Below are positions 1 through 64,000 of a DNA stretch of 64,000 bases, piece by piece. Numbering within the stretch: the first letter of the stretch is position 1; each line of letters starts with the position of its first letter. The notes below the pieces were generated by a model. It made no database searches. It was not told where the DNA came from and saw nothing but the letters and a program-made list of their open reading frames with translations. A program made the translations under genes and the position numbers. The DNA is from Planctomycetota bacterium (GTDB lineage Bacteria > Planctomycetota > Phycisphaerae > Sedimentisphaerales > Anaerohalosphaeraceae), in NCBI GenBank assembly GCA_019456225.1, contig VRUI01000002.1:1-64000 (forward strand), in the 5' to 3' direction.

Positions 1-17
1 TTTTTTTCGCGTTTTCG

Positions 18-44
18 TTCAATTAATTTCAATTAATTTCAAAA
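18..44. repeat. 10-bp A/T-rich tandem iteration
   Basis: The unit TTCAATTAAT is repeated about two and a half times at the very left edge. It is non-coding and lies downstream of the minus-strand sugar transferase. It resembles the other short iterated tracts of the window but has a 10-bp rather than a 7-bp period. Confidence 0.5.
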
Positions 45-126
45 AATAACGCCCAAAACCATAGGTGGGAAATGTCCGGAATGTCTTTTATTGCCCGTAA
101 ATCAGCTCGCAGAATGCGATTCCAAA

Positions 127-176
127 ATTCGTAATTCGTAATTCGTAATTGATAATTAATGCCCGCAAAGCGGCAT
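127..176. repeat. Heptamer array (ATTCGTA) plus hairpin
   Basis: Five consecutive 7-bp units (three exact ATTCGTA, then ATTGATA and ATTAATG) occupy 127-161. They run into a small hairpin (GCCCGC-AAA-GCGGC) that ends two bases before the stop codon of the sugar transferase. Read on the minus strand, the hairpin follows the gene and could act as a weak terminator, but no long T tract follows. It belongs to the dispersed heptamer-array class described in the findings. Confidence 0.75.
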
Positions 177-177
177 T

Positions 178-789
178 TTACTCCTCTCCCCGCGTGTTTT
201 CGTCCTTAGAATAGCGTTTTTCGTAGATATCCCTTTTGCCCAAGATAGCCCCAAAAGTCCCCATAACAACCTTAAAATCCACTTTTAACCCCTCAGTCTC
301 GACATACCGTACGTCCAGCTCCAGTTTTTCTTCGATCGTAAGTCCTCCCCTGCCCGACACTTGCGCCAGCCCCGTCAGCCCAGGCCGAACCTCCAGCCGC
401 CGCCGCTGCCGCTCGTCCCACTCCGCCGCCTGCGCCATATACAACGGCCGCGGCCCAATAAACGCCATATCCCCCGTAAGCATATTAAAAAGCTGAGGAA
501 GCTCATCAACCGAATACTCACGCAAAAACCGTCCTATTGACGTAATACGGGGGTCTTTTCCGGATTTCGGGCTTGCCCCGAAGGGGTCCGCATCGGTCCG
601 CATCGTCCGGAACTTATACATCGTAAACCCTTTGCCGCCCCTGCCGGCGCGTTCCTGCGCAAAAAACGCCGGCCCCTTGCTGGATACCCTTATTATTAGC
701 GCAATAACGAGGATAATCGGCCCGGCAACCAGCAAGCCGGCAACTGCCAAACAAAAATCAACACCCCTTTTTAAGGCCTGATAAAACAA
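178..789 (-). CDS. Bacterial sugar transferase (PglC/WcaJ-type phosphoglycosyl transferase)
   Basis: Likely transfers a sugar-1-phosphate from a nucleotide sugar to undecaprenyl phosphate, starting a lipid-linked glycan at the inner membrane. At 203 aa it is the minimal monotopic form. An N-terminal hydrophobic helix (about residues 11-33) is followed by the family signatures KFRTM, the DE dyad in SVDELPQL, GPRPL and PGLTGLAQVSGRG. The start is TTG, chosen because AAAGGA lies 7 bases upstream. The gene is divergent from the ATP-grasp gene. The family assignment is firm; the sugar is unknown. A WecA/TagO-like initiator lies 1.3 kb away, so two initiating routes may coexist. Confidence 0.93.
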   Translation of the reverse strand: MFYQALKRGVDFCLAVAGLLVAGPIILVIALIIRVSSKGPAFFAQERAGRGGKGFTMYKFRTMRTDADPFGASPKSGKDPRITSIGRFLREYSVDELPQLFNMLTGDMAFIGPRPLYMAQAAEWDERQRRRLEVRPGLTGLAQVSGRGGLTIEEKLELDVRYVETEGLKVDFKVVMGTFGAILGKRDIYEKRYSKDENTRGEE

Positions 790-976
790 AAATATATCCT
801 TTCTTTAGGACGACTACTTTTAACGCAAATCCCTTATTTGCAGAAGTTTACCGCATTTTATGCCGATTGTCAAGGTATAGAAACCTGAAACTTCGACGGC
901 TGGACAAGGCCCAGCGTTTATGTTATTATAACAGGTAATTAACAAGGCTTTGCAACTATCTTTAATCGGATTTCGA

Positions 977-1963
977 ATGATCAAACTACCATTTAAAGGC
1001 AAAAAACTCAACATTATGTTCACCTGCATCGGTCGGCGCGTGTCTTTGCTAAACAGCTTCGCCAAGAGCGCACGTCAGCTGAAACTCAACTCACATTTCA
1101 TCGGCACCGATACGGATAAACTAAGCCCGGCACTTCAGCTCTGCGAAAAGCAGTTTATCGTAAAGCCTGTCAGCCACAGGGATTACCTCAAGGAACTGCT
1201 GGCGATAGTCAAAAACGAAAAGGTCAAACTGATAGTCCCCACCGTCGATCTTGATCTTAAGATCCTTGCCGTCAACAAAGCTAAATTCGAAAAACTCGGC
1301 TGCTTCGTTTTGATCTCAAAACCTAAAGTGATCGACATCTGCCAGGACAAGAGAGAGACTTTTAAATTCCTCTCCGCTGCCGGATTCGACACGCCCTACA
1401 CCTGGTCGAGCCAAAGCGCACTTCGTAAAAAGGATCTGCGATACCCGTGCTTTCTCAAACCGTGGGACGGTTATGCGAGCAGGGGAAGCGCTATCGTAAG
1501 GAACCGCATGGAGCTTTCATTCTATGCCAAGACTGTGCCAAGCTGTATTGTACAGGAATATGCCAGCGGCCCAGAGTTCACTTGCGATGTGTTCGTTGAC
1601 TTTGACGGCAGGGTGCAGTGTGTGGTTCCCCGCAAACGGCTTGAGGTGCGAAGCGGTGAGGTGAGCAAGGCAACGATCGTTAAGGATCCTAAGACCATGG
1701 AGACGGCAGCAAAAGCGGTTGAAGCACTTTCGGCAGGGCCGGGAGTTATTACCGTTCAGATGATCAAGAATGACAATGGCAAACTAAGTATCATCGAGAT
1801 CAACCCGAGGTTTGGCGGCGGTGTGCCGCTTTCAATACAAGCCGGTGCGAATTTTCCGAAGTGGATCCTGCAGCAGCTTATCGGCATTAAACCCAGAATC
1901 AAGATGGACGGTTTTGTCGATGGACTGACGATGCTTCGTTACGACAGCGAGGTATGGTATTGA
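977..1963 (+). CDS. ATP-grasp domain protein (carbamoyl-phosphate synthase L-chain-like)
   Basis: Probable ATP-dependent carboxylate-amine/thiol ligase, about 328 aa. The N-terminal Rossmann-like pre-ATP-grasp part begins with NIMFTCIGRRVSLLNSF. The ATP-grasp core follows, with a lysine in PCFLKPWDG, a G-rich loop (YASRGSAIV), the metal-binding IIEINPRFGGG near the C-terminus, and an acidic tail. The track of open codons extends to a TTG at 950, but the first ATG (977) leaves a normal short lead before strand beta-1, so it is preferred; neither start has a strong Shine-Dalgarno. Similar proteins often sit in surface-glycan loci and modify sugars or lipids with amino acids. The substrate cannot be read from the sequence. 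Confidence 0.82.
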   Translation: MIKLPFKGKKLNIMFTCIGRRVSLLNSFAKSARQLKLNSHFIGTDTDKLSPALQLCEKQFIVKPVSHRDYLKELLAIVKNEKVKLIVPTVDLDLKILAVNKAKFEKLGCFVLISKPKVIDICQDKRETFKFLSAAGFDTPYTWSSQSALRKKDLRYPCFLKPWDGYASRGSAIVRNRMELSFYAKTVPSCIVQEYASGPEFTCDVFVDFDGRVQCVVPRKRLEVRSGEVSKATIVKDPKTMETAAKAVEALSAGPGVITVQMIKNDNGKLSIIEINPRFGGGVPLSIQAGANFPKWILQQLIGIKPRIKMDGFVDGLTMLRYDSEVWY

Positions 1964-1991
1964 ATCTTCGCAACTCTTGAGTCTTGATTTA

Positions 1992-2031
1992 CCATGAAGG
2001 CCATGAAGATATGACATGAAGATCGTGAAGG
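1992..2031. repeat. 9-bp CATGAAG iteration
   Basis: Four degenerate copies of C(A/G)TGAAG-NN occur in the gap between the ATP-grasp gene and the WecA/TagO-like gene, with one short slip. Non-coding; similar in style to the other iterated tracts but with a roughly 9-bp period. Confidence 0.55.
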
Positions 2032-2084
2032 AAAAATAATTAAGAGTGAAAGACAGCAGTTTATAAAGTGACAGGTTTTTACTT

Positions 2085-3242
2085 ATGGTATTTGACAAAA
2101 TAATTGGTGACCATAGACCGGTGAGATGGGTGGTGCAATTCTGGCCTGTGATCGCTGCGGCTTTTGTCAGTTCGCTTGCGGCGACGTGGCTTTGTAAGAA
2201 GGTCGCGATCAAGCTTGGAATTGTTGACACGCCCGACAATCTTGTCAAGACTCACAAGGAACCGGTTGCCTATCTTGGCGGGATCGGGATTCTTTTCGGG
2301 CTTGGAGCTGGAGTTATGGCGGGGCTATACGGCTTACAGGGCGAGGAATTTTTCCCGACATCTTTCAGGTGGCTGCTTGGGATACTTGCCGGCGGAACGA
2401 TAGCCTGCTTTATTGGTGTTATCGATGACATTTTTGATATCAAACCGATTCAGAAGATCGGCGGTCAGGTGGTTGCGGCGTTCGCTTTGATACTTGCCGG
2501 GGTACTGCCGGACTTTGTTGCTGTGGCTGACTTTTTTAATATAGAAGTCACCTGGAATATCAATCTGATCCTTGGAATTCCTTTTGTGGTTGTTGTTGTT
2601 GTTGGCGCAACGAATTCCCTGAACTTATTAGACGGGCTGGACGGTTTGTGCGCAGGAGTTACGGCGATAATCGGAATAGCTATGCTGCTTCTTTCGGTGC
2701 ATCTTGCGACGTGGGATTCAAGTGAGTTCGGAGACCCGGTCAGGACGATCATATGCCTGGGTCTGATAGGCGGAGTGTTTGGGTTTTTGCCGTTTAACCG
2801 GCATCCGGCGAAGATCTTTATGGGAGATGCCGGGAGTATGCTGCTTGGGTTTATGGTGGCAGCACTCTTTATACTTTTCGCAAACCAGGGTCCGCGATGG
2901 CTGATGGCTTCGATCATTGTATTTGGACTTCCGATACTGGATACGGCGACGGCACTGGTTAGAAGAGCGATCAATAAGAAACCTCTGTTCGTTTCGGACA
3001 GGGGGCATATTTACGACCAGATGATCGATCGGGGGATACCGCTGAAGAAGACGGTTGAGATTTGTTACGGACTTACGGGGCTATACGCAATAATCGGACT
3101 GATAACGAGCCAGATAAAGGGAAGGTATACGCCGATAGTCATGGTCGTAGTGTTTACAATATCGGCGCTGGTGATCTGGAAGAAGGGATTCCTGGAGATG
3201 GAGGGACTGCGGGGGGCGAGGAAGGGAACTGGTGACAAGTAG
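2085..3242 (+). CDS. Undecaprenyl-phosphate sugar-1-phosphate transferase, WecA/TagO family (GT4-type MraY-like)
   Basis: Polytopic membrane enzyme (385 aa, about ten hydrophobic segments) expected to move GlcNAc-1-P or a related sugar-1-P onto undecaprenyl phosphate. Family motifs are visible: the Asp pair in VIDDIFDIKP, NLLDGLDGLCAG, and the cytoplasmic loop NRHPAKIFMGDAGSMLLGF that binds metal and nucleotide. The start is ATG with only a weak upstream purine stretch. It lies next to surface-glycan genes, which fits initiation of a lipid-linked polysaccharide. The TagO/WecA group is secure; the exact donor sugar is not. Confidence 0.92.
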   Translation: MVFDKIIGDHRPVRWVVQFWPVIAAAFVSSLAATWLCKKVAIKLGIVDTPDNLVKTHKEPVAYLGGIGILFGLGAGVMAGLYGLQGEEFFPTSFRWLLGILAGGTIACFIGVIDDIFDIKPIQKIGGQVVAAFALILAGVLPDFVAVADFFNIEVTWNINLILGIPFVVVVVVGATNSLNLLDGLDGLCAGVTAIIGIAMLLLSVHLATWDSSEFGDPVRTIICLGLIGGVFGFLPFNRHPAKIFMGDAGSMLLGFMVAALFILFANQGPRWLMASIIVFGLPILDTATALVRRAINKKPLFVSDRGHIYDQMIDRGIPLKKTVEICYGLTGLYAIIGLITSQIKGRYTPIVMVVVFTISALVIWKKGFLEMEGLRGARKGTGDK

Positions 3243-3293
3243 GAACTGCGTAGTGACAAGTGCGAAAGTGCGAAAGTGTGAAAGGTGTGAAAG
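3242..3293. repeat. Short iterated tract (GTGCGAAA / GTGTGAAA)
   Basis: Right after the previous stop codon comes GGAACTGCGTAGTGACAAG, then 8-9 bp iterations GTGCGAAA, GTGCGAAA, GTGTGAAAG, GTGTGAAAG. The first block recurs near 9999 and the GTGCGAAAG unit recurs inverted near 41675-41688, so this is a dispersed element rather than a local duplication. Confidence 0.65.
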
Positions 3294-3294
3294 T

Positions 3295-3687
3295 TTAGTT
3301 TGCGGCTTGGAGGCGGTATTTATGCTGTCTTTGGTAATCGGCTATCTGGCTTTCGTACTCGCGGCAGGTTAGCGAAAAGAAGTAAAGATATGTTTCCATG
3401 TCCCTGCTGAAAAGCAGTTTTCCTTTTAAGGCTTCAAAGCGGTAGATCGGTTCTGCATTGTTCAATATCCCAATATCCGGCTCTGCATCGGGAGAAACCT
3501 GTCGCACCGCATCGGCAGCGGCGGTATATATTTCCAGCGAAGCGGCGCCGCTTAAATACAATGCGATATCAATATCACTGCCTGGATTTACGCAGCCGTC
3601 TTTTGCCGAACCGTGAAGAAATGCAAAGATAACACCGGGACAAGCAGATTGCAAAGCATTCGATAGTTTGTCCGTGTCAAATTTCAT
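3295..3687 (-). CDS. mntA: MntA-type minimal nucleotidyltransferase (antitoxin of HEPN/MNT pair)
   Basis: About 130 aa, with the nucleotidyltransferase signature GSX10DXD visible as GSAKDGC...SDIDIAL near residues 25-43. In characterised HEPN/MNT systems this enzyme AMPylates and neutralises the HEPN toxin. It overlaps the upstream hepT-like gene by four bases (ATGA), so the two are co-translated in toxin-then-antitoxin order. The family call is firm; function as an antitoxin is inferred from the pairing. Confidence 0.88.
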   Translation of the reverse strand: MKFDTDKLSNALQSACPGVIFAFLHGSAKDGCVNPGSDIDIALYLSGAASLEIYTAAADAVRQVSPDAEPDIGILNNAEPIYRFEALKGKLLFSRDMETYLYFFSLTCREYESQIADYQRQHKYRLQAAN

Positions 3688-4091
3688 AGCTTATCGATCT
3701 CGTTTCTGAATTGCCTGAAGTTTTCCATTTTGTTTTCAAGAATATCATATAATATCGCCGGATCGATTTCTTCATATTGTTGAACGATCAAGTTTCGGAA
3801 CTTTACCATATCACTGTAAGGCTGAACCGACTTTAATACATTTAATTCGACAAGCCGGTCAATGGCCTCTGCCGAAGTGGCTGTCGGGCCGGCGTTTTCA
3901 AGGGCGATTATTCTCTCGGCGACATCAATGACAATTTCCACCATAACCTGCAAAGCCCGCTCTGTCATCGACCGCAAAATCCAGCTATCCTTGAATGTAT
4001 CGAAGTCAATATCTTTTGTATGGTTATTAAGCTGCAGCAGTTGCTTGTCAAGCAGAGCAAATTTTCTTTGTATCACACCATTATATTTCAT
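3684..4091 (-). CDS. hepT: HepT-like HEPN-domain protein (DUF86), catalytic His replaced
   Basis: All-alpha HEPN protein of about 135 aa, expected to be an RNase toxin paired with the downstream MntA-like protein (4-bp overlap). The family active site RX4HXY is recognisable as RNLIVQQY, with Gln where the catalytic His is expected, so the protein may be inactive or altered. The ATG at 4091 is preferred over an upstream TTG (4109) because AGAAGGA precedes it at proper spacing. The assignment rests on length, helical character, the degenerate motif and the neighbour. Confidence 0.82.
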   Translation of the reverse strand: MKYNGVIQRKFALLDKQLLQLNNHTKDIDFDTFKDSWILRSMTERALQVMVEIVIDVAERIIALENAGPTATSAEAIDRLVELNVLKSVQPYSDMVKFRNLIVQQYEEIDPAILYDILENKMENFRQFRNEIDKL

Positions 4092-4201
4092 GCCATTTCC
4101 TTCTAACAATTAAACATATTCGGATGTGCTTTTCAAGGACAATTTATGATTAGTCAGCATTAATCAGTCAAAAATTGCTGATCAGTTGGAAAAAGTGTCA
4201 T

Positions 4202-4219
4202 AAAATGGGTTCGTTTGGT
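4202..4219. repeat. 18-bp direct repeat, copy 1
   Basis: AAAATGGGTTCGTTTGGT, identical to 6237-6254. The two copies bracket the UPF0158 and SEC-C genes. In this copy the repeat lies just beyond the stop codon of the UPF0158 gene. Confidence 0.85.
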
Positions 4220-4235
4220 GAATTTTAGTGTTCGG

Positions 4236-4703
4236 TTAATCTTCTATGTAGTCTATATTGTTATCGTCGCACCACTGAACCGCCTGCTGCTTGTACTCGC
4301 CGGCTCTAAAGTCAAACCACTTTTGCTGAATGCCCAACCTGTACAGATGATCTTTGAATCTCCTGAATGCCCCGCTTCCGTTGATGCTTATAGCCAGGGT
4401 TTCGGCAATATCATCATCGGCTAAAGAACGTATAAAGTGCTCCATCATATGGTATTCATCTATTTCAAAGCTGTCTGGCAGTTGGAGATAATCCTTGCTT
4501 TCATCGACTATTATTTCTTTTGCGATTGCAATGCTTTCGGCCTGCCATTGGGGATAGTTCTCAAAGCCGCTGTCGTCTTCTGCCGCAGAAATATCATCCT
4601 CTGTTAATGCAACTACTTTACCAGTTTTTAGATTTACATAAGCGGAACTTGCTAAATTTGCAAATTCCAACGCTTCAAGTATATCACTAAGTTTAACTTT
4701 CAT
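4236..4703 (-). CDS. UPF0158 family protein
   Basis: A 155-aa acidic protein matching the UPF0158 pattern: N-terminal LSDILEALEFA, a central acidic stretch with EIDEYHMMEHF, and a C-terminal GAFRRFKDHL...WFDFR. No function is established for the family. The ATG at 4703 is chosen because GGAG lies 7 bases upstream; an earlier ATG at 4715 would place the GGAG inside the coding sequence. It lies downstream of the SEC-C gene in the same orientation with a short gap and may be co-transcribed. Confidence 0.8.
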   Translation of the reverse strand: MKVKLSDILEALEFANLASSAYVNLKTGKVVALTEDDISAAEDDSGFENYPQWQAESIAIAKEIIVDESKDYLQLPDSFEIDEYHMMEHFIRSLADDDIAETLAISINGSGAFRRFKDHLYRLGIQQKWFDFRAGEYKQQAVQWCDDNNIDYIED

Positions 4704-4757
4704 ACGCAACTCCATTAGAAAATTAGAAGCCGGTTATTCAACACTTTTTTTATTATG

Positions 4758-6086
4758 TCAATCGCTCGCCCCACAGCATTTTTTGTATTTTTTGCCGCTG
4801 TCGCATGGGCAGGGTTCATTCCTGCCGACCTTGTTACTCGGCTGCAATTTTGAAACAAAGACTGGAGGATCGTATTCTTTTATCTCAAATTGACCTTGCC
4901 TGTGATTATCAGTTTCTCTCAGGTCTTCATTGATTTCAGCAATCCTCTTCTGGGCAATCATCTGATCAACCTTATCTCTAAAGCCCTGGCTCATCTCTCC
5001 GAAATTGCTCATCTTGCGAAATTTCATTTCGTAATCGTCGGCAACCTGCTGTCTCCATTCGGCGGCCTGGGGTAGGTCGATTCCGTGGATTTGGGCAATC
5101 GCGAGAAGCTCTTCCCTGAAGCTTCCGATCTGGCATGCTTCGGGCTCATCGATAAACGGAGTACACAAGTCAATAGCTTTTTCTGAAAGCTGATCGCAAA
5201 TCGCGAAACACAAACTGTAATAAACATCCTCATCGTAACAGTCTTTTTGCCTGAGCAATTCAATTATCGCCTGCTCGGATTCCGGAGTTTTGATATAGCT
5301 GAGAATGTCCACTACAGTCATTTGATAACTCCAGGACTGCTGAGGGAATTGTTCTTTAAAAACTGTAATAACTTCAGTTGATCCAATAAGGCTTAGCGGA
5401 GCTATACACCAATCGCTAGCATTAGAATCGTCGTCTGTTAACATGTCGCAAATAAGAGGGACGGCCCGGTTTATTTTTCTTGCGCCGGCAAGTGCGACGA
5501 GAAAGACTTCCAGGTATCGATCATGGCCGGATTCCGATTTCAGCAAATCGCATATTTTATCGTCATCAGGAAACGAGTGCGGCGTAAGAGCCTCAATGAT
5601 CGCATCGACGTAATAGGGTAAATAGGACTCGTAGTCTTTGTCGCACTGAGCGGCATACTCGTTGAACCTGTCCCATAGCTGATACGGCGAATGATTTTTA
5701 AATTCCAGGCGGCTATCGGCACTCCTCCAATTCAGATGATCACAGGATATTAGATCGATGGATTTTAACCTGGCGATATTTTTTTCCAGCCATGACAAAT
5801 TCGCATTGCAAAGCAAATTGGCAGTGTGCATCTCGATTAATTCGTCATCGGTGTTCTGTAATATTTGAACAAGTCTTTCAGCGGAAACGTCATCTATATA
5901 CTGCTCACGGCAATGATATAAAAGATGGAGTTCTTTGGCATCATTGCATTTTTCAAAAGCATCCAAAGCCATCGGAAGAATCTCGGGGTCTTTGATGCTG
6001 CCCCTACTGATATAATTCATAATCTTCTCACGAACAAGCTTGTCAGGGTGAGAGATAAAAGATTTCAGTTTATCGATACTTAACAT
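4758..6086 (-). CDS. HEAT-like repeat protein with C-terminal SEC-C zinc motif
   Basis: 442 aa. The N-terminal and central parts are a series of helical hairpins resembling HEAT repeats (for example around residues 5-60 and 190-300). The extreme C-terminus carries a SEC-C zinc-binding motif of the form CPCxSGKKYKKCC preceded by VGRNEP. SEC-C motifs occur at the tail of SecA and of many accessory proteins, where they bind Zn and protein or RNA partners. AAAGGAA lies upstream of the ATG. No enzymatic domain is visible and the role is unknown. Confidence 0.8.
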   Translation of the reverse strand: MLSIDKLKSFISHPDKLVREKIMNYISRGSIKDPEILPMALDAFEKCNDAKELHLLYHCREQYIDDVSAERLVQILQNTDDELIEMHTANLLCNANLSWLEKNIARLKSIDLISCDHLNWRSADSRLEFKNHSPYQLWDRFNEYAAQCDKDYESYLPYYVDAIIEALTPHSFPDDDKICDLLKSESGHDRYLEVFLVALAGARKINRAVPLICDMLTDDDSNASDWCIAPLSLIGSTEVITVFKEQFPQQSWSYQMTVVDILSYIKTPESEQAIIELLRQKDCYDEDVYYSLCFAICDQLSEKAIDLCTPFIDEPEACQIGSFREELLAIAQIHGIDLPQAAEWRQQVADDYEMKFRKMSNFGEMSQGFRDKVDQMIAQKRIAEINEDLRETDNHRQGQFEIKEYDPPVFVSKLQPSNKVGRNEPCPCDSGKKYKKCCGASD

Positions 6087-6236
6087 TTCGGTTCCTTTAT
6101 ACCAACTCGCTTATTGCATTTTTACGACTAAGATTCTTTAAAATAAAGGCCTAAAGCACGGAAATCAAGTTTAAAAGCGTGAAAATAGTTAAAAGTTGTG
6201 CTAAAACGCCAGCGACACATCCGGCCTGTCGGATCA

Positions 6237-6254
6237 AAAATGGGTTCGTTTGGT
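6237..6254. repeat. 18-bp direct repeat, copy 2
   Basis: Identical to 4202-4219 and in the same orientation, upstream of the SEC-C gene. See finding on the bracketed gene pair. Confidence 0.85.
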
Positions 6255-6289
6255 AATTTTGGGTTCTTGTGGGCATTGCTGCGGCATTA

Positions 6290-7078
6290 TTAGATATCTG
6301 GCGGCTCTGAGTTGTAGTTTGCTGCTGGTTGCCTTTGCAGGGTTTGCAGTTGGCGAAGGTTTTTGAACATGCTCCTTTCGATAGCCGTTTCATACCTGCT
6401 GAGGCGACAAAGCAGACCACCGCCCTGCATGTCATTAGCAACCGCCCTGCCGAGCGGCAATGACTGAACCTCCTGACGACAATCTGCTGGGTTATGGATT
6501 TCGGCTGTTCTTACCGACTCACCTTGATCGATCACAGTAGAAATCCCTTCCCCGCCAGAGACGGGAGTGATTTGCGGAGACTGCGGTTTTTTGAAATCCC
6601 CGAAAGATTCGGTCCATGAAGGATAACCCGGCTCCGTGGGCCATTTGTTTTGAGCGTACAGCTGGCCGTCTTCAGTTCTTAGCCAGGCCTGCATGGCCTC
6701 ATTAAAAGAACCGAAACGATTTTGCGGTGGAGCTGCTTTTGCTTTCGCAAATTTCCTTCTATCACCTTCAAGCGGTTGACGAATAAAGTCATAGAGTTGA
6801 ACTTCGATAGTGCCGATGCGACGGAGCCGCCAGGCCGCGTGGACGATGCGGTCAACGAGAAGGGTTTCCATAGGACCGACGGGTTCGAACTGGGCGATCA
6901 TGTCGTTACGGAAGTCATTGTATTCGGCGGGATCTTCGCCATCGATGACAGGCCTGACCGAGCACAGACCATGGACGGTGGCATTTTTCGAGGAGGTAGA
7001 TTTACCGGCGGCGGTTTTTGGGCCTGCGGATTTTTGAGCGTTAAGCCTGTTAGCCCGGAGTTGTTTGTCACTAATCAT
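6290..7078 (-). CDS. Hypothetical protein (SAGPKT...NAxxHG family)
   Basis: 262 aa, function unknown. The N-terminus has RANRLNAQKSAGPKTAAGK followed by SSKNATVHGL, and the C-terminus has LSRYETAIERSMFKNLRQLQ. I recognise this pattern from hypothetical proteins of Planctomycetota and Acidobacteriota, often near mobile or repeat-rich DNA. It is basic at the N-terminus, helical at both ends, with a low-complexity Pro/Ser-rich middle. No membrane segment or signal peptide. ATG start; the gene faces a long repeat-rich gap upstream. Confidence 0.7.
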   Translation of the reverse strand: MISDKQLRANRLNAQKSAGPKTAAGKSTSSKNATVHGLCSVRPVIDGEDPAEYNDFRNDMIAQFEPVGPMETLLVDRIVHAAWRLRRIGTIEVQLYDFIRQPLEGDRRKFAKAKAAPPQNRFGSFNEAMQAWLRTEDGQLYAQNKWPTEPGYPSWTESFGDFKKPQSPQITPVSGGEGISTVIDQGESVRTAEIHNPADCRQEVQSLPLGRAVANDMQGGGLLCRLSRYETAIERSMFKNLRQLQTLQRQPAANYNSEPPDI

Positions 7079-7886
7079 TTTTTTTCCCTTTCAAATAAAA
7101 TTATTGTTATAAGGGCAAAATTAAACGCCATAAAAAAACTGTCAAGAGGTGAAAATTGGGGAAAATTATAAATTTACGAAATGAGACGGATTGATACTGT
7201 ATGGGACGGATTGGACTGTGAAAATGTTTTTGACAGGATTTACAAGATAAGACAGGATGAAAAGTTTTTTTGCAAATCAGCATTCACTTAAATTTGGTAG
7301 CTTGTTTTATTATTTGTGAGGTTATTTTGCCACAGAGGAAAAACGAGGAAAAACGAGGAAAAAAGAGAAAAGCACAAGCTAAAAACAAAAACTTGAACCA
7401 CCCGTCACTACTGCCGGGCTTCGCTCCCTTCGGGATTTCACGGATTTAAAGGATTAAAAACTAAAAACTTTTGCCCTCAGCCAAAGGCTGACTTCGCTTT
7501 GCTCAGCAGCACAGAGAACCACAGAGCTGCATAACCGCAACCAAAAGATGGTTAAAAACTAAAAGCTTAACCACGAACCCCGATGTACATCGGGGCTAAT
7601 AAACACCAATTAAAAGACACGCATAAAAAACAAGGAATTACAAGATTGTATTACAAAGAAAAGATTTAACCGCAGATGAGTGTGGATTTATCAGCCAGAG
7701 GCTGACTTCGTTTTACTCAACCATAGATAATTACTGCCTGGTGTGAAGGTATGAACCCCGACCCCGAACAATAAAACCATCAGGGCAGGTTGCCGGGACG
7801 CAAGCGGGTTAAATTTTAAAAAGATTATCGCATGAAAAACAGCGACCTTCTATTGGGTCCACCGTTTTTTTATTTTGTAATAATCT
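7079..7886. other. Gene-free mosaic of iterated short repeats and hairpins
   Basis: No credible gene. Contents in order: TTTTTGACAGGAT-type iterations (about 7226-7260); three GAGGAAAAAC units (about 7326-7357); a hairpin CCGGGCTTCGCTCCCTTCGGG (7414-7434); TCAGCCAAAGGCTGA (7477-7491) followed by CTTCGCTTTGCTCA; two CCACAGAG-like units (about 7508-7526); a perfect palindrome with arm CCCCGATGT (7578-7595); and TCAGCCAGAGGCTGA (7691-7705) followed by CTTCGTTTTACTCA. The two CAGCC hairpins share loop position and right-hand tail, so they are copies of one element. Confidence 0.7.
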
Positions 7887-8122
7887 CTAACTAGTTTGTG
7901 TGAATTTCGTGATGAAGTCTACCGTTTTTCTTGCGGTTTTTTCGGTTACTCGCATGTGTGTTGGCAGGTTGACTACCTGGTCGCATGCTTTTTCGGCGAT
8001 GGGGCACTGGCCGAGTATGTAGTCATAAGCCTGAAGGGGGGCCTCGGCTGCGTGGAGGGGTGATTTGAACCAGTCGCCCAGTTCAATGCCGACGGAAGCA
8101 GCTTGGACAAGACCTTATTTTT
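7887..8122 (-). pseudogene. DegT/DnrJ/EryC1 aminotransferase 3'-end fragment, copy A
   Basis: Read on the minus strand this gives an open C-terminal piece (about 75 codons) containing GIELGDWFKSPLHAAEAPL, GQCPIAEKACDQVVNLPTHM and a TAG stop. It is nearly identical to the fragment at 10135-10510 and clearly homologous to the C-terminus of the complete DegT protein at 12196-13353. No start, no cofactor lysine, so it is a remnant. Together with copy B it forms a direct repeat of about 226 bp flanking the AbiE cassette. Confidence 0.88.
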
Positions 8123-8127
8123 TACAG

Positions 8128-8220
8128 AACTGTCACTTTTTGACATTTATCTGTAAATATTTCTGTTGATTTTGCCGACAAAGTCGTATATCTTCAAATA
8201 ACTGGCACTTTATGACAGTT
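8128..8220. repeat. Pair of related 18-bp sequences upstream of abiE
   Basis: AACTGTCACTTTTTGACA (8128-8145) and AACTGGCACTTTATGACA (8200-8217) are direct repeats. The first eight bases (AACTGTCA) are also the reverse complement of 8213-8220 (TGACAGTT). They lie immediately beyond degT copy A. Possible operator or part of the transferred unit; not tested. Confidence 0.6.
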
Positions 8221-8241
8221 ACGGTTAAATATGGAGTTTTA

Positions 8242-8465
8242 GTACCCGTTCACGGAGTTTTTTGACAGGATGACAGGATAAAAAATAGATTAAAAAATGT
8301 CGCTGGGTGTTTTGCGGGCACAGGCTTACAACTTATGGCAGGTTTGGGTGTTTTGCTTTTTTACAAAGGAGCAAAAAACAAGAAGAAGGGTCTTATAATC
8401 ATCCTGTTATCCTGTCAAAAACGAGAACTTAGAGTGATTAACAGGGAAAAACCGTGAACGGTTAC
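8242..8465. repeat. MITE-like element with nested inverted repeats
   Basis: The outer arms are 14 bp (8242-8255 and 8452-8465, core CCGTTCACGG/CCGTGAACGG, one mismatch). The inner arms are 21 bp (8259-8279 and 8401-8421) containing TTTTTGACAGGAT, one mismatch. The interior has no gene. The element ends 10 bp before the abiEi start codon, so it also holds the abiE promoter region. It could be a small mobile element, or AbiEi operators; in studied systems AbiEi represses its own promoter by binding inverted repeats. Confidence 0.65.
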
Positions 8466-8475
8466 GAATTTTAAA

Positions 8476-9114
8476 ATGAACAGATTAGTGCGAAAAATCA
8501 TTGAGTTCTCCCCTGCCGGGGTGCTTTCCGGGCAGGATTTGGCGACATTGCTGCCGGAAGGAGACAACAAGCGGCAGGCTCTTATCAAACGGGCTGTTGC
8601 CAGTGGTGATCTTACGCGTATTCGTAGAGGATTATACTGCCTACCTGAAATCTACCAAAAAACTCGACTTAATCCTCATTCTATTGCCCAGCACATATAC
8701 GGCCCATCCTACATCAGCCTTGAATCGGCCCTTCGATGGCATGATTGGATCCCGGAAGCGGTTTATTCTTACACTAGCGTCTCACTGAAAAACTCTAAAG
8801 ATTTTAATACGCCGGTTGGCTTGTTCAGCTACCAGCGAGTTCCGCAAAAAACATTTTACGCAGGCGTCAATCGCCAGGCTGATGACAATGGTTCTGTATT
8901 TTTAATCGCCTCTCCCCTGAAAGCGTTGGCCGATTATGTTTATGTTCACAAATGCGACTGGGCCGGAGTTGATCCGGTCGTCGATAGCCTTCGTGTTGAG
9001 ATGGAAGAATTGGAATGCTTGACCGGCGATCAATTCGATGTGCTTGCAAACAACTACAATAGTCAGCGGGTGCAGCGTTTTTGCAAAGGCTTGAGAAAGG
9101 ATCTGAAACTATGA
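8476..9114 (+). CDS. abiEi: AbiEi-type antitoxin / transcriptional regulator
   Basis: 212 aa. N-terminal winged-helix (about residues 1-60, with ALIKRAVASGDLTRIRRGLY typical of the DNA-binding end) followed by the AbiEi antitoxin domain (YISLESALRWHDWIPEAV, PLKALADYVY). In characterised type IV AbiE systems this protein represses the operon and counters AbiEii. Its last codons overlap the abiEii start by four bases. ATG start. The upstream DNA carries strong inverted repeats that could be its operator. The cassette sits between two degT tail copies. Confidence 0.88.
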   Translation: MNRLVRKIIEFSPAGVLSGQDLATLLPEGDNKRQALIKRAVASGDLTRIRRGLYCLPEIYQKTRLNPHSIAQHIYGPSYISLESALRWHDWIPEAVYSYTSVSLKNSKDFNTPVGLFSYQRVPQKTFYAGVNRQADDNGSVFLIASPLKALADYVYVHKCDWAGVDPVVDSLRVEMEELECLTGDQFDVLANNYNSQRVQRFCKGLRKDLKL

Positions 9115-9959
9115 GCATCAAAATGATTCAAGAGAGGCTGAACTCATACGGCTGTAAATCTGAAATCGAAGAAGAACAGGCCATTCGCGAAATTACACAG
9201 GAAGTTATGCTGGCAGCGTTAGGGCGGACAGACTTTTTTAAACATGCCGCTTTCCAGGGCGGTACTTGTCTGCGTATTTTTTATGGGTTGAACCGGTTCT
9301 CCGAAGATATGGATTTTATCCTTAAGAACCCTGATCCGAATTTTGATCTGGGGGCACATTTGCACGCACTAACCGACGAACTTACAGCTTATGGATATAA
9401 CATTGAAGTGACCGATCGCTCACGGACGGATGTTGCCGTACGAAAAGCATTTCTAAAAGACAATTCTATCGGCAAAGTACTGAAGCTGAACTATGGCAGT
9501 CAAACCGGCCCTCTTCGTAAAATTCGTATCAAATTCGAAGTCGATACAAATCCCCCTGCCGGCAGCGAGTTAGAAATTAAATATCATGACTTTCCATTTG
9601 TTTCTTCAGTTACTGTCCAGGACAAACCCAGTTTGTTCGCGGGTAAGGTTCATGCATTACTCTGCAGGAAATACATTAAAGGCAGGGACTGGTATGACTT
9701 GCTGTGGTATACAAGCCAGGGGATCGGGATCAACTTTCAATTCCTTACATCGGCGCTCAATCAACAGGGGCCGTGGCAGGGTCAGGGGGCTCAGGCGGAT
9801 TTGATCTGGTGTGTGGGTGAACTTAAAAACACGATAGTGTCTATGGACTGGAAGGCGACGGCATTGGATGTTCGAAGATTTGTCCGGACTACCGAACAGC
9901 CATCGCTTGATCTATGGAGTAAAGAACTCTTTCTTGCTCAACTCGAGAGGCTATGGTAG
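9111..9959 (+). CDS. abiEii: AbiEii/AbiGii-type nucleotidyltransferase toxin
   Basis: About 282 aa. DUF1814-type nucleotidyltransferase: the signature GGTCLRIFYGLNRFSEDMDF lies near residues 43-62 (GG/S then DxD-like E-D-M-D), with a later conserved K...RDWYDLLWY segment (about residues 188-203). Studied AbiEii proteins are NTP-transferring toxins linked to phage-induced abortive infection or bacteriostasis. The start at 9111 (ATGA overlapping the antitoxin stop) is preferred over an in-frame codon at 9081. Intact, with all visible motifs. Confidence 0.88.
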   Translation: MSIKMIQERLNSYGCKSEIEEEQAIREITQEVMLAALGRTDFFKHAAFQGGTCLRIFYGLNRFSEDMDFILKNPDPNFDLGAHLHALTDELTAYGYNIEVTDRSRTDVAVRKAFLKDNSIGKVLKLNYGSQTGPLRKIRIKFEVDTNPPAGSELEIKYHDFPFVSSVTVQDKPSLFAGKVHALLCRKYIKGRDWYDLLWYTSQGIGINFQFLTSALNQQGPWQGQGAQADLIWCVGELKNTIVSMDWKATALDVRRFVRTTEQPSLDLWSKELFLAQLERLW

Positions 9960-9963
9960 CAAT

Positions 9964-10134
9964 CTGGTGACAAGTAACAGGTGGGAAGGTTAAAGGTTGG
10001 AACTGCGTAGTAACAGGTTACAAGTGGAAACTGCGTGGTGACAGGTGAAAAGTGTGAATGTGAAAAGTGGGGACTGCGTGGTGATCCGCCTGCGGCGGAT
10101 TTCGCTATGCTCAACTTCGCTCAGAGGGGGAGGG
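9964..10134. repeat. Iterated GTGACAGGT / ACTGCGT(A/G)GT tract with TCCGCC hairpin
   Basis: Non-coding tract made of GTGACAAGT, AACAGGT, GTGAAAAGT-like words and three copies of G(G/A)ACTGCGT(A/G)GT. It ends in a hairpin ATCCGCC-TGC-GGCGGAT (10084-10100) followed by TTCGCTATGCTCAACTTCGC. The ACTGCGTAGT block also occurs at 3245. The hairpin with TTCGCT tail recurs at 31794 and inverted at 34843. Confidence 0.7.
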
Positions 10135-10510
10135 CTAGGTGGGTTGTGTGAATTTTGTTATGAAGTCTACTGTTTTTCTTGCGGTTTTTTCGGTTACTCG
10201 CATGTGTGTTGGCAGGTTGACTACCTGGTCGCATGCCTTTTCGGCGATGGGGCATTGGCCGGGGGTGTAATCGTAAGCTTGGAGCGGGGCCTCGGCTGCG
10301 TGGAGGGGGGATTCGAACCAGTCGCCGAGTTCAATGCCGGCAGAGGCGGCTTGTTCGAGGGCTTTTTTCTTTTCGGTTATTCTGACCGGGTACTTTACGA
10401 TGACCGGGTCCATAACAGATGAGTCGTACTTAAGTGCGGGCCAACCTTTTTCTTTCATGAGTTGATCGTAAAGAGCGGTTATCTTTCTTCTGTGCGCTCT
10501 TTGTAATGGA
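10135..10510 (-). pseudogene. DegT/DnrJ/EryC1 aminotransferase 3'-end fragment, copy B
   Basis: An open C-terminal piece of about 125 codons on the minus strand. Homology to the complete DegT protein (12196-13353) starts at AHRRKITALYDQL, right after the stop codon of the formyltransferase and in the same frame, and runs to the C-terminus (VVNLPTHMRVTEKTARKTV). It lacks the N-terminal two thirds with the PLP site. A start at 10458 would give 107 aa, but this is unlikely to be functional. It suggests a second degT gene once followed the formyltransferase gene. Confidence 0.85.
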
Positions 10511-10512
10511 AT

Positions 10513-11289
10513 CTACCATAGTTTATAACCGAAACTCTTGAAATCTTTGTAGGACTCCCTGGTTGGGAAGGAGAAATAGGAGCCTTCACCATGAGCGTAT
10601 TCGGCTTGGACCTGTCCTGAAGCAATGGTATCTACAGCATTAAGCAAAAGCTCGGCGCCTCTTATCTTTGTGAGGGTGAGCATTTGGTCCATAGTTGCCG
10701 CGGGTGGGATTTCGACTTCATAACTGACGATTATTTTGCCGGTATCTATACCTTTTTCGATATAGTGAATACTAATACCTAAAGTTTTATCACCATGGGC
10801 CATAGCCCAATATGTCGGGTAGAGTCCTTTGTATTTTGGTAGTTTTGCAGTGTGTATGTTTATACAGCCATGTTTAGGCAGATTAATCAAGTCTTCCTTG
10901 AAAATCTGTGATGGCGAAACAGAAGCTATCAAGTCAATATTAAGCTGACGGCAATGATCGAGAAATTCTTTTGAATTAAGATCATCGCAATACATATACG
11001 GCATGTCAAATTGCCGGCATACATTTTTTACGGAGAATTTTCTTCCTGTGAAATTCAGCCATGGAAAAGCATTGAATACTTTGGCTTTAAGCAGTCTTAA
11101 GACGTGCGTTAAGATCGGAACAAAACCAAAAGCTGCAAAGATTTTTTTCGCGATCTTGAATTTCCCGAGAGCAATCGGGTTCCTGGCGCATACAACTCCG
11201 ACGATTTCATGCTTTGAATTTTCCAGGACATGCGAGATGGCCGGCGGGATATAGAATTCATCTTCTTCGGTTATTACCAGCACTCTCAA
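10513..11289 (-). CDS. Formyltransferase family protein (methionyl-tRNA formyltransferase-like, likely sugar N-formyltransferase)
   Basis: 258 aa, with the N10-formyl-THF transferase core: NIHTAKLPKYKGLYPTYWA (catalytic Asn and His) near residues 140-160 and the catalytic Asp in GIDTGKII. It lacks the C-terminal tRNA-binding domain of Fmt, and it lies in a glycan locus three genes downstream of a DegT sugar aminotransferase. I infer formylation of an amino sugar. The start is TTG, supported by AAAGGA 7 bases upstream. It lies 4 bp after the deacetylase gene and is surely co-transcribed. Confidence 0.85.
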   Translation of the reverse strand: MRVLVITEEDEFYIPPAISHVLENSKHEIVGVVCARNPIALGKFKIAKKIFAAFGFVPILTHVLRLLKAKVFNAFPWLNFTGRKFSVKNVCRQFDMPYMYCDDLNSKEFLDHCRQLNIDLIASVSPSQIFKEDLINLPKHGCINIHTAKLPKYKGLYPTYWAMAHGDKTLGISIHYIEKGIDTGKIIVSYEVEIPPAATMDQMLTLTKIRGAELLLNAVDTIASGQVQAEYAHGEGSYFSFPTRESYKDFKSFGYKLW

Positions 11290-11293
11290 TGTA

Positions 11294-12154
11294 TTATCCT
11301 TTCAAATCCATCTCTGACAAAATATGTTTGAAGCTTTGGAATTTGTACTCTGTAAGCAATCGACGTAATTTTTCGGGGTTGGAAGCTCTTCCCATTTTTT
11401 GCTGCAGCCAGTAAAGAATTGTTGTCATGGATCGAGTTTTATGCTGTAGTTTTGTATCTTCAGGGTCGAGTTCATAAGGGTGAAAATAAAACACCCTGGT
11501 GTACTTGGCAGCAGATCTTTTTATTGCGCCCGATATTAGCCAATACGGCATAAGACGCAAGTAGCCGCCTCCTGCGATCGGCAGGTTCAGACCCGGAAAT
11601 CTTATTGTCGCAGGCGGAAACTCCCACATACCTTCAATGATTTCATTCGGATATGTTTTTGCGTCATGGATGCCATACAAACCCCGTTTGATCGGAAAGA
11701 TGCTTGAATCGTATTTCATTCCAAACTTCTTAAGCGAATCCAAAGCCCATAATGACTTTTTTGTGATCGACCAGTAAGGTGCCCTGTAGCCTAGTATATC
11801 TGTGGAGCCGGCGTTTGCCAGGTGATCGAGAGATATTTTGAGATCCTCTTCAAAACTGGCAGGCGTCATGTTATAAACCAACTGATGTGAGTAACCGTGA
11901 GTAGCAATCTCATGACCTCTTTTAGCAATTTCTTTAACCAGGTCAGGGTAATGTTCGGCAACGGTGCCAAGGACAAAGAATGTAGCAAAGTTGTTTGTTT
12001 CCGAAAGAAGGTCCAGAGTAACTAAGGTATTTTTTATGACACTCTCGTGGGGCTTTGAGCCATGAGGTACATCGCTGTCTTTGAAGATATCCAGAGAGGA
12101 ATTATACCAGTCTTCGACATCAATTGTCATTGCATTTGTTTGCGGTAAATCCAT
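11294..12154 (-). CDS. Polysaccharide deacetylase (NodB family, DUF3473-type)
   Basis: 286 aa. The NodB fold is marked by TIDVEDWY (catalytic/metal Asp near residue 12), the zinc motif HGYSH (about residues 86-90) and GYRAPYWS. The C-terminal part matches the DUF3473 extension found in exopolysaccharide-associated deacetylases (FYFHPYELDPE). No signal peptide, so it probably acts on a cytoplasmic or inner-leaflet lipid-linked intermediate. It sits between the DegT aminotransferase and formyltransferase genes in one apparent operon. Confidence 0.88.
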   Translation of the reverse strand: MDLPQTNAMTIDVEDWYNSSLDIFKDSDVPHGSKPHESVIKNTLVTLDLLSETNNFATFFVLGTVAEHYPDLVKEIAKRGHEIATHGYSHQLVYNMTPASFEEDLKISLDHLANAGSTDILGYRAPYWSITKKSLWALDSLKKFGMKYDSSIFPIKRGLYGIHDAKTYPNEIIEGMWEFPPATIRFPGLNLPIAGGGYLRLMPYWLISGAIKRSAAKYTRVFYFHPYELDPEDTKLQHKTRSMTTILYWLQQKMGRASNPEKLRRLLTEYKFQSFKHILSEMDLKG

Positions 12155-12195
12155 GATCGTAACTTATTCCTTAAAGTATTCAGAAAACCGCAAAA

Positions 12196-13353
12196 TCAGG
12201 CTTTATTGAATTGGGTTATAAAGTTAACAGTTCGCCTGACGGTTTTGGCATTTGCGCGAGGATGCAAAGGTAAATTGACAACTTCTCGTGCAGCCTTTTC
12301 GGCCTGGGGACACATTCCTGGTGTATATCCGTAATTAGCAAGATCAGTTTCTACCTGGTGAAGGGGGGAATCGAACCAGTTTCCTAATTCAATTCCCGCA
12401 TTTACGGCAGTTGCGAGGGCTTTATCCTTTTCTGCGATTCTTACAGGATAGCGAACCATTACGGGATCGGCAATCGATTCGTCATAAGTGCGGACGGGCC
12501 AGCCTTTCTCGCGGAGCAATTGATCATAAAGACTTGCCATTTTTTTGCGATGGGCAATATTCTGCTCTACTTTTTTCAGCTGCCTTAGGCCGACACCAGC
12601 CTGCAATGAACTCATTGACTTGACGAAATCGGGTTCGGCAGGAGCGGCGGCATATTCTTCACTTTTTGATGAACCGATCACAATGCCCTTTTTGGTAAGG
12701 TACCTGAAGAAGTTCTGGGCTAATGCGGTTGTCCTTGGATATATAAAAGTGCGATATACGGCAAGCTGAGCGGCTAGCATAGCGACCTCCTTGAAGGAAG
12801 GTTTTAGCATTTCCGAATCTTGCAATGACTGCATTTTTGCCGCGATGTCGTCATCAGAAGTAATAGCCATACCTCCGATACCGGTGGTGTAAAACTTATT
12901 CCATTGCGAGGAAAAGAATGCCGCTTTACCAAAAGTCCCTACGAGTTTGCCTTTGTATCTGGAGCCAAACGCCAGACAGCAATCTTCGATGACGGTGACA
13001 CCCTTACGGTTCGCTATCTCCAGTATCCTGTCCATATCGCATACGTAGCCGTAGGTGTGCTGAGCTATGATGACTTTTGTATTCGGGGTGATCTTTTCTT
13101 CCAAGAGATCGACATTCATGTTGAATGTATCCGGCTCGATATCAATAAAAACCGGTTTGGCCCCGAGATATCTGATCGGATTAACCTCCACTACACATGT
13201 ATATCCGGGCAGGATAACTTCGTCGCCATCGCCAACACCAAGAGCTTTCAGGATCGCATACAGAGCAACCCGACCTTTCCAGAAGGTAAAGCTATTATTG
13301 ATGTCAAAAAAAGCTGAAAGTTTCTGCCTGTATTTTTGCATGTTATCACTCAT
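12196..13353 (-). CDS. DegT/DnrJ/EryC1/StrS family sugar aminotransferase
   Basis: 385 aa, PLP-dependent. It shows the family's nucleotide-sugar aminotransferase features: GDEVILPGYTC, DIEPDTFNM, VIEDCCLAFGSRYKGK (cofactor Asp), and the Schiff-base lysine in SSQWNKFYTTGIGG. Expected to transaminate a keto nucleotide sugar. ATG at 13353 is preferred over a TTG two codons earlier. Two extra copies of only its C-terminal third occur at 7887-8122 and 10135-10510, closer to each other than to this gene. It neighbours a methyltransferase and a deacetylase. Confidence 0.92.
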   Translation of the reverse strand: MSDNMQKYRQKLSAFFDINNSFTFWKGRVALYAILKALGVGDGDEVILPGYTCVVEVNPIRYLGAKPVFIDIEPDTFNMNVDLLEEKITPNTKVIIAQHTYGYVCDMDRILEIANRKGVTVIEDCCLAFGSRYKGKLVGTFGKAAFFSSQWNKFYTTGIGGMAITSDDDIAAKMQSLQDSEMLKPSFKEVAMLAAQLAVYRTFIYPRTTALAQNFFRYLTKKGIVIGSSKSEEYAAAPAEPDFVKSMSSLQAGVGLRQLKKVEQNIAHRKKMASLYDQLLREKGWPVRTYDESIADPVMVRYPVRIAEKDKALATAVNAGIELGNWFDSPLHQVETDLANYGYTPGMCPQAEKAAREVVNLPLHPRANAKTVRRTVNFITQFNKA

Positions 13354-13364
13354 AGTCAATCTCG

Positions 13365-14060
13365 CTAAAGAGGTTTCTGAAACATCGTAAGTCGATGGGT
13401 TCTAAGCAGGGGTATTGTACCAAGAACAGAACACAATGCCAAAGAATATTTTGCAAGTCTGCGAGACAAGGGAGGCAGTAGAGTCACTTTCTTTGAACGG
13501 CAGGTGCAGTTTTGGAAATAGCTTTTAAGTTCATTTAGTGTTACTGCTTTGACGTCTGGGTTGTAAGGGTTGTTTACAAAAAAGTCGTAGACTAAGGCCC
13601 ATCCCCCAGGGCGTAACATATCTATCGCCTGGTGACAAATGCTTTTTCTGATATTGTTGTCCAGCACGCTGCTTAAGCAGGTAAAGGTAGTGACGAGATC
13701 AAAAGAATTCTTTTCAAAAGGTATGTCTTCAGCAGAACAGCAGGCGAAATTCATTGACGGTAATGCGAGTTTAGCTTCTTCGATTTTGCCATCAAGAATA
13801 TCAACGCCGTAGCAGTTTTCCATTTTTAGACCATACTTAAGGAATGGCTTAAGAGTTCCTCCGCTTCCACAACCGATGTCAAGTATGCGTTTATCACCAA
13901 GGTCACCGAGAGCATCTTCAAGCATTGAAAGCATTACCCTTTCGCGCCATTGCATCTCATGAAGGGTTCCTTTCTGATACAAAGGGTAGCGGTTTGACCA
14001 ACCCTTTTTCTTTCGGGCATCGTATGCTTTTTTTACGCGATCACTTTCATTTGAAGTCAT
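13365..14060 (-). CDS. Class I SAM-dependent methyltransferase
   Basis: 231 aa. SAM-binding motif I is ILDIGCGSGG (about residues 61-70), followed by GVDILDGKI, a motif around CCSAEDIPF, and PGGWALVYDFF. It lies 11 bp before the DegT gene and follows a GT2 gene closely, so it belongs to the glycan operon. Likely methylates a sugar or lipid-linked intermediate; the acceptor is unknown. Confidence 0.87.
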   Translation of the reverse strand: MTSNESDRVKKAYDARKKKGWSNRYPLYQKGTLHEMQWRERVMLSMLEDALGDLGDKRILDIGCGSGGTLKPFLKYGLKMENCYGVDILDGKIEEAKLALPSMNFACCSAEDIPFEKNSFDLVTTFTCLSSVLDNNIRKSICHQAIDMLRPGGWALVYDFFVNNPYNPDVKAVTLNELKSYFQNCTCRSKKVTLLPPLSRRLAKYSLALCSVLGTIPLLRTHRLTMFQKPL

Positions 14061-14079
14061 TTGGAGACCTATTGAAAAA

Positions 14080-15120
14080 TTATCTTGACAGTTTCATATC
14101 AGCCGGTTTCGTCAGCCCTTTGCCTCGAAGAAGTACGAATCTTACAAATCCCCACATCGAACCAATACCGTAACCAAAGTGTAAAATTGCAAACACCAGC
14201 GGTGCAAGTAAGGCGTGCTTTAGAGTTGTCCGGTTGGCGACGTGTTTGGCTCCGTAAGCCAGGCCGAGTGAATATAAAACGAGTTCGGCGGCAAGGAGAT
14301 ACCAGAAAATTGGATGTGCCAATCCCAACAGTGCCAACGTAAAAACTGACATGACAAAACCTAGAGGTATTACTTGCCTTAAAGTTGCTGGCTTGCCGTG
14401 TTTTTGTATTGTTCTGGTTCGCCAGAAACCGTATTGGAAGTACTGCCGCCAGAGTTTCTTTAACGAACTTCTTGAGAAATATGTGCTGCGAATGTCACTG
14501 GATATCCAGATTTTGCCGCCTGCGAGGTTTATGCGCATATTGAACTCGTCGTCCTGATTCCTTACAAGCTGCTCGTCAAAAAAGCCGATCTTATCAAGTA
14601 CCCATTTATGATGTGCTCCATAAGGAACTGTATCGGTGAAGCCGTCGTAGTTTCCGAGGCGATGGCTTGCTCCTCCTACGCCAACGGGTGATTGAGTGGC
14701 TGCGGCGATGGTCTGTCCGACATATCCATCTGATTCGGTTATCCAGTAACCACCGGCGACCCAGGCTTCGGGATGGTCCAGGAGAGTGTTTACGGATTTT
14801 GATATAAAGTCTTTTGGTATCTCAGCGTGGCCGTCTATTCGTATGAAGACATCTCCGGCTATCTGACTGAGAGCCATATTCAAACCTGTTGAAACTATTT
14901 TGCCCTTGTTTTCGAGGAGTTTGACCCTGGGGTCTTTTTCTGATATCGCATTGACTACGTCTTGAGTACCATCGTCACTGCATCCGTCAGCCACGAGAAT
15001 CTCGAGTTTGTCGGCTGGGTAGTCATTATCAAGTATGCCTTGAATCGCCTTACCGATGAAATCGACTTCGTTTCGAATTGGCATTACAATACTTACTAAA
15101 GGAAGTTCCTTTTCGTTCAT
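14080..15120 (-). CDS. Glycosyltransferase family 2, ExoA-like, with C-terminal membrane segments
   Basis: 346 aa. GT-A core with VSIVMPIRNEVDFIG, DGCSDDGT and the DxD-equivalent IDGHAEIP, similar to succinoglycan glucosyltransferase ExoA. The C-terminal third has three to four hydrophobic helices anchoring it in the inner membrane. The ATG at 15120 is chosen because AGAAAGGA precedes it at 5 bases; an upstream in-frame ATG (15147) lies further inside the preceding gene. It overlaps the end of the upstream GT4 gene slightly or abuts it. Confidence 0.9.
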   Translation of the reverse strand: MNEKELPLVSIVMPIRNEVDFIGKAIQGILDNDYPADKLEILVADGCSDDGTQDVVNAISEKDPRVKLLENKGKIVSTGLNMALSQIAGDVFIRIDGHAEIPKDFISKSVNTLLDHPEAWVAGGYWITESDGYVGQTIAAATQSPVGVGGASHRLGNYDGFTDTVPYGAHHKWVLDKIGFFDEQLVRNQDDEFNMRINLAGGKIWISSDIRSTYFSRSSLKKLWRQYFQYGFWRTRTIQKHGKPATLRQVIPLGFVMSVFTLALLGLAHPIFWYLLAAELVLYSLGLAYGAKHVANRTTLKHALLAPLVFAILHFGYGIGSMWGFVRFVLLRGKGLTKPADMKLSR

Positions 15121-15130
15121 ACAATCCTTT

Positions 15131-16339
15131 CTATAAATCAGTTTCAACAGATTTCTCTAAAACCTTGAGAACTTTTGATGAAAGCAGATCTCTGTTAAAT
15201 TCTTTTTCGGCAAGGAGTCTTGCATTTTCGCCGATGGTTTCGAGCAGTTGCGTGTTTGAATTCAAGTAAATAATTTTTTCGGTAAACTCTGCTATGTCGA
15301 ATTGTTTGCAGCCAAATCCAGCTTTGACATTTTCAATGGCATCACGCTGCCAACCTGAATAGTTTAAGAGTACAGGCTTGCCTGCGCTTAATGAATCGAA
15401 GAACTTATTGGCTGAATTATGTTCAAGTATAGGATAGTCTGCAAAGACTACAGTTGAAACATCGCAGGCACCAATATATTCGGGCAAGACTGTTTTCGAA
15501 ATCGATCCGAGGAATTCGATATTTTTCAAACCAAGCTTGCTTACTTTATCAATAAGAGGCTGTCGTGTTGCTCCATCACCTATGATAACGAAGTGGATAT
15601 CTGTATTGTCTTTTAATTTATCGGCGGCATCAACAAGAAATTCCAGGCCATTGGCTTTTCCCATTGCGCCGAAGTGGGTCAGGACAAATTTATTTCCCCA
15701 GCCATGCTGTTTGCGAATATCGCTGCCGTCTATATCCGGACGAAATACTTCTGTGTCGGAACTGTTGGGAACTGTTTCAATGAGTTTGTTTTCGCCAATA
15801 ACTTCTCTTACACCGGCAGACATTCCGGGAGAAAGACCGATTATAGCAGATGCACTTTTGTAAATTCGTTTTTCCAGCCACAGCAGCAACTTAATCAAAA
15901 GCGGATTCTTTATGACCCCAAGCTCGATGGGAATCTCGGGCCACTGGTCGCGTACTTCAAAGACGAAAGGTTTTCGCTTAAAGAGTTTTAAAAGCATGGC
16001 AGGGATGCCAATTGTCAGCGGTGTGCTTGTGGCGTAAATCACATCGACATTTTTAACTCGAAGCCCGGCAAAAAAGCTAAAAACTACAAACCCGAAAAAT
16101 GACATTACGCGTCGGATGAAAGACTGTTTGTTGCTGTATCTTGTCCCGACGATGCGGACTTCTATGCCGTCGACAATTTGAGGTTTTCTTGAAAACTCCA
16201 ACCCTCCGATATCATAATGGCCAGTTATAATGGTCACCTTGTGGCCTGCTTTAACCCAACGTCTGGCAAACTCATATGAACGAGTACCAGTGCTGCCGGA
16301 TGGAATCGCAAAATGCTGATGCAGATACAGTATATGCAT
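15131..16339 (-). CDS. Glycosyltransferase family 4 (WbuB-like)
   Basis: 402 aa, GT-B fold. The N-terminus HILYLHQHFAIPSGSTGTRS resembles WbuB-type fucosamine transferases. The C-terminal domain contains LTHFGAMGKANGLEFLVDAA, FVIIGDG and the donor-site E in YPILEHNSANKFFDSLSAGKP. Cytoplasmic or membrane-associated, it adds one sugar to the lipid-linked repeat. It is in the same operon as the downstream GT2. Donor and acceptor are not readable. Confidence 0.9.
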   Translation of the reverse strand: MHILYLHQHFAIPSGSTGTRSYEFARRWVKAGHKVTIITGHYDIGGLEFSRKPQIVDGIEVRIVGTRYSNKQSFIRRVMSFFGFVVFSFFAGLRVKNVDVIYATSTPLTIGIPAMLLKLFKRKPFVFEVRDQWPEIPIELGVIKNPLLIKLLLWLEKRIYKSASAIIGLSPGMSAGVREVIGENKLIETVPNSSDTEVFRPDIDGSDIRKQHGWGNKFVLTHFGAMGKANGLEFLVDAADKLKDNTDIHFVIIGDGATRQPLIDKVSKLGLKNIEFLGSISKTVLPEYIGACDVSTVVFADYPILEHNSANKFFDSLSAGKPVLLNYSGWQRDAIENVKAGFGCKQFDIAEFTEKIIYLNSNTQLLETIGENARLLAEKEFNRDLLSSKVLKVLEKSVETDL

Positions 16340-16414
16340 ATGTTTTCAATCTTATTGGAAATAATTTTGGTTATTATAGCGACCGGTTATTTCTGTTGCT
16401 TCTTGCGTTTTGAA

Positions 16415-17569
16415 TTATTTTTCTAACAGAACTTCATAACATTTGAGCAATTCGTTAAACTCACTTTCCCAATTATACTTTGCATGGGCAGCTTCTATAC
16501 CGTTTTTTCTCATTGTTTTAAGTGCATCAGGATCGCTAAGCATTTTTTCGCAAACTTCTACGACCTCTTCAAGGTTTTCCGGGTCAGCCATCATGCCTGT
16601 TTTCTCGCCTTCGACATAAGGTCGCCAATGGTCGAATTTGGAACATAAAACCGGTGTCCCGCACATCATATATTCAATTATTTTAGTTGCCAGGCATGTA
16701 GTATAATTGGGTATAGGCAGGAGCAAACACATTCCGATAGTTGCCTTTGAAGTCAGTTCCATAGCTTCAACCCAATCCATATGGCCGGAAAAGAAAACCT
16801 TAGATTGCAAATTCAGTTTTTCGATTTTCAATTTCATTTCCCTGCCAAATTCGTCACTGTAAGGGCCAATTAGCTGCATCGTAAAGTCATGGCCCCGTTC
16901 AGCGAGTTTTGCCGCGAGATCAACAGAAAGCTCGGCTCCTCTGACTTTTGATACACCGCCAACATATATCAGGTGAGGAACTTGATCGGTTTGCTTTTCA
17001 GTAGACGCAGCGGCGACTATCTCATCTTTCAATACAGGGTAGTTTTGAACCAGGTATGATTTTTGCGAATAGGCAGTAAAAGTATGTTCATTAGCAATAA
17101 TTAAGGCCTGACCGGTTGTAAAGATACGCTCTAAAAAACCGTAGCATATAGATATTGGTTTTCGAGTAAAAGGCGGCAAATAGGGCTTGCCTGCTATCTG
17201 GCGAACGACAAATTCGTGTATATCAAAAACTACTTTTTTACCAAAAATCCATCGCAACACAAAACCCATAAAGATAAGCTCAGGGTCATGATAATGATAT
17301 ATTGATGATTTTGTTTTTAAAGCAGCAAACATAGCAACCCATGGCATAAACAACATACGCAAGAGTCTGTTTTTAAACCTTGGAATTGCGTGAAGTTTAA
17401 CCCCATCTTTAATGCACGAAGAACCGCATGGGATAACTAAATTCACTTCATAGCCATCTTCCACTAAAGAGCAGCATTCCCTATAAAAAACACGTACATC
17501 CGTATGGGGATGTACCGTGGAAATATGACAAACAGATTTTGCTTTTTGCTGAGGTTTCTTATGTAACAT
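16415..17569 (-). CDS. Glycosyltransferase family 4
   Basis: 384 aa, GT-B fold. The N-terminal acceptor domain starts with VCHISTVHPHTDVRVFYREC. The C-terminal donor domain has LIYVGGVSKVRGAELSVDLA, MQLIGPYSDEFG and TKIIEYMMCGTPVL with the conserved Glu. The ATG at 17569 is preferred since GGAGAGA lies just upstream; an earlier ATG at 17593 has none. It follows the beta-helix gene after a 240-bp gap without recognisable signals. Confidence 0.9.
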   Translation of the reverse strand: MLHKKPQQKAKSVCHISTVHPHTDVRVFYRECCSLVEDGYEVNLVIPCGSSCIKDGVKLHAIPRFKNRLLRMLFMPWVAMFAALKTKSSIYHYHDPELIFMGFVLRWIFGKKVVFDIHEFVVRQIAGKPYLPPFTRKPISICYGFLERIFTTGQALIIANEHTFTAYSQKSYLVQNYPVLKDEIVAAASTEKQTDQVPHLIYVGGVSKVRGAELSVDLAAKLAERGHDFTMQLIGPYSDEFGREMKLKIEKLNLQSKVFFSGHMDWVEAMELTSKATIGMCLLLPIPNYTTCLATKIIEYMMCGTPVLCSKFDHWRPYVEGEKTGMMADPENLEEVVEVCEKMLSDPDALKTMRKNGIEAAHAKYNWESEFNELLKCYEVLLEK

Positions 17570-17832
17570 ACTCTCTCCAATGCAACGTTGCATACATACG
17601 GAATCATTATTCTAAAAATTTTCTAACAATAGCAAAAGGCTATTGCATTTCAATATTCGTATTTTTGTAAACCTGTCCCTACCAACAAATCATCCAAGAA
17701 TTGTATCACCACTTCCAGCCTATGGAAATTGGCTGCCTCTATCTCCATTTTCACTCAAAAGCCTTGCCCCCCATGCTATTAAGCACATAGGTGCCATACG
17801 TTTAGATTTATTCAGAGATAAATTCTTCATAT

Positions 17833-20800
17833 CTATTTTTTCGTAGACGAAGTTTCGTATAGTCCGATCTGATCGAATGGGATCGTCTTAAAGCACATCT
17901 TCTGGAATAGCCTGGCATCTTCGCGGATACGGAAGTCTGCATTTTGGGCATCGACAAAACCCGGATCCTCCTGAAATACTGCATTTTTAAATTGATCTAT
18001 ATTCTTAGAGGGTCGGGCCACCGTTCCGCATTTATAGAATACATTACGCCAGAGATGGTTTGTGGCCGTACTGTCGAGCATCGTCGCAATCTTTGGATAG
18101 CGAGAAAGGTAAAGCCTGTTTTGGTAAAAACCGGTGAAATTTTTTCCTCGACGCAGTCCTATCCATATCTTATTGTTTGGACGCCAACCTCCGCTTATGC
18201 CCAGTTTGCATTCTATAAAAACATTATTGTCTATCAGATTATCTCGTCCGCCATTCATTTGGATGGCGCCGAATTTTCCTTTGCCGCAACGGTAAAAGAT
18301 ATTGCCATAGACCTGCATACCGCTTATAGCGTCATCAAAGCGGATAGCCGCCTGGCCATGTACAGAAGTTTCAGTGCCCGTCTTTCCTATATGGTGCAGG
18401 TAATTGTGACGGAATACGACACCACGATAAGTCGGATTTCGATATAATTCGAAGGCTCCCTGATCATCTGATTCCTGTACCATACTGTGGACTTCATTGT
18501 ATTCTATAAGAATATCATTGCCCTCGATTCTCATAGCACTGCTGGGTCCGTCATACATCAGATTGTGAGCGACACGGTGGCCTACCCCTGCTAAGTGTAT
18601 AGCTGGCGTATAGGTTCTGTCGATTCGTCCAAAATTGTGTATCCGGCAGTTTTCCACCAGGTGGCTGCCTGGCGTAAGTGTTCTTCGGTCGCCGCCGATG
18701 ACTTCTGTTGCGCGTCTGCCTATTGTATGGATGTTACAACCGATTATCTGGTTCTTTCTTCCACCGTGTATCATAATTCCATTGCCTGCCATACGGCTGA
18801 CTGTACATCCTACCATGGAAAAATTGCTGCAGTTTTTCGCTTCGATAGCATTGTATCTTGCAAGATCAAATTCCAGTCCTTCTATGCGTACGTGTGACAC
18901 CCTGTCCATGACGATCATTGGCCTGGAGAGCATTCCAATTTCAATCGTAGATTTGCCAAAGTCAGACGGCGGGTACAGATACAACATACCGGTCTTCCGG
19001 TCAAGATACCACTCGCCCGGAGTATCAATTTCTTCAAGCAGATTGAAGGCATAGTACTGGATGCCCTGTTTGGTACTCATGCCGCTGCCGCTATAGTCAT
19101 ATGCTTTAGCAGTAGTGAGGTTTTTTGTTGACGGATCGATCTTGCCGATCTTTATCGTCGCGTCGGCCCAGAGGTAACGGAAATAGCCGAACAGCCATCC
19201 ATCGTCTGCATTTATCCAGCGTTGATGTCGATCCGATCTATATCTAAACACCGAGGGGGAACCCTTAGATTTGGAGCCGGGCTTAATCAGTTTGTCAATC
19301 CCTACAAATCCTTTGTTGGGCCATCTTGCAAGAGTCATAGCAACGCGGTCAACAAACAGTTCCAACGTAGGCAGCGATGGCGGCTGGGCGAACCCACGAA
19401 CCTTTAGACGGCCGTAATCATATATGCCAAGAGCCTTCAGGCTGCACTGTAGTACCTTGTCCCTTGCTTGAGCAGGCAGACGCTGAGATATCGATTTGTC
19501 TGTAACGGGTTTAAAACCCGACAGGTGTTGGCCGCCGTAAAATACTACAGTTCCTTTTTCTTTGGCCCGGTAGACGACAGGAGATGAGGCACTGCCGGAA
19601 TCTTCTCTATTTAGAGTCAGGGTTCGGTTTACCGTGTAGCGACCGGGCATGATCGTCACTGCGATAGGCCCTTTAACGCCGCTTCTCTTCAGGGCACGCA
19701 CTTTATCTCTCGCCCGTGAGAGGGTAGCCAGAGGTCTTGGCATTGAACCGCTATTTGTATCCTTTCCGTTGGTTGACACAAAAACTTCCGCCGCAAACCT
19801 GGATATAAACGGTATCTCTGTTTTAGTTGAAGAAATATTTCGGGGGGCGAAATCACTGGAAGATACGCCGAGTTGATGAGCGGATACCTCTGCCTCGTCA
19901 CGATGAACTATCGGATAAGATTTATTCCGGGCGATATTCAGGTATGTCGCTTTTGCAGCACTCAGATTTCCCTGGGACAGGTAACTCTGAGCGATCCGCA
20001 GGTGTGCATAGCTTCTAAAATGGGCGGGAGCATCAGTTGAGTTGACCATCTCCTGACAAAGGATTCGCACCTTGTCGTATTTGCCGGCGGACCAATAGTC
20101 ATTGATGTCGTCAAATGCTTCTATCCGGCGAATAGCTCTCTTTGCAGTGGTTGTTTTTTCAGACTCAACGATCTTGAACGTATCTTTAAGTCTTTCATAT
20201 TCCGTTGCTATCTCCTCCTGCGTAAGCGCATTGCAGGCTATCTTTATCTCGTCGACTGCTCCCCAGTAGTTTTGCCATTTGCTGCCTACGGTTAATCGTC
20301 CGCCCAATACAAAATTGCCGTCAAAATAATTTGGAAGCTTATTGCCTGCCTGACAATGCCCATTGATGTAAATTTCAATCAGATTCTTCTGGCGGTCACA
20401 TACGAGAGAGAGATGAGCCCACTGGTTTTTGGCCAGAGCAATGCTCGAAGATCCACTGGTTGAAATTATTTTGCCCGCCGAATTCTTATAACAGAAATAA
20501 CAGACCACCCGCCCGGTGTCTTTTATATCAATAACAATATAGGCGTCGGGATATTTCCCAAAGGCAAAAATCCGGCGTTGTTTCTGAGAACTTTCAATAC
20601 CGAACTTGATCGGCTTGACCATTGCCATAAAAGTCCAGGACTTTTTGCCGAAGCGTTTATCTAGCGGAATGTTTACCGCAACAGTACTCTTTGATTTCCC
20701 GTCCATCATGACAGCATGACCAACAGGAGATGGTATCCAGCTAGCTCCCACTTTCCCGTTAAGGCCATTTCCGGAAAGGTCTTTAGCTATACTCTGGCTC

Positions 20801-20922
20801 GGGCCATCGAAATTCCAGTAAATAAGCGGGGCATCTGGAGCTGCCATAGTTTTTTGAACTGCGACTATCGTACACAGTAAAGCCAATGTAACAGCGACAA
20901 ACTTTTGATATTTATAAGTCAA
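17833..20922 (-). CDS. Secreted LamG + right-handed parallel beta-helix protein
   Basis: 1029 aa, exported: a signal peptide with hydrophobic core (residues 9-22) ends near KTMA-AP. Residues about 30-240 form a LamG/concanavalin-like domain (IYWNFDGPSQSIAKDLSGNG; GAVDEIKIACNALTQEEIA). Residues about 265-350 look like a short TPR stretch. From about 385 on is a right-handed beta-helix starting FVSTNGKDTNSGSMPRPL, with many N-I-x-x-N turns. Such proteins are often polysaccharide lyases, epimerases or binding proteins. TTG start with AGAGAGAT upstream. Its place inside an exopolysaccharide operon suggests it acts on the exported polymer; the activity is unproven. Confidence 0.87.
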   Translation of the reverse strand: MTYKYQKFVAVTLALLCTIVAVQKTMAAPDAPLIYWNFDGPSQSIAKDLSGNGLNGKVGASWIPSPVGHAVMMDGKSKSTVAVNIPLDKRFGKKSWTFMAMVKPIKFGIESSQKQRRIFAFGKYPDAYIVIDIKDTGRVVCYFCYKNSAGKIISTSGSSSIALAKNQWAHLSLVCDRQKNLIEIYINGHCQAGNKLPNYFDGNFVLGGRLTVGSKWQNYWGAVDEIKIACNALTQEEIATEYERLKDTFKIVESEKTTTAKRAIRRIEAFDDINDYWSAGKYDKVRILCQEMVNSTDAPAHFRSYAHLRIAQSYLSQGNLSAAKATYLNIARNKSYPIVHRDEAEVSAHQLGVSSSDFAPRNISSTKTEIPFISRFAAEVFVSTNGKDTNSGSMPRPLATLSRARDKVRALKRSGVKGPIAVTIMPGRYTVNRTLTLNREDSGSASSPVVYRAKEKGTVVFYGGQHLSGFKPVTDKSISQRLPAQARDKVLQCSLKALGIYDYGRLKVRGFAQPPSLPTLELFVDRVAMTLARWPNKGFVGIDKLIKPGSKSKGSPSVFRYRSDRHQRWINADDGWLFGYFRYLWADATIKIGKIDPSTKNLTTAKAYDYSGSGMSTKQGIQYYAFNLLEEIDTPGEWYLDRKTGMLYLYPPSDFGKSTIEIGMLSRPMIVMDRVSHVRIEGLEFDLARYNAIEAKNCSNFSMVGCTVSRMAGNGIMIHGGRKNQIIGCNIHTIGRRATEVIGGDRRTLTPGSHLVENCRIHNFGRIDRTYTPAIHLAGVGHRVAHNLMYDGPSSAMRIEGNDILIEYNEVHSMVQESDDQGAFELYRNPTYRGVVFRHNYLHHIGKTGTETSVHGQAAIRFDDAISGMQVYGNIFYRCGKGKFGAIQMNGGRDNLIDNNVFIECKLGISGGWRPNNKIWIGLRRGKNFTGFYQNRLYLSRYPKIATMLDSTATNHLWRNVFYKCGTVARPSKNIDQFKNAVFQEDPGFVDAQNADFRIREDARLFQKMCFKTIPFDQIGLYETSSTKK

Positions 20923-20988
20923 AACAGATCTCTCTAATACTTCTGCAGGTCGGATAAAAAGGATGGAAACAAAACCGAAAAATATCCG

Positions 20989-21924
20989 CTAGCTTTTAAA
21001 CGCGGATTCGGCAATGTCTTTGAGTGTAAACTGTTTGTTCCTGGCGAGTCCGACCATGCCGGCAATTCTCCAGAGTAGCCTGAAAGATATAGATATCCTT
21101 TCAAGTTTAAGATCAAACCTGAGGTAGTGCTCGATCTTCCTGAGAACTCCTCTCGGCAACGGTCTTTCGGTCAGTTTGCCGTCAATTATCAGCCAGGTAG
21201 AGTCGGCCGAGTTGAGCGTGCTGTGGTTATTTCTGTGCAGGCCGCAATTGTTTCGGGCATCTTCGCCGTCAAAGACTAACTTTCTGCCGCCTTTCAGGTG
21301 TCCATAGTCGTGGAACTGATGGAAAGCCGGGATCGAAAGGGTCGCATTTATAAACGGGATCTTGTTACGGAAACAGTACATCACCAAAGCACTATCATAG
21401 CCGCCTCTACCGATCACCAGCGGGAGCAGGTTTTTCCACATGCCTCGCGGAAATATGAAGTAATCCATACCGGACGGCGGGTGGAGGTCTGCTTTATCGG
21501 CTTTTATAATATCAAGCAGTTCACCCTGCCAGTTTTCACCTGCAATATCTACCGGCGTGCCCTCTCGCAAATCTATCCTCTGACCAGTCACAAGGAACTT
21601 TTCAAATGATATGTTTTTAACTGCGTCGAATATATTGCCGGCTAGTATAATATCACAGTTCAGGTAGCATTGAATGTCATATTTGGCATGCTCTGCAGCA
21701 TGCTCAACAATTCCGTTGAAAAATGGAATGCCGGAAGGAGCACAAGGGATATCGGGAATGTGCCGTAATCCCATTTCACTGCAGACGTCGGCAACACCTT
21801 CCCCATCGCCATAGATAATGACCTCTACATCGGGATGCACCGCCTTCCAGCTGCAAATTGCATTTCGCTGGATCCTGCCTGCATTACCGACAAATGGTTT
21901 TGGACTCGAAAGGAACGTAATCAT
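20989..21924 (-). CDS. GT-A-like glycosyltransferase-family hypothetical protein
   Basis: 311 aa. The N-terminal part reads as a nucleotide-diphospho-sugar transferase fold (MITFLSSPKPF, SWKAVHPDVEVIIYGDGEGV) with a DxD-like stretch YLNCDIILAGN near residue 90 and later PPSGMDYFIFPRG. No membrane segment. AAGAAGG lies 9 bases before the ATG. Likely a transferase of the same polysaccharide pathway, or a protein modifying the polymer. Assignment is from fold-level resemblance only. Confidence 0.65.
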   Translation of the reverse strand: MITFLSSPKPFVGNAGRIQRNAICSWKAVHPDVEVIIYGDGEGVADVCSEMGLRHIPDIPCAPSGIPFFNGIVEHAAEHAKYDIQCYLNCDIILAGNIFDAVKNISFEKFLVTGQRIDLREGTPVDIAGENWQGELLDIIKADKADLHPPSGMDYFIFPRGMWKNLLPLVIGRGGYDSALVMYCFRNKIPFINATLSIPAFHQFHDYGHLKGGRKLVFDGEDARNNCGLHRNNHSTLNSADSTWLIIDGKLTERPLPRGVLRKIEHYLRFDLKLERISISFRLLWRIAGMVGLARNKQFTLKDIAESAFKS

Positions 21925-21947
21925 ATTTTTTAGCCTTCTTAATTATC

Positions 21948-22110
21948 TTATGAAGATTTGGCAACTCCAATGAGTTTGGCGGGATTTCCGGCAACAACAG
22001 TTCCAGCAGAGACACTGTTGCCCATAAAACGTTTTAGAATGGAAATGGTTGTAGAATGGAATTTATGAATATCCCGATCTATTTCCCAAAATTCCCGAAA
22101 AACATGAATT
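21948..22110 (-). pseudogene. Hexapeptide acyltransferase C-terminal remnant
   Basis: An open frame of about 54 codons ending in TAA. Its last 25 residues (MGNSVSAGTVVAGNPAKLIG and on) match the C-terminus of left-handed beta-helix O-acetyltransferases. The upstream half (FREFWEIDRDIHKFH) is not recognisable and there is no start codon in a sensible place. Interpreted as the tail of a deleted acetyltransferase gene between two live glycan genes. Confidence 0.55.
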
Positions 22111-22157
22111 TAGAAACTCGCCTTTCGAAGGTATGTGTGGCCAGGCACGCTTTTTCG

Positions 22158-23315
22158 CTATAAGCCTATCGCTTTTTTAGCGATCTCCATATAAGAGAAA
22201 GTGCTATATCCTCTCTCAATCGCTATCTTTTTCATATTATTGTACATCTCTTGATTTTCTATAATATCTAATAGTTTTTCTTCGATTTCACTTACATCGT
22301 CCTTATATAAAAACTGGCAGTTGCCGCCCATATCTACGTGCCCTTCGCCTTCTGTACCTTTAAAAATAGCAGGTAAGCCACAAGCACAAACATTTTCCCA
22401 TAAAACGGAATGCGTCCCAGGGAAGACCGCTAAATCTGCTGCATAAAACAAATCATAAACATCAGTAGGTAATAGCCAGCCAATCATTTTTATATTATCT
22501 GAGTTTGCCAGATGCCCAACACAAGATTCCATATCCTCATTAGATTTACCGAAAACCACTAAATTGATGTTTTTATCTTTTATTTTTGACACGGCTTCCA
22601 TCAACAGGTGAATATTCTTTTCCCTTTTGATTATACCGCCAGTAATTATTAAAAACGTTGACTCGTCTATGTCATATTTTTTTCTAATTCGAGCTCTGAT
22701 CGCTTTTCTCTCTTCCGGTTCGATCTTTTCTACATCCCCGCCCATAACCAGAAGATCTACCTTGTCAGGATTTACACCATAAATATCTTTCAAATATTCA
22801 ACTCTTGCAGGAAGAGTACCCCATATTTTTTCACAATAAGACTCAAGCTTTCTATATTGCCTGCCAAAAAAATATCTGCGCATTAACTTTTTCTTCCAAG
22901 TATTTACAGGTGCAGTTCTATAATCAGAATGACTATCAGCATAAAGTTTGACACTGGGGTTTTTCTTCATATACTTAATTAATTGCCCTACACTACTAAA
23001 ATGCGCTCCATGACAAAAAATCACATCTGGTTTTATTGCTTCAAGTCTTTTGTATAAATCATCAAAAAATTTAAAGTTTTTTCCATACTTGCCGTATTTT
23101 TTGCTGTATGGAAGTACTTCCACCTTAACATCATCTTTATTAACATACTCACCTACTTCTCGGTCAAAGACATTCCCTTTGGCATCAAAACAATACTGGC
23201 TGGTTATGACTTCTACATCATGGCCTAATTGCTTATGTTTTCTGGGCAGGACATTTTCCTGGTATTCCATTCCTTCTATATAAAAACAGGCTAAACACAA
23301 ATGCACAATCTTCAC
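22158..23315 (-). CDS. Glycosyltransferase family 4
   Basis: 385 aa, GT-B fold with [19 protein letters not shown] at the start, [20 protein letters not shown] and [12 protein letters not shown] in the donor domain, and an atypical donor-site segment ([18 protein letters not shown]) with the conserved Glu. GTG start preceded by AAGGGG. The start overlaps the stop of the upstream acyltransferase by four bases (GTGA), so translation is coupled. Role: one sugar addition to the repeat unit. Confidence 0.88.
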
Positions 23316-23986
23316 TGGATTTCCCCTTTATATCTTTCGTGAAAGGTATTTATATCTGAAAAAGCGTATACGTTTTCTTTTAGCCAATCAGTCGGCTTAT
23401 CCCACCATTTAAATCTAAGCAAAAAGTCAATGGTTTCATCATCAAATCTCTTCTTTATTGCTTTGGCGGGAACACCTCCAACCATTGTGTAAGGAAGAAC
23501 ATCTTTGGTAACCACTGCACCTGAGGCAATAACAGCACCGTCTGCTATTTTAACCCCGGCGATAATAGTTACACCAAATCCTATCCAAACATCATTTCCT
23601 ATGATAACCGCATATTTATCCTCATTATCAGCATATAATATCTCATCAAAAGTGCTTTCCTGGACAAATGATAGGTTGTTTTGCTTTTTTGTTGAATAAA
23701 AAGAAGCACAGGTCGAAACATATTTACTCGTTGGATGATTGCCATTAATAACATTGACATTGCCTGCAATACTACAGAACTTACCAATGAATGCGTCTAT
23801 ATTACAATTTGCCCTTATATACGAGCCTAAACCTAGTTCTCCAGTAAAAGTGGTATTCCTACCTAATTTATTATATCCATGGAAAACCGCACTTTTTGAA
23901 ATTTTATTGCTAAAATCAAACCCAACATTTTTATTAATATATTTTATTTTGAAATATATATTTTTAAGAATGTTCTTAAAATTCAT
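23312..23986 (-). CDS. Left-handed beta-helix (hexapeptide) O-acetyltransferase
   Basis: 224 aa. Hexapeptide repeats run through the middle, with a typical C-terminal part: [52 protein letters not shown]. The catalytic His is in NGNHPTSKY. Expected to acetylate a sugar using acetyl-CoA. ATG at 23986 has AAGG at about nine bases; a TTG at 23995 is the alternative. Translationally coupled to the next GT4 gene. Confidence 0.9.
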
Positions 23987-24049
23987 TTCAAGCAACCTTA
24001 TATTACAATTTGTCAGTTATCAATGAACTCAAAGCGGATGCACCGAAAT

Positions 24050-25369
24050 CTATACATAAACCACTTCTTCCGTCTCATCATCATAGACATTCCCCTGCTC
24101 ATCTACATAGACATACTCAGTTTCGGCGGTATATAAGGGATTTGCGATCTTCTCAGGGTCACCACATTTCTTAGCATTATGGAAATCGGCGATCACCCAC
24201 CCCCAAAAGAATGCCAGACACAAATACCATTGCGGCATTACAATCAAGATACTAAACATCGATCCCCAGAAAAAGATGACTAATGAAACCGCAAACGCAT
24301 CGAAATGCTTGTATTTATATTTTTTCATTTGGAAAAACAACTTAACTAATTGACTGATAAACAGCAAATAGAAAGTTAAGCCTACTATTCCAAAATCAAA
24401 GAGTACTTCCAGAACATCGTTATGCGGCCAGCTAATTGGAGTAAATTGAGTAAAAGCATAGCCATGTCCTATTAACCAGTCCTGGGCTGATTGGGAACTC
24501 ATAAGCCTAATATAGGCAATATATCTATCATATCTGCCAGAACCTCCACTGGAAGTTATGTCTTCCATTCTCCCTCCCCAGTCAAGACCTATCGCACTCG
24601 ATATGAAGTTAAATGAAATAGCAAGAACGACCAACAAAAAAGCACCACCTAATATAATGGGTATATATTTTTTTATCTTCGACTTAGAATCATTATTAGA
24701 GGTGGCATAGAGATATACCGGAATAGATGTTACAAAGGCAATCATAGCCGATCTCTTGTATGATAAAAGAATCGCAAAAAAGATAAGCAATACCCCACCC
24801 ATTTTTAAAGTTTTTGAGCGTAGCAATAATATTGCAGGCATCAAAAAGGAAATATAAAAAACCGAGTTCAATGCCAACATCCGCATACTTCCGACACCCC
24901 TGTTAGTCTGCATCGTTGCAAAGAAGAAGAAAACCAAAATCGGTAAAAATATACCTGCTATCGCTACGTGGTATTTAAATGTATTCAGGTGCAAAACTGA
25001 ATAATAGGAAATAACCATAATCCATACCCAGTAGGACATTTTAACAAATTTAAATGGCAACTCCATCATCGGGTAGATGCCTACAAGGGAGGTAGATAGT
25101 ATCGCTACAAATGCATAAAGCACGGCAAACCATAGAAACAGATTGTCTTTGCTAAGATTGATGCTGAAGAACATGAATACCAAAAAAGAAATACTACACA
25201 CTGAAAGCATAAAAAACTTATACGGGCCAAGGACTACTTCCTCTACAGCATAATAGCTACCTGTAGCACCTTTAAATTCCAGCAGTGTGACAATAAGCAC
25301 TACTAAAGAGACTACAACATGAATACTGAATAGAGACGCACTTCTAGATTTTTCGTTTATATATTCCAC
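24050..25369 (-). CDS. O-antigen ligase/polymerase-like membrane protein (Wzy-type)
   Basis: 439 aa with about ten hydrophobic segments and a large periplasmic-type loop (about residues 265-320, containing SGGSGRYDRYIAYIRLMSSQ and GHGYAFTQFTPISWPHND), the typical place of the Wzy_C/ligase signature. The C-terminal tail is strikingly acidic and tyrosine-rich (YVYVDEQGNVYDDETEEVVY). GTG start after AGGAAAG. Either the polymerase of the polysaccharide or a ligase; with a Wzx-type flippase nearby, polymerase is favoured. Confidence 0.85.
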   Translation of the reverse strand: MEYINEKSRSASLFSIHVVVSLVVLIVTLLEFKGATGSYYAVEEVVLGPYKFFMLSVCSISFLVFMFFSINLSKDNLFLWFAVLYAFVAILSTSLVGIYPMMELPFKFVKMSYWVWIMVISYYSVLHLNTFKYHVAIAGIFLPILVFFFFATMQTNRGVGSMRMLALNSVFYISFLMPAILLLRSKTLKMGGVLLIFFAILLSYKRSAMIAFVTSIPVYLYATSNNDSKSKIKKYIPIILGGAFLLVVLAISFNFISSAIGLDWGGRMEDITSSGGSGRYDRYIAYIRLMSSQSAQDWLIGHGYAFTQFTPISWPHNDVLEVLFDFGIVGLTFYLLFISQLVKLFFQMKKYKYKHFDAFAVSLVIFFWGSMFSILIVMPQWYLCLAFFWGWVIADFHNAKKCGDPEKIANPLYTAETEYVYVDEQGNVYDDETEEVVYV

Positions 25370-25544
25370 TTTTGATCTTTCCTATTAATTTTCTATTAAT
25401 TTTTCATACCTTGGCTTCAATGAGGTGACTCTGAAAAACAGTATAATTTTTACAGCGATCGTTGTTTTTGCAAGCAGAAACAATACTCGTATTGAAATAC
25501 ACCCTGTTGTCCAGGGAACTCATTAGAAAATTCTGATATCAACC

Positions 25545-26513
25545 CTAATCGAAAAACAATATTTCATCTATTTTTTTTCGAGGTGACTTTGCAACTACAA
25601 ATGATTCTTTTGGAAAACCCACAGCAATTACCATAACAATATTATCTGTCTCACTAATACTGATTGACCTTCTCAACTCTTTATCAACACAGTTATCCTT
25701 ACACCAATTCAGACAACAAGTGCCCAAGCCTTTTGAATGCAAAGCATATACTAACGACATTGAAAACATCCCTCCGTCAATCCAAGATTGATTTCTTTCG
25801 GCATAAGAAACGAAACTTGACAAATCAGAGGCGGTGATTATAAGCTTATTAACTTTTTCACCAAAACTACGGGCTCCACTTTGAATCTTAATGACTTGAC
25901 TAATCTTATCAGGATCCGATATAACATATACTTTTGAAGATTGTCTGTTACATACAGAAGGTGTTTTTTGCGCGATGCTAACGGCATCGGTTATTAAGTC
26001 GTCCGGGACTTTCTGGTCAGTAAACTGCCTGACACTATATCGGGATTGACAAAAAGCCCTAAAATCGATCATTGAGTCCCGATACATCTCATCCTTAACG
26101 ACACTAATAACGCCTGTGTCATTGCTGCTTTTGAACTCTTTAATTTGCAATAAACATTCGTCGTATAACTGCTGGATACCATCCACTTCGTGATTTTGCT
26201 TATTATGGTACTGTAGATAAGCACCTAAGACATCCAGTGCCATTTTCACCACATAATCATATCCATATAAGACGTAATATTTTTTCACGAAATCTATCAG
26301 CATATTAATATTTTTGAAGCCAAAACCAAGGCGAACATCTTCAAGCGAAAGCCCCTTCTCAACACTGTGAATCAGAAGAATCAATCTGGCTCTCATTTTC
26401 TCTTGGGTGTTCTCACCAGAAACCGCTGAAGACCATTTCCGAAAACGGTTGAAATCATACATGAAATACTTAATCAAAACCATGTTTCGATATATAAATC
26501 TCTTAATAGTCAT
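25545..26513 (-). CDS. Nitroreductase-family flavoprotein in a glycan operon
   Basis: 322 aa. The C-terminal two thirds is a nitroreductase domain: RYSVRQFTDQKVPDDLI (FMN-contacting Arg/Ser), AQKTPSVCNRQSSKVY, and GLGTCCLNWCKDN. The N-terminal 130 residues are a helical extension without recognised domain. ATG at 26513 is preferred because AAGGA is six bases upstream; another ATG two codons earlier touches the AAGGA. Proteins of this type occur beside polysaccharide pyruvyl transferases in other loci, as here, but their reaction in glycan assembly is not known to me. Confidence 0.83.
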   Translation of the reverse strand: MTIKRFIYRNMVLIKYFMYDFNRFRKWSSAVSGENTQEKMRARLILLIHSVEKGLSLEDVRLGFGFKNINMLIDFVKKYYVLYGYDYVVKMALDVLGAYLQYHNKQNHEVDGIQQLYDECLLQIKEFKSSNDTGVISVVKDEMYRDSMIDFRAFCQSRYSVRQFTDQKVPDDLITDAVSIAQKTPSVCNRQSSKVYVISDPDKISQVIKIQSGARSFGEKVNKLIITASDLSSFVSYAERNQSWIDGGMFSMSLVYALHSKGLGTCCLNWCKDNCVDKELRRSISISETDNIVMVIAVGFPKESFVVAKSPRKKIDEILFFD

Positions 26514-26571
26514 TGCCATTCCTTAACGTAAAATTCATCTTCAAATCATTGACAGTTTTGATAAATATTAC

Positions 26572-28092
26572 CTACCATATTCTCTTGCTCTTAAGTATCC
26601 CTGCAACCCTGCCAATTGCCGCAAAAAACGCATCTCTTTCGAAAATCAAACTGACCAGCACAATTACAACAAGACTGTAAACAAAAACAACAGATGCCCA
26701 CCCGAGCCACTTTGCGTAACTGGTAATGCCCATATCAAAGTAATAAAACGGCAGGCATATCAAAACAAATTCAACTAATATCAGGCCAACTCGTTTGAAT
26801 GTAGTTCTTATTTTGGTATTGTGCAACTTCTTAGGCATGAAGATTATCAAATCGATGTCTCTGTATAAGTTCGAAATGATAAGGCCTATCAGGATACCTT
26901 TGAGCTCAAAAAACTTTGCAAGGATCGCTCCAAAAATAATTGCTAACAAGGCTTGAGTAAGAGTTTGATATTTTGTCTCCTTAAACAAACCGGCTGAGGT
27001 CACTAAAGTCCCCTGCGGGCTCTTAATCGAGTATAAAAGAGCATTCAAAACAAATAGAAATGCTATAGTTGGCTGGTAGTAATTTACATCTGTAATGCCC
27101 CGAGTATATAATTTAATGAAAGGCAACAGCAAAACCATCGTAACTGCATAAAACAAAGTAATAATTGAATACATCATGAATTCATACTGATTATATACTT
27201 TTCTAAACAGACCATGGTCCCCCAATGCGATCAACTCACCAAAGGACGCAGATATCCCTCCGCTAAAGACATATATGATCTGAGTAACTCCCGTTACAAC
27301 CATAGCATAAATGCTATAAACACTAACCTGCGAAAGGGAAGTAAATATTGTGGCCAGGATTATTGGAACCGAAGTATGAACGAGCCCCAGGATTTGCAGT
27401 ATCAAAGCATCCCAGCGTTTATTCAATGCCTTATTATTCGGTTTTGCCTTGTAATTTACAAAGCCGTAATACCTTTTAATATAAAAATGCATTACGAAAG
27501 GTGGTATAAATACAGATAAAAGTGCCACAACTCTAAGGAGTACAATATTCACATCCATTCGAGTAAGCACGACTACAACTATTGTATTTACTATAACAGA
27601 TATTATAGTTAAATAGTTTATTATGTAAAGTTTCTGGTCGGCAGTTACCAGCGCCCGATATTTTGCCATTACAAAGAAGTTCAAAACGCCCGAACAACCA
27701 AGAACAAGGACCAGTAAACCCACTTGCAATGAAGGTAATGATTCTGTTTTAATAAAATAAGGATAAAGTAATGAGCACCCCAGGATGAGCGCAACAAAGA
27801 AATATCCTGACTTAAAATAGAATATCCTGGTAGCCGATACGATACTGCTGACTGCTTCATTGTCATTGTCGGCCAACGGCTTAAATAGTGCGTAAATTGC
27901 AGCACTTGCCAAACCTGCCTCTACCAAAGTAAAATACCGAACAAATTGAGAGACAGAAGCGATAAGTCCGTTAATCTCAGAACCGTATGTCTTGATCATC
28001 AATATCGGTATGATCAACCCGGCAACCATAATAACGGCTTGAAGCATAAAACTGGATATCGCGTTGGATACGAATTTCTTTGTTCTACTCAT
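26572..28092 (-). CDS. Polysaccharide flippase (Wzx / MATE-like MOP family)
   Basis: 506 aa with about 12-14 transmembrane helices throughout, starting FVSNAISSFMLQAVIMVAGL and IPILMIKTYGSEINGLIASV, characteristic of Wzx/oligosaccharide flippases. Moves the undecaprenyl-linked repeat across the inner membrane. Its ATG overlaps the stop of the pyruvyl transferase gene by four bases. Confidence 0.9.
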   Translation of the reverse strand: MSRTKKFVSNAISSFMLQAVIMVAGLIIPILMIKTYGSEINGLIASVSQFVRYFTLVEAGLASAAIYALFKPLADNDNEAVSSIVSATRIFYFKSGYFFVALILGCSLLYPYFIKTESLPSLQVGLLVLVLGCSGVLNFFVMAKYRALVTADQKLYIINYLTIISVIVNTIVVVVLTRMDVNIVLLRVVALLSVFIPPFVMHFYIKRYYGFVNYKAKPNNKALNKRWDALILQILGLVHTSVPIILATIFTSLSQVSVYSIYAMVVTGVTQIIYVFSGGISASFGELIALGDHGLFRKVYNQYEFMMYSIITLFYAVTMVLLLPFIKLYTRGITDVNYYQPTIAFLFVLNALLYSIKSPQGTLVTSAGLFKETKYQTLTQALLAIIFGAILAKFFELKGILIGLIISNLYRDIDLIIFMPKKLHNTKIRTTFKRVGLILVEFVLICLPFYYFDMGITSYAKWLGWASVVFVYSLVVIVLVSLIFERDAFFAAIGRVAGILKSKRIW

Positions 28093-29183
28093 AAACCCAA
28101 AGCCTTGGTCAGATATTCAATAGTTCTTGCTCTTTCGCTTTGCAGAATCGCATTTACATGATCATATGAAATCTCATCCAGATTTATCCGGCTAACATCC
28201 GAAATGATCCTGTCACTCAGGTTCAGCATACTGAGAAAATTATTGATTCTTGTTTCTCCTGTTTTCCTGATGAATGAAAAAAACTTTTTTTCAAATATTA
28301 GCGAAAAACAGGTTCCGTGAAACGAGGTTGTTAAAACATACTCGGCATTTTTATAAAGATTTAAAAATTCAAGCGGCCCGGCATCCCTGATGATCACATC
28401 ACCTTTTACTGAACAACGGGAATTGGGGTTTATTACTATAACATCAAGCCCGGTTTGGCTCTTCAACTTCTTTACAGCATCATTCAGAAGTGGATTGTAT
28501 AATAACACGTATACTAATATATATTTTCCAGGCATTGCTCTTTTATGCAACGTTGATCTTGATGTTAACCGCGACCACTCGTCTTTGGTTAGTAATAATG
28601 ACGGGTCAAGGTGAGTCGAACATGGCACGGAACATAGTTTGGATATGTATTCAGCGGCGCTCTTTTCCCTGGTGGAAAGAAAACTGTAAGCTTTTATAGC
28701 TGAGATAAATTCATCCTGATATTTTTCTTCTACCAACGGTATCCCCATACTGGACGCGTACGATATACGCCTGGTTCCCTCACTGCCAAACCTGAGAAAT
28801 CTCTCCGGTTTTATTCCAAGACGAGTATTGAATGTCTGGTCGCTGCCGGTTATGTATGCATCGGCAACGGGAGGGTCGTCTATGATTTCCTCGGAAGTTC
28901 TGTATGAACGAGTGGTCTTAATATTCTTTTCAACAAAGTCCCTGAACCTGACTATCCTTTTTCTAGTTTTGTGCACGTAGGATAAATTTATTATATTGTT
29001 GTATATGTATGATGGCAGGTACTTATTGAATTTAAATTCTCTAAAATACAGTCTGTCATATCTCTTGAGGTCCAACAGTTCGTCATCGACACCAAGTTTA
29101 CGTAATTGCTGCTGCAAGGCATAGGCCTGGAGGACTGCTCCATAATTTATCGCATTCTGGTGTGTTACCGTTACTGTTTTCAT
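28089..29183 (-). CDS. Polysaccharide pyruvyl transferase family protein
   Basis: 364 aa. Begins with TVTHQNAINYGAVLQAYALQ and has the conserved VADAYITGSDQTFNTR and the C-terminal TTSFHGTCFSLIFEKKF, diagnostic of the CsaB/WcaK-like pyruvyl transferase family. Adds a pyruvate ketal from PEP to a sugar, giving a negative charge. The ATG at 29183 is the natural N-terminus of the fold; the longer open frame to 29246 would overlap fcl. Coupled to the flippase gene. Confidence 0.9.
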   Translation of the reverse strand: MKTVTVTHQNAINYGAVLQAYALQQQLRKLGVDDELLDLKRYDRLYFREFKFNKYLPSYIYNNIINLSYVHKTRKRIVRFRDFVEKNIKTTRSYRTSEEIIDDPPVADAYITGSDQTFNTRLGIKPERFLRFGSEGTRRISYASSMGIPLVEEKYQDEFISAIKAYSFLSTREKSAAEYISKLCSVPCSTHLDPSLLLTKDEWSRLTSRSTLHKRAMPGKYILVYVLLYNPLLNDAVKKLKSQTGLDVIVINPNSRCSVKGDVIIRDAGPLEFLNLYKNAEYVLTTSFHGTCFSLIFEKKFFSFIRKTGETRINNFLSMLNLSDRIISDVSRINLDEISYDHVNAILQSERARTIEYLTKALGL

Positions 29184-29205
29184 GTATTCCCGAAATAACA
29201 AACAA

Positions 29206-30197
<992 letters not shown>

Positions 30198-30200
30198 TTT

Positions 30201-30566
30201 TTACAGTCTGTTGCTTAGTGAATTTCTTGAGGCGTTTAAGAGTTTGCTTACCTCTTCTAAGACTGCCATTTCCATATTTGTATCACAATATCCTAAATCC
30301 TTAGCAAGAATGAGATAATACCTGCATTCCTCCAATGAACCTTGTGAGATGTTCAGGTATCTCATTTTGTCTTTTATTGATTTCTTTCCAAACCCTTCGG
30401 CTATATTGGCTGGGATAGAGACAGCAGCTCGTCGTAACTGAGAAGTCAAACCATAGATTTCGTTTTTTGGAAAAGTTTCGCTTCGTCTGTATACCGAAAT
30501 AACAAAGTGATGAGCCTTTTGCCACACCAAAAGGTCAGTAAACAATCTTGCTGGACGCCTATCCAT
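30201..30566 (-). CDS. Four-helix-bundle protein (S23 / 23S rRNA intervening-sequence-protein family)
   Basis: 121 aa. Matches the S23/IVP four-helix-bundle family: LLVWQKAHHFVISVYR, FPKNEIYGLTSQLRRAAVSI, PANIAEGFGKKS, LNISQGSLEECRYYLILAKD. The family forms small helical oligomers and is related to the Avd accessory protein of diversity-generating retroelements; its own function is unknown. ATG at 30566 has GGAGGG seven bases upstream. The gene is the sole content of a 467-bp insertion between gmd and fcl, bracketed by inverted heptamer arrays. It is not inside an rRNA gene here and no reverse transcriptase was seen. Confidence 0.9.
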   Translation of the reverse strand: MDRRPARLFTDLLVWQKAHHFVISVYRRSETFPKNEIYGLTSQLRRAAVSIPANIAEGFGKKSIKDKMRYLNISQGSLEECRYYLILAKDLGYCDTNMEMAVLEEVSKLLNASRNSLSNRL

Positions 30567-30580
30567 AATACCCTCCAAAC

Positions 30581-30622
30581 CTACCAACTATTATCTACTG
30601 TCTACTAACTATTGACTATTGA
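30581..30622. repeat. Inverted heptamer array, right (six units)
   Basis: On the plus strand, six exact-length units CTACCAA, CTATTAT, CTACTGT, CTACTAA, CTATTGA, CTATTGA. Consensus CTAYTRA. The gmd stop codon (30616-30618) lies in the last unit. Mirrors the array at 30156-30197. Confidence 0.88.
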
Positions 30623-31620
30623 CCATGTTCTTTAAGTATCTTTTCGTTTTCTGCCAGTTTCATATCCGCATCTGTCATCATTTGTGCGAGCTGCTTGAAA
30701 GTGACCTTTGGCTGCCAGTCCAGCACCTTTTTGGCCTTGGACGCATCACCGAGAAGTAAATCAACTTCTGTCGGCCTGTAGTACCTTGGATCGATCTCGA
30801 CATAATCGTTCCAGTCAAGATCTAGATGCCCAAACACCTCATCAAGAAATTCTTGGACCGCATAAGTCTCGCCGGTCGCAACGACATAGTCGTCTGGCTG
30901 GTCCTGCTGAAGCATCAGCCACATAGCCTCGACATAATCGCCTGCAAAGCCCCAGTCACGCTTTGCTTCTATATTACCGAGATAAAGTTTTTCCTGAAGA
31001 CCAAGCTTTATCCTTGTTGCCGCACGGGTGATCTTCCTGGTAACAAACGTTTCACCGCGTCGTGGCGATTCGTGATTGAAAAGAATGCCGTTGCAGGTAA
31101 ACATGTCATAAGCCTCGCGGTGGTTGATCGTCTGCCAGTATGAATAAACTTTTGCGCAACCGTACGGACTGCGCGGGTAGAATGGTGTTGATTCTGTTTG
31201 AGGAGTTTCAAGCACCTTTCCATACATCTCACTGCTCGATGCCTGGTAGAACCTTGCAGGTTTTTCCATCGCACGTATTGCCTCGAGCAAACGAAGCGTA
31301 CCGAGAGCATCGGCGTTAACGGTATATATCGGTTGATCGAAACTTACCCGAACGTGGCTTTGTGCACCAAGGTTGTAAATCTCGTCGGGCCTGACATCAT
31401 TGATAATATTTGAAAGATTGCCGCCGTCGGTAAGATCGCCATAAATAAGCTTCAGTTTCGGATCTTCGTGCGGGTCCTTGTACAAATGGTCTATACGTTC
31501 GGTATTGAAGGATGAACTTCTGCGGACAATTCCGTAAACTTCATAATCTTTTTTAAGCAGCAGTTCGGTGAGGTATGAACCATCCTGACCAGTGATTCCG
31601 GTGATTAATGCTTTCTTCAA
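30616..31620 (-). CDS. gmd: GDP-mannose 4,6-dehydratase
   Basis: 334 aa SDR enzyme making GDP-4-keto-6-deoxy-D-mannose, the first step to GDP-fucose. Features: [36 protein letters not shown], catalytic Tyr/Lys in [13 protein letters not shown], and [20 protein letters not shown] start with AAAGGAG eight bases upstream. Its end is directly abutted by a heptamer array. A fucokinase fragment 0.5 kb upstream suggests the locus once also had a fucose salvage route. Confidence 0.96.
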
Positions 31621-32162
31621 TTCTATTCTCCTTTGAGGTTTTGGTAAGCGAGCTGAACTCGCAGATTAAATAGTTACAGGTGACAGGTATGAAAGTTCCA
31701 AAGCCAAAAACAACAAGTATGCTAAAGCACGCCCAATAAAGGGCTTACGCAACTCAACAATCCTGTATGTCTGGACTCCGTCCCCGTGGGGTGTCCGCCT
31801 TTGGCGGATTTCGCTTTGTTCAACTTGCGAGGACCCCGCTTGGGCACCTGTATTATGGGTACAAAATATCTTTCCTGGGATTCCGGGTATGCCTTTGGTA
31901 CGCGTGGAATGGATTGGTGTTCGAGCTCAGGTTCCAATTCTTTCCATAAGACGTCTTTTAGCCGCCAGTTTCCAGCGGCCAGCAACGAGCAAACAGCTGC
32001 CAGTCTAAAAATCGTGGGCACAGCCCACTCTACCATTTCGGTCTTTTTTGGGGGCGACTGTTGCAATTAATGCTAAAAACGCACCGATATGATAGGGACT
32101 ATGCGTCCCACCGGTTGCGCTGAGGACTTCTGTTTGGGCTTTTTTATCGGGTCTGGCTCCTG
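31621..32162. other. Gene-free spacer with heptamer array and two hairpins
   Basis: No credible gene; a 114-codon frame across it is made of repeat sequence. It contains GTTACAGGTGACAGG-like words (about 31671-31688); the hairpin TCCGCC-TTT-GGCGGA (31794-31808) with tail TTCGCTTTGTTCAACTT; and the sequence GGACTCCGTCCCCGT (31772-31786), also found near 41099. A heptamer array (31962-32010) and the hairpin GTGGGCACAGCCCAC (32014-32028) complete it. Confidence 0.7.
31962..32010. repeat. Heptamer array (GCNNCCA), seven units
   Basis: Units GCCGCCA, GTTTCCA, GCGGCCA, GCAACGA, GCAAACA, GCTGCCA, GTCTAAA in uninterrupted 7-bp register, followed four bases later by the hairpin GTGGGCACAGCCCAC. GC-rich consensus unrelated to the CTAYTRA arrays 1.3 kb away, but same period. 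Confidence 0.78.
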
Positions 32163-32393
32163 TTAACATACCGTCACTACCAGACCCTCATTATTTACGT
32201 TGAAATCGAAGAAACGGCTTCGGTCGTTTGGGGGGTTGGCGTTTAGTTTGGCCTGAATCTGCATGGCATCTTCCGGCGATTTGCAGACCATCAGCATAAA
32301 TCCGCCGCCGCCTGCACCCAGTAGTTTGGCCCCATAAACATAGGGTTCTATACGTTCAAAAAGCTCTTCGACCTGCTGGTTTGTCGAATAGAG
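32163..32393 (-). pseudogene. Fucokinase-type GHMP kinase C-terminal remnant
   Basis: About 76 codons open to a TAA stop. The reading contains YGAKLLGAGGGGFMLMVC, the GHMP kinase motif 3, and NPPNDRSRFFDFNVNNEGL, which I recognise from the C-terminus of L-fucokinase / Fkp proteins. No start and no N-terminal domains. It is joined directly, in another frame, to a truncated HEPN gene. Given gmd and fcl next door, this is the leftover of a GDP-fucose salvage gene. Confidence 0.82.
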
Positions 32394-32535
32394 ACTTCAG
32401 ACTTTTTTCAATCGACTGCTGCAGATCAAATCCAATCGAATCTGTAAAGTGACCCGCATTATACAAGACCTCAGCAGAGCTTAGATCGTGATACGACTTT
32501 ACGAGCCATTCTTTTGCTAGAGCTCTATTTGGCAT
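32356..32535 (-). pseudogene. HEPN-domain protein, truncated after 59 codons
   Basis: Starts MPNRALAKEWLVKSYHDLSS and continues AEVLYNAGHFTDSIGFDLQQ, the usual N-terminal half of a HEPN partner protein. It then runs out of homology at the junction with the fucokinase remnant and stops at 32356. The C-terminal half with the RX4-6H site is missing. Its start overlaps the end of the nucleotidyltransferase gene, the normal arrangement for such pairs. Confidence 0.8.
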
Positions 32536-32857
32536 AAATAACCTTTCCGTCAGTCAATATATCTACTTTATAAAAATAGTCTTCCCTGCTGTCCAAAAAC
32601 TCCTGCGAAGCAGCCAATATATCAAAACCTATGCGGTATTTAAAAATCAGATCTCTTAATTGCTTGCGGGCAAGCAGTTCGTAGTTATCCTGATCGCTTT
32701 TGGGATCTTTAACTAAAAACAAGTCTATATCACTGTCTTCGGTCGGATTACCCATTGCATACGAACCGAAAAGAATGATTCTTTCCGGCTGTAAAGACTT
32801 TAGCCTTTCGACAATTTCAGCTTGTATTTTTTTAATATCAACCATTAACTCGCCCAA
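32525..32857 (-). CDS. MNT-type minimal nucleotidyltransferase
   Basis: 110 aa, with LFGSYAMGNPTEDSDIDLFL giving the full GSX10DXD signature. A later in-frame start (32845, VDIKKIQAE) is also possible. It is the antitoxin-like half of a HEPN/MNT pair whose HEPN partner (32356-32535) is truncated by a deletion junction, so this copy is probably an orphan. Order here is MNT then HEPN, the reverse of the pair at 3.3-4.1 kb. Confidence 0.85.
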   Translation of the reverse strand: MGELMVDIKKIQAEIVERLKSLQPERIILFGSYAMGNPTEDSDIDLFLVKDPKSDQDNYELLARKQLRDLIFKYRIGFDILAASQEFLDSREDYFYKVDILTDGKVIYAK

Positions 32858-32914
32858 ACATTATCTAAATTCTGATAGCGACCGCGTGTACTCAGGCACA
32901 CCCTACGGTAGATG

Positions 32915-34225
32915 CTATGCTTTTACTATCTTTTTCCGGCCTTTTTTGACATCTGCTGTTGCGTTTCTGGTGTCTATTACCAGCTGGGAATTTTCTACTA
33001 TCCAGCTGTAGTCATAGTCGCTGTGGTCTGTGGCTATCAGGGCAGCGTCGTAACTCTTGAGCATTTTTGCGGTGAGATTCTTGCTCTTCATCTTCAAGTC
33101 GTAATCACGCATCTTGTGTGTCTGGGGGATATACGGATCGTTGTAGTCTACCTTTGCGCCCTTTTTCTTTAGCAGTTCGATCAACTCCAGCGACGGTGAT
33201 TCGCGCACGTCGTCAATGTCCTTTTTGTATGCCAGGCCCAGGACCAGGATCTTTGAGCCTTTGAGGCTTTTCTTTTTGTCGTTGAGGGCGTCCATCACCT
33301 TGGAGATTACATAGTTTGGCATGTCAGTGTTTATCTCACCGGCCAGCTCGATAAATCGCGTTGGCATTCCATACTGACGTGCCTTCCATGTAAGATAGAA
33401 CGGATCGATCGGAATGCAGTGTCCTCCGAGACCGGGCCCCGGGTAGAACGCCTTAAAGCCGAACGGTTTTGTGCTAGCCGCCCGGATGACTTCCCACACG
33501 TCGATGCCCATTTTGTCGAACAATTGTTTTAGCTCGTTGACCATCGCTATGTTTACGCAGCGGTAAGTATTCTCTATGATCTTTGCAGCTTCTGCGATCT
33601 CGCAGGAATCGACCGGCACGAGCGTCTCGATAGCACAACTGTATACTTCCAGTGCGATCTTCAGACTTATATCGTCCAGGCCGCCGACTACCTTTGGAAT
33701 CGTCGAAGTGCGGAAGTCCTTGTTGCCCGGGTCCTCTCGTTCCGGTGAGTAGGCCATGTAGAAATCCTTGCCTGCCTTAAGCCCGGATGTTTCGAGTATC
33801 GGCAGCATCAGTTCGCGGGTCGTTCCCGGATATGTCGTACTTTCCAAGATGACCAACTGGCCCTTGCGCAGATATTTGGCAATCGTTTTGCAAGTCTCTT
33901 CGACATAGAACATGTCCGGCTCACGATTTTCGGTAAGCGGCGTCGGCACACAGATAAGCAGCGTGTCGGGCCTGCTGAGCAGGTTCATTTTGTCTGTAGC
34001 CCTGAAACGCCCTGTGCTAATCATATCGGTAAGCTGGGTATTTGGAATGTGCTTGATCGGACTTTTGCCGCGGTTGATCTTGTTGACCATCGCGGTATTA
34101 ACATCAAAACCAAGAACCTTCGCCCCGCCAAGACAAAATTCACGGGCAAGCGGAAGGCCAACATAACCCAATCCGATAATACCAACATAGTGAGATTTTT
34201 CTTCTACAGTTTTTTTCTTCGCCAT
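32915..34225 (-). CDS. UDP-N-acetylhexosamine 6-dehydrogenase (WbpA/WecC-type nucleotide sugar dehydrogenase)
   Basis: 436 aa. NAD-binding GIIGLGYVGLPLAREF, STTYPGTTREL, and the catalytic Cys in GPGLGGHCIPIDPFYLTWKA, the form typical of UDP-GlcNAc/UDP-GalNAc dehydrogenases rather than UDP-glucose dehydrogenases. C-terminal domain with GLAYKKDIDDVRESPS. Makes a UDP-HexNAcA uronic acid. AGAGGAA precedes the ATG. Distinct from the UDP-glucose dehydrogenase at 38-39 kb. Confidence 0.92.
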   Translation of the reverse strand: MAKKKTVEEKSHYVGIIGLGYVGLPLAREFCLGGAKVLGFDVNTAMVNKINRGKSPIKHIPNTQLTDMISTGRFRATDKMNLLSRPDTLLICVPTPLTENREPDMFYVEETCKTIAKYLRKGQLVILESTTYPGTTRELMLPILETSGLKAGKDFYMAYSPEREDPGNKDFRTSTIPKVVGGLDDISLKIALEVYSCAIETLVPVDSCEIAEAAKIIENTYRCVNIAMVNELKQLFDKMGIDVWEVIRAASTKPFGFKAFYPGPGLGGHCIPIDPFYLTWKARQYGMPTRFIELAGEINTDMPNYVISKVMDALNDKKKSLKGSKILVLGLAYKKDIDDVRESPSLELIELLKKKGAKVDYNDPYIPQTHKMRDYDLKMKSKNLTAKMLKSYDAALIATDHSDYDYSWIVENSQLVIDTRNATADVKKGRKKIVKA

Positions 34226-34270
34226 TATAAATTCCTCTAAAGCTAGTTTTTTACGCGGATTTAAAAATAT

Positions 34271-34305
34271 AAATGTTAAATTTGAATATCGAAATTCGAA
34301 ATGAA
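34271..34305. repeat. Heptamer array (AAATNNG), five units
   Basis: AAATGTT, AAATTTG, AATATCG, AAATTCG, AAATGAA in strict 7-bp register, in the gap between the dehydrogenase gene and the orphan nucleotidyltransferase gene. No adjacent hairpin obvious. Confidence 0.65.
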
Positions 34306-34324
34306 AAACAAATGAGTTTGTTGG

Positions 34325-34648
34325 TTACACAACCTCTATTCCGGTTGATATTATGTCGTACAGTATACTGCCGGTCGGGCAATCCAGGTACTCATCCAGA
34401 AAAACACATTTCGGTTCGATAGCAACATCTATCTGGCCGGCAATATGAAATAACTTTGATGTTAAATCAATGCGCTTGAGATGATCAGATATATCTATTA
34501 TAACGGCAACATCTATATCGCTCGACTCAGTTGCTGAACCCTTGGCGTACGAACCATAGAGCAGCACTTTTTTTACAGGAATACTCTGGCGAGCCTCTCT
34601 ATAAAAACGGGAAACCTTTTCTCTAACTACACTTTGCTCTTGAACCAT
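34325..34648 (-). CDS. MNT-type minimal nucleotidyltransferase
   Basis: 107 aa, with LLYGSYAKGSATESSDIDVA (GSX10DXD intact). It overlaps by 22 bases the tail of a HEPN remnant upstream (34627-34742), i.e. HEPN-then-MNT order like the pair at 3.3-4.1 kb. The HEPN partner has lost its N-terminal part, so this is likely another orphan antitoxin. Third HEPN/MNT-type module of the window. Confidence 0.83.
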   Translation of the reverse strand: MVQEQSVVREKVSRFYREARQSIPVKKVLLYGSYAKGSATESSDIDVAVIIDISDHLKRIDLTSKLFHIAGQIDVAIEPKCVFLDEYLDCPTGSILYDIISTGIEVV

Positions 34649-34742
34649 TTGAATAATTCCTTTGTCATATTAAAAATCTCTTTTGACTTATCCTGATCAA
34701 GTATTGAAGATAATTCGTCGAAAGCTTCGGTATACCTAAGAT
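34627..34742 (-). pseudogene. HEPN-domain protein C-terminal remnant
   Basis: Minus-strand reading LRYTEAFDELSSILDQDKSK then EIFNMTKELFKWFKSKV and TAG. This looks like the last helices of a HEPN partner. No start and no upstream homology; the upstream side merges into a heptamer array. Only 38 codons, so confidence is moderate. Confidence 0.6.
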
Positions 34743-34764
34743 CTAACTAATTTTTAACTATTTT

Positions 34765-34857
34765 ATCGCTCATTGCTAATCGCCAATTGCTGACTGCTAA
34801 TTGCTTATCGCTTATCGCTTATTGCTGTTGAGCGAAGCGAAATCCGCCGAAGGCGGA
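34765..34857. repeat. Heptamer array (ATYGCTN), nine units, plus TCCGCC hairpin
   Basis: Nine successive 7-bp units (ATCGCTC, ATTGCTA, ATCGCCA, ATTGCTG, ACTGCTA, ATTGCTT, ATCGCTT, ATCGCTT, ATTGCTG; 34765-34827) lead into TTGAGCGAAGCGAAA and the hairpin TCCGCC-GAA-GGCGGA (34843-34857). The hairpin touches the stop codon of the UDP-glucuronate epimerase gene (34858-34860). The hairpin and its AGCGAAA tail are an inverted copy of those at 10085 and 31794. Longest heptamer array seen. Confidence 0.85.
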
Positions 34858-35910
34858 CTAAATATTATAAAATTCCCTGTACCATTTCACGAATTTTTCT
34901 ACTCCCTCTTCGATGGACGTATCCGGTTTATAGCCCAGGTCATCTACCAGGTCCGTCACATCTGCCCAGGTTGCCGGCACGTCGCCCGGCTGAAGGGGCA
35001 TCATGTTCATTACCGCTTTTTTGCCGATGGCGTTTTCTATCGCCGCGATGAAATCCATCAGCAGGACCGGTGAACTGTTGCCGATGTTGTAAACTTTGTA
35101 GGGTGCCTTCGAGCATGACGGATCCGGTTTTTCGCCGGACCAATCCGGCCTTCCCTTCGGCGGGTTGTCTATTACCCGGATCACGCCTTCGACGATGTCG
35201 TCGACATACGTAAAGTCACGCTTCATCTTGCCATGGTTGAAGACATCGATCGGTTTGCCTTCGAGTATCGCCTTGGTAAACAAAAACAGTGCCATGTCCG
35301 GCCGGCCCCAGGGGCCGTACACCGTAAAGAATCGCAGGCCCGTTGTCGGCAGGCTGAACAGGTGGCTGTATGTGTGCGCCATCAACTCATTGGACTTTTT
35401 GCTAGCCGCGTACAGACTGACCGGATGGTCGATATTATCGCTAGTCGAAAACGGCATCGATTCGTTGAGCCCGTACACACTGGAACTGCTCGCGTATGCG
35501 AGATGGGCGATATCATTGTGCCTGCACGCTTCGAGGATGTTGACGAACCCGACAATGTTGGCATTGACATACGCCTGCGGATTGATCAGGCTGTAGCGAA
35601 CGCCGGCTTGGGCGGCAAGATTGCAAACTTTGTCGAATTTCTCGGCCTTAAACAGAGCGTCAATATTCTCCTTATCCTCAAGCTTCATCTGGATAAACTT
35701 ATAATTTGGAAACTTGTCGCTCTGGACCATGACGTTATACGCAAGCTTATCCTTGGCAATACCAGCCCGTTCAAGCCTGCCGTACTTAACGTTGACATCA
35801 TAATAATCATTAATACTGTCAAGGCCAACAACCTCATCTCCGCGTGCGATCAACCGCTCAGCAAGAAAAGAGCCTATAAACCCCGCCGTCCCTGTAACTA
35901 GTATTTTCAT
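34858..35910 (-). CDS. UDP-glucuronate 4-epimerase-like SDR epimerase
   Basis: 350 aa extended [18 protein letters not shown] (NAD site), [20 protein letters not shown], catalytic YAASKKSNE, and [20 protein letters not shown], the combination typical of UDP-GlcA 4-epimerases (LpsL/GAE type) making UDP-galacturonate. GGAA before the ATG. It fits with UDP-glucose dehydrogenase, the galU-like gene and the glucuronokinase-like gene upstream: a UDP-uronic acid supply module. Confidence 0.92.
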
Positions 35911-35979
35911 TTCAATTCCATTATTTAAACATGTAATTATATTTTAGGTTTTAAAGTGGGTATTGATTTAGAAAAACAA

Positions 35980-36177
35980 TTATACTCTACATTTACACTT
36001 ATCAAGATTAGGCGTCTCAATAAAAGGATGCCCATGACAGGCAAGATCGCCATAACCCTGATCATCCGTCATAACCAGAATAATATTGGGTTTAGCGGCC
36101 CCCGCATCAACCCGCTCAGCGTCAACAGAACACCCGCACAAGACGCACAAGGAACATAGAACAACAAATATTTTCAT
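35980..36177 (-). pseudogene. Sulfatase, N-terminal remnant (lipoprotein head)
   Basis: 65 codons: a lipoprotein-type signal ([13 protein letters not shown]) followed by [20 protein letters not shown] and [10 protein letters not shown], the unmistakable start of a formylglycine-dependent sulfatase. It stops before the CxPSR catalytic segment, so it cannot be active. ATG present. Sits between galU and the UDP-glucuronate epimerase gene, probably a deletion scar. Confidence 0.88.
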
Positions 36178-36196
36178 TTAAATTTAACTTTACGCT

Positions 36197-37072
36197 TTAC
36201 GACTTATTTATTTTCGCTGCAAGGTCTATTATGAATTTTTTCATGTCTGTCGCCATGTCATCACGCTTAAGGGCAAACTCTACGTTCGTTTTCACGAAAC
36301 CCTTTTTATTTCCAATATCGCATCTTTGGCCGTCAAGGATCAGCCCGTACATCCGGTGCTCTTTTACCATGAGCCTCATCGCGTCGGTGATCTGAATCTC
36401 GCCGCCTTTGCCGGGTTTGGTTCGGCTTAGATAGTCGAATATTTCCGGCGTAAATATGTAACGGCTGGCGATGACGAGATTTGACGGTGCTTCGTCAACC
36501 GGCGGTTTTTCCACGAAGTCGTTTACACTGTAAAGCCGCTCGGTCTCTTCGTTTCCGTCTATTACCCCGTACGAACTCACTCTTGACGGGTCCACACGTT
36601 CAAGCAGTACAACCGATTTCCCATGCTCGTTGAAGACATCGACAAGCTGTTTAACAGCAGGCACCTTTGAATCGATCACAGTATCGCCAAGCAGTACGGC
36701 AAAAGGCTCGTCGTTTACATGGTGCCGCCCGCAATAGATCGCATCGCCAAGCCCTTTCATCTCCTTCTGCCAGACAAAGTGGATGTCAGCGAGGTCGGAA
36801 ATTTCCCGCACAAGTTTAAGCTCGGCGTCTTTGCCTTTGCCGGCAAGCTGGGATTCCAGCTGAAAGCTCCTGTCGAAATGTTCCTCGATGGCTCGCTTGC
36901 CCTTGCCGATAATCATAAGAATATCCGTCAGTCCCGCCGCCGCCGCTTCTTCGACGACATACTGAATAACCGGAGTATCGACGATAGGAAGCATCTCTTT
37001 AGGTTGTGACTTCGTCGCCGGCAAAAACCGGGTTCCAAAACCCGCCGCCGGAATAACCGCTTTTTTTATCAT
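36197..37072 (-). CDS. galU: UTP-glucose-1-phosphate uridylyltransferase (GalU family)
   Basis: 291 aa nucleotidyltransferase. KKAVIPAAGFGTRFLPATKS, PKEMLPIVDTPVIQYVVEEA, FAVLLGDTVID and GGEIQITDAM are GalU signatures. Makes UDP-glucose. Its ATG overlaps the stop of the glucuronokinase-like gene by four bases, so it may also, or instead, activate the product of that kinase (a sugar-1-phosphate such as GlcA-1-P). Confidence 0.94.
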   Translation of the reverse strand: MIKKAVIPAAGFGTRFLPATKSQPKEMLPIVDTPVIQYVVEEAAAAGLTDILMIIGKGKRAIEEHFDRSFQLESQLAGKGKDAELKLVREISDLADIHFVWQKEMKGLGDAIYCGRHHVNDEPFAVLLGDTVIDSKVPAVKQLVDVFNEHGKSVVLLERVDPSRVSSYGVIDGNEETERLYSVNDFVEKPPVDEAPSNLVIASRYIFTPEIFDYLSRTKPGKGGEIQITDAMRLMVKEHRMYGLILDGQRCDIGNKKGFVKTNVEFALKRDDMATDMKKFIIDLAAKINKS

Positions 37073-38067
37073 GATACTATCTTAGGCTTAATAACTTTTA
37101 TACCAATCTTTGCCATTTTGGCTTTTAGAGCGTTAAACATCTTCTGGTCCTTATACGTTCCCACTATCGCACCGCCGGAGCCTGTAAACTTGGCGCTTGC
37201 GCCGGCCTGCCTGGCCGTCTTTACCATTAGCAGATTATCGAAACTCATACGGTAAAGTTTTTCCCTGCGGTCAAAATTTGCGTCAATTAACTTAGATGCC
37301 TTATCCAGCTGGCCGCTTTCAATACTTTTGCGGAACTTGTCGGCAAGCGAGGCCCAATAGCCCATAGCATTTACTACCGCTTTTTCGCCACGGTCAAAAC
37401 GGTCGCGGATATTGTTATGAAAAACTTCTGTCGGCTCGCCGAGGTCGGCGGTATAGGCGACGTACAGCTTTGGAAGCAATTTGACATCCAGGTTGTCATA
37501 CTGCCCGTACCCTCGAGAGTCCATAAGCTTTTTGTTAAAGTCCATATAGACCAGGCCCTGGTAAACCTGAACAACGCGATCCTGAAGACCGGCCATTATA
37601 TGCAGTTCGTCAATCTCTGCCGAAAGAATAAGGTTAGCCTGTGTAAACTTTGGTATGCTTACGCCGTAAAAAGCCATCAAAGCTCGCAGGCACGCGGTGA
37701 TGATCGCACTGGATCCGGCAAGCCCGAGGCCATGCGGAATGTCCGAGCTGTAGCGGATCGTAAAATTCTTTTTATGAAGCTCGATCTGATTTTCATCACA
37801 ATAATCGTAAAATCGCTTGATGGTAGCCTTTAGAAGCCTGATCCCGCCGTAGTAACCGTGCAGCCTGACATCGTTAACCAGGTCGTCGATGCTGGAGAAA
37901 TACGACTCGTCTTTTTCGCTGGGGTCAATTTCAAGTTCCGGCGATTCAAAAAGAACAACCTCCGCTGCAAAATTACCAAACGTAAAAGAAATTGTCTTTC
38001 CAAAATAACCATCCGAGGGGTTGCCTATCAAACCAACTCGCGGATAAGCTTTCTGACGTATAATCAT
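37069..38067 (-). CDS. GHMP kinase, glucuronokinase-like
   Basis: 332 aa. N-terminal PRVGLIGNPSDGYFGKTISF closely resembles plant glucuronokinase. Motif 2 (ATP loop) is IPHGLGLAGSSAIITAC and motif 3 is AKFTGSGGAIVGTY. Expected to phosphorylate a sugar at C1, here likely glucuronate to GlcA-1-phosphate. The four-base overlap with a UDP-sugar pyrophosphorylase gene and the neighbouring UDP-glucose dehydrogenase and UDP-GlcA epimerase genes support a role in UDP-glucuronate supply. A heptose or other sugar kinase is the alternative. Confidence 0.83.
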   Translation of the reverse strand: MIIRQKAYPRVGLIGNPSDGYFGKTISFTFGNFAAEVVLFESPELEIDPSEKDESYFSSIDDLVNDVRLHGYYGGIRLLKATIKRFYDYCDENQIELHKKNFTIRYSSDIPHGLGLAGSSAIITACLRALMAFYGVSIPKFTQANLILSAEIDELHIMAGLQDRVVQVYQGLVYMDFNKKLMDSRGYGQYDNLDVKLLPKLYVAYTADLGEPTEVFHNNIRDRFDRGEKAVVNAMGYWASLADKFRKSIESGQLDKASKLIDANFDRREKLYRMSFDNLLMVKTARQAGASAKFTGSGGAIVGTYKDQKMFNALKAKMAKIGIKVIKPKIVS

Positions 38068-38107
38068 ATAGATCCCAAAAAAATAATTAAACCACTATCG
38101 CCGGCAC

Positions 38108-39433
38108 TCAGGCTTTTCGTCTATCCTTAACTTGCTGCCGGCCGATGCAATGATACTCGACCCCCTGCTTGGCCACATAACCCGGGTCGTAGAGGTTTCT
38201 TCCATCGAAGATCAGCGGGGTATTCAGCTTTGATTTAATATCCTCAAAGTCCGGCGTCCTGAATTCCTGCCAGTCGGTCAGTATCACTAAAGCGTCGGCC
38301 CCAACGAGAATGTCGTAGGCGTTTTGCCCCATCTCTATGCAATCGCCGATCTCGGCCTTTGCATTTTCCATCGCTTCCGGGTCGTAGGCGGTAACCTTCA
38401 TGCCCGCGTCAAGAAAACGCTGAACGCATCGTATAGCCGGTGACTCGCGAACGTCATCGGTCCTCGCCTTAAAGGCCATCCCCCACACCGCAAGTTTTAT
38501 CTCTTTGCCGGCGTCCTTATAATAGTCGCAGACTTTATTGGCGAACCTTTCATGCTGATCATAGTTTGCCTGCTGAACAGCGGCGGCGATCGTCATATCC
38601 ATCCCCTGCTCTTTTCCCATGTGGATAAGTGCTTTTACATCCTTGGGGAAACAACTTCCGCCGTAGCCTAGACCGGCGAATAGAAACGCGTTGCCGATCC
38701 GCGAATCGCTGCCAATGCCGGAGCGAACATTTTCGATATCAGCGCCGAACTTGTCGCATAAAACGCTAAGCTCGTTCATGAACGATATTCTTGTCGCAAG
38801 CATCGTGTTGGCCGCGTACTTGGCCATCTCGGCACTGGCCGGGTCCATCGTTATCAGCCTGCTTCGCTTCCGCATGAACGGAGCATAAAGCTGCTTCATG
38901 ATCTCCATCACAGCCGGGGTATTCGTGCCGATTATCACACGGTCCGGCTTCATAAAATCTTCGACCGCAGAGCCTTCTTTGAGGAACTCCGGGTTGCTTA
39001 CATAATCAAACGGAACTTCCGTGCGTGCCGAGATTATCTCGCTGACTTTTTTGTGCGTCCCAACCGGAACGGTGCTCTTGGTCACTATTATTCTATAACT
39101 GTCCATGACATCTGCGATCTGCTCGGAGACTTTCAAAACGGCAGAGATATCAGCAGACCCATCGGCGGCGCTTGGAGTGCCAACGCCGATAAAGACGACC
39201 AGCGAATTATCTATGCCTTCTTTCAGGTCCGTCGTAAACGTAAGCCGCCCGCCCGCTTCGTTGCGCTTTACGATTTCTGTAAGACCAGGCTCATAGATAG
39301 GGATAATCCCATTCTTAAGGGCCTCGATCTTTTTCGGATCGTTATCAACACAGACAACATGGTTACCGCCGTCAGCCAAACAAGCCGCCGCAACAAGACC
39401 AACATATCCAACACCAACTACCGCAACTTTCAT
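38108..39433 (-). CDS. ugd: UDP-glucose 6-dehydrogenase
   Basis: 441 aa. VGVGYVGLVAAACLADGG (NAD), TKSTVPVGTHKKVSE, EFLKEGSAVEDFMKPDR, and the catalytic Cys in LGYGGSCFPKDVKALI define the UDP-glucose/GDP-mannose dehydrogenase family in its UDP-glucose form. C-terminal domain with MAFKARTDDVRESPAI. Produces UDP-glucuronate. AAAGGA precedes the ATG. 40 bp upstream of the GHMP kinase gene in the same direction. Confidence 0.94.
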   Translation of the reverse strand: MKVAVVGVGYVGLVAAACLADGGNHVVCVDNDPKKIEALKNGIIPIYEPGLTEIVKRNEAGGRLTFTTDLKEGIDNSLVVFIGVGTPSAADGSADISAVLKVSEQIADVMDSYRIIVTKSTVPVGTHKKVSEIISARTEVPFDYVSNPEFLKEGSAVEDFMKPDRVIIGTNTPAVMEIMKQLYAPFMRKRSRLITMDPASAEMAKYAANTMLATRISFMNELSVLCDKFGADIENVRSGIGSDSRIGNAFLFAGLGYGGSCFPKDVKALIHMGKEQGMDMTIAAAVQQANYDQHERFANKVCDYYKDAGKEIKLAVWGMAFKARTDDVRESPAIRCVQRFLDAGMKVTAYDPEAMENAKAEIGDCIEMGQNAYDILVGADALVILTDWQEFRTPDFEDIKSKLNTPLIFDGRNLYDPGYVAKQGVEYHCIGRQQVKDRRKA

Positions 39434-39437
39434 ATAC

Positions 39438-40958
39438 TTATCCTTTCGGTTTTTTACCTGCTATTTTATATACCGGACCTGACTTAACGAAATCGTAATT
39501 ATCCAAAATAAAACCCGGGCAATAGCCCTTCTGGGCAGAAACAACATATACTGATCTTTCTTCAAGAAGTTCATCCAGCGTTTCTGCGGTGACAAAGTCC
39601 ATCGGACTCTTATAGCCACCATGCTCGGAAATAACTTTGACATCCTTTCTAAGCCCCGATACCTCCTGTTCATACCAGAGGGCATAAACCGTCGTCCCGT
39701 CAGCGATAATTACGCTATCCTCATCGACCGAATTAAGTGCCGCTTCAACAAAACGTCCAGGCTGGTTATTGCCTCTCTGCCAAGGCCGTAAGAAGAAAGC
39801 GTACTCGTTGCGATACGGGATCTGACGCTTTGTCCCCAGGCTGACTTTCATTCGCTCGGCAACTATTGGAACCGCAATGTAAGCCGGTATCGGCAACAGT
39901 GAAAAAATTACTATCGCATAAGGGATATATTTATTTTGAAAACGCTCAATGAACCCCTGACAGCCGACCCCAATGAAGACGCTTGCCACGCAGTAAAACG
40001 GAATAAAAAAGGCATACCGGTCCGCGACCGTATATCGAAAAGCAAATATGAAAAATATCGCCGTCATCGCGGCGAGCATATTTGCGAAAGCCCTGTATTT
40101 CATTATTTTGTAGAGTCCTAACAGGCCGGCAAAGAACAGCAGAATATTCGGCGTTGGAAAATTCAGCCCGAAAAACATAAAGTTCTGCTTTACGATCGTA
40201 CTGTTTAAAGCGGCATTAAGAACCTCATCGCTGTACGAAATGCCGAATAAAGCTGAACGCATTGTCGCTAAAAAATCGCCTGTAGCTATCAACTCCCGAA
40301 CAATCAGAACTTCATAAGGCAAACACCCGGCTATCCAAAGCAGGGCCATCAGCGATAGCTGTCTAAGCTTTAGTTCCCTACTGTAAATTAATACTGCCGC
40401 CATCACAACATAACATGCCAGCGGCAATGTCCCCAGCATATGATTGGAGACCGAAAGCCCATTGAAAAAGGCAAGCAGATAGAGAAAGCCAACCTTTTGA
40501 TCTTTAAAATACAAAAAAAGAAATATCAACTCTGCTGAAAAAATTGCCGTATAGAGAACATACGTCTCTGCGATGGCACTATGCTGCCAGAACGTCCATG
40601 AAAGGCAAAGAGTAATTCCACCAACGACAGCCGGAAGCAGCCGGCCCACAGCGAGCCTCAGCAGCAGAAAAATATTCGCCACCGTTATCGCCCCGCACAC
40701 AGACGATATCAGGTTTACGCGATGCCCAAATTCACCAAGCGGGATACTTTTCGCAGCTATTGCAATCAAATAATAAAGCGGATGGGCAAGTGCCAGCCCA
40801 AGGCCGCCTGCAATATCGTTATGCCAGAGGCGATACTGAATCATTCCGCTATCCTGCCACTGCGAACCGGGAGCGCAAGTAAACGCATAGAGGATCACCG
40901 AAGCACCAAAAACAAAAAAATAGCTTCGAACCAATTGTTTAGGAGAACATTCTTTCAA
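39438..40958 (-). CDS. DUF2723 family membrane protein
   Basis: About 506 aa. DUF2723 pattern near the N-terminus (QWQDSGMIQYRLWHNDIAGG, LGLALAHPLYYLIAIAAKSI), about eleven hydrophobic segments, and a soluble C-terminal part with DGTTVYALWYEQEVSGLR. The family resembles protein O-mannosyl/GT-C transferases, common in Planctomycetota and Bacteroidota; biochemistry unproven. The start is uncertain: TTG at 40958 with GAGG upstream is preferred; a TTG at 41003 would translate through a hairpin repeat. Confidence 0.82.
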   Translation of the reverse strand: MKECSPKQLVRSYFFVFGASVILYAFTCAPGSQWQDSGMIQYRLWHNDIAGGLGLALAHPLYYLIAIAAKSIPLGEFGHRVNLISSVCGAITVANIFLLLRLAVGRLLPAVVGGITLCLSWTFWQHSAIAETYVLYTAIFSAELIFLFLYFKDQKVGFLYLLAFFNGLSVSNHMLGTLPLACYVVMAAVLIYSRELKLRQLSLMALLWIAGCLPYEVLIVRELIATGDFLATMRSALFGISYSDEVLNAALNSTIVKQNFMFFGLNFPTPNILLFFAGLLGLYKIMKYRAFANMLAAMTAIFFIFAFRYTVADRYAFFIPFYCVASVFIGVGCQGFIERFQNKYIPYAIVIFSLLPIPAYIAVPIVAERMKVSLGTKRQIPYRNEYAFFLRPWQRGNNQPGRFVEAALNSVDEDSVIIADGTTVYALWYEQEVSGLRKDVKVISEHGGYKSPMDFVTAETLDELLEERSVYVVSAQKGYCPGFILDNYDFVKSGPVYKIAGKKPKG

Positions 40959-40969
40959 TAAAACAGCCT

Positions 40970-41092
40970 CGGCCAAAGGCCGAATCAAACAACTATCGAC
41001 CAACGACTAAAAACTAACGACTAGTAAGCCTCGGCCTTGGGGCCGAATCCTCAAATAATCAATAATAATTTTCATACTGACCTTTGGTCAGT
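40970..41092. repeat. Heptamer array (CGACTAA) between three hairpins
   Basis: Hairpin CGGCC-AAA-GGCCG (40970-40982) with tail AATC. Then five heptamers CAACTAT, CGACCAA, CGACTAA, AAACTAA, CGACTAG (40990-41024). Then hairpin TCGGCC-TTGG-GGCCGA (41031-41046) again with tail ATCCTCAAA, and finally ACTGACC-TTT-GGTCAGT (41076-41092). The last shares its arm with the palindrome at 57141-57164. Confidence 0.78.
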
Positions 41093-41709
41093 TTGAACAG
41101 ACTCCGTCCCCGTCGGGCGCAGCAAAAGTGGGCGTAAACCCGCCAAACCCGAGAAAAATACACATCTCGTTTGTCTATCTATCGGCAATAATAAGCCAAA
41201 ATTATACAAGTTCCGGCGTGTATTTAATAATAATAGGACAATAATCTACCCTATAAGAAAACCGCAGGACCCATAAAAAGCTCATTGTAGCAACGCCAAA
41301 TCAAGATAGCAAACACCAAGGGCTACAAAGTCTCATAAAAACAAGCCCGCCAGAATTGATAGCTGCAGATAAAGGAAGAAGAGGAAAACAACAGAGATTT
41401 CATTCTAGTGCTGCGAAAATTTGAGAACATGCAAAATCAAAAACGCCCCAAAAACCGGTCGGCCCAGTTTCCAGGCATTTTATGCCGACAATTAATCTAT
41501 CAGAGTTCAAAATAATTCGCTGCAAAGTGTGCCCATACCGCCTGCGGCAAAGCCAAAGAATACGCCCCCCAAACAGGCATAAAAGGAGCAATGCTAAAAT
41601 TCATAGAAAAGGCACTAGTAGACGTCAGAACCTTTTAGCTCTCAAGAATTCTAATTTCGCACCCACAACCCGTCACTTTCGCACTTTCAAACGTTTTATT
41701 TCACACGTC
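41093..41709. other. Gene-free spacer
   Basis: No credible intact gene. The sequence GACTCCGTCCCCGT (41099-41112) also occurs at 31773-31786. A short open stretch around 41530-41638 on the plus strand (reading CAHTACGKAKEYAPQTGIKG then a C-terminus VDVRTF) looks protein-like but has no start and is unassigned. Iterated words GTCACTTTC/GCACTTTC begin at 41672. Confidence 0.5.
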
Positions 41710-41719
41710 TTATTTCACA
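41692..41719. repeat. 14-bp tandem iteration CGTTTTATTTCACA
   Basis: Two units, CGTTTTATTTCACA and CGTCTTATTTCACA, i.e. four heptamer-length steps, preceded by GTCACTTTCGCACTTTC (41672-41688). The reverse complement words GTGCGAAAGTG and GTGTGAAA occur at 3262-3292. It overlaps the end of the phosphodiesterase pseudogene. Confidence 0.6.
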
Positions 41720-42525
41720 CCACCCACACATGCCTTCAAAAACCGCCCTGCATCCATAACGGTAGGCTTATCAGTCAGATCGCCTGGTGTCTCCCTTTAC
41801 AAGCAAAAACGCGTCGTCGAGGGTATGCTTACCCGTAAACGGACCCTTGCCCGTAAGCTGCGTCGAAGCCATAGTGCCTTTAAGGTTAACGCCGCTTTCG
41901 GCGATCAGCACAAGGTCAGCTGCCTCATCGACATACGGCCCGGAGTAGATTTCCTCTTTCCGGTAAATATGTTTAATAGCTTTTTTTCCATCGACTTCAA
42001 CCTCAGAGAAAATCGCAATAAGTTCTTCAACCACCGCTTCTTTATCTTCCGGTGCGACACTGTCTTCCGGATACTTGCCTTTTTCATTAACAAATATCCT
42101 GCCCGGATCAAGAGCGAATGCCTTTGTACCGAACGCGATATTGGTAAGATTGGCATCAGTTCCAGGATTGAATTTGAGCAATCCATTATCCATAAGAAGT
42201 CGGTTAACAAAGAACTCCGTCTCGAGCCCTTCAAACCCATGATCCGACATCATCACAAGCGTATCGTCTTCACCAAGATCAGCCGCGATCTCACCGATAA
42301 CAACATCGATCTTACGGAAATGGTCTACAAACTGCTTATGGTACTGATGATTGTCATCGGCATACGCGCTCCACAGAAAATGCATCAGCCTGTCGGTGCC
42401 GGTAAAGACAAGCATGAAATTTTGCCACTGGACCTCTTTCCAAAGATAACGGCAAGGATTGAATTCTTTGTAAATATTTTGTAAAAAACCCCTTTGATAA
42501 TTTACAATACTTTTACTTTGTCATC
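41710..42525 (-). pseudogene. Alkaline-phosphatase-superfamily (type I phosphodiesterase-like) remnant
   Basis: The C-terminal half of a phosphodiesterase/nucleotide pyrophosphatase-like protein: FTGTDRLMHFLWSAYADDN (metal-ligand Asp/His), LVMMSDHGFEGL (Asp-His) and KGPFTGKHTLDDAFLLV (His). The frame 41771-42415 carries an ATG, but homology clearly continues upstream (about to 42525: FNPCRYLWKEVQWQNF) without a start. At the 3' side it shifts frame near 41782 into LTDKPTVMDAGRFLKAC, ending at 41710. N-terminal nucleophile domain missing, so a decayed gene. Confidence 0.78.
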
Positions 42526-42712
42526 GACTGCTTCTATTGTACTATATGTAACAGAATCGCGACTGCGCTATCGCACTTGACGATTCAGGTTTTTTAAGGA
42601 ACCGGCATTGTTTAATGGCTAACACATAACAATACACAAGTTCGATGCCGGAATAAATGAATTATTTTTTTTAACTGTTTAATTGTTAAATCTCAATTAA
42701 AGGAGGCCTAAA

Positions 42713-45700
42713 ATGCAGAGGCTATCAGGAAAACTATTATTCGCCGTTCTAATCGTAACATTTTGCTCCCACGTGTCCGCCCAGACTGACGCCGAAGCAG
42801 CATTCGACAAAGGTAAGGCCGCCTATGCAGGTGACCGCTTTGGTCAGGCAAGGGACCTGTTTACAAAAGCTTCACACACCGACAGGGCTAATCCGGAAGT
42901 ATTCCTCTGGCTCGGCAAGGCCCAGTACCAGCTTGGCTCTGTGGAAGAAGCGATCACCGCCTGGGTTAAAACGCTCAAACTGGCACCGGATGAACCTTAT
43001 GCAAAGAAGATGCTGGATGCTTTACGCGGCCAGACTGTCAAGATCGAGACCAGAATTACTCTTTTAGAAACAATGGTCGCAGAGAAACTGCTCAATTCGG
43101 CAAGGCAGCTTTATATCGAACTTCTCACCGAGAACACATTGACGAATGCACAGCGAGTCAATGTCAAGACACTCCAGGCAGGTTTGCTGCTGGCAAGGGG
43201 CGGCTATGAGTCTGCGCAGAAAACTGTTCAGGAACTTCTGCTTAAGTACCCGAAACTGGTAGATCGCTCAAAGACAACACTGCTGCTTGGCCAGGCAAAA
43301 ATGAAGATGGGTAATTATAAGGAAGGATTGGCACTGCTAAAAAAAGTTGTTGCCGATTTTAAAGGCACATCGTCTGCGGCAACGGCGGAATATGAGATAA
43401 TCGTATTCAATCTGAACCAGTCTCCCGGTGCATCCGGCGCCAAAGAACTCTCGGCATGGATCAGTGCCAACCAAGCCCATTTGCACACACGAAAGGCGAT
43501 GGAATTGCTGATCAGGGTGTACATAGAGGCTTCCCGACAGGAAGGCAGACCCGCACCCGATTCCGAACTAAGTCCTATGGACAAGGCTGCATTGGCTGTA
43601 GCGAACGATTTGTTCAAGAGAACTATACGTACCGATGATGCACTAAAGCTGACGCAGCTAATGATATCGCAATTTGACAAGCAGTACTCCGTAAACGGGG
43701 CAAATACCGCGGCAATAACGGGTTGCCAGATGCTCCTTAAAGCACAGTTGCCCGCGTCCAGCCGTCTTCCGGCCCTAAAAGCAACGGCACGGTACAAAAC
43801 TCAGCTTGCACTTAAGCAACTGACCGCCAAGGCCAAAGCCGGAAAGCTCACCGATGGCCCACTGCCTGATTCCCTTGCAGCGGTCATTGCTATTTACGCG
43901 ACGATCAGCAAAGAATTCCCTGCCGAACCTATCTGGCGTAATCAGATCAACCTTGTCTCTCAAGTAAGCAGCCTTGAAGCATCAATGCCATTGTCGCCGA
44001 AGATCAGCGAACCGAGGTCCCCTTACACATGGGCCGTGCAGATCGCATTACAGGCTCTCAAGAATGCCACCGATAGCGAGGCCCTGGACATGACACGGCA
44101 AATGGTTTCCCATCTGGACAGATATTATTATAAGACAAAGCTTTATGCTGCAGCGCTCAACGGTTGTGAAGTTTGGTTAAAACAGCCACTACCGGCTTCG
44201 AGTCGTCTCCTCGCTCTAAAAACATCTGCTCAGTACAGAACTCGGCTTGCACTAAAGCAACTCGCTGCCAAGGCCAAAGCCGGCAAACTCGCCGCCGGTC
44301 CGCTGGACGATTCCCTTGCGGCAGTCGTCGCTACTTATGCGATAATCAGGAAAGAATTCCCCGCCGAACGAATTTGGCGAGATCAGGCAAAGTTAGCCGA
44401 CCTGGTTCGCAGTCTTGCATCGTCAACTGCCTGGCCGACCGACAAAACGCAACTAAAACCGTGTTACTCATGGTCGCTGGAAATCGTCCTGCCGGTTATA
44501 AAGGCCAAGGGCGATGTCAATACCTCGGCAGCGGTTACCTCAATAAACGTTGTCACAGCCATCATTGCTGACACTACAAGGCATCAGGGGCGTCAAACCT
44601 CTGCAAGAGGGATGACACTGGCAATTAACTCTGCCCTATTGAATGTGCTGACACCGGCCAACTCAAACTGGCCGACTGTTGTACTCAGGCAGGTTGACCT
44701 TCTTAATGCAGAATCCACTGCCGTCTTCGCGGATAATCTCTCAGCCGGGCGACCTGAAAAGAATGCAACTCTTACCGGCCATCAGAAGGAATTACTTTCC
44801 AGACTAACTGCACTCGTAAATCATCAAGTAAGCTATGGGCCAAAGGCCCTTGGAAAACTAAACGTCCACCTTCAGCCCTGGACCAACTACGCACACTACA
44901 AACTGGCCGAACAGGCATACACGCAATTAGCCGCAGCTCTACCTAAAGACCAGCAAACTCAGGCACAGCTTGCGATCGCTCAACTCTGGCGGCAGCAGGT
45001 ATTCAACGAACATAAACGCCTGACCAGTGCCGGACTCACCGTCCCGCGAAAGCTCGATGCGAACCTTGTAAAGGTGCTTAAACTATGCCATACCCTTCAG
45101 GGCCCACTCGATGAGAAAGACCCTCTTCTGGTCCATATCCGCACGCTACGGAACAGCATCGTTGCCCATTACAGGAATCTCGAATACTTCGATACCGTCG
45201 AAGAGGCTATGGGTCTAAAGACCGCCCAAAGCATACCGCTTGCCGACGCATACGCGGCTTTGCAGCTGGCCGACCTGAAATTTGACCTGGCCCAGCGAGA
45301 CCTCGCTTTGCTCTTAAAGCAATACAATGGCTCCGAGAAAATCGAATTGACGCCGGCATTCAAGACAGCGATCCAGGCCTATCAGAAATTCATCTCCGAC
45401 AGACCGACCAACCCACTGCGTAACAAGGCCCTGGCAGGTATGTTCCGCATCGCGGCGGTTTTCGAGAGGCACAAAGCTCACGACGCAGCATTCACTGTTT
45501 ACCGCGACTTTGCGGAATTCGCAGCAAAAGTTAAAGTCCTTTCCCAGGCTCGGCCGGCGGCGAGCAGTCCGCTTGAACGCGCCGTCCTGGCAGCGGCGAC
45601 CGCACTAGATGCCAAGGCTCGTCTGGCTCTGTCCAAACAGATAAAAGACGCCCGAAACCGGCCTTTCGTTCCCGCTAAGACCAGCGACGAGTTCGCCGCA

Positions 45701-48532
45701 ACCATCGAAGCCTACACGAATTATATCGAAAAATACCCCAAAAGCGTACTCCTCGGCTCGGCAATTGAAAGGATAATGGCCATCGCATTCGAATACGCTA
45801 AAGTGAACGCATGGGATGTCTCCGATGGAATCTATGCCGACCTGATCGCCAAGGGCCCGGCAATTCGGCGCATTGAGCGAATAGAATTCTGCCGCGGGCT
45901 TTGCCAACTCGGAAAGGCAATGCCCGACCATGCCAAGGCAGTACTTACCGCATTGATGCAGCAAACTCCACGCAAAAGTCCCCGTTATATTCCGCAAGAC
46001 GAAGAACGCGACGTAGCAAGGATATTCAATGCGCCCGATCTTATTACCGGCAGTGAACTGTCTAACAAATATGACAAACGAATCGTGGGCAGGAACTCCT
46101 CGGAAGCATCCACACCGCGACCGTCGGGCCAATTAGATCTAAATGCAAATGATGCCATGGAAATCCAAATGAGTAACTCGCGCGTTCTGGCATCTATTCG
46201 CCAGCATGAAGCCAACCGGTCGGCTCGGATCGCCCAGCTTCGCCAGGGGATTAGTTTACAACAGTCCCAGCGTGGCAATCGAAATCAGGCCATACAGGTC
46301 TCAATAGCTCCAGCAGTTCTGCCAGAAGCAGAAATTACCCGCCAACAGGAGGCAATTAGCGCTGCTTATGAAATCTTCCAGACCATCGGCAAAAGCTATC
46401 CCAGCGCCGCCATCGCCGAGCAATGCCGCAGCGAGATAAAGGTAATGATCGCCCACTGGCGAACACTTATGCAATGGGATCGGGCCGCACTGCTGGCAAA
46501 GCGATTCCTCAAGGACAACCCCTCCGACAGGGAACTGCCTGTCCTGAGTCTCAGTATCGCCCGTGACTACCTCGCATGGGCAGCCAGACCAGTCAAGAAA
46601 AAAACTTCCAACCAACTAATGCTTACCGAAGTGGCCCGGCGATTCGGCCAGGCACGCAATGAGCTGACCTCAATAGTAGCAGCCTTTCCGAGCGAGCAAA
46701 CCCTGATTCACAACGCCCAGTGGGACATCGCCGGCAGCTTCCTGACTCAGGCCCGGGTCGTCGATGCTTTCAGTCGGACTCTGGCCCGCGGACAATACGT
46801 CCGTGCTGCGAGAGAACTATTGAAGATAGCCGATAAATACTACGACCATCCCAAGATCGGCACGGTCCCGCAGATGCTGTGGGGTATCTCGCAGGAACTG
46901 GCCAACAGACAGTATTTCGATGAAGCCATCACTGTCTGGAACGACCTGATGATTCGCTACCCCGCTCACCCTCACGCCCGGGATGCCGCTCTGAGGATCG
47001 CCCAGACCTATCAGAACAACTTGCGTCAGCCGCTGCGTGCGGCAGAAGCCTATCAGGAACTCAACATAGCACGTGGAAGCAACGATGTTAATATCCAGAA
47101 CACGATCTATCAGATAGGCGTTCAGTTGAAGACCCAGAAGCGATGGGTTGAGTCACTTCACGTTTTGGAGATGTTTGTCGATAGTTTCCCGCGTCACCGG
47201 CAAGCCGGTCAGGCACTAACCACTATAGGCAGAATCCACCAGACCAACCAGGCATGGGACGAAGCGATAACAGCATATCGCCGGGTCATCGCCGAGTTCA
47301 CCAACGGTGACTGGGTCAAGGAAGCAAAGTGGTCCATTGCCGACTGCATCATAAACCTCAGCCAGTGGCGACAGGCTATGGACGGATACGCTTCCTATCT
47401 TCGTGACTATCCCAACGACGCCAGAAAAACCGAAGCCAAACGCCGCGTCGTGGTACTCAAAGACCTCGCCAGGTACCAAAGCCTTGTCGATGAAGTCGGT
47501 CAGCGAAAGGCATTCGACGCACAGCATCAGATAGCAACAATCGTATTGAATAAGCTTTCAAACCGCGTTAAGGCTATAATCGAATTCCGCAAGGTAACCG
47601 CCAATTGGCCAAAAAGCCACCTCGCAGACGACGCACTCTACGCAGTCGGAACAACTTACCTGGCAATGGGAGAAATGGACAAGGCACGTCAGGCGGCAAG
47701 GGCCATTGCAAAGCAATACCCCAACAGCCCGATGGCAGACGACGCTCTCTATCTCGTTGGCAAGAGCTATGAGGACGAAGCAAACAGACTTGGCACCGTA
47801 ACGCGGTCGACCTCACTGAGAATGAATCTGGATATTGCACAGTTCGAGGCGTATCAACAGGTTCAATCGGCACGCGTAAGAAACAGAGGTAAGCAGTCAA
47901 AGCTCATACAAAAGCTTAAGAAAGGCGGCAAGCAGAAAGCAGCCGAGCTTCAGGAAGCAAGATTTGCCGCCAATGACAATGCCTTCAACTTAACCAATAC
48001 CCTGATGGCGGCCAACAAGGCAGGGCAAATGGTCGAAGCATTAACGGCCGTTCAGTTGGCCAATCGCCAGGACAAAATTAACGCCGCTCTGCGAAAAGCC
48101 GTTGCCGCATACAATCAAACGTCAAAAGTCGCCGGAGCCGATAAAGCCGGTGATGCCTTACTCAGAATGTCGGCAATCTACAACGAGCGTCTAAAAGATT
48201 CCGACGCCGCCATGGCTGCCTGGCTTGAAATCGTAAGGCAGTTCAGCGGCACCGGAGTCGCAGAGGACGCAAGCTGGCGAATCGCTCAACACTACGAAGG
48301 CAAGGGACAATACACTAAGGCCGTCGAGGCATACAAGGCCTTCCTGCGAAACTATCGCCGCAGTCCAAAGGCAAGCAACGCACAGTTCGCCATCGCCGAG
48401 AGCTACGAGCATCTTGGCCAATGGATAGACGCCATGGACGCGTATACAAACTATATCAACAACTTCAAAAACGGGCCGATGATCCAGAAAGCACGCGAAC
48501 AAATCACCTGGATCAAAGCCTACAGACTGTAA
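42713..48532 (+). CDS. Giant secreted/periplasmic TPR-repeat protein
   Basis: 1939 aa with an N-terminal signal peptide (cleavage near SAQTDAE). Built almost entirely of TPR-type helix pairs, many of the outer-membrane lipoprotein/YbgF kind (AAEAYQELNIARGSN; DDALYLVGKSYEDEA; ASWRIAQHYEGKGQYTKAVE). Residues about 305-424 and 455-569 are an internal duplication sharing LPASSRL and KAKAGKL. AGGAGG lies six bases before the ATG. Probably a scaffold in the cell envelope; followed 37 bp later by a second TPR gene in the same operon. Function unknown. Confidence 0.88.
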   Translation: MQRLSGKLLFAVLIVTFCSHVSAQTDAEAAFDKGKAAYAGDRFGQARDLFTKASHTDRANPEVFLWLGKAQYQLGSVEEAITAWVKTLKLAPDEPYAKKMLDALRGQTVKIETRITLLETMVAEKLLNSARQLYIELLTENTLTNAQRVNVKTLQAGLLLARGGYESAQKTVQELLLKYPKLVDRSKTTLLLGQAKMKMGNYKEGLALLKKVVADFKGTSSAATAEYEIIVFNLNQSPGASGAKELSAWISANQAHLHTRKAMELLIRVYIEASRQEGRPAPDSELSPMDKAALAVANDLFKRTIRTDDALKLTQLMISQFDKQYSVNGANTAAITGCQMLLKAQLPASSRLPALKATARYKTQLALKQLTAKAKAGKLTDGPLPDSLAAVIAIYATISKEFPAEPIWRNQINLVSQVSSLEASMPLSPKISEPRSPYTWAVQIALQALKNATDSEALDMTRQMVSHLDRYYYKTKLYAAALNGCEVWLKQPLPASSRLLALKTSAQYRTRLALKQLAAKAKAGKLAAGPLDDSLAAVVATYAIIRKEFPAERIWRDQAKLADLVRSLASSTAWPTDKTQLKPCYSWSLEIVLPVIKAKGDVNTSAAVTSINVVTAIIADTTRHQGRQTSARGMTLAINSALLNVLTPANSNWPTVVLRQVDLLNAESTAVFADNLSAGRPEKNATLTGHQKELLSRLTALVNHQVSYGPKALGKLNVHLQPWTNYAHYKLAEQAYTQLAAALPKDQQTQAQLAIAQLWRQQVFNEHKRLTSAGLTVPRKLDANLVKVLKLCHTLQGPLDEKDPLLVHIRTLRNSIVAHYRNLEYFDTVEEAMGLKTAQSIPLADAYAALQLADLKFDLAQRDLALLLKQYNGSEKIELTPAFKTAIQAYQKFISDRPTNPLRNKALAGMFRIAAVFERHKAHDAAFTVYRDFAEFAAKVKVLSQARPAASSPLERAVLAAATALDAKARLALSKQIKDARNRPFVPAKTSDEFAATIEAYTNYIEKYPKSVLLGSAIERIMAIAFEYAKVNAWDVSDGIYADLIAKGPAIRRIERIEFCRGLCQLGKAMPDHAKAVLTALMQQTPRKSPRYIPQDEERDVARIFNAPDLITGSELSNKYDKRIVGRNSSEASTPRPSGQLDLNANDAMEIQMSNSRVLASIRQHEANRSARIAQLRQGISLQQSQRGNRNQAIQVSIAPAVLPEAEITRQQEAISAAYEIFQTIGKSYPSAAIAEQCRSEIKVMIAHWRTLMQWDRAALLAKRFLKDNPSDRELPVLSLSIARDYLAWAARPVKKKTSNQLMLTEVARRFGQARNELTSIVAAFPSEQTLIHNAQWDIAGSFLTQARVVDAFSRTLARGQYVRAARELLKIADKYYDHPKIGTVPQMLWGISQELANRQYFDEAITVWNDLMIRYPAHPHARDAALRIAQTYQNNLRQPLRAAEAYQELNIARGSNDVNIQNTIYQIGVQLKTQKRWVESLHVLEMFVDSFPRHRQAGQALTTIGRIHQTNQAWDEAITAYRRVIAEFTNGDWVKEAKWSIADCIINLSQWRQAMDGYASYLRDYPNDARKTEAKRRVVVLKDLARYQSLVDEVGQRKAFDAQHQIATIVLNKLSNRVKAIIEFRKVTANWPKSHLADDALYAVGTTYLAMGEMDKARQAARAIAKQYPNSPMADDALYLVGKSYEDEANRLGTVTRSTSLRMNLDIAQFEAYQQVQSARVRNRGKQSKLIQKLKKGGKQKAAELQEARFAANDNAFNLTNTLMAANKAGQMVEALTAVQLANRQDKINAALRKAVAAYNQTSKVAGADKAGDALLRMSAIYNERLKDSDAAMAAWLEIVRQFSGTGVAEDASWRIAQHYEGKGQYTKAVEAYKAFLRNYRRSPKASNAQFAIAESYEHLGQWIDAMDAYTNYINNFKNGPMIQKAREQITWIKAYRL

Positions 48533-48569
48533 ACAAAGCTCAAAAACATTCTTTTAAGGAGATAAAATT

Positions 48570-49898
48570 ATGCGGATACAAACTTTAACTAAATTATCGA
48601 TGCTCGCTATCATTGTCGCAAGCTGCCACGCCATGTCAATAGCAGCAACAGATTCCGGCAAAACAGACCCCGGCGCAAAACAAAACTCCAAGGGGCTCGA
48701 CCAATTCAATGCCGGACGCAAGGCGCTCTTCCAAGGCGATTACAAGCAAGCCATCGACCTGCTAAAGAAAGCCGCCGAAGCCGATAAGACAAAGAACAGC
48801 TTCCGTTTGGCACTTGCCCGGGCCTACTACTATGCCAAAAACAAAAAAGAGGCTCAGGTTCTTCTGGCCGGCATCCTTAAGACAACGCCGGACCACATAG
48901 AAGCAGGCCAGCTCCTTGCCGAGATATATACTAAGCAGAAGAAGTTCAAAGAGGTCGTCGCCCTGCTTGAACCGCTGCTGAAATACCGCCACGACTACGC
49001 GACCTATCATCTCCTAGCTGAGGCAAAGTATAATCTTGATGACTCCGATAGCGCCCGCAAGTATTTCGAAGAAGCCGTCAAGCTAAATCCCAAGAGCGGC
49101 TCAGACCACTACCAGCTCGGTAATATCTATCTGGCACACAACTTCTTCGCCCTCGCCGCAGAATCCTATCAATCAGCCCTTCGGCTCGGCATCGATATCC
49201 CCGTCCTGCACTACAAGCTGGGCTCTGCCTACTTCAATCTTCGCAACTACTTCGGCAAGATATCACAAATCACAGTCAAGGCAGGCAAGCCCGGCACAGT
49301 TTACTCAGGCTGGTACCTTGTCGAACCGGTGCCCGGAAAAAAAGACATCTTCCGCGCTGCGCCGAAGACATCGGCTGTTTATCAGGTCGCCAAAGCAATC
49401 GATGGCGGACTAGATGCCAGCGGCGACATCAAATTCCTCCTGGCAAATATCTACCTCAACGCCAAGAGATACACTCAGTCATACGAGATGCTCAAAAAAA
49501 TTGAAAAGGAAATACCAAAAGAAGACAAGGCCCTGTTCTACTATTACTATGCTCAATCTGCCTTTGGAATCCACAAATACGATGAATACCTCAAATCCCT
49601 GCAGAAAGCGATACAACTGGACGAACTTACTTACGGATCGGCTCTCGTAGACGCATATATGAAAGTCGCAGACCGGTACAACCAGCTCGGCCGACTTGAT
49701 AAATACATTGAATTCCTCGCCAAAGCAGTCCACCAAAACCCGGAAACCGCTTCTATCCACTTGAAGCTCGGCTACGCATACGAAGAAGATCAGCAATACG
49801 CAAAAGCAATAGTACAATGGCAAATGGCCCTTGACCTGGAGCCTGACAATCCCAACAGAATGCAACTGCTCAATCTAATAGGAAAATACAAAAAATAA
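48570..49898 (+). CDS. TPR-repeat lipoprotein/secreted protein
   Basis: 442 aa. The N-terminus has a signal with a lipobox-like VASC (Cys near residue 19), suggesting a lipoprotein. At least six TPR units follow: FNAGRKALFQGDYKQAIDLL, HYQLGNIYLAHNFFALAAES, and ASIHLKLGYAYEEDQQYAKA near the end. AAGGAG is eight bases before the ATG. Likely co-transcribed and co-functioning with the 1939-aa TPR protein upstream. Confidence 0.87.
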   Translation: MRIQTLTKLSMLAIIVASCHAMSIAATDSGKTDPGAKQNSKGLDQFNAGRKALFQGDYKQAIDLLKKAAEADKTKNSFRLALARAYYYAKNKKEAQVLLAGILKTTPDHIEAGQLLAEIYTKQKKFKEVVALLEPLLKYRHDYATYHLLAEAKYNLDDSDSARKYFEEAVKLNPKSGSDHYQLGNIYLAHNFFALAAESYQSALRLGIDIPVLHYKLGSAYFNLRNYFGKISQITVKAGKPGTVYSGWYLVEPVPGKKDIFRAAPKTSAVYQVAKAIDGGLDASGDIKFLLANIYLNAKRYTQSYEMLKKIEKEIPKEDKALFYYYYAQSAFGIHKYDEYLKSLQKAIQLDELTYGSALVDAYMKVADRYNQLGRLDKYIEFLAKAVHQNPETASIHLKLGYAYEEDQQYAKAIVQWQMALDLEPDNPNRMQLLNLIGKYKK

Positions 49899-50349
49899 CC
49901 GATAGAAAAATAATGACTGCCAACACAACTAAGAACACCATTGGTCAATATGATTTAGTTGTCAAGCAACCATCGAACTACTGCAATCACTGTTTGTCTT
50001 CAATAAATATGTTTTTATCTCTAAGTCTGATATTTGGTTGACGTATTGAAGTTGGCACCCAAAATACTTTTCCGCAGTATCTCCACTTCAGCTTGACCGG
50101 CATTGTCAGTCCAAGTTAGCCATAGTCTATTGAATACTATTTCCCTGCAAACATTTTTTTAAATAAGTATTTTTGGGCTGAAAACAGACATCGAATGATG
50201 CTCAAATTTATCGAAAACCGCATGTGTAGTGTCAATATGGTGACATGAATTTATCGAAGAATATTAAGATATTAACAAGTTCGAATTTTTGAGGAAGACA
50301 GGCAAGAGAATCAATGCCCCTATTTGATAAATTATTTAGGGTGATAAGA
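49899..50349. other. Gene-free spacer between convergent genes
   Basis: About 450 bp, no recognised gene, array or terminator. The minus strand has a short open stretch around 50040-50155 (reading LWLTWTDNAGQAEVEILRKS) that looks protein-like but lacks a start, too short to call. Confidence 0.5.
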
Positions 50350-51345
50350 TCATGGTGTGTCGTCGTATAACCAATCTACAGCCATCTCCAGTAGGTCGGT
50401 GGAGTCGTAAGAAGTCAGCCATGCAGATGCCAAGATTGCAAAGTCTCTAAGGTCTACCTTACAGTTTCCGTCAATGTCACTGGCTGATACAAAATTGCAT
50501 GACTCAGGGGCGAGAGCAATCGAGACAGCGAAATTGTCGATGCCGTGCAGCGTAAACTTTACGGTTCCTGCTGTCGGCCCATCCGGATCTGCGTCACCTG
50601 ACAACTTGATAAAGTTTTGCGGAGAAATTTTCACTGTGGTCTCGAAAAGGGTGGGTGTTGCGTCCGTGTCGATGTCTAGCAGAATGTTGTCCACGAAAAT
50701 ACGGACGTCCAGAGAATTTCCCATGATCCAAGCGTCGGTGATCAGGTGTATGCGTACATTGTGAAAGCCTGAAAAATCCCCTCCTATTCCTCCTCCGGAA
50801 TCGGTCGGCGCAAGATCGCCGCTGTTGACGAGACCAAGGCTAGGTGTGACGAATTCAAAGTCGCCTCCATCGTACAAGAGAAACTCTAAACTGTGCGCGA
50901 AGCGTATCTTGATGGGTGCTTCGTTCGCAAATTGTACTCCAGCCGAGTCGTGCACCGGATTGGCATCGTATGAGATAACCATCATATTGCCAGCCCCGGG
51001 GTCCACAGTAAAGTCGTAATCGGGTTCCGCATAAGCGCTGGTTTCAAAGTGGAGAGCTCTACTGGGTGCCAGCATCAACGCATTCGGGAAGCTCGGATTG
51101 TCGAGCTGTGTCATATTGTCATGAGTACCGCCTGGAATGTGGGGGGGGGCTTGATTGTAAGTCAAATTCGCCAGGCTGCCGGTCTGCCGGCCAATCGCAT
51201 CATTGTCGGGATCGGGATTTATATCGAGGGTCGGTGACTTCGTATTGAAGTTGTCTTTGAAGAGAAGATCCGCACGGGATACATCAACTATAGAGATGCA
51301 AGTTACTACAATTAATAATGCAATTAAAGTTTTATTATCTCTCAT
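50350..51345 (-). CDS. Secreted protein with C-terminal dockerin-like module
   Basis: 331 aa. Signal peptide (residues 1-26, ending near SRA). The middle 230 residues look like a beta-sandwich/lectin-like domain. The C-terminus SDIDGNCKVDLRDFAILASA plus a second helix (LLEMAVDWLYDD) is the dockerin-type Ca-binding pair common in Phycisphaerae secreted proteins. The coding strand contains a run of nine C (51141-51149) in the QAPPHIPGG region, a possible slippage site. A strong hairpin lies 45 bp upstream of the start. Confidence 0.83.
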   Translation of the reverse strand: MRDNKTLIALLIVVTCISIVDVSRADLLFKDNFNTKSPTLDINPDPDNDAIGRQTGSLANLTYNQAPPHIPGGTHDNMTQLDNPSFPNALMLAPSRALHFETSAYAEPDYDFTVDPGAGNMMVISYDANPVHDSAGVQFANEAPIKIRFAHSLEFLLYDGGDFEFVTPSLGLVNSGDLAPTDSGGGIGGDFSGFHNVRIHLITDAWIMGNSLDVRIFVDNILLDIDTDATPTLFETTVKISPQNFIKLSGDADPDGPTAGTVKFTLHGIDNFAVSIALAPESCNFVSASDIDGNCKVDLRDFAILASAWLTSYDSTDLLEMAVDWLYDDTP

Positions 51346-51389
51346 CATCTTTCTCCATTTCTTTTTTTCACAAATAGTAAGGCTAATTT

Positions 51390-51420
51390 AGTCCTGTTTT
51401 TTTACAAAAAAAACAGGACT
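51390..51420. repeat. Perfect 14-bp stem hairpin with T7/A7 core
   Basis: Left arm AGTCCTGTTTTTTT, right arm AAAAAAACAGGACT, with a 2-3 base loop. It lies in the leader side of the dockerin gene, about 45 bp upstream of its start codon, so it could be a terminator for readthrough from the other side, an attenuator, or a binding site. The only perfect long hairpin with an A/T core in the window. Confidence 0.75.
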
Positions 51421-51662
51421 CTCATTTAACTAATTATAAGGAGACCTGCGCCCATGTCAAGCTTTTTTTTATCTTTTCCCTCTTATATTTGTATTATCTC
51501 AACACTAATCAGCCTTTCGTATGAATTTGCAAGAAAACCGCCTCACTTGACAGATTACATAGCTTTTTGTACAATTATTAGACTTGAATGGAGAAAATTA
51601 TTTTTTTTAAACGTTTAATCGGCGGATTAACGTGGATTTTTCGTTGATTTTTCCAATTAGTG

Positions 51663-51692
51663 TTGACAAAACACCCTTAAATCTGTTAAAAT
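51663..51692 (+). promoter_or_regulatory. Sigma-70-like promoter of the TPR gene
   Basis: TTGACA at 51663-51668 and TAAAAT at 51687-51692, spacing 18 (or TTAAAA with 17). About 38 bp before the ATG at 51731. Its position inside the longer open frame supports the downstream start. Confidence 0.65.
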
Positions 51693-51730
51693 ATAGAATT
51701 GTATATAGTTTCACAGGGGTTTCTTCTTAT

Positions 51731-53131
51731 ATGGCCATTAATGATATTGATGATATTGAATCCGGTATAGAAAAGGCTTTGGCCTTTTTTGACCGCGGAG
51801 AACAAGTAGCAGATACTGATAATTTCGACTACGCCATCGAAATGTACATTGAAGGTCTGCGCCGATCTCCTGATAATCTTGAAAGCGGACATATCGCGTT
51901 GCGAAAGATTTCTCTGATTCGGCAGGGTAAAGGCGGAAAAAAGGCCTCGATTAAAGAAAAAATGAAGTTTAGCGGCGGCAAAACACCGATTGATAAGATG
52001 CTCAACGCAGAATTTCTGCTTGCTAAGGACCCTGACCATCTGCCGTATGCCGAAACTATGCTAAGTGCGGCTGTGGCAGGCGGTTATGCCAGAACTGCTG
52101 AATGGATCGCAAAACTTGTTTTTGAAGCTAATATTGCTAGTGACAAGCCCTCTATCGCAACTTATGTGCTTCTGAAAGAGTCTTATTCAGAACTTCAATT
52201 GTTTTCCGAGGCGGTTAATGCCTGCAGGCAAGCGGTAAAGATGCGTCCTGATAATGCAGTTTTGCAGGATGAACTTCGCGATCTTTCGGCTCAGATGACG
52301 ATGCAGAAGGGGAAATACGGCCAGGAAGGTGATTTTACGAATTCTATCCGTGACAAGGACAAACAACGTAAACTGTATGAGCAGAAAAGAGGTGTTAAAA
52401 CTATAGATTTTCGTGTGAAAGCACTTGATGATGCTAAAAAAGCTGTTATTGCTGATCCTAATTCGCAAGTGAAAGTCCTGAAACTTGCCGAGACCCTTTT
52501 TGATACTAATACTCGGCCGGGCTGTGAGCAGGCGGTTAAGGCTTTACGTGATGCTTTTGCCAGAAGCGGCGATTTTATCTTTAAAAAACGCGGTGGTGAG
52601 TATGTCATTAAAAGGCTTAATCTGGAGGCAAGAGAAGCAAGGTCTGCCTGTAAAGCGGACCTGGAAAATCAGGAACTAAAAAAAGCCTTTGCGATTGCTG
52701 TAAATAAGGAAAATAAGGCTAAATTGCAGCATTATAAGATATGTGCGGCACAATACCCGACTGATCTTGTATTGAAATATGAGTACGCTCTTTGCCTTAT
52801 TAAGGACAAAAAGTATGACGAGGCGATACCTCTTCTTCAGGACGCTCAGAAGGATCCTCGAAAAAAACTTTCGGCAATGGACGAAACAGGGCTTTGCTTT
52901 TTCCTAAAAGGATGGTATGCTGATGCGATTGACATCTTCACGCAGGCAATAGAGGCCTGTGATGTCAAGGACAGCAAGATCGCAAAGGACCTGCGGTATA
53001 ACCTTGCCCGAAGCTATGAGAAAGACGGACAGACGGATAAAGCGTTCGAGATGCTCCGGAAGTTGGCACAACTGGACTTCGGTTATAAGGATGTCAAAGA
53101 ACGAGTAGACGGCTTACGAAATAAAAAGTAA
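51731..53131 (+). CDS. Cytoplasmic TPR-repeat protein
   Basis: 466 aa, no signal peptide. Starts AINDIDDIESGIEKALAFF and contains TPR pairs (FDYAIEMYIEGLRRSPDNLE; LFSEAVNACRQAVKMRPDNA; RYNLARSYEKDGQTDKAFEM) interrupted by a basic linker (residues about 215-260). The open frame extends to 51632, but a good promoter at 51663-51692 and AGGGG before 51731 favour the later start. Lies upstream of rpsT in the same direction. Function unknown. Confidence 0.82.
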   Translation: MAINDIDDIESGIEKALAFFDRGEQVADTDNFDYAIEMYIEGLRRSPDNLESGHIALRKISLIRQGKGGKKASIKEKMKFSGGKTPIDKMLNAEFLLAKDPDHLPYAETMLSAAVAGGYARTAEWIAKLVFEANIASDKPSIATYVLLKESYSELQLFSEAVNACRQAVKMRPDNAVLQDELRDLSAQMTMQKGKYGQEGDFTNSIRDKDKQRKLYEQKRGVKTIDFRVKALDDAKKAVIADPNSQVKVLKLAETLFDTNTRPGCEQAVKALRDAFARSGDFIFKKRGGEYVIKRLNLEAREARSACKADLENQELKKAFAIAVNKENKAKLQHYKICAAQYPTDLVLKYEYALCLIKDKKYDEAIPLLQDAQKDPRKKLSAMDETGLCFFLKGWYADAIDIFTQAIEACDVKDSKIAKDLRYNLARSYEKDGQTDKAFEMLRKLAQLDFGYKDVKERVDGLRNKK

Positions 53132-53219
53132 ACAGGGCCGAAGAGATCTCGGCTATAGAATTAGAACCTCTCAGTCAGAAAATGATTATTATATTAGTTT
53201 AAGAAAACAGGAGTAAAAA

Positions 53220-53489
53220 GTGGCGCATTCGCTATCAGCAAAAAAACGAATAAGACAGAATGCAAAGAGAAATGTTATTAATCGTGCCCGTAAGAGTATG
53301 GTTAAGACTCAAATGAAGCATTTCTTGACGGCGCTGGACGCCGGTGACTCAACGCAGGCTGCCGAGCAGTACCAAATCCTTTCGAGAAAACTCGATAAGG
53401 TTGCCTCAACCAGCACCATGCATAAGAACACAGCTGCCAGGATCAAGTCGAGAATGGCAAAACGGCTTAATGACATGGCCGCTAAATAA
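53220..53489 (+). CDS. rpsT: 30S ribosomal protein S20
   Basis: 89 aa, basic. AHSLSAKKRIRQNAKRN, KSMVKTQMKHFLTALD and STMHKNTAARIKSRMAKRLN are S20 signatures. Binds 16S rRNA in the small subunit. GTG start with AGGAG nine bases upstream. Followed by an intrinsic terminator. Confidence 0.97.
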   Translation: MAHSLSAKKRIRQNAKRNVINRARKSMVKTQMKHFLTALDAGDSTQAAEQYQILSRKLDKVASTSTMHKNTAARIKSRMAKRLNDMAAK

Positions 53490-53528
53490 ACCTTGATGGT
53501 TTTTTGGGCATTTTATTTTTAGCATAAC

Positions 53529-53569
53529 GAGCGTCTGACCGATATAATCCGGTTGGACGCTCTTTTTTT
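53529..53569 (+). terminator. Intrinsic terminator of rpsT
   Basis: GAGCGTC (53529-53535) pairs with GACGCTC (53556-53562), followed by seven T. The loop itself contains ACCG/CGGT. 39 bp after the rpsT stop. Confidence 0.9.
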
Positions 53570-53591
53570 CAAACTGGCCTGGCGGTCAGCA

Positions 53592-53632
53592 TGAAAATGT
53601 CTAATGTCTAATGAAGGATTCGCCTTCGGCGA
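53592..53632. repeat. Heptamer array (GTCTAAT), four units, plus TCGCC hairpin
   Basis: TGAAAAT, GTCTAAT, GTCTAAT, GAAGGAT (53592-53619), then hairpin TCGCC-TTC-GGCGA (53620-53632) and tail GGCTATTTATAAAAA. The last heptamer, hairpin arms and tail are shared with the element at 57169-57240, though the heptamer body differs. Confidence 0.85.
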
Positions 53633-53691
53633 GGCTATTTATAAAAAGGCAGGAAGCGATAACAGTAAGTATTTACCTGAGAAAGAAGTAT

Positions 53692-54870
53692 ATGGATAGT
53701 ATATTTTCTGATAGAATTACTGATGTTCCTCGTTCGTTCATTCGTGAGATATTGAAAGTCACTCTCGATCCTTCTGTAATTTCGTTTGCGGGGGGGCTTC
53801 CTAATCGCAATTTTTTTCCGGTTGACGAACTTAAAGAAGCTACGGCTAATGTTTTCGAATCCAATTGCCGGGATACGTTTCAGTATGGTAAATCAGAAGG
53901 TTATCAGGAACTGCGTGAGTTTATTTCGCGGCGGTATCGTGAAAAACAAAATCTTGATATTCCGGTTGATGATATTTTAATCACTAATGGGTCGCAGCAG
54001 GGTTTGGATCTTTTAGGTAAAACTTTACTAAATGAAGGCGATGAAGTTATCATAGAAGAACCGGGGTACCTTGGAGCGATACAGGCACTTTCAATTTATC
54101 GGCCCACCTTCCTGCCTGTTGGGGTATATGATGATGGGATGGATCTGCAGAAGCTGGCCCAGGTCGTCGAATCGAATAAACCAAAACTTATGTATACGGT
54201 TCCAAATTATCAGAACCCGTCCGGCATATCTTATACGGAGGAAAACAGGCGCGGAGTTGCGGATATTCTTGCCGGTTCTAAAACTGTGTTGCTCGAAGAT
54301 GACCCATACGGCGAGTTAAGATTTACCGGCGAAAGGAAAATATCTTTTAAGAAACTTCTGCCGGACAATACAATCTTGCTGGGATCCTTTTCAAAAATTG
54401 TTGTACCGGGATTTCGACTTGGCTGGGTTGTTGCTCCTTCGCCAATTATGAAGAAACTTATTATCGCAAAACAGGCGACCGATCTGCATACTACTCATTT
54501 TACCCAGAGTATTCTTTATCAATATCTAACAAACAATGACCTCGATAAGCATGTTAATACAATTATTGAGGCTTATGGAAATCAATGCCGGGCCATGCTC
54601 AAGAGCATCGAACAATTTTTTCCGAAAACGGTACACTGCACAAGACCTGAGGGCGGGATGTTCTTATGGGCGCAGCTGCCGGAGAATGTATCTTCTTTAG
54701 AATTGTTTGAAATGGCGGTTAAGGATAAGGTTGTGTTTGTGCCGGGTCGTCCTTTTTATGTTAATAATGCCGCGACAAATACTTTGCGGCTTAATTTTTC
54801 TTGTGCAGATGAGGAGATGATTAAGATTGGAATTGAACGTTTGGCGACGGCAATTAACGAATTGATTTGA
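53692..54870 (+). CDS. PLP-dependent aminotransferase, class I/II (2-aminoadipate/aromatic type)
   Basis: 392 aa. SFAGGLPNRNFFPVDELKEA, YGKSEGYQELREF, NGSQQGLDLLGK, YTVPNYQNPSGISY, LLEDDPYGELRF and the Schiff-base lysine in GSFSKIVVPGFRLGWV match the LysN/AroH-like and MocR-aminotransferase branch without a DNA-binding domain. The ATG at 53692 has AGAAAGAAG upstream; an in-frame start at 53611 would run through the repeat hairpin. Substrate not determined. Confidence 0.9.
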   Translation: MDSIFSDRITDVPRSFIREILKVTLDPSVISFAGGLPNRNFFPVDELKEATANVFESNCRDTFQYGKSEGYQELREFISRRYREKQNLDIPVDDILITNGSQQGLDLLGKTLLNEGDEVIIEEPGYLGAIQALSIYRPTFLPVGVYDDGMDLQKLAQVVESNKPKLMYTVPNYQNPSGISYTEENRRGVADILAGSKTVLLEDDPYGELRFTGERKISFKKLLPDNTILLGSFSKIVVPGFRLGWVVAPSPIMKKLIIAKQATDLHTTHFTQSILYQYLTNNDLDKHVNTIIEAYGNQCRAMLKSIEQFFPKTVHCTRPEGGMFLWAQLPENVSSLELFEMAVKDKVVFVPGRPFYVNNAATNTLRLNFSCADEEMIKIGIERLATAINELI

Positions 54871-54885
54871 CGGCTGAAAATCAGC

Positions 54886-54900
54886 GTGGGCACGGCCCAC
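54886..54900. repeat. GTGGGCAC(G)GCCCAC hairpin
   Basis: GTGGGCACGGCCCAC followed by CCTAC. Near-identical to 32014-32028 (GTGGGCACAGCCCAC then TCTAC). Lies in the 16-45 bp leader of rnr and so may affect its translation or expression. Confidence 0.75.
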
Positions 54901-54915
54901 CCTACGAGCATTATT

Positions 54916-57138
54916 ATGGAAGATGTTTTTAAACAACAGATACTTAAGTTTCTTTCCCGGCGTGAGCAGCTTCCGATCAAGAGTGTCGCTCTTGCCGGTC
55001 TTCTTAATGTCAGAGAGAGAGACTTGCCGGATTTTGAGGCGGCTGTGGCGGAGCTGGCTAAGCAGGGTAAGATCGATCTTGGCAGGGGAAACCAGATCGA
55101 CCTGCCGGATATGCGCAGTACGGTCGTCGGCACTTTCAGGGCAAACCCCAAAGGTTTCGGGTTTGTCATCCCTACCGATCTAAATGCTCACGGCGATCTT
55201 TTTATTGGTCCTTCCGATTGCGGCGATGCTATGAGCGGAGACATGGTTGCGGCAAGGCCAATGAGAAAGGGGTATAGAAAAGGAGAGATGAGATACAACG
55301 GTGTTATCGTTGAGATCATCACACGAGGGAATACGAAACTTGTGGGCAACCTGGGCAAGGTTGGGTCGCAATGGGTTGTTCAACCGGATGGCAAAGCTTT
55401 TATAAATCCTATCGCGGTTGACGATGTTACGGTGAAGGGTGCCAAAGCCGATGACAAGGTTTGCGTTGAGATCATTCGGTACCCGACTGAGACTTCGCTT
55501 GCGCGTGGAGTTATTACGGAAGTACTGGGTCGAGCGGGTGCTTACGATACGGAGATCGAAGCGATAAGGATACAATATTCTCTGCCCGGGGAGTTCGGCG
55601 AAGAATGTCTTCAGCAGGCCCGGGATGCGGCTGGGCACTTTGATTCGGTTGACGTCAGCAAGCGTGATGATATCACCGATGATGTTTTGATTACTATCGA
55701 CCCACCAGACGCCAAAGATTTTGATGACGCTATAAGCCTGCGTAAGAATCCCGACGGCAACTGGGTTCTGGGCGTTCATATCGCCGACGTCAGTACTTTT
55801 GTGAAGATGGATTCGCCGCTTGATATCGAAGCTCAGAATCGCGGCAACAGCGTTTATCTGCCGGGCAAAGTTATCCCTATGCTTCCGGAAATACTCAGTA
55901 ACGGGATATGCTCGCTTCAACCGGATCAGAAGCGGTTCGCGAAAAGTGCTTATATAACTTATGACAAGCGAGGCAATGTCCTTGACAGGAACTATGCCAA
56001 CAGTATTATCAAATCGCGGGCGCGGCTTACTTATACGCAGGCCGACGAGATAATCAAGGGACACGCCAAAGGTGTCACCGGCGAGGTTGTGGCGCTGCTT
56101 AAGGACATGGATGACCTGGCACGGGCGATCGAGAAACGCCGGACGAAAAACGGTATGCTTCATCTTGATCTGCCGGAGACCGAGCTTGTTATGGATGAAA
56201 ACGGTAAGGTCATCGATGCTAACCCGGCGGAGAACAGTTATCCGCATACGATAATCGAGATGTTCATGGTTGAGGCTAACGAAGCGGTGGCATCGCTTAT
56301 GGACAGGTTTAATATTCCGTTTATTCGGCGAATTCACCCTGAGCCGGACTCGTCGAAGATGAAGGATCTTGGCAGTTTCGTTAAGATTTGCGGAATCAAA
56401 CTGCCGCGGCAGCTTGACCGGGCGGCAATACAGGATCTGCTGGAATCGGTAAAGGGGACAGGGTCATCGTATGCTATTAACCTTCATATTTTGCGAAGCC
56501 TTCAAAAGGCCGAGTATGCTCCACTGCATATCGGACATTTTGCGCTGGCTTCGGTTCACTATGCTCATTTTACCAGTCCGATACGGCGGTATGCTGATCT
56601 GCTTTTGCATCGGCTGCTTGATTGTTACCTGGAGCACAAACTTAATATGATCGGGCTGGAAGAGGTTTTGCCGGAAGTTACTCTTGCCGAGATCGGTAAC
56701 CATATCAGCTTGACCGAGCAGAATGCTATCAATGCCGAGAGAGAACTTAAGAATGTTCTTGTTCTCGAATTGTTCAGTGAGAAAGTCGGCGAGGAGATCG
56801 ACTGTGTGGTTTCGGGGATTACCGGGTTTGGTATTTTTGTTCAGTGTATGAAGTACGGGGTCGAGGGTTTGATCGAGCTTGCCGACCTGGGGCTTGACGA
56901 ATGGAAATATGACAGGCGGAAACAGGCTGTTATCGGATTGCATTCCGGTAAAAGCGTTCACCTTGGCAACGAGATGAAGGTTAGGATACTTTCGGTGAAT
57001 GTTCCGGCGAGGCAGCTGAGCCTGGGGCTTTCCAAGCCGCTTGTCTCTACGAGAGAAGAGTATGGCAATCGAGGCAGAGGTTACGGCAGGGGCAAAGGAA
57101 GAAACAAAGGCTTCAGAAGCAGAAAACGCAGAAGGTAG
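54916..57138 (+). CDS. rnr: Ribonuclease R
   Basis: 740 aa. N-terminal winged helix (residues about 8-60), two cold-shock domains (GTFRANPKGFGFVIP), the RNB catalytic domain with four Asp in IDPPDAKDFDDAISL, HIADVSTFV and YAHFTSPIRRYADLLLHRLL, an S1 domain (GEEIDCVVSGITGFGIFVQC) and a Gly/Arg-rich basic tail. A 3'-5' exoribonuclease for structured RNA. The ATG at 54916 begins the winged helix; the longer frame from a GTG at 54886 would translate the hairpin repeat. The native leader appears to have been replaced by repeat sequence, with no clear Shine-Dalgarno. Confidence 0.95.
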   Translation: MEDVFKQQILKFLSRREQLPIKSVALAGLLNVRERDLPDFEAAVAELAKQGKIDLGRGNQIDLPDMRSTVVGTFRANPKGFGFVIPTDLNAHGDLFIGPSDCGDAMSGDMVAARPMRKGYRKGEMRYNGVIVEIITRGNTKLVGNLGKVGSQWVVQPDGKAFINPIAVDDVTVKGAKADDKVCVEIIRYPTETSLARGVITEVLGRAGAYDTEIEAIRIQYSLPGEFGEECLQQARDAAGHFDSVDVSKRDDITDDVLITIDPPDAKDFDDAISLRKNPDGNWVLGVHIADVSTFVKMDSPLDIEAQNRGNSVYLPGKVIPMLPEILSNGICSLQPDQKRFAKSAYITYDKRGNVLDRNYANSIIKSRARLTYTQADEIIKGHAKGVTGEVVALLKDMDDLARAIEKRRTKNGMLHLDLPETELVMDENGKVIDANPAENSYPHTIIEMFMVEANEAVASLMDRFNIPFIRRIHPEPDSSKMKDLGSFVKICGIKLPRQLDRAAIQDLLESVKGTGSSYAINLHILRSLQKAEYAPLHIGHFALASVHYAHFTSPIRRYADLLLHRLLDCYLEHKLNMIGLEEVLPEVTLAEIGNHISLTEQNAINAERELKNVLVLELFSEKVGEEIDCVVSGITGFGIFVQCMKYGVEGLIELADLGLDEWKYDRRKQAVIGLHSGKSVHLGNEMKVRILSVNVPARQLSLGLSKPLVSTREEYGNRGRGYGRGKGRNKGFRSRKRRR

Positions 57139-57140
57139 CT

Positions 57141-57240
57141 CAAACTGACCTGCAGGTCAGTTTGAAATGAATAATGATTATTGTATAATGTATAATGTAT
57201 AATGAAGGATTCGCCCTTATGGGGCGAGGCTATTTTTAAA
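57141..57240. repeat. Perfect palindrome, heptamer array (GTATAAT, six units) and TCGCC hairpin
   Basis: A perfect 24-bp palindrome with arm CAAACTGACCTG (57141-57164). Then heptamers GAATAAT, GATTATT, GTATAAT, GTATAAT, GTATAAT, GAAGGAT (57169-57210), then hairpin TCGCCC-TTATG-GGGCGA (57211-57227) and tail GGCTATTTTTAAAAA. Same architecture and same last unit and tail as 53592-53650, with a different heptamer body. Confidence 0.85.
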
Positions 57241-57290
57241 AAAAGTTGCGTTTCAAATTAAAATTTTGGAATTAAATTAAGGAGAAAAAA

Positions 57291-57686
57291 ATGTCGGACT
57301 CTCAAATCTTTCAGATCTTTTCAATCGTATACCTGGCTATCGGTATTGGCATTCTTGTCAACTCGGACTTCTACAAAAAGATGTTTTCTGAATTCATGGA
57401 AAACTCGGCTATCCTGTATATGGGCGGGATCATGGCTCTCGTCGTCGGCTTTCTGATCGTCAGATTCCATAACACATGGACCTGGGATTTCTCGGTGATC
57501 ATCACAATTATTGGCTGGATAGCCCTGATAAAGGGGGTGGTAATCCTCATCCTGCCAAAACACATAATCTCCCTGACCAAAACAATGATAAACAGTGCGA
57601 TCTTTATGAAGGTAGAAACCATAATAATCATCATCGTAGGCTTGCTGTTTTCATACCTTGGTTTTTACCCAAAAAGCCCGATATAG
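57291..57686 (+). CDS. Small four-helix membrane protein, unknown
   Basis: 131 aa with four hydrophobic segments (about residues 7-25, 41-58, 68-88, 105-125) and few charges. The opening IFQIFSIVYLAIGIGILVN is typical of small uncharacterised integral membrane proteins. AAGGAG sits seven bases before the ATG. Convergent with the Cys-rich lipoprotein gene. No function can be assigned. Confidence 0.8.
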   Translation: MSDSQIFQIFSIVYLAIGIGILVNSDFYKKMFSEFMENSAILYMGGIMALVVGFLIVRFHNTWTWDFSVIITIIGWIALIKGVVILILPKHIISLTKTMINSAIFMKVETIIIIIVGLLFSYLGFYPKSPI

Positions 57687-57728
57687 AAAAAGGCACCCGA
57701 TAGCTATTAGAAATCGTACCGGGTGCCA
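57686..57728 (-). terminator. Intrinsic terminator for the Cys-rich lipoprotein gene
   Basis: GGCACCCG (57692-57699) pairs with CGGGTGCC (57720-57727); read on the minus strand the hairpin is followed by five T (57687-57691). Located between the two convergent genes, 19 bp after the minus-strand stop. Confidence 0.82.
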
Positions 57729-57746
57729 TTATGTAACGGACATTAA

Positions 57747-58130
57747 TTATTTGGGTAATTTGCAGCAACCCGGTGAACCTTTAGCCAGCCCGCATTTGTC
57801 GCATTTGACCGCACCTGGTTTGCAGCAGGAATCGCTGCCCTTTAACTGACCGCATTTTGTGCAAAGTGCTGCCGCTGTAGCATCCTTAGGTATATTGCAG
57901 CAGCCGGGCGAACCCTTTGCCAGCCCGCACCCGGTGCATTTAGCCTGGTCCGGCTTACAGCACGAATCAGTACCCTTTATCTGACCGCATTTAATACAAA
58001 GATCAACACTGCCGGCCTTTGCTACGCGGACGGTACCGCTATCTTTTTTGTCACAGCCATTGATGCAAACAAATGCTCCGACAATTACGATCGCCAGAAC
58101 AACAAACAAAGATTTTTTACAAATTTTCAT
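57747..58130 (-). CDS. Cysteine-rich lipoprotein with duplicated CC/CxxC module
   Basis: 127 aa. N-terminal signal with a Cys at ICINGC-like lipobox position (residue 26 in VCINGCDKK), then two copies of a roughly 36-residue module LCxKCGQxKGxDSCCKP, KCxxCGLAKGSPGCC (residues about 44-77 and 88-124). The cysteine pattern suggests metal binding (Zn or Cu) or a disulfide-knotted envelope protein. I do not recognise a named family. Followed by an intrinsic terminator. Confidence 0.78.
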   Translation of the reverse strand: MKICKKSLFVVLAIVIVGAFVCINGCDKKDSGTVRVAKAGSVDLCIKCGQIKGTDSCCKPDQAKCTGCGLAKGSPGCCNIPKDATAAALCTKCGQLKGSDSCCKPGAVKCDKCGLAKGSPGCCKLPK

Positions 58131-58386
58131 AATAAACTCCTTTCAAAAATGAATTATTGTCTTCGCTCCAATTTCTCAGAAACGAAGAACATCAATTGAA
58201 CAGTTCCATCTACACCATTTATTAAAGAACCATAATCTATATAGGCCTACTATAATCCTATACCTTAATGAATTCAATTAAAAAATAAAAAAGCGACAGA
58301 AAATTTTGTAGATTTTCTGGATACACAAATTTCGTGCGAATCAAAACCGGTAAAAAACGGACAACTTTGGTCAACCAATTTTGGAT

Positions 58387-58917
58387 TCACAAATACGGTA
58401 TTCGCGAAATATGTGCTTTTTCCAGATCAAGCATCCTTTTTTTCAGATCTTGCCCACCTGGTCGATTTCTCTGGAAACCGCCTGTCGCTCCATCGCTTTT
58501 GACTACCCGGTGGCATGGGATTATCAGCGGGATCGGATTATTGCCCATCACATTGCCAACCGCCCTTGCCGCTTTTGAGTGGTTTGCCATTTTTGCCAGT
58601 TCGCCATAAGAGACTCTGCGAGCGTATGAGATTTTCAGGCAGGCTTTTAGAATATCTTGTGAAAATTGCGATAAACCGCCTGTCAAAAGCGGAATATCAT
58701 CGCCAAAATCGATGTAAGTGCCTGTGAAATATGATTTTATCTGCTTTTGGAGGTTCGGCAGCAATCCTGCGTCAAATTTTACCCCTTTAAGCCCGTCCAG
58801 CAGGTCGCTTTCGGCTGACTGGCGGTCAGCAACCGGCAAAGAAGTCCGCAAAATACCGCCCTGATCGCCTAGAATCCCAAAAAAACCAAATTTTGTCTCA
58901 AAAATCACATATCTCAT
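58387..58917 (-). CDS. ogt: Methylated-DNA--[protein]-cysteine S-methyltransferase
   Basis: 176 aa. Active-site PCHRVV (Cys acceptor) with downstream GATGGFQRN, preceded by the helix-turn-helix SYGELAKMANHSKAARAVGN. Single-turnover repair of O6-alkylguanine. The N-terminal ribonuclease-like domain is present (residues 1-80). Stands alone between a lipoprotein gene and pheA, divergent from pheA. Confidence 0.93.
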   Translation of the reverse strand: MRYVIFETKFGFFGILGDQGGILRTSLPVADRQSAESDLLDGLKGVKFDAGLLPNLQKQIKSYFTGTYIDFGDDIPLLTGGLSQFSQDILKACLKISYARRVSYGELAKMANHSKAARAVGNVMGNNPIPLIIPCHRVVKSDGATGGFQRNRPGGQDLKKRMLDLEKAHISRIPYL

Positions 58918-59028
58918 AAATCTGCCCGTTTAAACTGCGTTTTATATTATTATATAGTAAAAAACCGCTTAGAAAAGCCCTATTTTCCCCATCTGGACGC
59001 TAACCCCAAATTTCTAAGCGTATTTTGA

Positions 59029-59057
59029 TTGACCCAAGGCAGTTTTTATGTTATATA
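59029..59057 (+). promoter_or_regulatory. Sigma-70-like promoter of pheA operon
   Basis: TTGACC (59029-59034) and TATATA (59052-59057), spacing 17, about 55 bp before the pheA ATG in the divergent gap. Confidence 0.6.
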
Positions 59058-59111
59058 AATAGGCTTTTGTATTTTCAGAGAAAGTTTGCGCATTACTAAA
59101 CATAGAGCAAT

Positions 59112-60182
59112 ATGTCACTAGATGAACTAAGAAATCAGATTGACCAGATCGATTCCAGGCTCGTAGAGCTTCTAAATGACCGTGCGCGCATTGTTGTCGA
59201 GGTCGGCAAGCTAAAGAGCCGGACCGATACGGAGATCTATGCCCCCCATCGCGAAAAAGCGGTTCTGGAAAAGATCTCCGCGGCCAACAATGGTCCTCTG
59301 CCCGACAAAACTCTCCTGGCGATCTGGCGGGAACTTATGAGCGGATCTTTCTTTCTGGAACGACCTCTGCGTATAGCGTTTCTCGGTCCGGAGGGCAGCT
59401 TCAGTCATTCGGCAGCCCTGCTGAAATTCGGCCAGAGCGTAGAATACGAAGCGGTAACCGACATTCGCGCAATCTTCGATGAAATCTCCAAGGAACACAG
59501 CGACTTCGGGATCGTACCAATAGAAAACTCAGCGGGCGGAAGCGTTAACGAAAGCCTCGACGCATTCGTTGACACCGACGTAATGATCTGCGCCGAAGTT
59601 TACATGTCGATCCATCACAACCTGCTGGCCAACTGCAGCATCGACGAGATCGAAGAAGTTTATTCAAAACCCGAAATTTTCGCTCAGTGCAGAAACTGGC
59701 TCAGCGCGACATTCAAGGAAACCAAGACGATCCCATCAACATCATCGGCAAGAGCGGCCCAAATGGCCGCCAAAAAGCCAAACACCGCCGCCATCGGATC
59801 ATCCGTCGCGGCCGAACTATATGGCCTGAAAAAGATCTGCGAAAACATCGAGGACATCACAAACAATATTACACGTTTCCTGGTAATCGGCAAAACCGAC
59901 GCAAAACCAACCGGTGACGACAAAACAGCTGTCCTGTTCAGCACCTCGCATAAAGCAGGCGCTCTCGTCGACGTTCTTGAAGTATTCCGTGGAAACGGTC
60001 TGAACCTTGCAAATATCGAGTCCAGACCAAGCAAAAAGAGAGAATGGGAATACTGCTTCTTCGTAGACTTCATGGGCCACCGAACAGAGGAAAATGTAAT
60101 TATGGCCCTAATAGAAGCAAAAAAACACTGCCTCCAGCTGTCAGTGCTAGGTAGTTTTCCTAGAAATATGACGTTGATATAA
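59112..60182 (+). CDS. pheA: Bifunctional chorismate mutase / prephenate dehydratase
   Basis: 356 aa P-protein for phenylalanine synthesis. AroQ-type chorismate mutase at residues 1-85 (LRNQIDQIDSRLVELLNDRA, VGKLKSR). Prephenate dehydratase from about 90 to 275 (AFLGPEGSFSHSAAL, VPIENSAGGSVNESLD, catalytic Thr in NITRFLVIGK). ACT regulatory domain at the C-terminus with NIESRPSKKREWEYCFFVDF, implying Phe feedback. Weak Shine-Dalgarno. Starts the plus-strand housekeeping run. Confidence 0.95.
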   Translation: MSLDELRNQIDQIDSRLVELLNDRARIVVEVGKLKSRTDTEIYAPHREKAVLEKISAANNGPLPDKTLLAIWRELMSGSFFLERPLRIAFLGPEGSFSHSAALLKFGQSVEYEAVTDIRAIFDEISKEHSDFGIVPIENSAGGSVNESLDAFVDTDVMICAEVYMSIHHNLLANCSIDEIEEVYSKPEIFAQCRNWLSATFKETKTIPSTSSARAAQMAAKKPNTAAIGSSVAAELYGLKKICENIEDITNNITRFLVIGKTDAKPTGDDKTAVLFSTSHKAGALVDVLEVFRGNGLNLANIESRPSKKREWEYCFFVDFMGHRTEENVIMALIEAKKHCLQLSVLGSFPRNMTLI

Positions 60183-60215
60183 ACAAAAGCCTGAATCGCA
60201 GTGATAATAAACAAT

Positions 60216-60232
60216 GCCGGCAAGATGCCGGC
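60216..60232. repeat. GCCGGC-AAGAT-GCCGGC hairpin
   Basis: GCCGGCAAGATGCCGGC (six-bp arms) between pheA and tpiA, followed by TGTACG. No T tract, so it is not an obvious terminator; similar in style to the other dispersed hairpins. Confidence 0.65.
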
Positions 60233-60269
60233 TGTACGATAAAATTTAAACCTAAACCAGGAGTAATAA

Positions 60270-61025
60270 ATGAGAAAGCCGTTTATAGCCGGCAACTGGA
60301 AAATGAACACCGACAGCCAGTCCAGCACTGCACTTGCATCCGGACTCGCCGAAAACCTGAAATCAGTAACAACTGTTGACGTGGCAGTATGCCCCCCGTT
60401 CGTATACCTCCAGTCAGTGGCAAAAGCACTCGGCGATTCTGGTATTGCAATTGGCGCCCAGGACGTCTATTTTGAAGGCAACGGTGCATTCACCGGCGAA
60501 ATCAGCTGCGAAATGCTCAAAGACGTTTGCTGTACATACGTCCTTTGCGGTCATTCAGAAAGACGCCACGTAATCGGCGAATGCGACGAATTGATCAACA
60601 CAAAGCTCAAAGCGGCACTGGCAGCAGGCATCAAGCCCATCCTTTGCGTTGGCGAACTCCTTGAAGAACGAGAAGCCGAAAAGACTGACGAAGTAGTTAC
60701 AGACCAGACCAAAAAATGCCTGGCAGGCGTATCGGCCGAAGAAATGGCAAACGTAACCATTGCCTACGAACCAGTATGGGCCATCGGAACCGGCAAGACA
60801 GCAACGGCCGGACAGGCACAGGAAGTTCACGCGATGATCAGAAAGCTCCTGGCCGAGATATACGACGCGACAGTCGCCGAAAACACACGAATTCAGTACG
60901 GCGGGTCGGCAAAACCCGGAAATACTGCAGAACTGATGGCCAACCCTGACGTAGACGGCTTGCTCGTTGGCGGAGCCGGTCTGAAAGTCGATGATTTTTC
61001 TGCTATGATTAATACCGTCGCATAG
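60270..61025 (+). CDS. tpiA: Triosephosphate isomerase
   Basis: 251 aa. Catalytic residues in FIAGNWKMN (Lys), VLCGHSERR (His) and TIAYEPVWAIGTGKTAT (Glu and loop 6). Interconverts DHAP and G3P. AGGAG is seven bases before the ATG. Followed by secG, a common pairing. Confidence 0.97.
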   Translation: MRKPFIAGNWKMNTDSQSSTALASGLAENLKSVTTVDVAVCPPFVYLQSVAKALGDSGIAIGAQDVYFEGNGAFTGEISCEMLKDVCCTYVLCGHSERRHVIGECDELINTKLKAALAAGIKPILCVGELLEEREAEKTDEVVTDQTKKCLAGVSAEEMANVTIAYEPVWAIGTGKTATAGQAQEVHAMIRKLLAEIYDATVAENTRIQYGGSAKPGNTAELMANPDVDGLLVGGAGLKVDDFSAMINTVA

Positions 61026-61103
61026 GTATAATAGCGACGAAAAGTAAATCTGTTATTAGATAATTTATAATCTAGAACTGCAAAAGTTAAGAGAGGTTAA
61101 AAA

Positions 61104-61496
61104 ATGATAAATCTTCCACTGGCCAATATATTGATCAATTTTATCGCTGTCGTTTGGTTGCTCAGTGCGTTATTACTGATCGGAATTATTCTGATCCAAA
61201 AGGGAAAAGGCGGCGGTCTTGGCGGTGCTTTTGGCGGAGCAGGCGGCGGTGGCGGCCTTCTCGGTACAAAAACCGGCGACTTCCTGACCTGGGTAACCAT
61301 CGGACTGGTATTTTTGTTCTTTTTTCTGGCAATTATCCTCGTCAAATTCGGAAAACTATCTGTCGATGAAGACCTGAAAGGCCCCGGTCCGGATGCAAAA
61401 ACAGGAGCACCGGCAGGCGGCACTGGCGGCAGCGACGAGAAAACTCCAGTTATCCCTGATACTACAGACGAAAAACCTGGCGAAACAACAGAATAA
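61104..61496 (+). CDS. secG: Protein translocase subunit SecG
   Basis: 130 aa. Two transmembrane helices (about residues 11-31 and 56-76) flank a Gly-rich loop (QKGKGGGLGGAFGGAGG) with the typical GxxxFLTW entry. The C-terminal 45 residues are a Pro/Gly/Asp tail, longer than in E. coli. AGAGAGG before the ATG. Part of the SecYEG channel. Confidence 0.92.
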   Translation: MINLPLANILINFIAVVWLLSALLLIGIILIQKGKGGGLGGAFGGAGGGGGLLGTKTGDFLTWVTIGLVFLFFFLAIILVKFGKLSVDEDLKGPGPDAKTGAPAGGTGGSDEKTPVIPDTTDEKPGETTE

Positions 61497-61507
61497 GCGG
61501 GCATTAT

Positions 61508-62392
61508 ATGATAAGCAGTATGACAGGATTTGGTGAGATCACCGCCGAGGTAGACGGTACGGTCTACTCCGTTGAGATACGCACGGTAAACAACCGTCAT
61601 TTGAAGGCCTACGTACGTCTGCCCGAAAAAGCAGCGTTTCTCAATGACCCGATCGAAAAAATGATCCGAAATGAGTTATCCAGGGGAACTGTCAATTATT
61701 CTCTGCGTATGCATAACATCTCATCGCAAGCCGATGTCGAGATAGACAAAAATACGCTTAAGGGATATATAGACAACCTGAAGGATATCGCAACTGAAAC
61801 CGGTCTTCAAGAAAATATCGATCTCGCAGTCCTTCTGACTTTGCCCGGTGCAGTACAGGAAATTACACCATCAGAAGAAGTGGCTGAGAAGCTCAAGACA
61901 GTAATACTCGACCTGACATCGAAGGCGATAGACAAACTTAAAGAGATGAGAGCCCAGGAAGGCATCGATCTGGCAGACGACCTCCTGGCAAACTGCCGAA
62001 TTTTGAAGGAAAAGACCGATCAAGTACATAGCAATAGTACAGATACGGTAGAACTATATCATGAAAAATTAAAAAAGCGAGTCGACGAGTTGCTTGCAAA
62101 CGCAAAGCTGAAAATTGATTCCGATCTGCTTGCACGGGAAGTAGCGATATTCGCCGAAAGAAGCGACATCGCCGAAGAGACAACCCGTCTCAATTCCCAC
62201 CTTAAGCAGTTTGAAAAAGCCTGCAAAGGCAACGAAAATGTTGGCAGACGGCTGGATTTCATCAGCCAGGAAATGCTGCGAGAAACAAATACGATAGGCA
62301 GCAAGGCATTGAACGCCAGCATTAGCAACCTGGTTATAGATATGAAGTGTATTATCGACAGAATTAAAGAACAAGTTCAAAATGTTGAATAA
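61508..62392 (+). CDS. yicC: YicC family protein (endoribonuclease)
   Basis: 294 aa. ISSMTGFGEITAEVDGTVYS at the N-terminus and the DUF1732 C-terminus (SEIRLxSH-like TTRLNSHLKQFEKACKGNE, GRRLDFISQEMLRETNTIGS) identify YicC, reported as an endoribonuclease in E. coli. Lies directly upstream of gmk, the usual arrangement. Confidence 0.95.
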   Translation: MISSMTGFGEITAEVDGTVYSVEIRTVNNRHLKAYVRLPEKAAFLNDPIEKMIRNELSRGTVNYSLRMHNISSQADVEIDKNTLKGYIDNLKDIATETGLQENIDLAVLLTLPGAVQEITPSEEVAEKLKTVILDLTSKAIDKLKEMRAQEGIDLADDLLANCRILKEKTDQVHSNSTDTVELYHEKLKKRVDELLANAKLKIDSDLLAREVAIFAERSDIAEETTRLNSHLKQFEKACKGNENVGRRLDFISQEMLRETNTIGSKALNASISNLVIDMKCIIDRIKEQVQNVE

Positions 62393-62409
62393 GGTTTAAT
62401 TTCATAACC

Positions 62410-62988
62410 ATGAAAGATAATAACGGAAAACTTATAGTAATAAGCGGCCCTTCCGGGGTTGGCAAAAGTACTATCTCTTCGGAAGTAGTAAAAAGACTCG
62501 ACGCCTACCTCTGCACCTCCGTAACAACAAGAACCAAGGGCGAAAACGAAGTCGATGGAGAGCATTACCAGTTCATCACGACCGAAGAATTCAATAAGGG
62601 CATAGTAGAAGATCGCTTCCTCGAATACGCCGAGGTCTTTGGAAACCATTACGGCACACCATGGCAGCCGATCGAAGACGCACTTGAAGAGGGCGAAACC
62701 GTACTGCTGGAAATAGACGTACAAGGCGGACTCGCCGTCAAGAAGGTTTACAAAGATGTACAATTGATCTTCATCGTACCGCCGCACACCAGCGACCTCA
62801 AAAAAAGATTGGATGGCAGACAAAGAGGCGAAAACGACGAATCGAGAAAGAAAAGGCTCCAGGGAGCCGGCGAAGAAACTGCAAAAGCATGGCAGCATTA
62901 TGACCACATGGTCATTAATGACGACCTTGAAACAGCGATAAATGAAGTAATTGAAATTATACAGGGAAAGACCGGAGAAAACACATGA
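62410..62988 (+). CDS. gmk: Guanylate kinase
   Basis: 192 aa. P-loop [19 protein letters not shown]-binding [18 protein letters not shown], and [10 protein letters not shown]. Phosphorylates GMP to GDP. The stop overlaps the rpoZ start by four bases (ATGA). Confidence 0.97.
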
Positions 62989-63215
62989 TAGAAGATTTGA
63001 AAGACACAGAGATAGTCAATAAGGTCGGCGGAAAGTTTAAGCTTTCGTCGCTTATTCAAAAACGCATGCTCGAACTTATGGAAGGCGCACGCCCTCTTAT
63101 CGATGATACCGAAGGTAAAACTATGATGGAGATCGTCATCGAAGAGATCAAGTTTGACAAGATCGCAATAGACACCGATACCAAAAAAAGCGATAAACCT
63201 GCATTCAAACTCTAA
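62985..63215 (+). CDS. rpoZ: DNA-directed RNA polymerase omega subunit
   Basis: 76 aa. The core [20 protein letters not shown] and [11 protein letters not shown] match omega, and the gmk-rpoZ-coa order is the classic one. Overlaps gmk by four bases; coaC follows after 18 bp. Confidence 0.93.
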
Positions 63216-63233
63216 GCAAACAAGATAGCCACA

Positions 63234-63797
63234 ATGTTAAGCGATCTTAATATATTACTTGGCGTAACGGGCGGGATAGCCGCCTACAAAGCAGTCGACC
63301 TGGCTAGCAAACTTACTTCAGCAGGTGCAAAGGTCAATTGCATCTTAACACATAGCGCCACAAAACTAATAAGGCCAAAATCCTTCGCGGCCATAACATC
63401 GCATCCGGTGTTGACCGGCATGTGGGAAAAACCCTCTGCCGGTTATAACGCTGAGATCAGCCATATCTCAATGGCCCAGAATGCCGACATCATCGTCATC
63501 GCACCGGCGACAGCCGACATCATCGGCAAAGCAGCAAACGGAATCTGCGACGATCTGCTAAGCACCACCCTCTGCGGATGCTGGAACAAACCGGTCTTGA
63601 TCGCACCTGCAATGAACAACAATATGTGGGAAAACCCAGCAGTCCAGAAAAACCTTGAAACACTAAAAGGATTCGGCTTTCATACAATAGGCCCGGAAAC
63701 AGGCAGGCTCGCCTGCGGCGCAGAAGCAATAGGAAGAATGGCAGAGCCGGCCGACATTCTGAAAAAAATAGAACAGATAGCGAAAGAAATTAAGTAA
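63234..63797 (+). CDS. coaC: Phosphopantothenoylcysteine decarboxylase
   Basis: 187 aa flavoprotein. ILLGVTGGIAAYKAVDLASK (FMN), the active-site His in AEISHISMAQNADI, the PxMNxxMW motif (APAMNNNMWENP) and ETGRLACGAEAIGRM with the catalytic Cys. Decarboxylates PPC in coenzyme A synthesis. Ends with its own stop, so CoaC and CoaB are separate proteins here rather than the fused CoaBC. Confidence 0.94.
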   Translation: MLSDLNILLGVTGGIAAYKAVDLASKLTSAGAKVNCILTHSATKLIRPKSFAAITSHPVLTGMWEKPSAGYNAEISHISMAQNADIIVIAPATADIIGKAANGICDDLLSTTLCGCWNKPVLIAPAMNNNMWENPAVQKNLETLKGFGFHTIGPETGRLACGAEAIGRMAEPADILKKIEQIAKEIK

Positions 63798-63813
63798 GCG
63801 GTAAAGGGTAATT

Positions 63814-64000
63814 GTGAATATACTCATAACTGCCGGCGGAACCAGGGAATACATCGACCCGGTACGTTTCATCTCAAACGCAAGTACCGGCAAAATGGGA
63901 TACGCCCTGGCTCGCGCAGCGATCAAAGCAGGTCACGCCGTCACACTAATCACCGCACCGACGGCCCTTAGAAAACCAGCCGCCGCAAAAATTGTCGAAG
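63814..64000 (+). CDS. coaB: Phosphopantothenate--cysteine ligase (partial, runs off the window)
   Basis: 62 codons visible from a GTG start: [37 protein letters not shown] and [14 protein letters not shown], the N-terminal nucleotide-binding part of CoaB. AAAGGG lies six bases before the GTG. Starts 16 bp after coaC. The rest lies beyond the window. Confidence 0.93.

Follow-up and report, generated by a model that had tools for sequence, protein, structure and literature searches.

We found that the heptamer arrays in this stretch of planctomycetal DNA are parts of a mobile element, most probably (with a probability of about 0.8) a non-autonomous MITE of the DNA type that is mobilised in trans via its terminal inverted repeats (TIRs) and whose array changes through slippage of whole heptads and exchange of modules. 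A preliminary description had reported two elements, at 53592 and 57169 of the window (the whole stretch of 64,000 nucleotides that was analysed), and had taken them for copies of a single element whose ends are conserved while its array varies. Both are present, and the description extends to the family: over 82 copies the ends and the array vary independently, and arrays differ in length by whole heptads. The notion of conserved ends with a variable body holds, because array class does not track the variation of the flanking modules. The further proposal that arrays are rewritten after each insertion is contradicted by identical multi-unit bodies at unlinked sites, by an AGTCGTT body common to a second genus, and by the original pair itself, whose bodies belong to one class. 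In most cases, therefore, a body is copied together with its element; body change is the rarer event, which founds sub-families or swaps modules.

Element 1 lies on the plus strand and begins with a degenerate palindrome of two fused TIRs, H1 (TCAAACTGGCCTGGCGGTCAGCATGA; 53569-53594). The sequence that follows at 53595-53647, AAATGTCTAATGTCTAATGAAG + GATTCGCCTTCGGCGA + GGCTATTTATAAAAA, comprises an array of three class A units (AATGTCT AATGTCT AATGAAG; 53595-53616), a second hairpin, H2 (GATTCGCC TTC GGCGA; 53617-53632), and a tail (GGCTATTTATAAAAA; 53633-53647), which makes it a short form without the 3' module and the 3' TIR. Element 2, on the same strand, lies directly 3' of the stop codon (57136-57138) of rnr (RNase R; 54886-57138, plus strand). 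Its TIR and H1 (CTCAAACTGACC TGCA GGTCAGTTTGA) occupy 57139-57165, and the remainder, AATGAATAATGATTATTGTATAATGTATAATGTATAATGAAG + GATTCGCCCTTATGGGGCGA + GGCTATTTTTAAAAA from 57166 to about 57242-57244, contains six class A units (AATGAAT AATGATT ATTGTAT AATGTAT AATGTAT AATGAAG; 57166-57207), H2 (GATTCGCCC TTAT GGGGCGA; 57208-57227) and the tail of another short form (GGCTATTTTTAAAAAAA; 57228-57244). The preliminary description had recognised the array, hairpin and tail of these elements but had left out the upstream palindromes at 53569-53594 and 57139-57165. It had placed both after a housekeeping gene, as is the case, but it is element 2 that abuts its gene's stop, whereas rpsT and element 1 are separated by an intrinsic-terminator-like hairpin with a T-run (CGAGCGTC...GACGCTCTTTTTT; 53528-53568, plus strand), to judge from its sequence a piece of host DNA outside the element. 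The two bodies do differ, but only slightly and within one class, since single arrays elsewhere mix AATGTCT with AATGTAT units. A third element is found on the minus strand, from 41097 to about 40950: H1 (TTCAAACTGACCAAAGGTCAGTATGA) and a class C-like array (AAATTATTATTGATTATTTGAG) at 41050-41097 are followed at 40950-41049 by H2 (GATTCGGCCCCAAGGCCGAGGC), a second array of another class (AGTCGTTAGTTTTTAGTCGTTGGTCGATAGTTG), a second H2 (GATTCGGCCTTTGGCCGAGGC) and a tail. This element thus holds two different bodies in tandem (41071-40990) with an H2 behind each. No Rfam RNA family matched the window above its gathering score.

Full-length copies measure about 170 bp (168-171 bp, with one copy of 157 bp that is shorter by exactly two heptads) and carry 12-bp TIRs, CTCAAACTGACC / GGTCAGTTTGAG, in several genomes. 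Their interior consists of the palindrome H1, a heptamer array of 2-7 units, H2 and a variable 3' module. An exact 7-bp target duplication (TSD) flanks 7 of the 17 full-length copies, and 9 of the 17 match at six or more of the seven positions, relative to 1.1 expected at this threshold when flanks were re-paired at random. Four further exact 7-bp TSDs (loci L121, L310, L313 and L315) bring the total to at least 11, drawn from the genome of the window (G000) and from G410 and G413; matches of 6/7 were also observed in G392 and G395. The duplicated target is AT-rich and reads roughly TWANTWA. As is characteristic of MITEs, the element is shorter than about 600 bp, has no coding capacity and is present in multiple copies with TIRs and a TSD of fixed length. 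Most copies are short forms without a 3' TIR, and we therefore infer the mobility of the short forms from the full-length copies. Lone 3' TIRs, for their part, resemble truncated copies.

The repeat motif is well above chance in the genome: TAATGAAGGATTCGCC occurs 124 times with at most three mismatches, against 27 times for the reversed control. A covariance model matched 150 of 150 scored candidates (E-values from 1e-20 to 2e-3). The genome holds at least 150 copies, a lower bound based on model searches and fetched stretches, so the genome search that the preliminary description had proposed shows that its two elements are not the only ones. Among 28 relatives, we counted 59, 22, 10, 6, 5 and 0-2 copies with a model trained on G000, which gives a lower bound for diverged copies. 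The family is patchy, with 0 copies in 17 of the 29 family genomes. One match in Cohnella from the collection scan (L038) was set aside as a chance match.

The array sequences fall into discrete classes (AATGTAT, AATTACG, ATTGATT/ATTTATT, AGTCGTT and AAATCAA), and array length is 0 or 1 modulo 7 in 99 of 104 arrays. Heptameric repeats dominate the 534 kb enriched for these elements, with 119 arrays of period 7 against 0-14 at other periods. Pairs of the same class were compared with pairs of different classes: identities are 0.855 and 0.642, respectively, in the array itself (permutation P of 0), 0.821 and 0.815 in H1 (P = 0.06), 0.729 and 0.728 in H2 and tail (P = 0.39), and 0.726 and 0.739 in the 3' module (P = 0.86). 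There is a weak association between H2 type and body (P = 0.03), so body exchange is not free. The sequence AATGAATAATGATTATTGTATAATGTATAATG was found exactly at four unlinked sites, and the first 33 nt of the AGTCGTT body are identical between L120 and L226, which come from different genera. In sister genera the bodies are genome-specific. A star-like radiation whose ends are saturated could also produce the lack of association between bodies and ends.

It is conceivable that the classes are clean sub-families and nothing else, descended from a small number of master elements that differed in their arrays, had otherwise identical ends and multiplied independently without exchange or rewriting. 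We give this reading somewhat less than an even chance: it agrees with identical or near-identical multi-unit bodies at many sites and with the single body among the copies seen in G410, G413 and G395, but variants of H1, H2 and the 3' module are not predicted by class, every main body class is found with several H2 types, near-identical 3' modules carry different bodies (body C in L163 and body A in L049), and each body of the tandem pair has its own H2. The heptads themselves might instead be remnants of 7-bp target duplications from repeated rounds of insertion and excision beside the internal TIR of H1, where the array directly starts; array unit and TSD are both exactly 7 bp long and both AT-rich. 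We rejected this origin of the array, which retains a slim chance, on phase and first base: 91 of 104 array units begin with A, whereas real right flanks mostly begin with T (14/24). The units are also mostly unlike the current TSD of their element, and many heptamer arrays in the genome have other sequences and no TIRs.

The placement of the copies is strongly biased. In 57 of 83 copies the start of the element is at most 10 nt from a stop codon on the same strand (3% in the control), and 66 of the 83 are on the same strand (P = 6e-8). One reading frame of the TIR contains a TGA stop; in G000 the element constitutes the whole 75-nt atpD-atpC spacer and the TGA of its TIR ends atpD. This bias in position and orientation, together with a stable predicted fold (z of -6 to -7.6) and paired stem changes, would fit an element that selection retains behind stop codons for a post-transcriptional function, as an mRNA stabiliser, attenuator or terminator. 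Such a function is unlikely, however, to explain the family: copies sit inside operons that need read-through (atpD-atpC, yajC-secD and flgB-flgC), H1 lacks a U-tract, and purifying selection and a TA-rich target also predict the bias. Orthologous sites in most relatives are without the element; the atpD-atpC spacer measures 2-49 nt and lacks it in most relatives with a resolved spacer, and we detected none after rnr in relatives where the stop could be placed. A.C mismatches in H1 outnumber G.T mismatches (45 and 19, respectively), so there is no sense-strand G.U excess, and a strand-specific RNA role was rejected on these grounds. As a secondary property, the element may affect mRNA as a spacer that places two hairpins between co-transcribed genes. 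Mobilisation as REP/REPIN-type elements by the RAYT/TnpA-REP Y1 transposases of the genome was likewise rejected and appears very improbable. The genome has five Y1_Tnp matches (two of them weak), H2 is a short hairpin located at the ends of genes and some relatives present REPIN-like inverted array-hairpin pairs, but no element or array lies within about 1.5 kb of the Y1_Tnp genes, which are unlinked to the element, no GTAG or CGTC tag was found, and 7-bp TSDs are present. Y1 transposases are not known to generate such duplications.

These results suggest that a MITE mobilised in trans is the best explanation. A transposase would act in trans on the TIRs CTCAAACTGACC / GGTCAGTTTGAG and duplicate 7 bp of AT-rich target. 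Array units would turn over by replication slippage, which would account for the observed restriction of lengths to steps of seven and for the likeness of the units within an array. Whole arrays might now and then be exchanged between copies, through recombination or template switching at the hairpins, and the exchanged arrays would found sub-families that then multiply by copying; a host function would not be required. As for an autonomous partner, none of the 15 loci of the DDE_Tnp_1 family in the genome has these TIRs at both ends. A TIR pair at C69:42102-44555 was discarded as an autonomous copy, as inspection by eye revealed no recognisable transposase ORF inside. A more active process, in which template switching or recombination at the hairpin of fused TIRs replaces the array as a block, so that unrelated heptamers come to spread across genomes and phyla within unchanged ends, seems rather improbable. 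If true, it would make the common 7-bp period of array and target duplication the product of one enzymatic step and would explain the spread of bacterial heptamer arrays.

Many bacteria have an excess of heptamer arrays, for which the portions of the reports available to us establish no vehicle or mechanism (PMC4692102, PMC4679880). The family described here places a large set of such arrays in a transposable element whose ends and target duplications are defined, and shows that the sequence of the array varies independently of the ends of the element. Shared ends with quite different 7-letter repeats between them constitute a natural record of array turnover. Since one genome alone contains at least 150 copies and sister genera have bodies peculiar to each genome, strain comparisons can measure unit turnover, body exchange and insertion beside stop codons.

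Several known systems resemble this element in part. The BOX elements of pneumococcus are composite MITE-like repeats with fixed ends (boxA and boxC), TIRs, TSDs and a proposed mobilisation in trans (PMC3049150). The likeness is one of layout, fixed ends enclosing internal tandem modules (boxB) whose number varies, but boxB is far larger and forms one sequence family (PMC3049150), whereas the unit here is 7 bp long and its sequence falls into several unrelated classes between shared ends. BrickBuilt of Porphyromonas gingivalis, in the part of its description available to us, is also a MITE, with a leader, a tail and TIRs, in which the copy number of an internal minisatellite varies; it differs by its 23-nt unit of one family, its 4-nt TSD, its IS5-type TIRs and its 19 copies, and body exchange is not among the features given there (PMC4596501). 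REP/REPIN sequences (GTAG- or CGTC-tagged palindromes) share small hairpins, high copy number and occurrence in Planctomycetes, but the present family has TIRs, a 7-bp TSD and an internal array, lacks the tag tetranucleotide and is unlinked to RAYT (PMC3733652). The heptameric SSRs of Xanthomonas and Nostoc (PMC4692102), the TAACTGA repeats of Beggiatoaceae (PMC4679880) and the four-heptanucleotide elements of Geobacter metallireducens (PMC2700814) are, like the arrays studied here, short, mostly intergenic period-7 arrays of few units, with many copies and a patchy phylogeny. The excerpts of these three accounts on which we relied establish no mechanism of spread and describe no vehicle with TIRs and TSDs, in contrast to the planctomycetal arrays, a large set of which is found travelling inside a MITE. 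The element is thus of a known kind, a transposase-less MITE with an internal tandem array, and differs from the BOX elements and BrickBuilt in that its 7-bp unit takes several unrelated sequences between shared ends.

Aligned copies of the element resolve into four parts: a first hairpin (H1), which is the near-perfect palindrome CTCAAACTGACC-NNNN-GGTCAGTTTGA; a heptamer array; a second hairpin (H2) of the form G-ATTCGGCC-loop-GGCCGAGGC, after which comes TATTTTATTAAAAA, with conservation reaching ~17 nt beyond the stem; and a variable 3' module, present in long copies, whose last motif is TTTTCGGTCAGTTTGAG. Since TTTTCGGTCAGTTTGAG is an inverted repeat of the element's 5' end, long copies carry 12-bp terminal inverted repeats (TIRs) at their boundaries. 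The stems present paired changes on both sides, and single molecules are predicted to fold far better than their shuffles. Full-length copies measure 168-171 bp, and one copy of 157 bp is exactly two heptads short. At one home-genome locus (positions 1277-1530 of L141, on contig C78), the H1 loop contains an inserted ~240-bp repeat (TGTAACCATTCAC...GTGAACGGTTAC) with the 7-bp duplication CCTTTGG; parts of this repeat are also found at a second locus, L165.

The two elements of the preliminary description, after rpsT (53569-53647) and after rnr (57139-57244), lie exactly at the positions it gave. The genome search that it proposed for the motif with an inverted arm yielded six occurrences of the exact motif with a hairpin arm; with a looser 16-mer, the home genome (4.45 Mb in 152 contigs) gave 124 matches and the reversed control 27. 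A covariance model trained on 14 copies matched all 150 scored candidates, indicating at least 150 copies in this genome. Copy number is patchy within the family: the home genome has at least 147, five relatives have 59, 22, 10, 6 and 5, six others have one or two each, and 17 of the 29 genomes have none. Under stricter filters, five of 392 genomes matched across the phylum.

We observed an exact 7-bp match between the flanks of seven of the 17 full-length copies, and a match of at least six of seven positions for nine; random re-pairing of the flanks gave a mean of 1.1 and a maximum of 5. The exact duplications are TTATTTA, TAAGTAA and TAAATAA in the home genome and TTAATAA (G410), AGGTTAA, TAGCTTA and TAAGGTA (G413) in two relatives; beyond this set, TAATTAA, ATCCTAA, TTAACAT and a second TAAATAA were also found. 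Between atpD and atpC of the home genome, the element fills the whole 75-nt spacer and the TGA internal to its TIR is the atpD stop; in most relatives with a resolved spacer, the gap is 2-49 nt and the element is absent. After rnr, nothing similar was found in relatives where the stop could be placed, with the reverse-orientation loci of one comparison left uncounted. The family has the usual hallmarks of a MITE, save for the autonomous partner: a matching TIR pair was present at none of 15 DDE_Tnp_1 loci, and no linkage to the element was found for five Y1_Tnp genes. The element would presumably be mobilised in trans. This MITE family is real, large and well bounded; its TIRs, target-site duplications and copy number are firm, as are the variation of array length by whole heptads, the independence of the body from the ends, and the placement at stop codons. 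In the home genome, the class-B heptamer array of one element is split by an IS (L321/L085, contig C11, ~61000-63100) that carries a DDE_Tnp_1 transposase and has the TIR CAGTACTGTCC.

Placement relative to genes, here mechanically called ORFs of 90 codons or more, is strongly biased. Indeed, 66 of the 83 parsed home-genome copies follow a gene on the same strand (P = 6e-8), and in 57 of the 83 no more than 10 nt separate the stop codon of that gene from the start of the copy; for points drawn at random from the intergenic DNA of the same stretches, the figure is 3%. The TGA inside CTCAAACTGACC is the gene's stop in 16 copies. A TA-rich target combined with selection against gene damage would lead to this placement. 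Some copies lie between co-directional genes resembling atpD-atpC, yajC-secD and flgB-flgC (named by eye from protein sequence), which argues against an efficient terminator. In three other genera, the atpD-atpC gap carries heptamer arrays of other sequence (L271, L288 and L279, in G405, G142 and G401): ATTGTAG with a GGAATCGCC hairpin, TTCTTAA and an AATTCGA-like array.

Of the 104 elements parsed in six genomes, 99 have arrays whose length modulo 7 is 0 or 1; lengths range from 14 to 49 nt with a mode of five units, and replication slippage probably underlies them. The bodies in the home genome are of classes A (AATGTAT, AATGTCT, AATGAAT, AATGATT), B (AATTACG/T), C (ATTGATT, ATTTATT/A) and E (AGTCGTT). 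The same ends enclose other bodies in sister genomes: AGTCGTT (G395), AAATCAA/AGAGCAA (G410), AAGTCAA (G413), and AATGTCT/AATGATT plus AGTTATT (G392). Body class does not predict the variants of the flanking modules: identity between same-class and different-class copies is 0.821 versus 0.815 for H1 (P = 0.06), 0.729 versus 0.728 for H2 with its tail (P = 0.39) and, over 11 copies, 0.726 versus 0.739 for the 3' module (P = 0.86); for the array itself it is 0.855 versus 0.642. Several H2 stem types occur with every main class, class A being enriched with ACCGCC (chi-square P = 0.03).

The preliminary description had proposed conserved ends around a body that diversifies or is rewritten after insertion. 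The first part is borne out by the independence of body class from the flanking modules; rewriting at each insertion is not supported, because one and the same multi-unit body occupies sites that are not linked, the AGTCGTT body is common to another genus across 33 nt, and a single body appears in the copies seen in several genomes. A single visible rewriting event is possible at L236 (contig C107 of G395), where the left flank AACCTTA reappears in reverse complement as the first array heptad, TAAGGTT, so that the H1 palindrome is extended; template switching at the hairpin would yield such a heptad. The bodies of the original pair do differ by TCT versus TAT, but both belong to class A, and this variation also occurs inside single arrays elsewhere. 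A third element, on the minus strand (41097-40950), carries two different bodies in tandem (class C-like, then AGTCGTT), each followed by its own GATTCGGCC hairpin (H2), and looks like a recombinant. These tandem bodies, the independence of class and flanks and the several H2 types per class support module exchange between copies, which we infer from these patterns; radiation from master elements with equal ends could instead have produced them.

Period 7 dominates the repeat structure of the window, which holds further arrays of unrelated sequence (AATTCGT, TAGTTAG, CTAACTA, TTATCGC) at 123-157, 30172-30199, 30602-30623 and 34763-34827; after some of them comes a short hairpin of another kind (TGCCCGCAAAGCGGCA; ATCCGCCGAAGGCGGA). 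In 534 kb of the home genome, a sample enriched by being chosen around elements, 119 period-7 arrays were found versus 0-14 for periods 4-6 and 8-12; Markov-generated sequence had no period-7 arrays. A main-type H2 motif is absent near 59 of the 119, some of which are in fact parts of elements whose H2 is of another type, and many are of other sequence (TTAGCAA, TTTGCTC).

A bacterial excess of heptamers, with polymerase slippage as its cause, was proposed earlier (PMC4692102). The TAACTGA heptamers of Beggiatoaceae (PMC4679880) and the four-heptamer elements of Geobacter metallireducens (PMC2700814) are similar in form to the arrays found here. In other Planctomycetota (L074, L078 and L079, in G310 and G127), pairs of inverted heptamer arrays surround a hairpin core, and this layout (array-GAAGG-hairpins-CCTTC-array) is REPIN-like. 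MITEs of composite build that contain tandem modules are already known, namely BOX (PMC3049150) and BrickBuilt (PMC4596501). No earlier description of an element like the present one was found in the open-licence literature: what is new is a 7-bp array that differs in sequence as well as in length among copies with the same ends.
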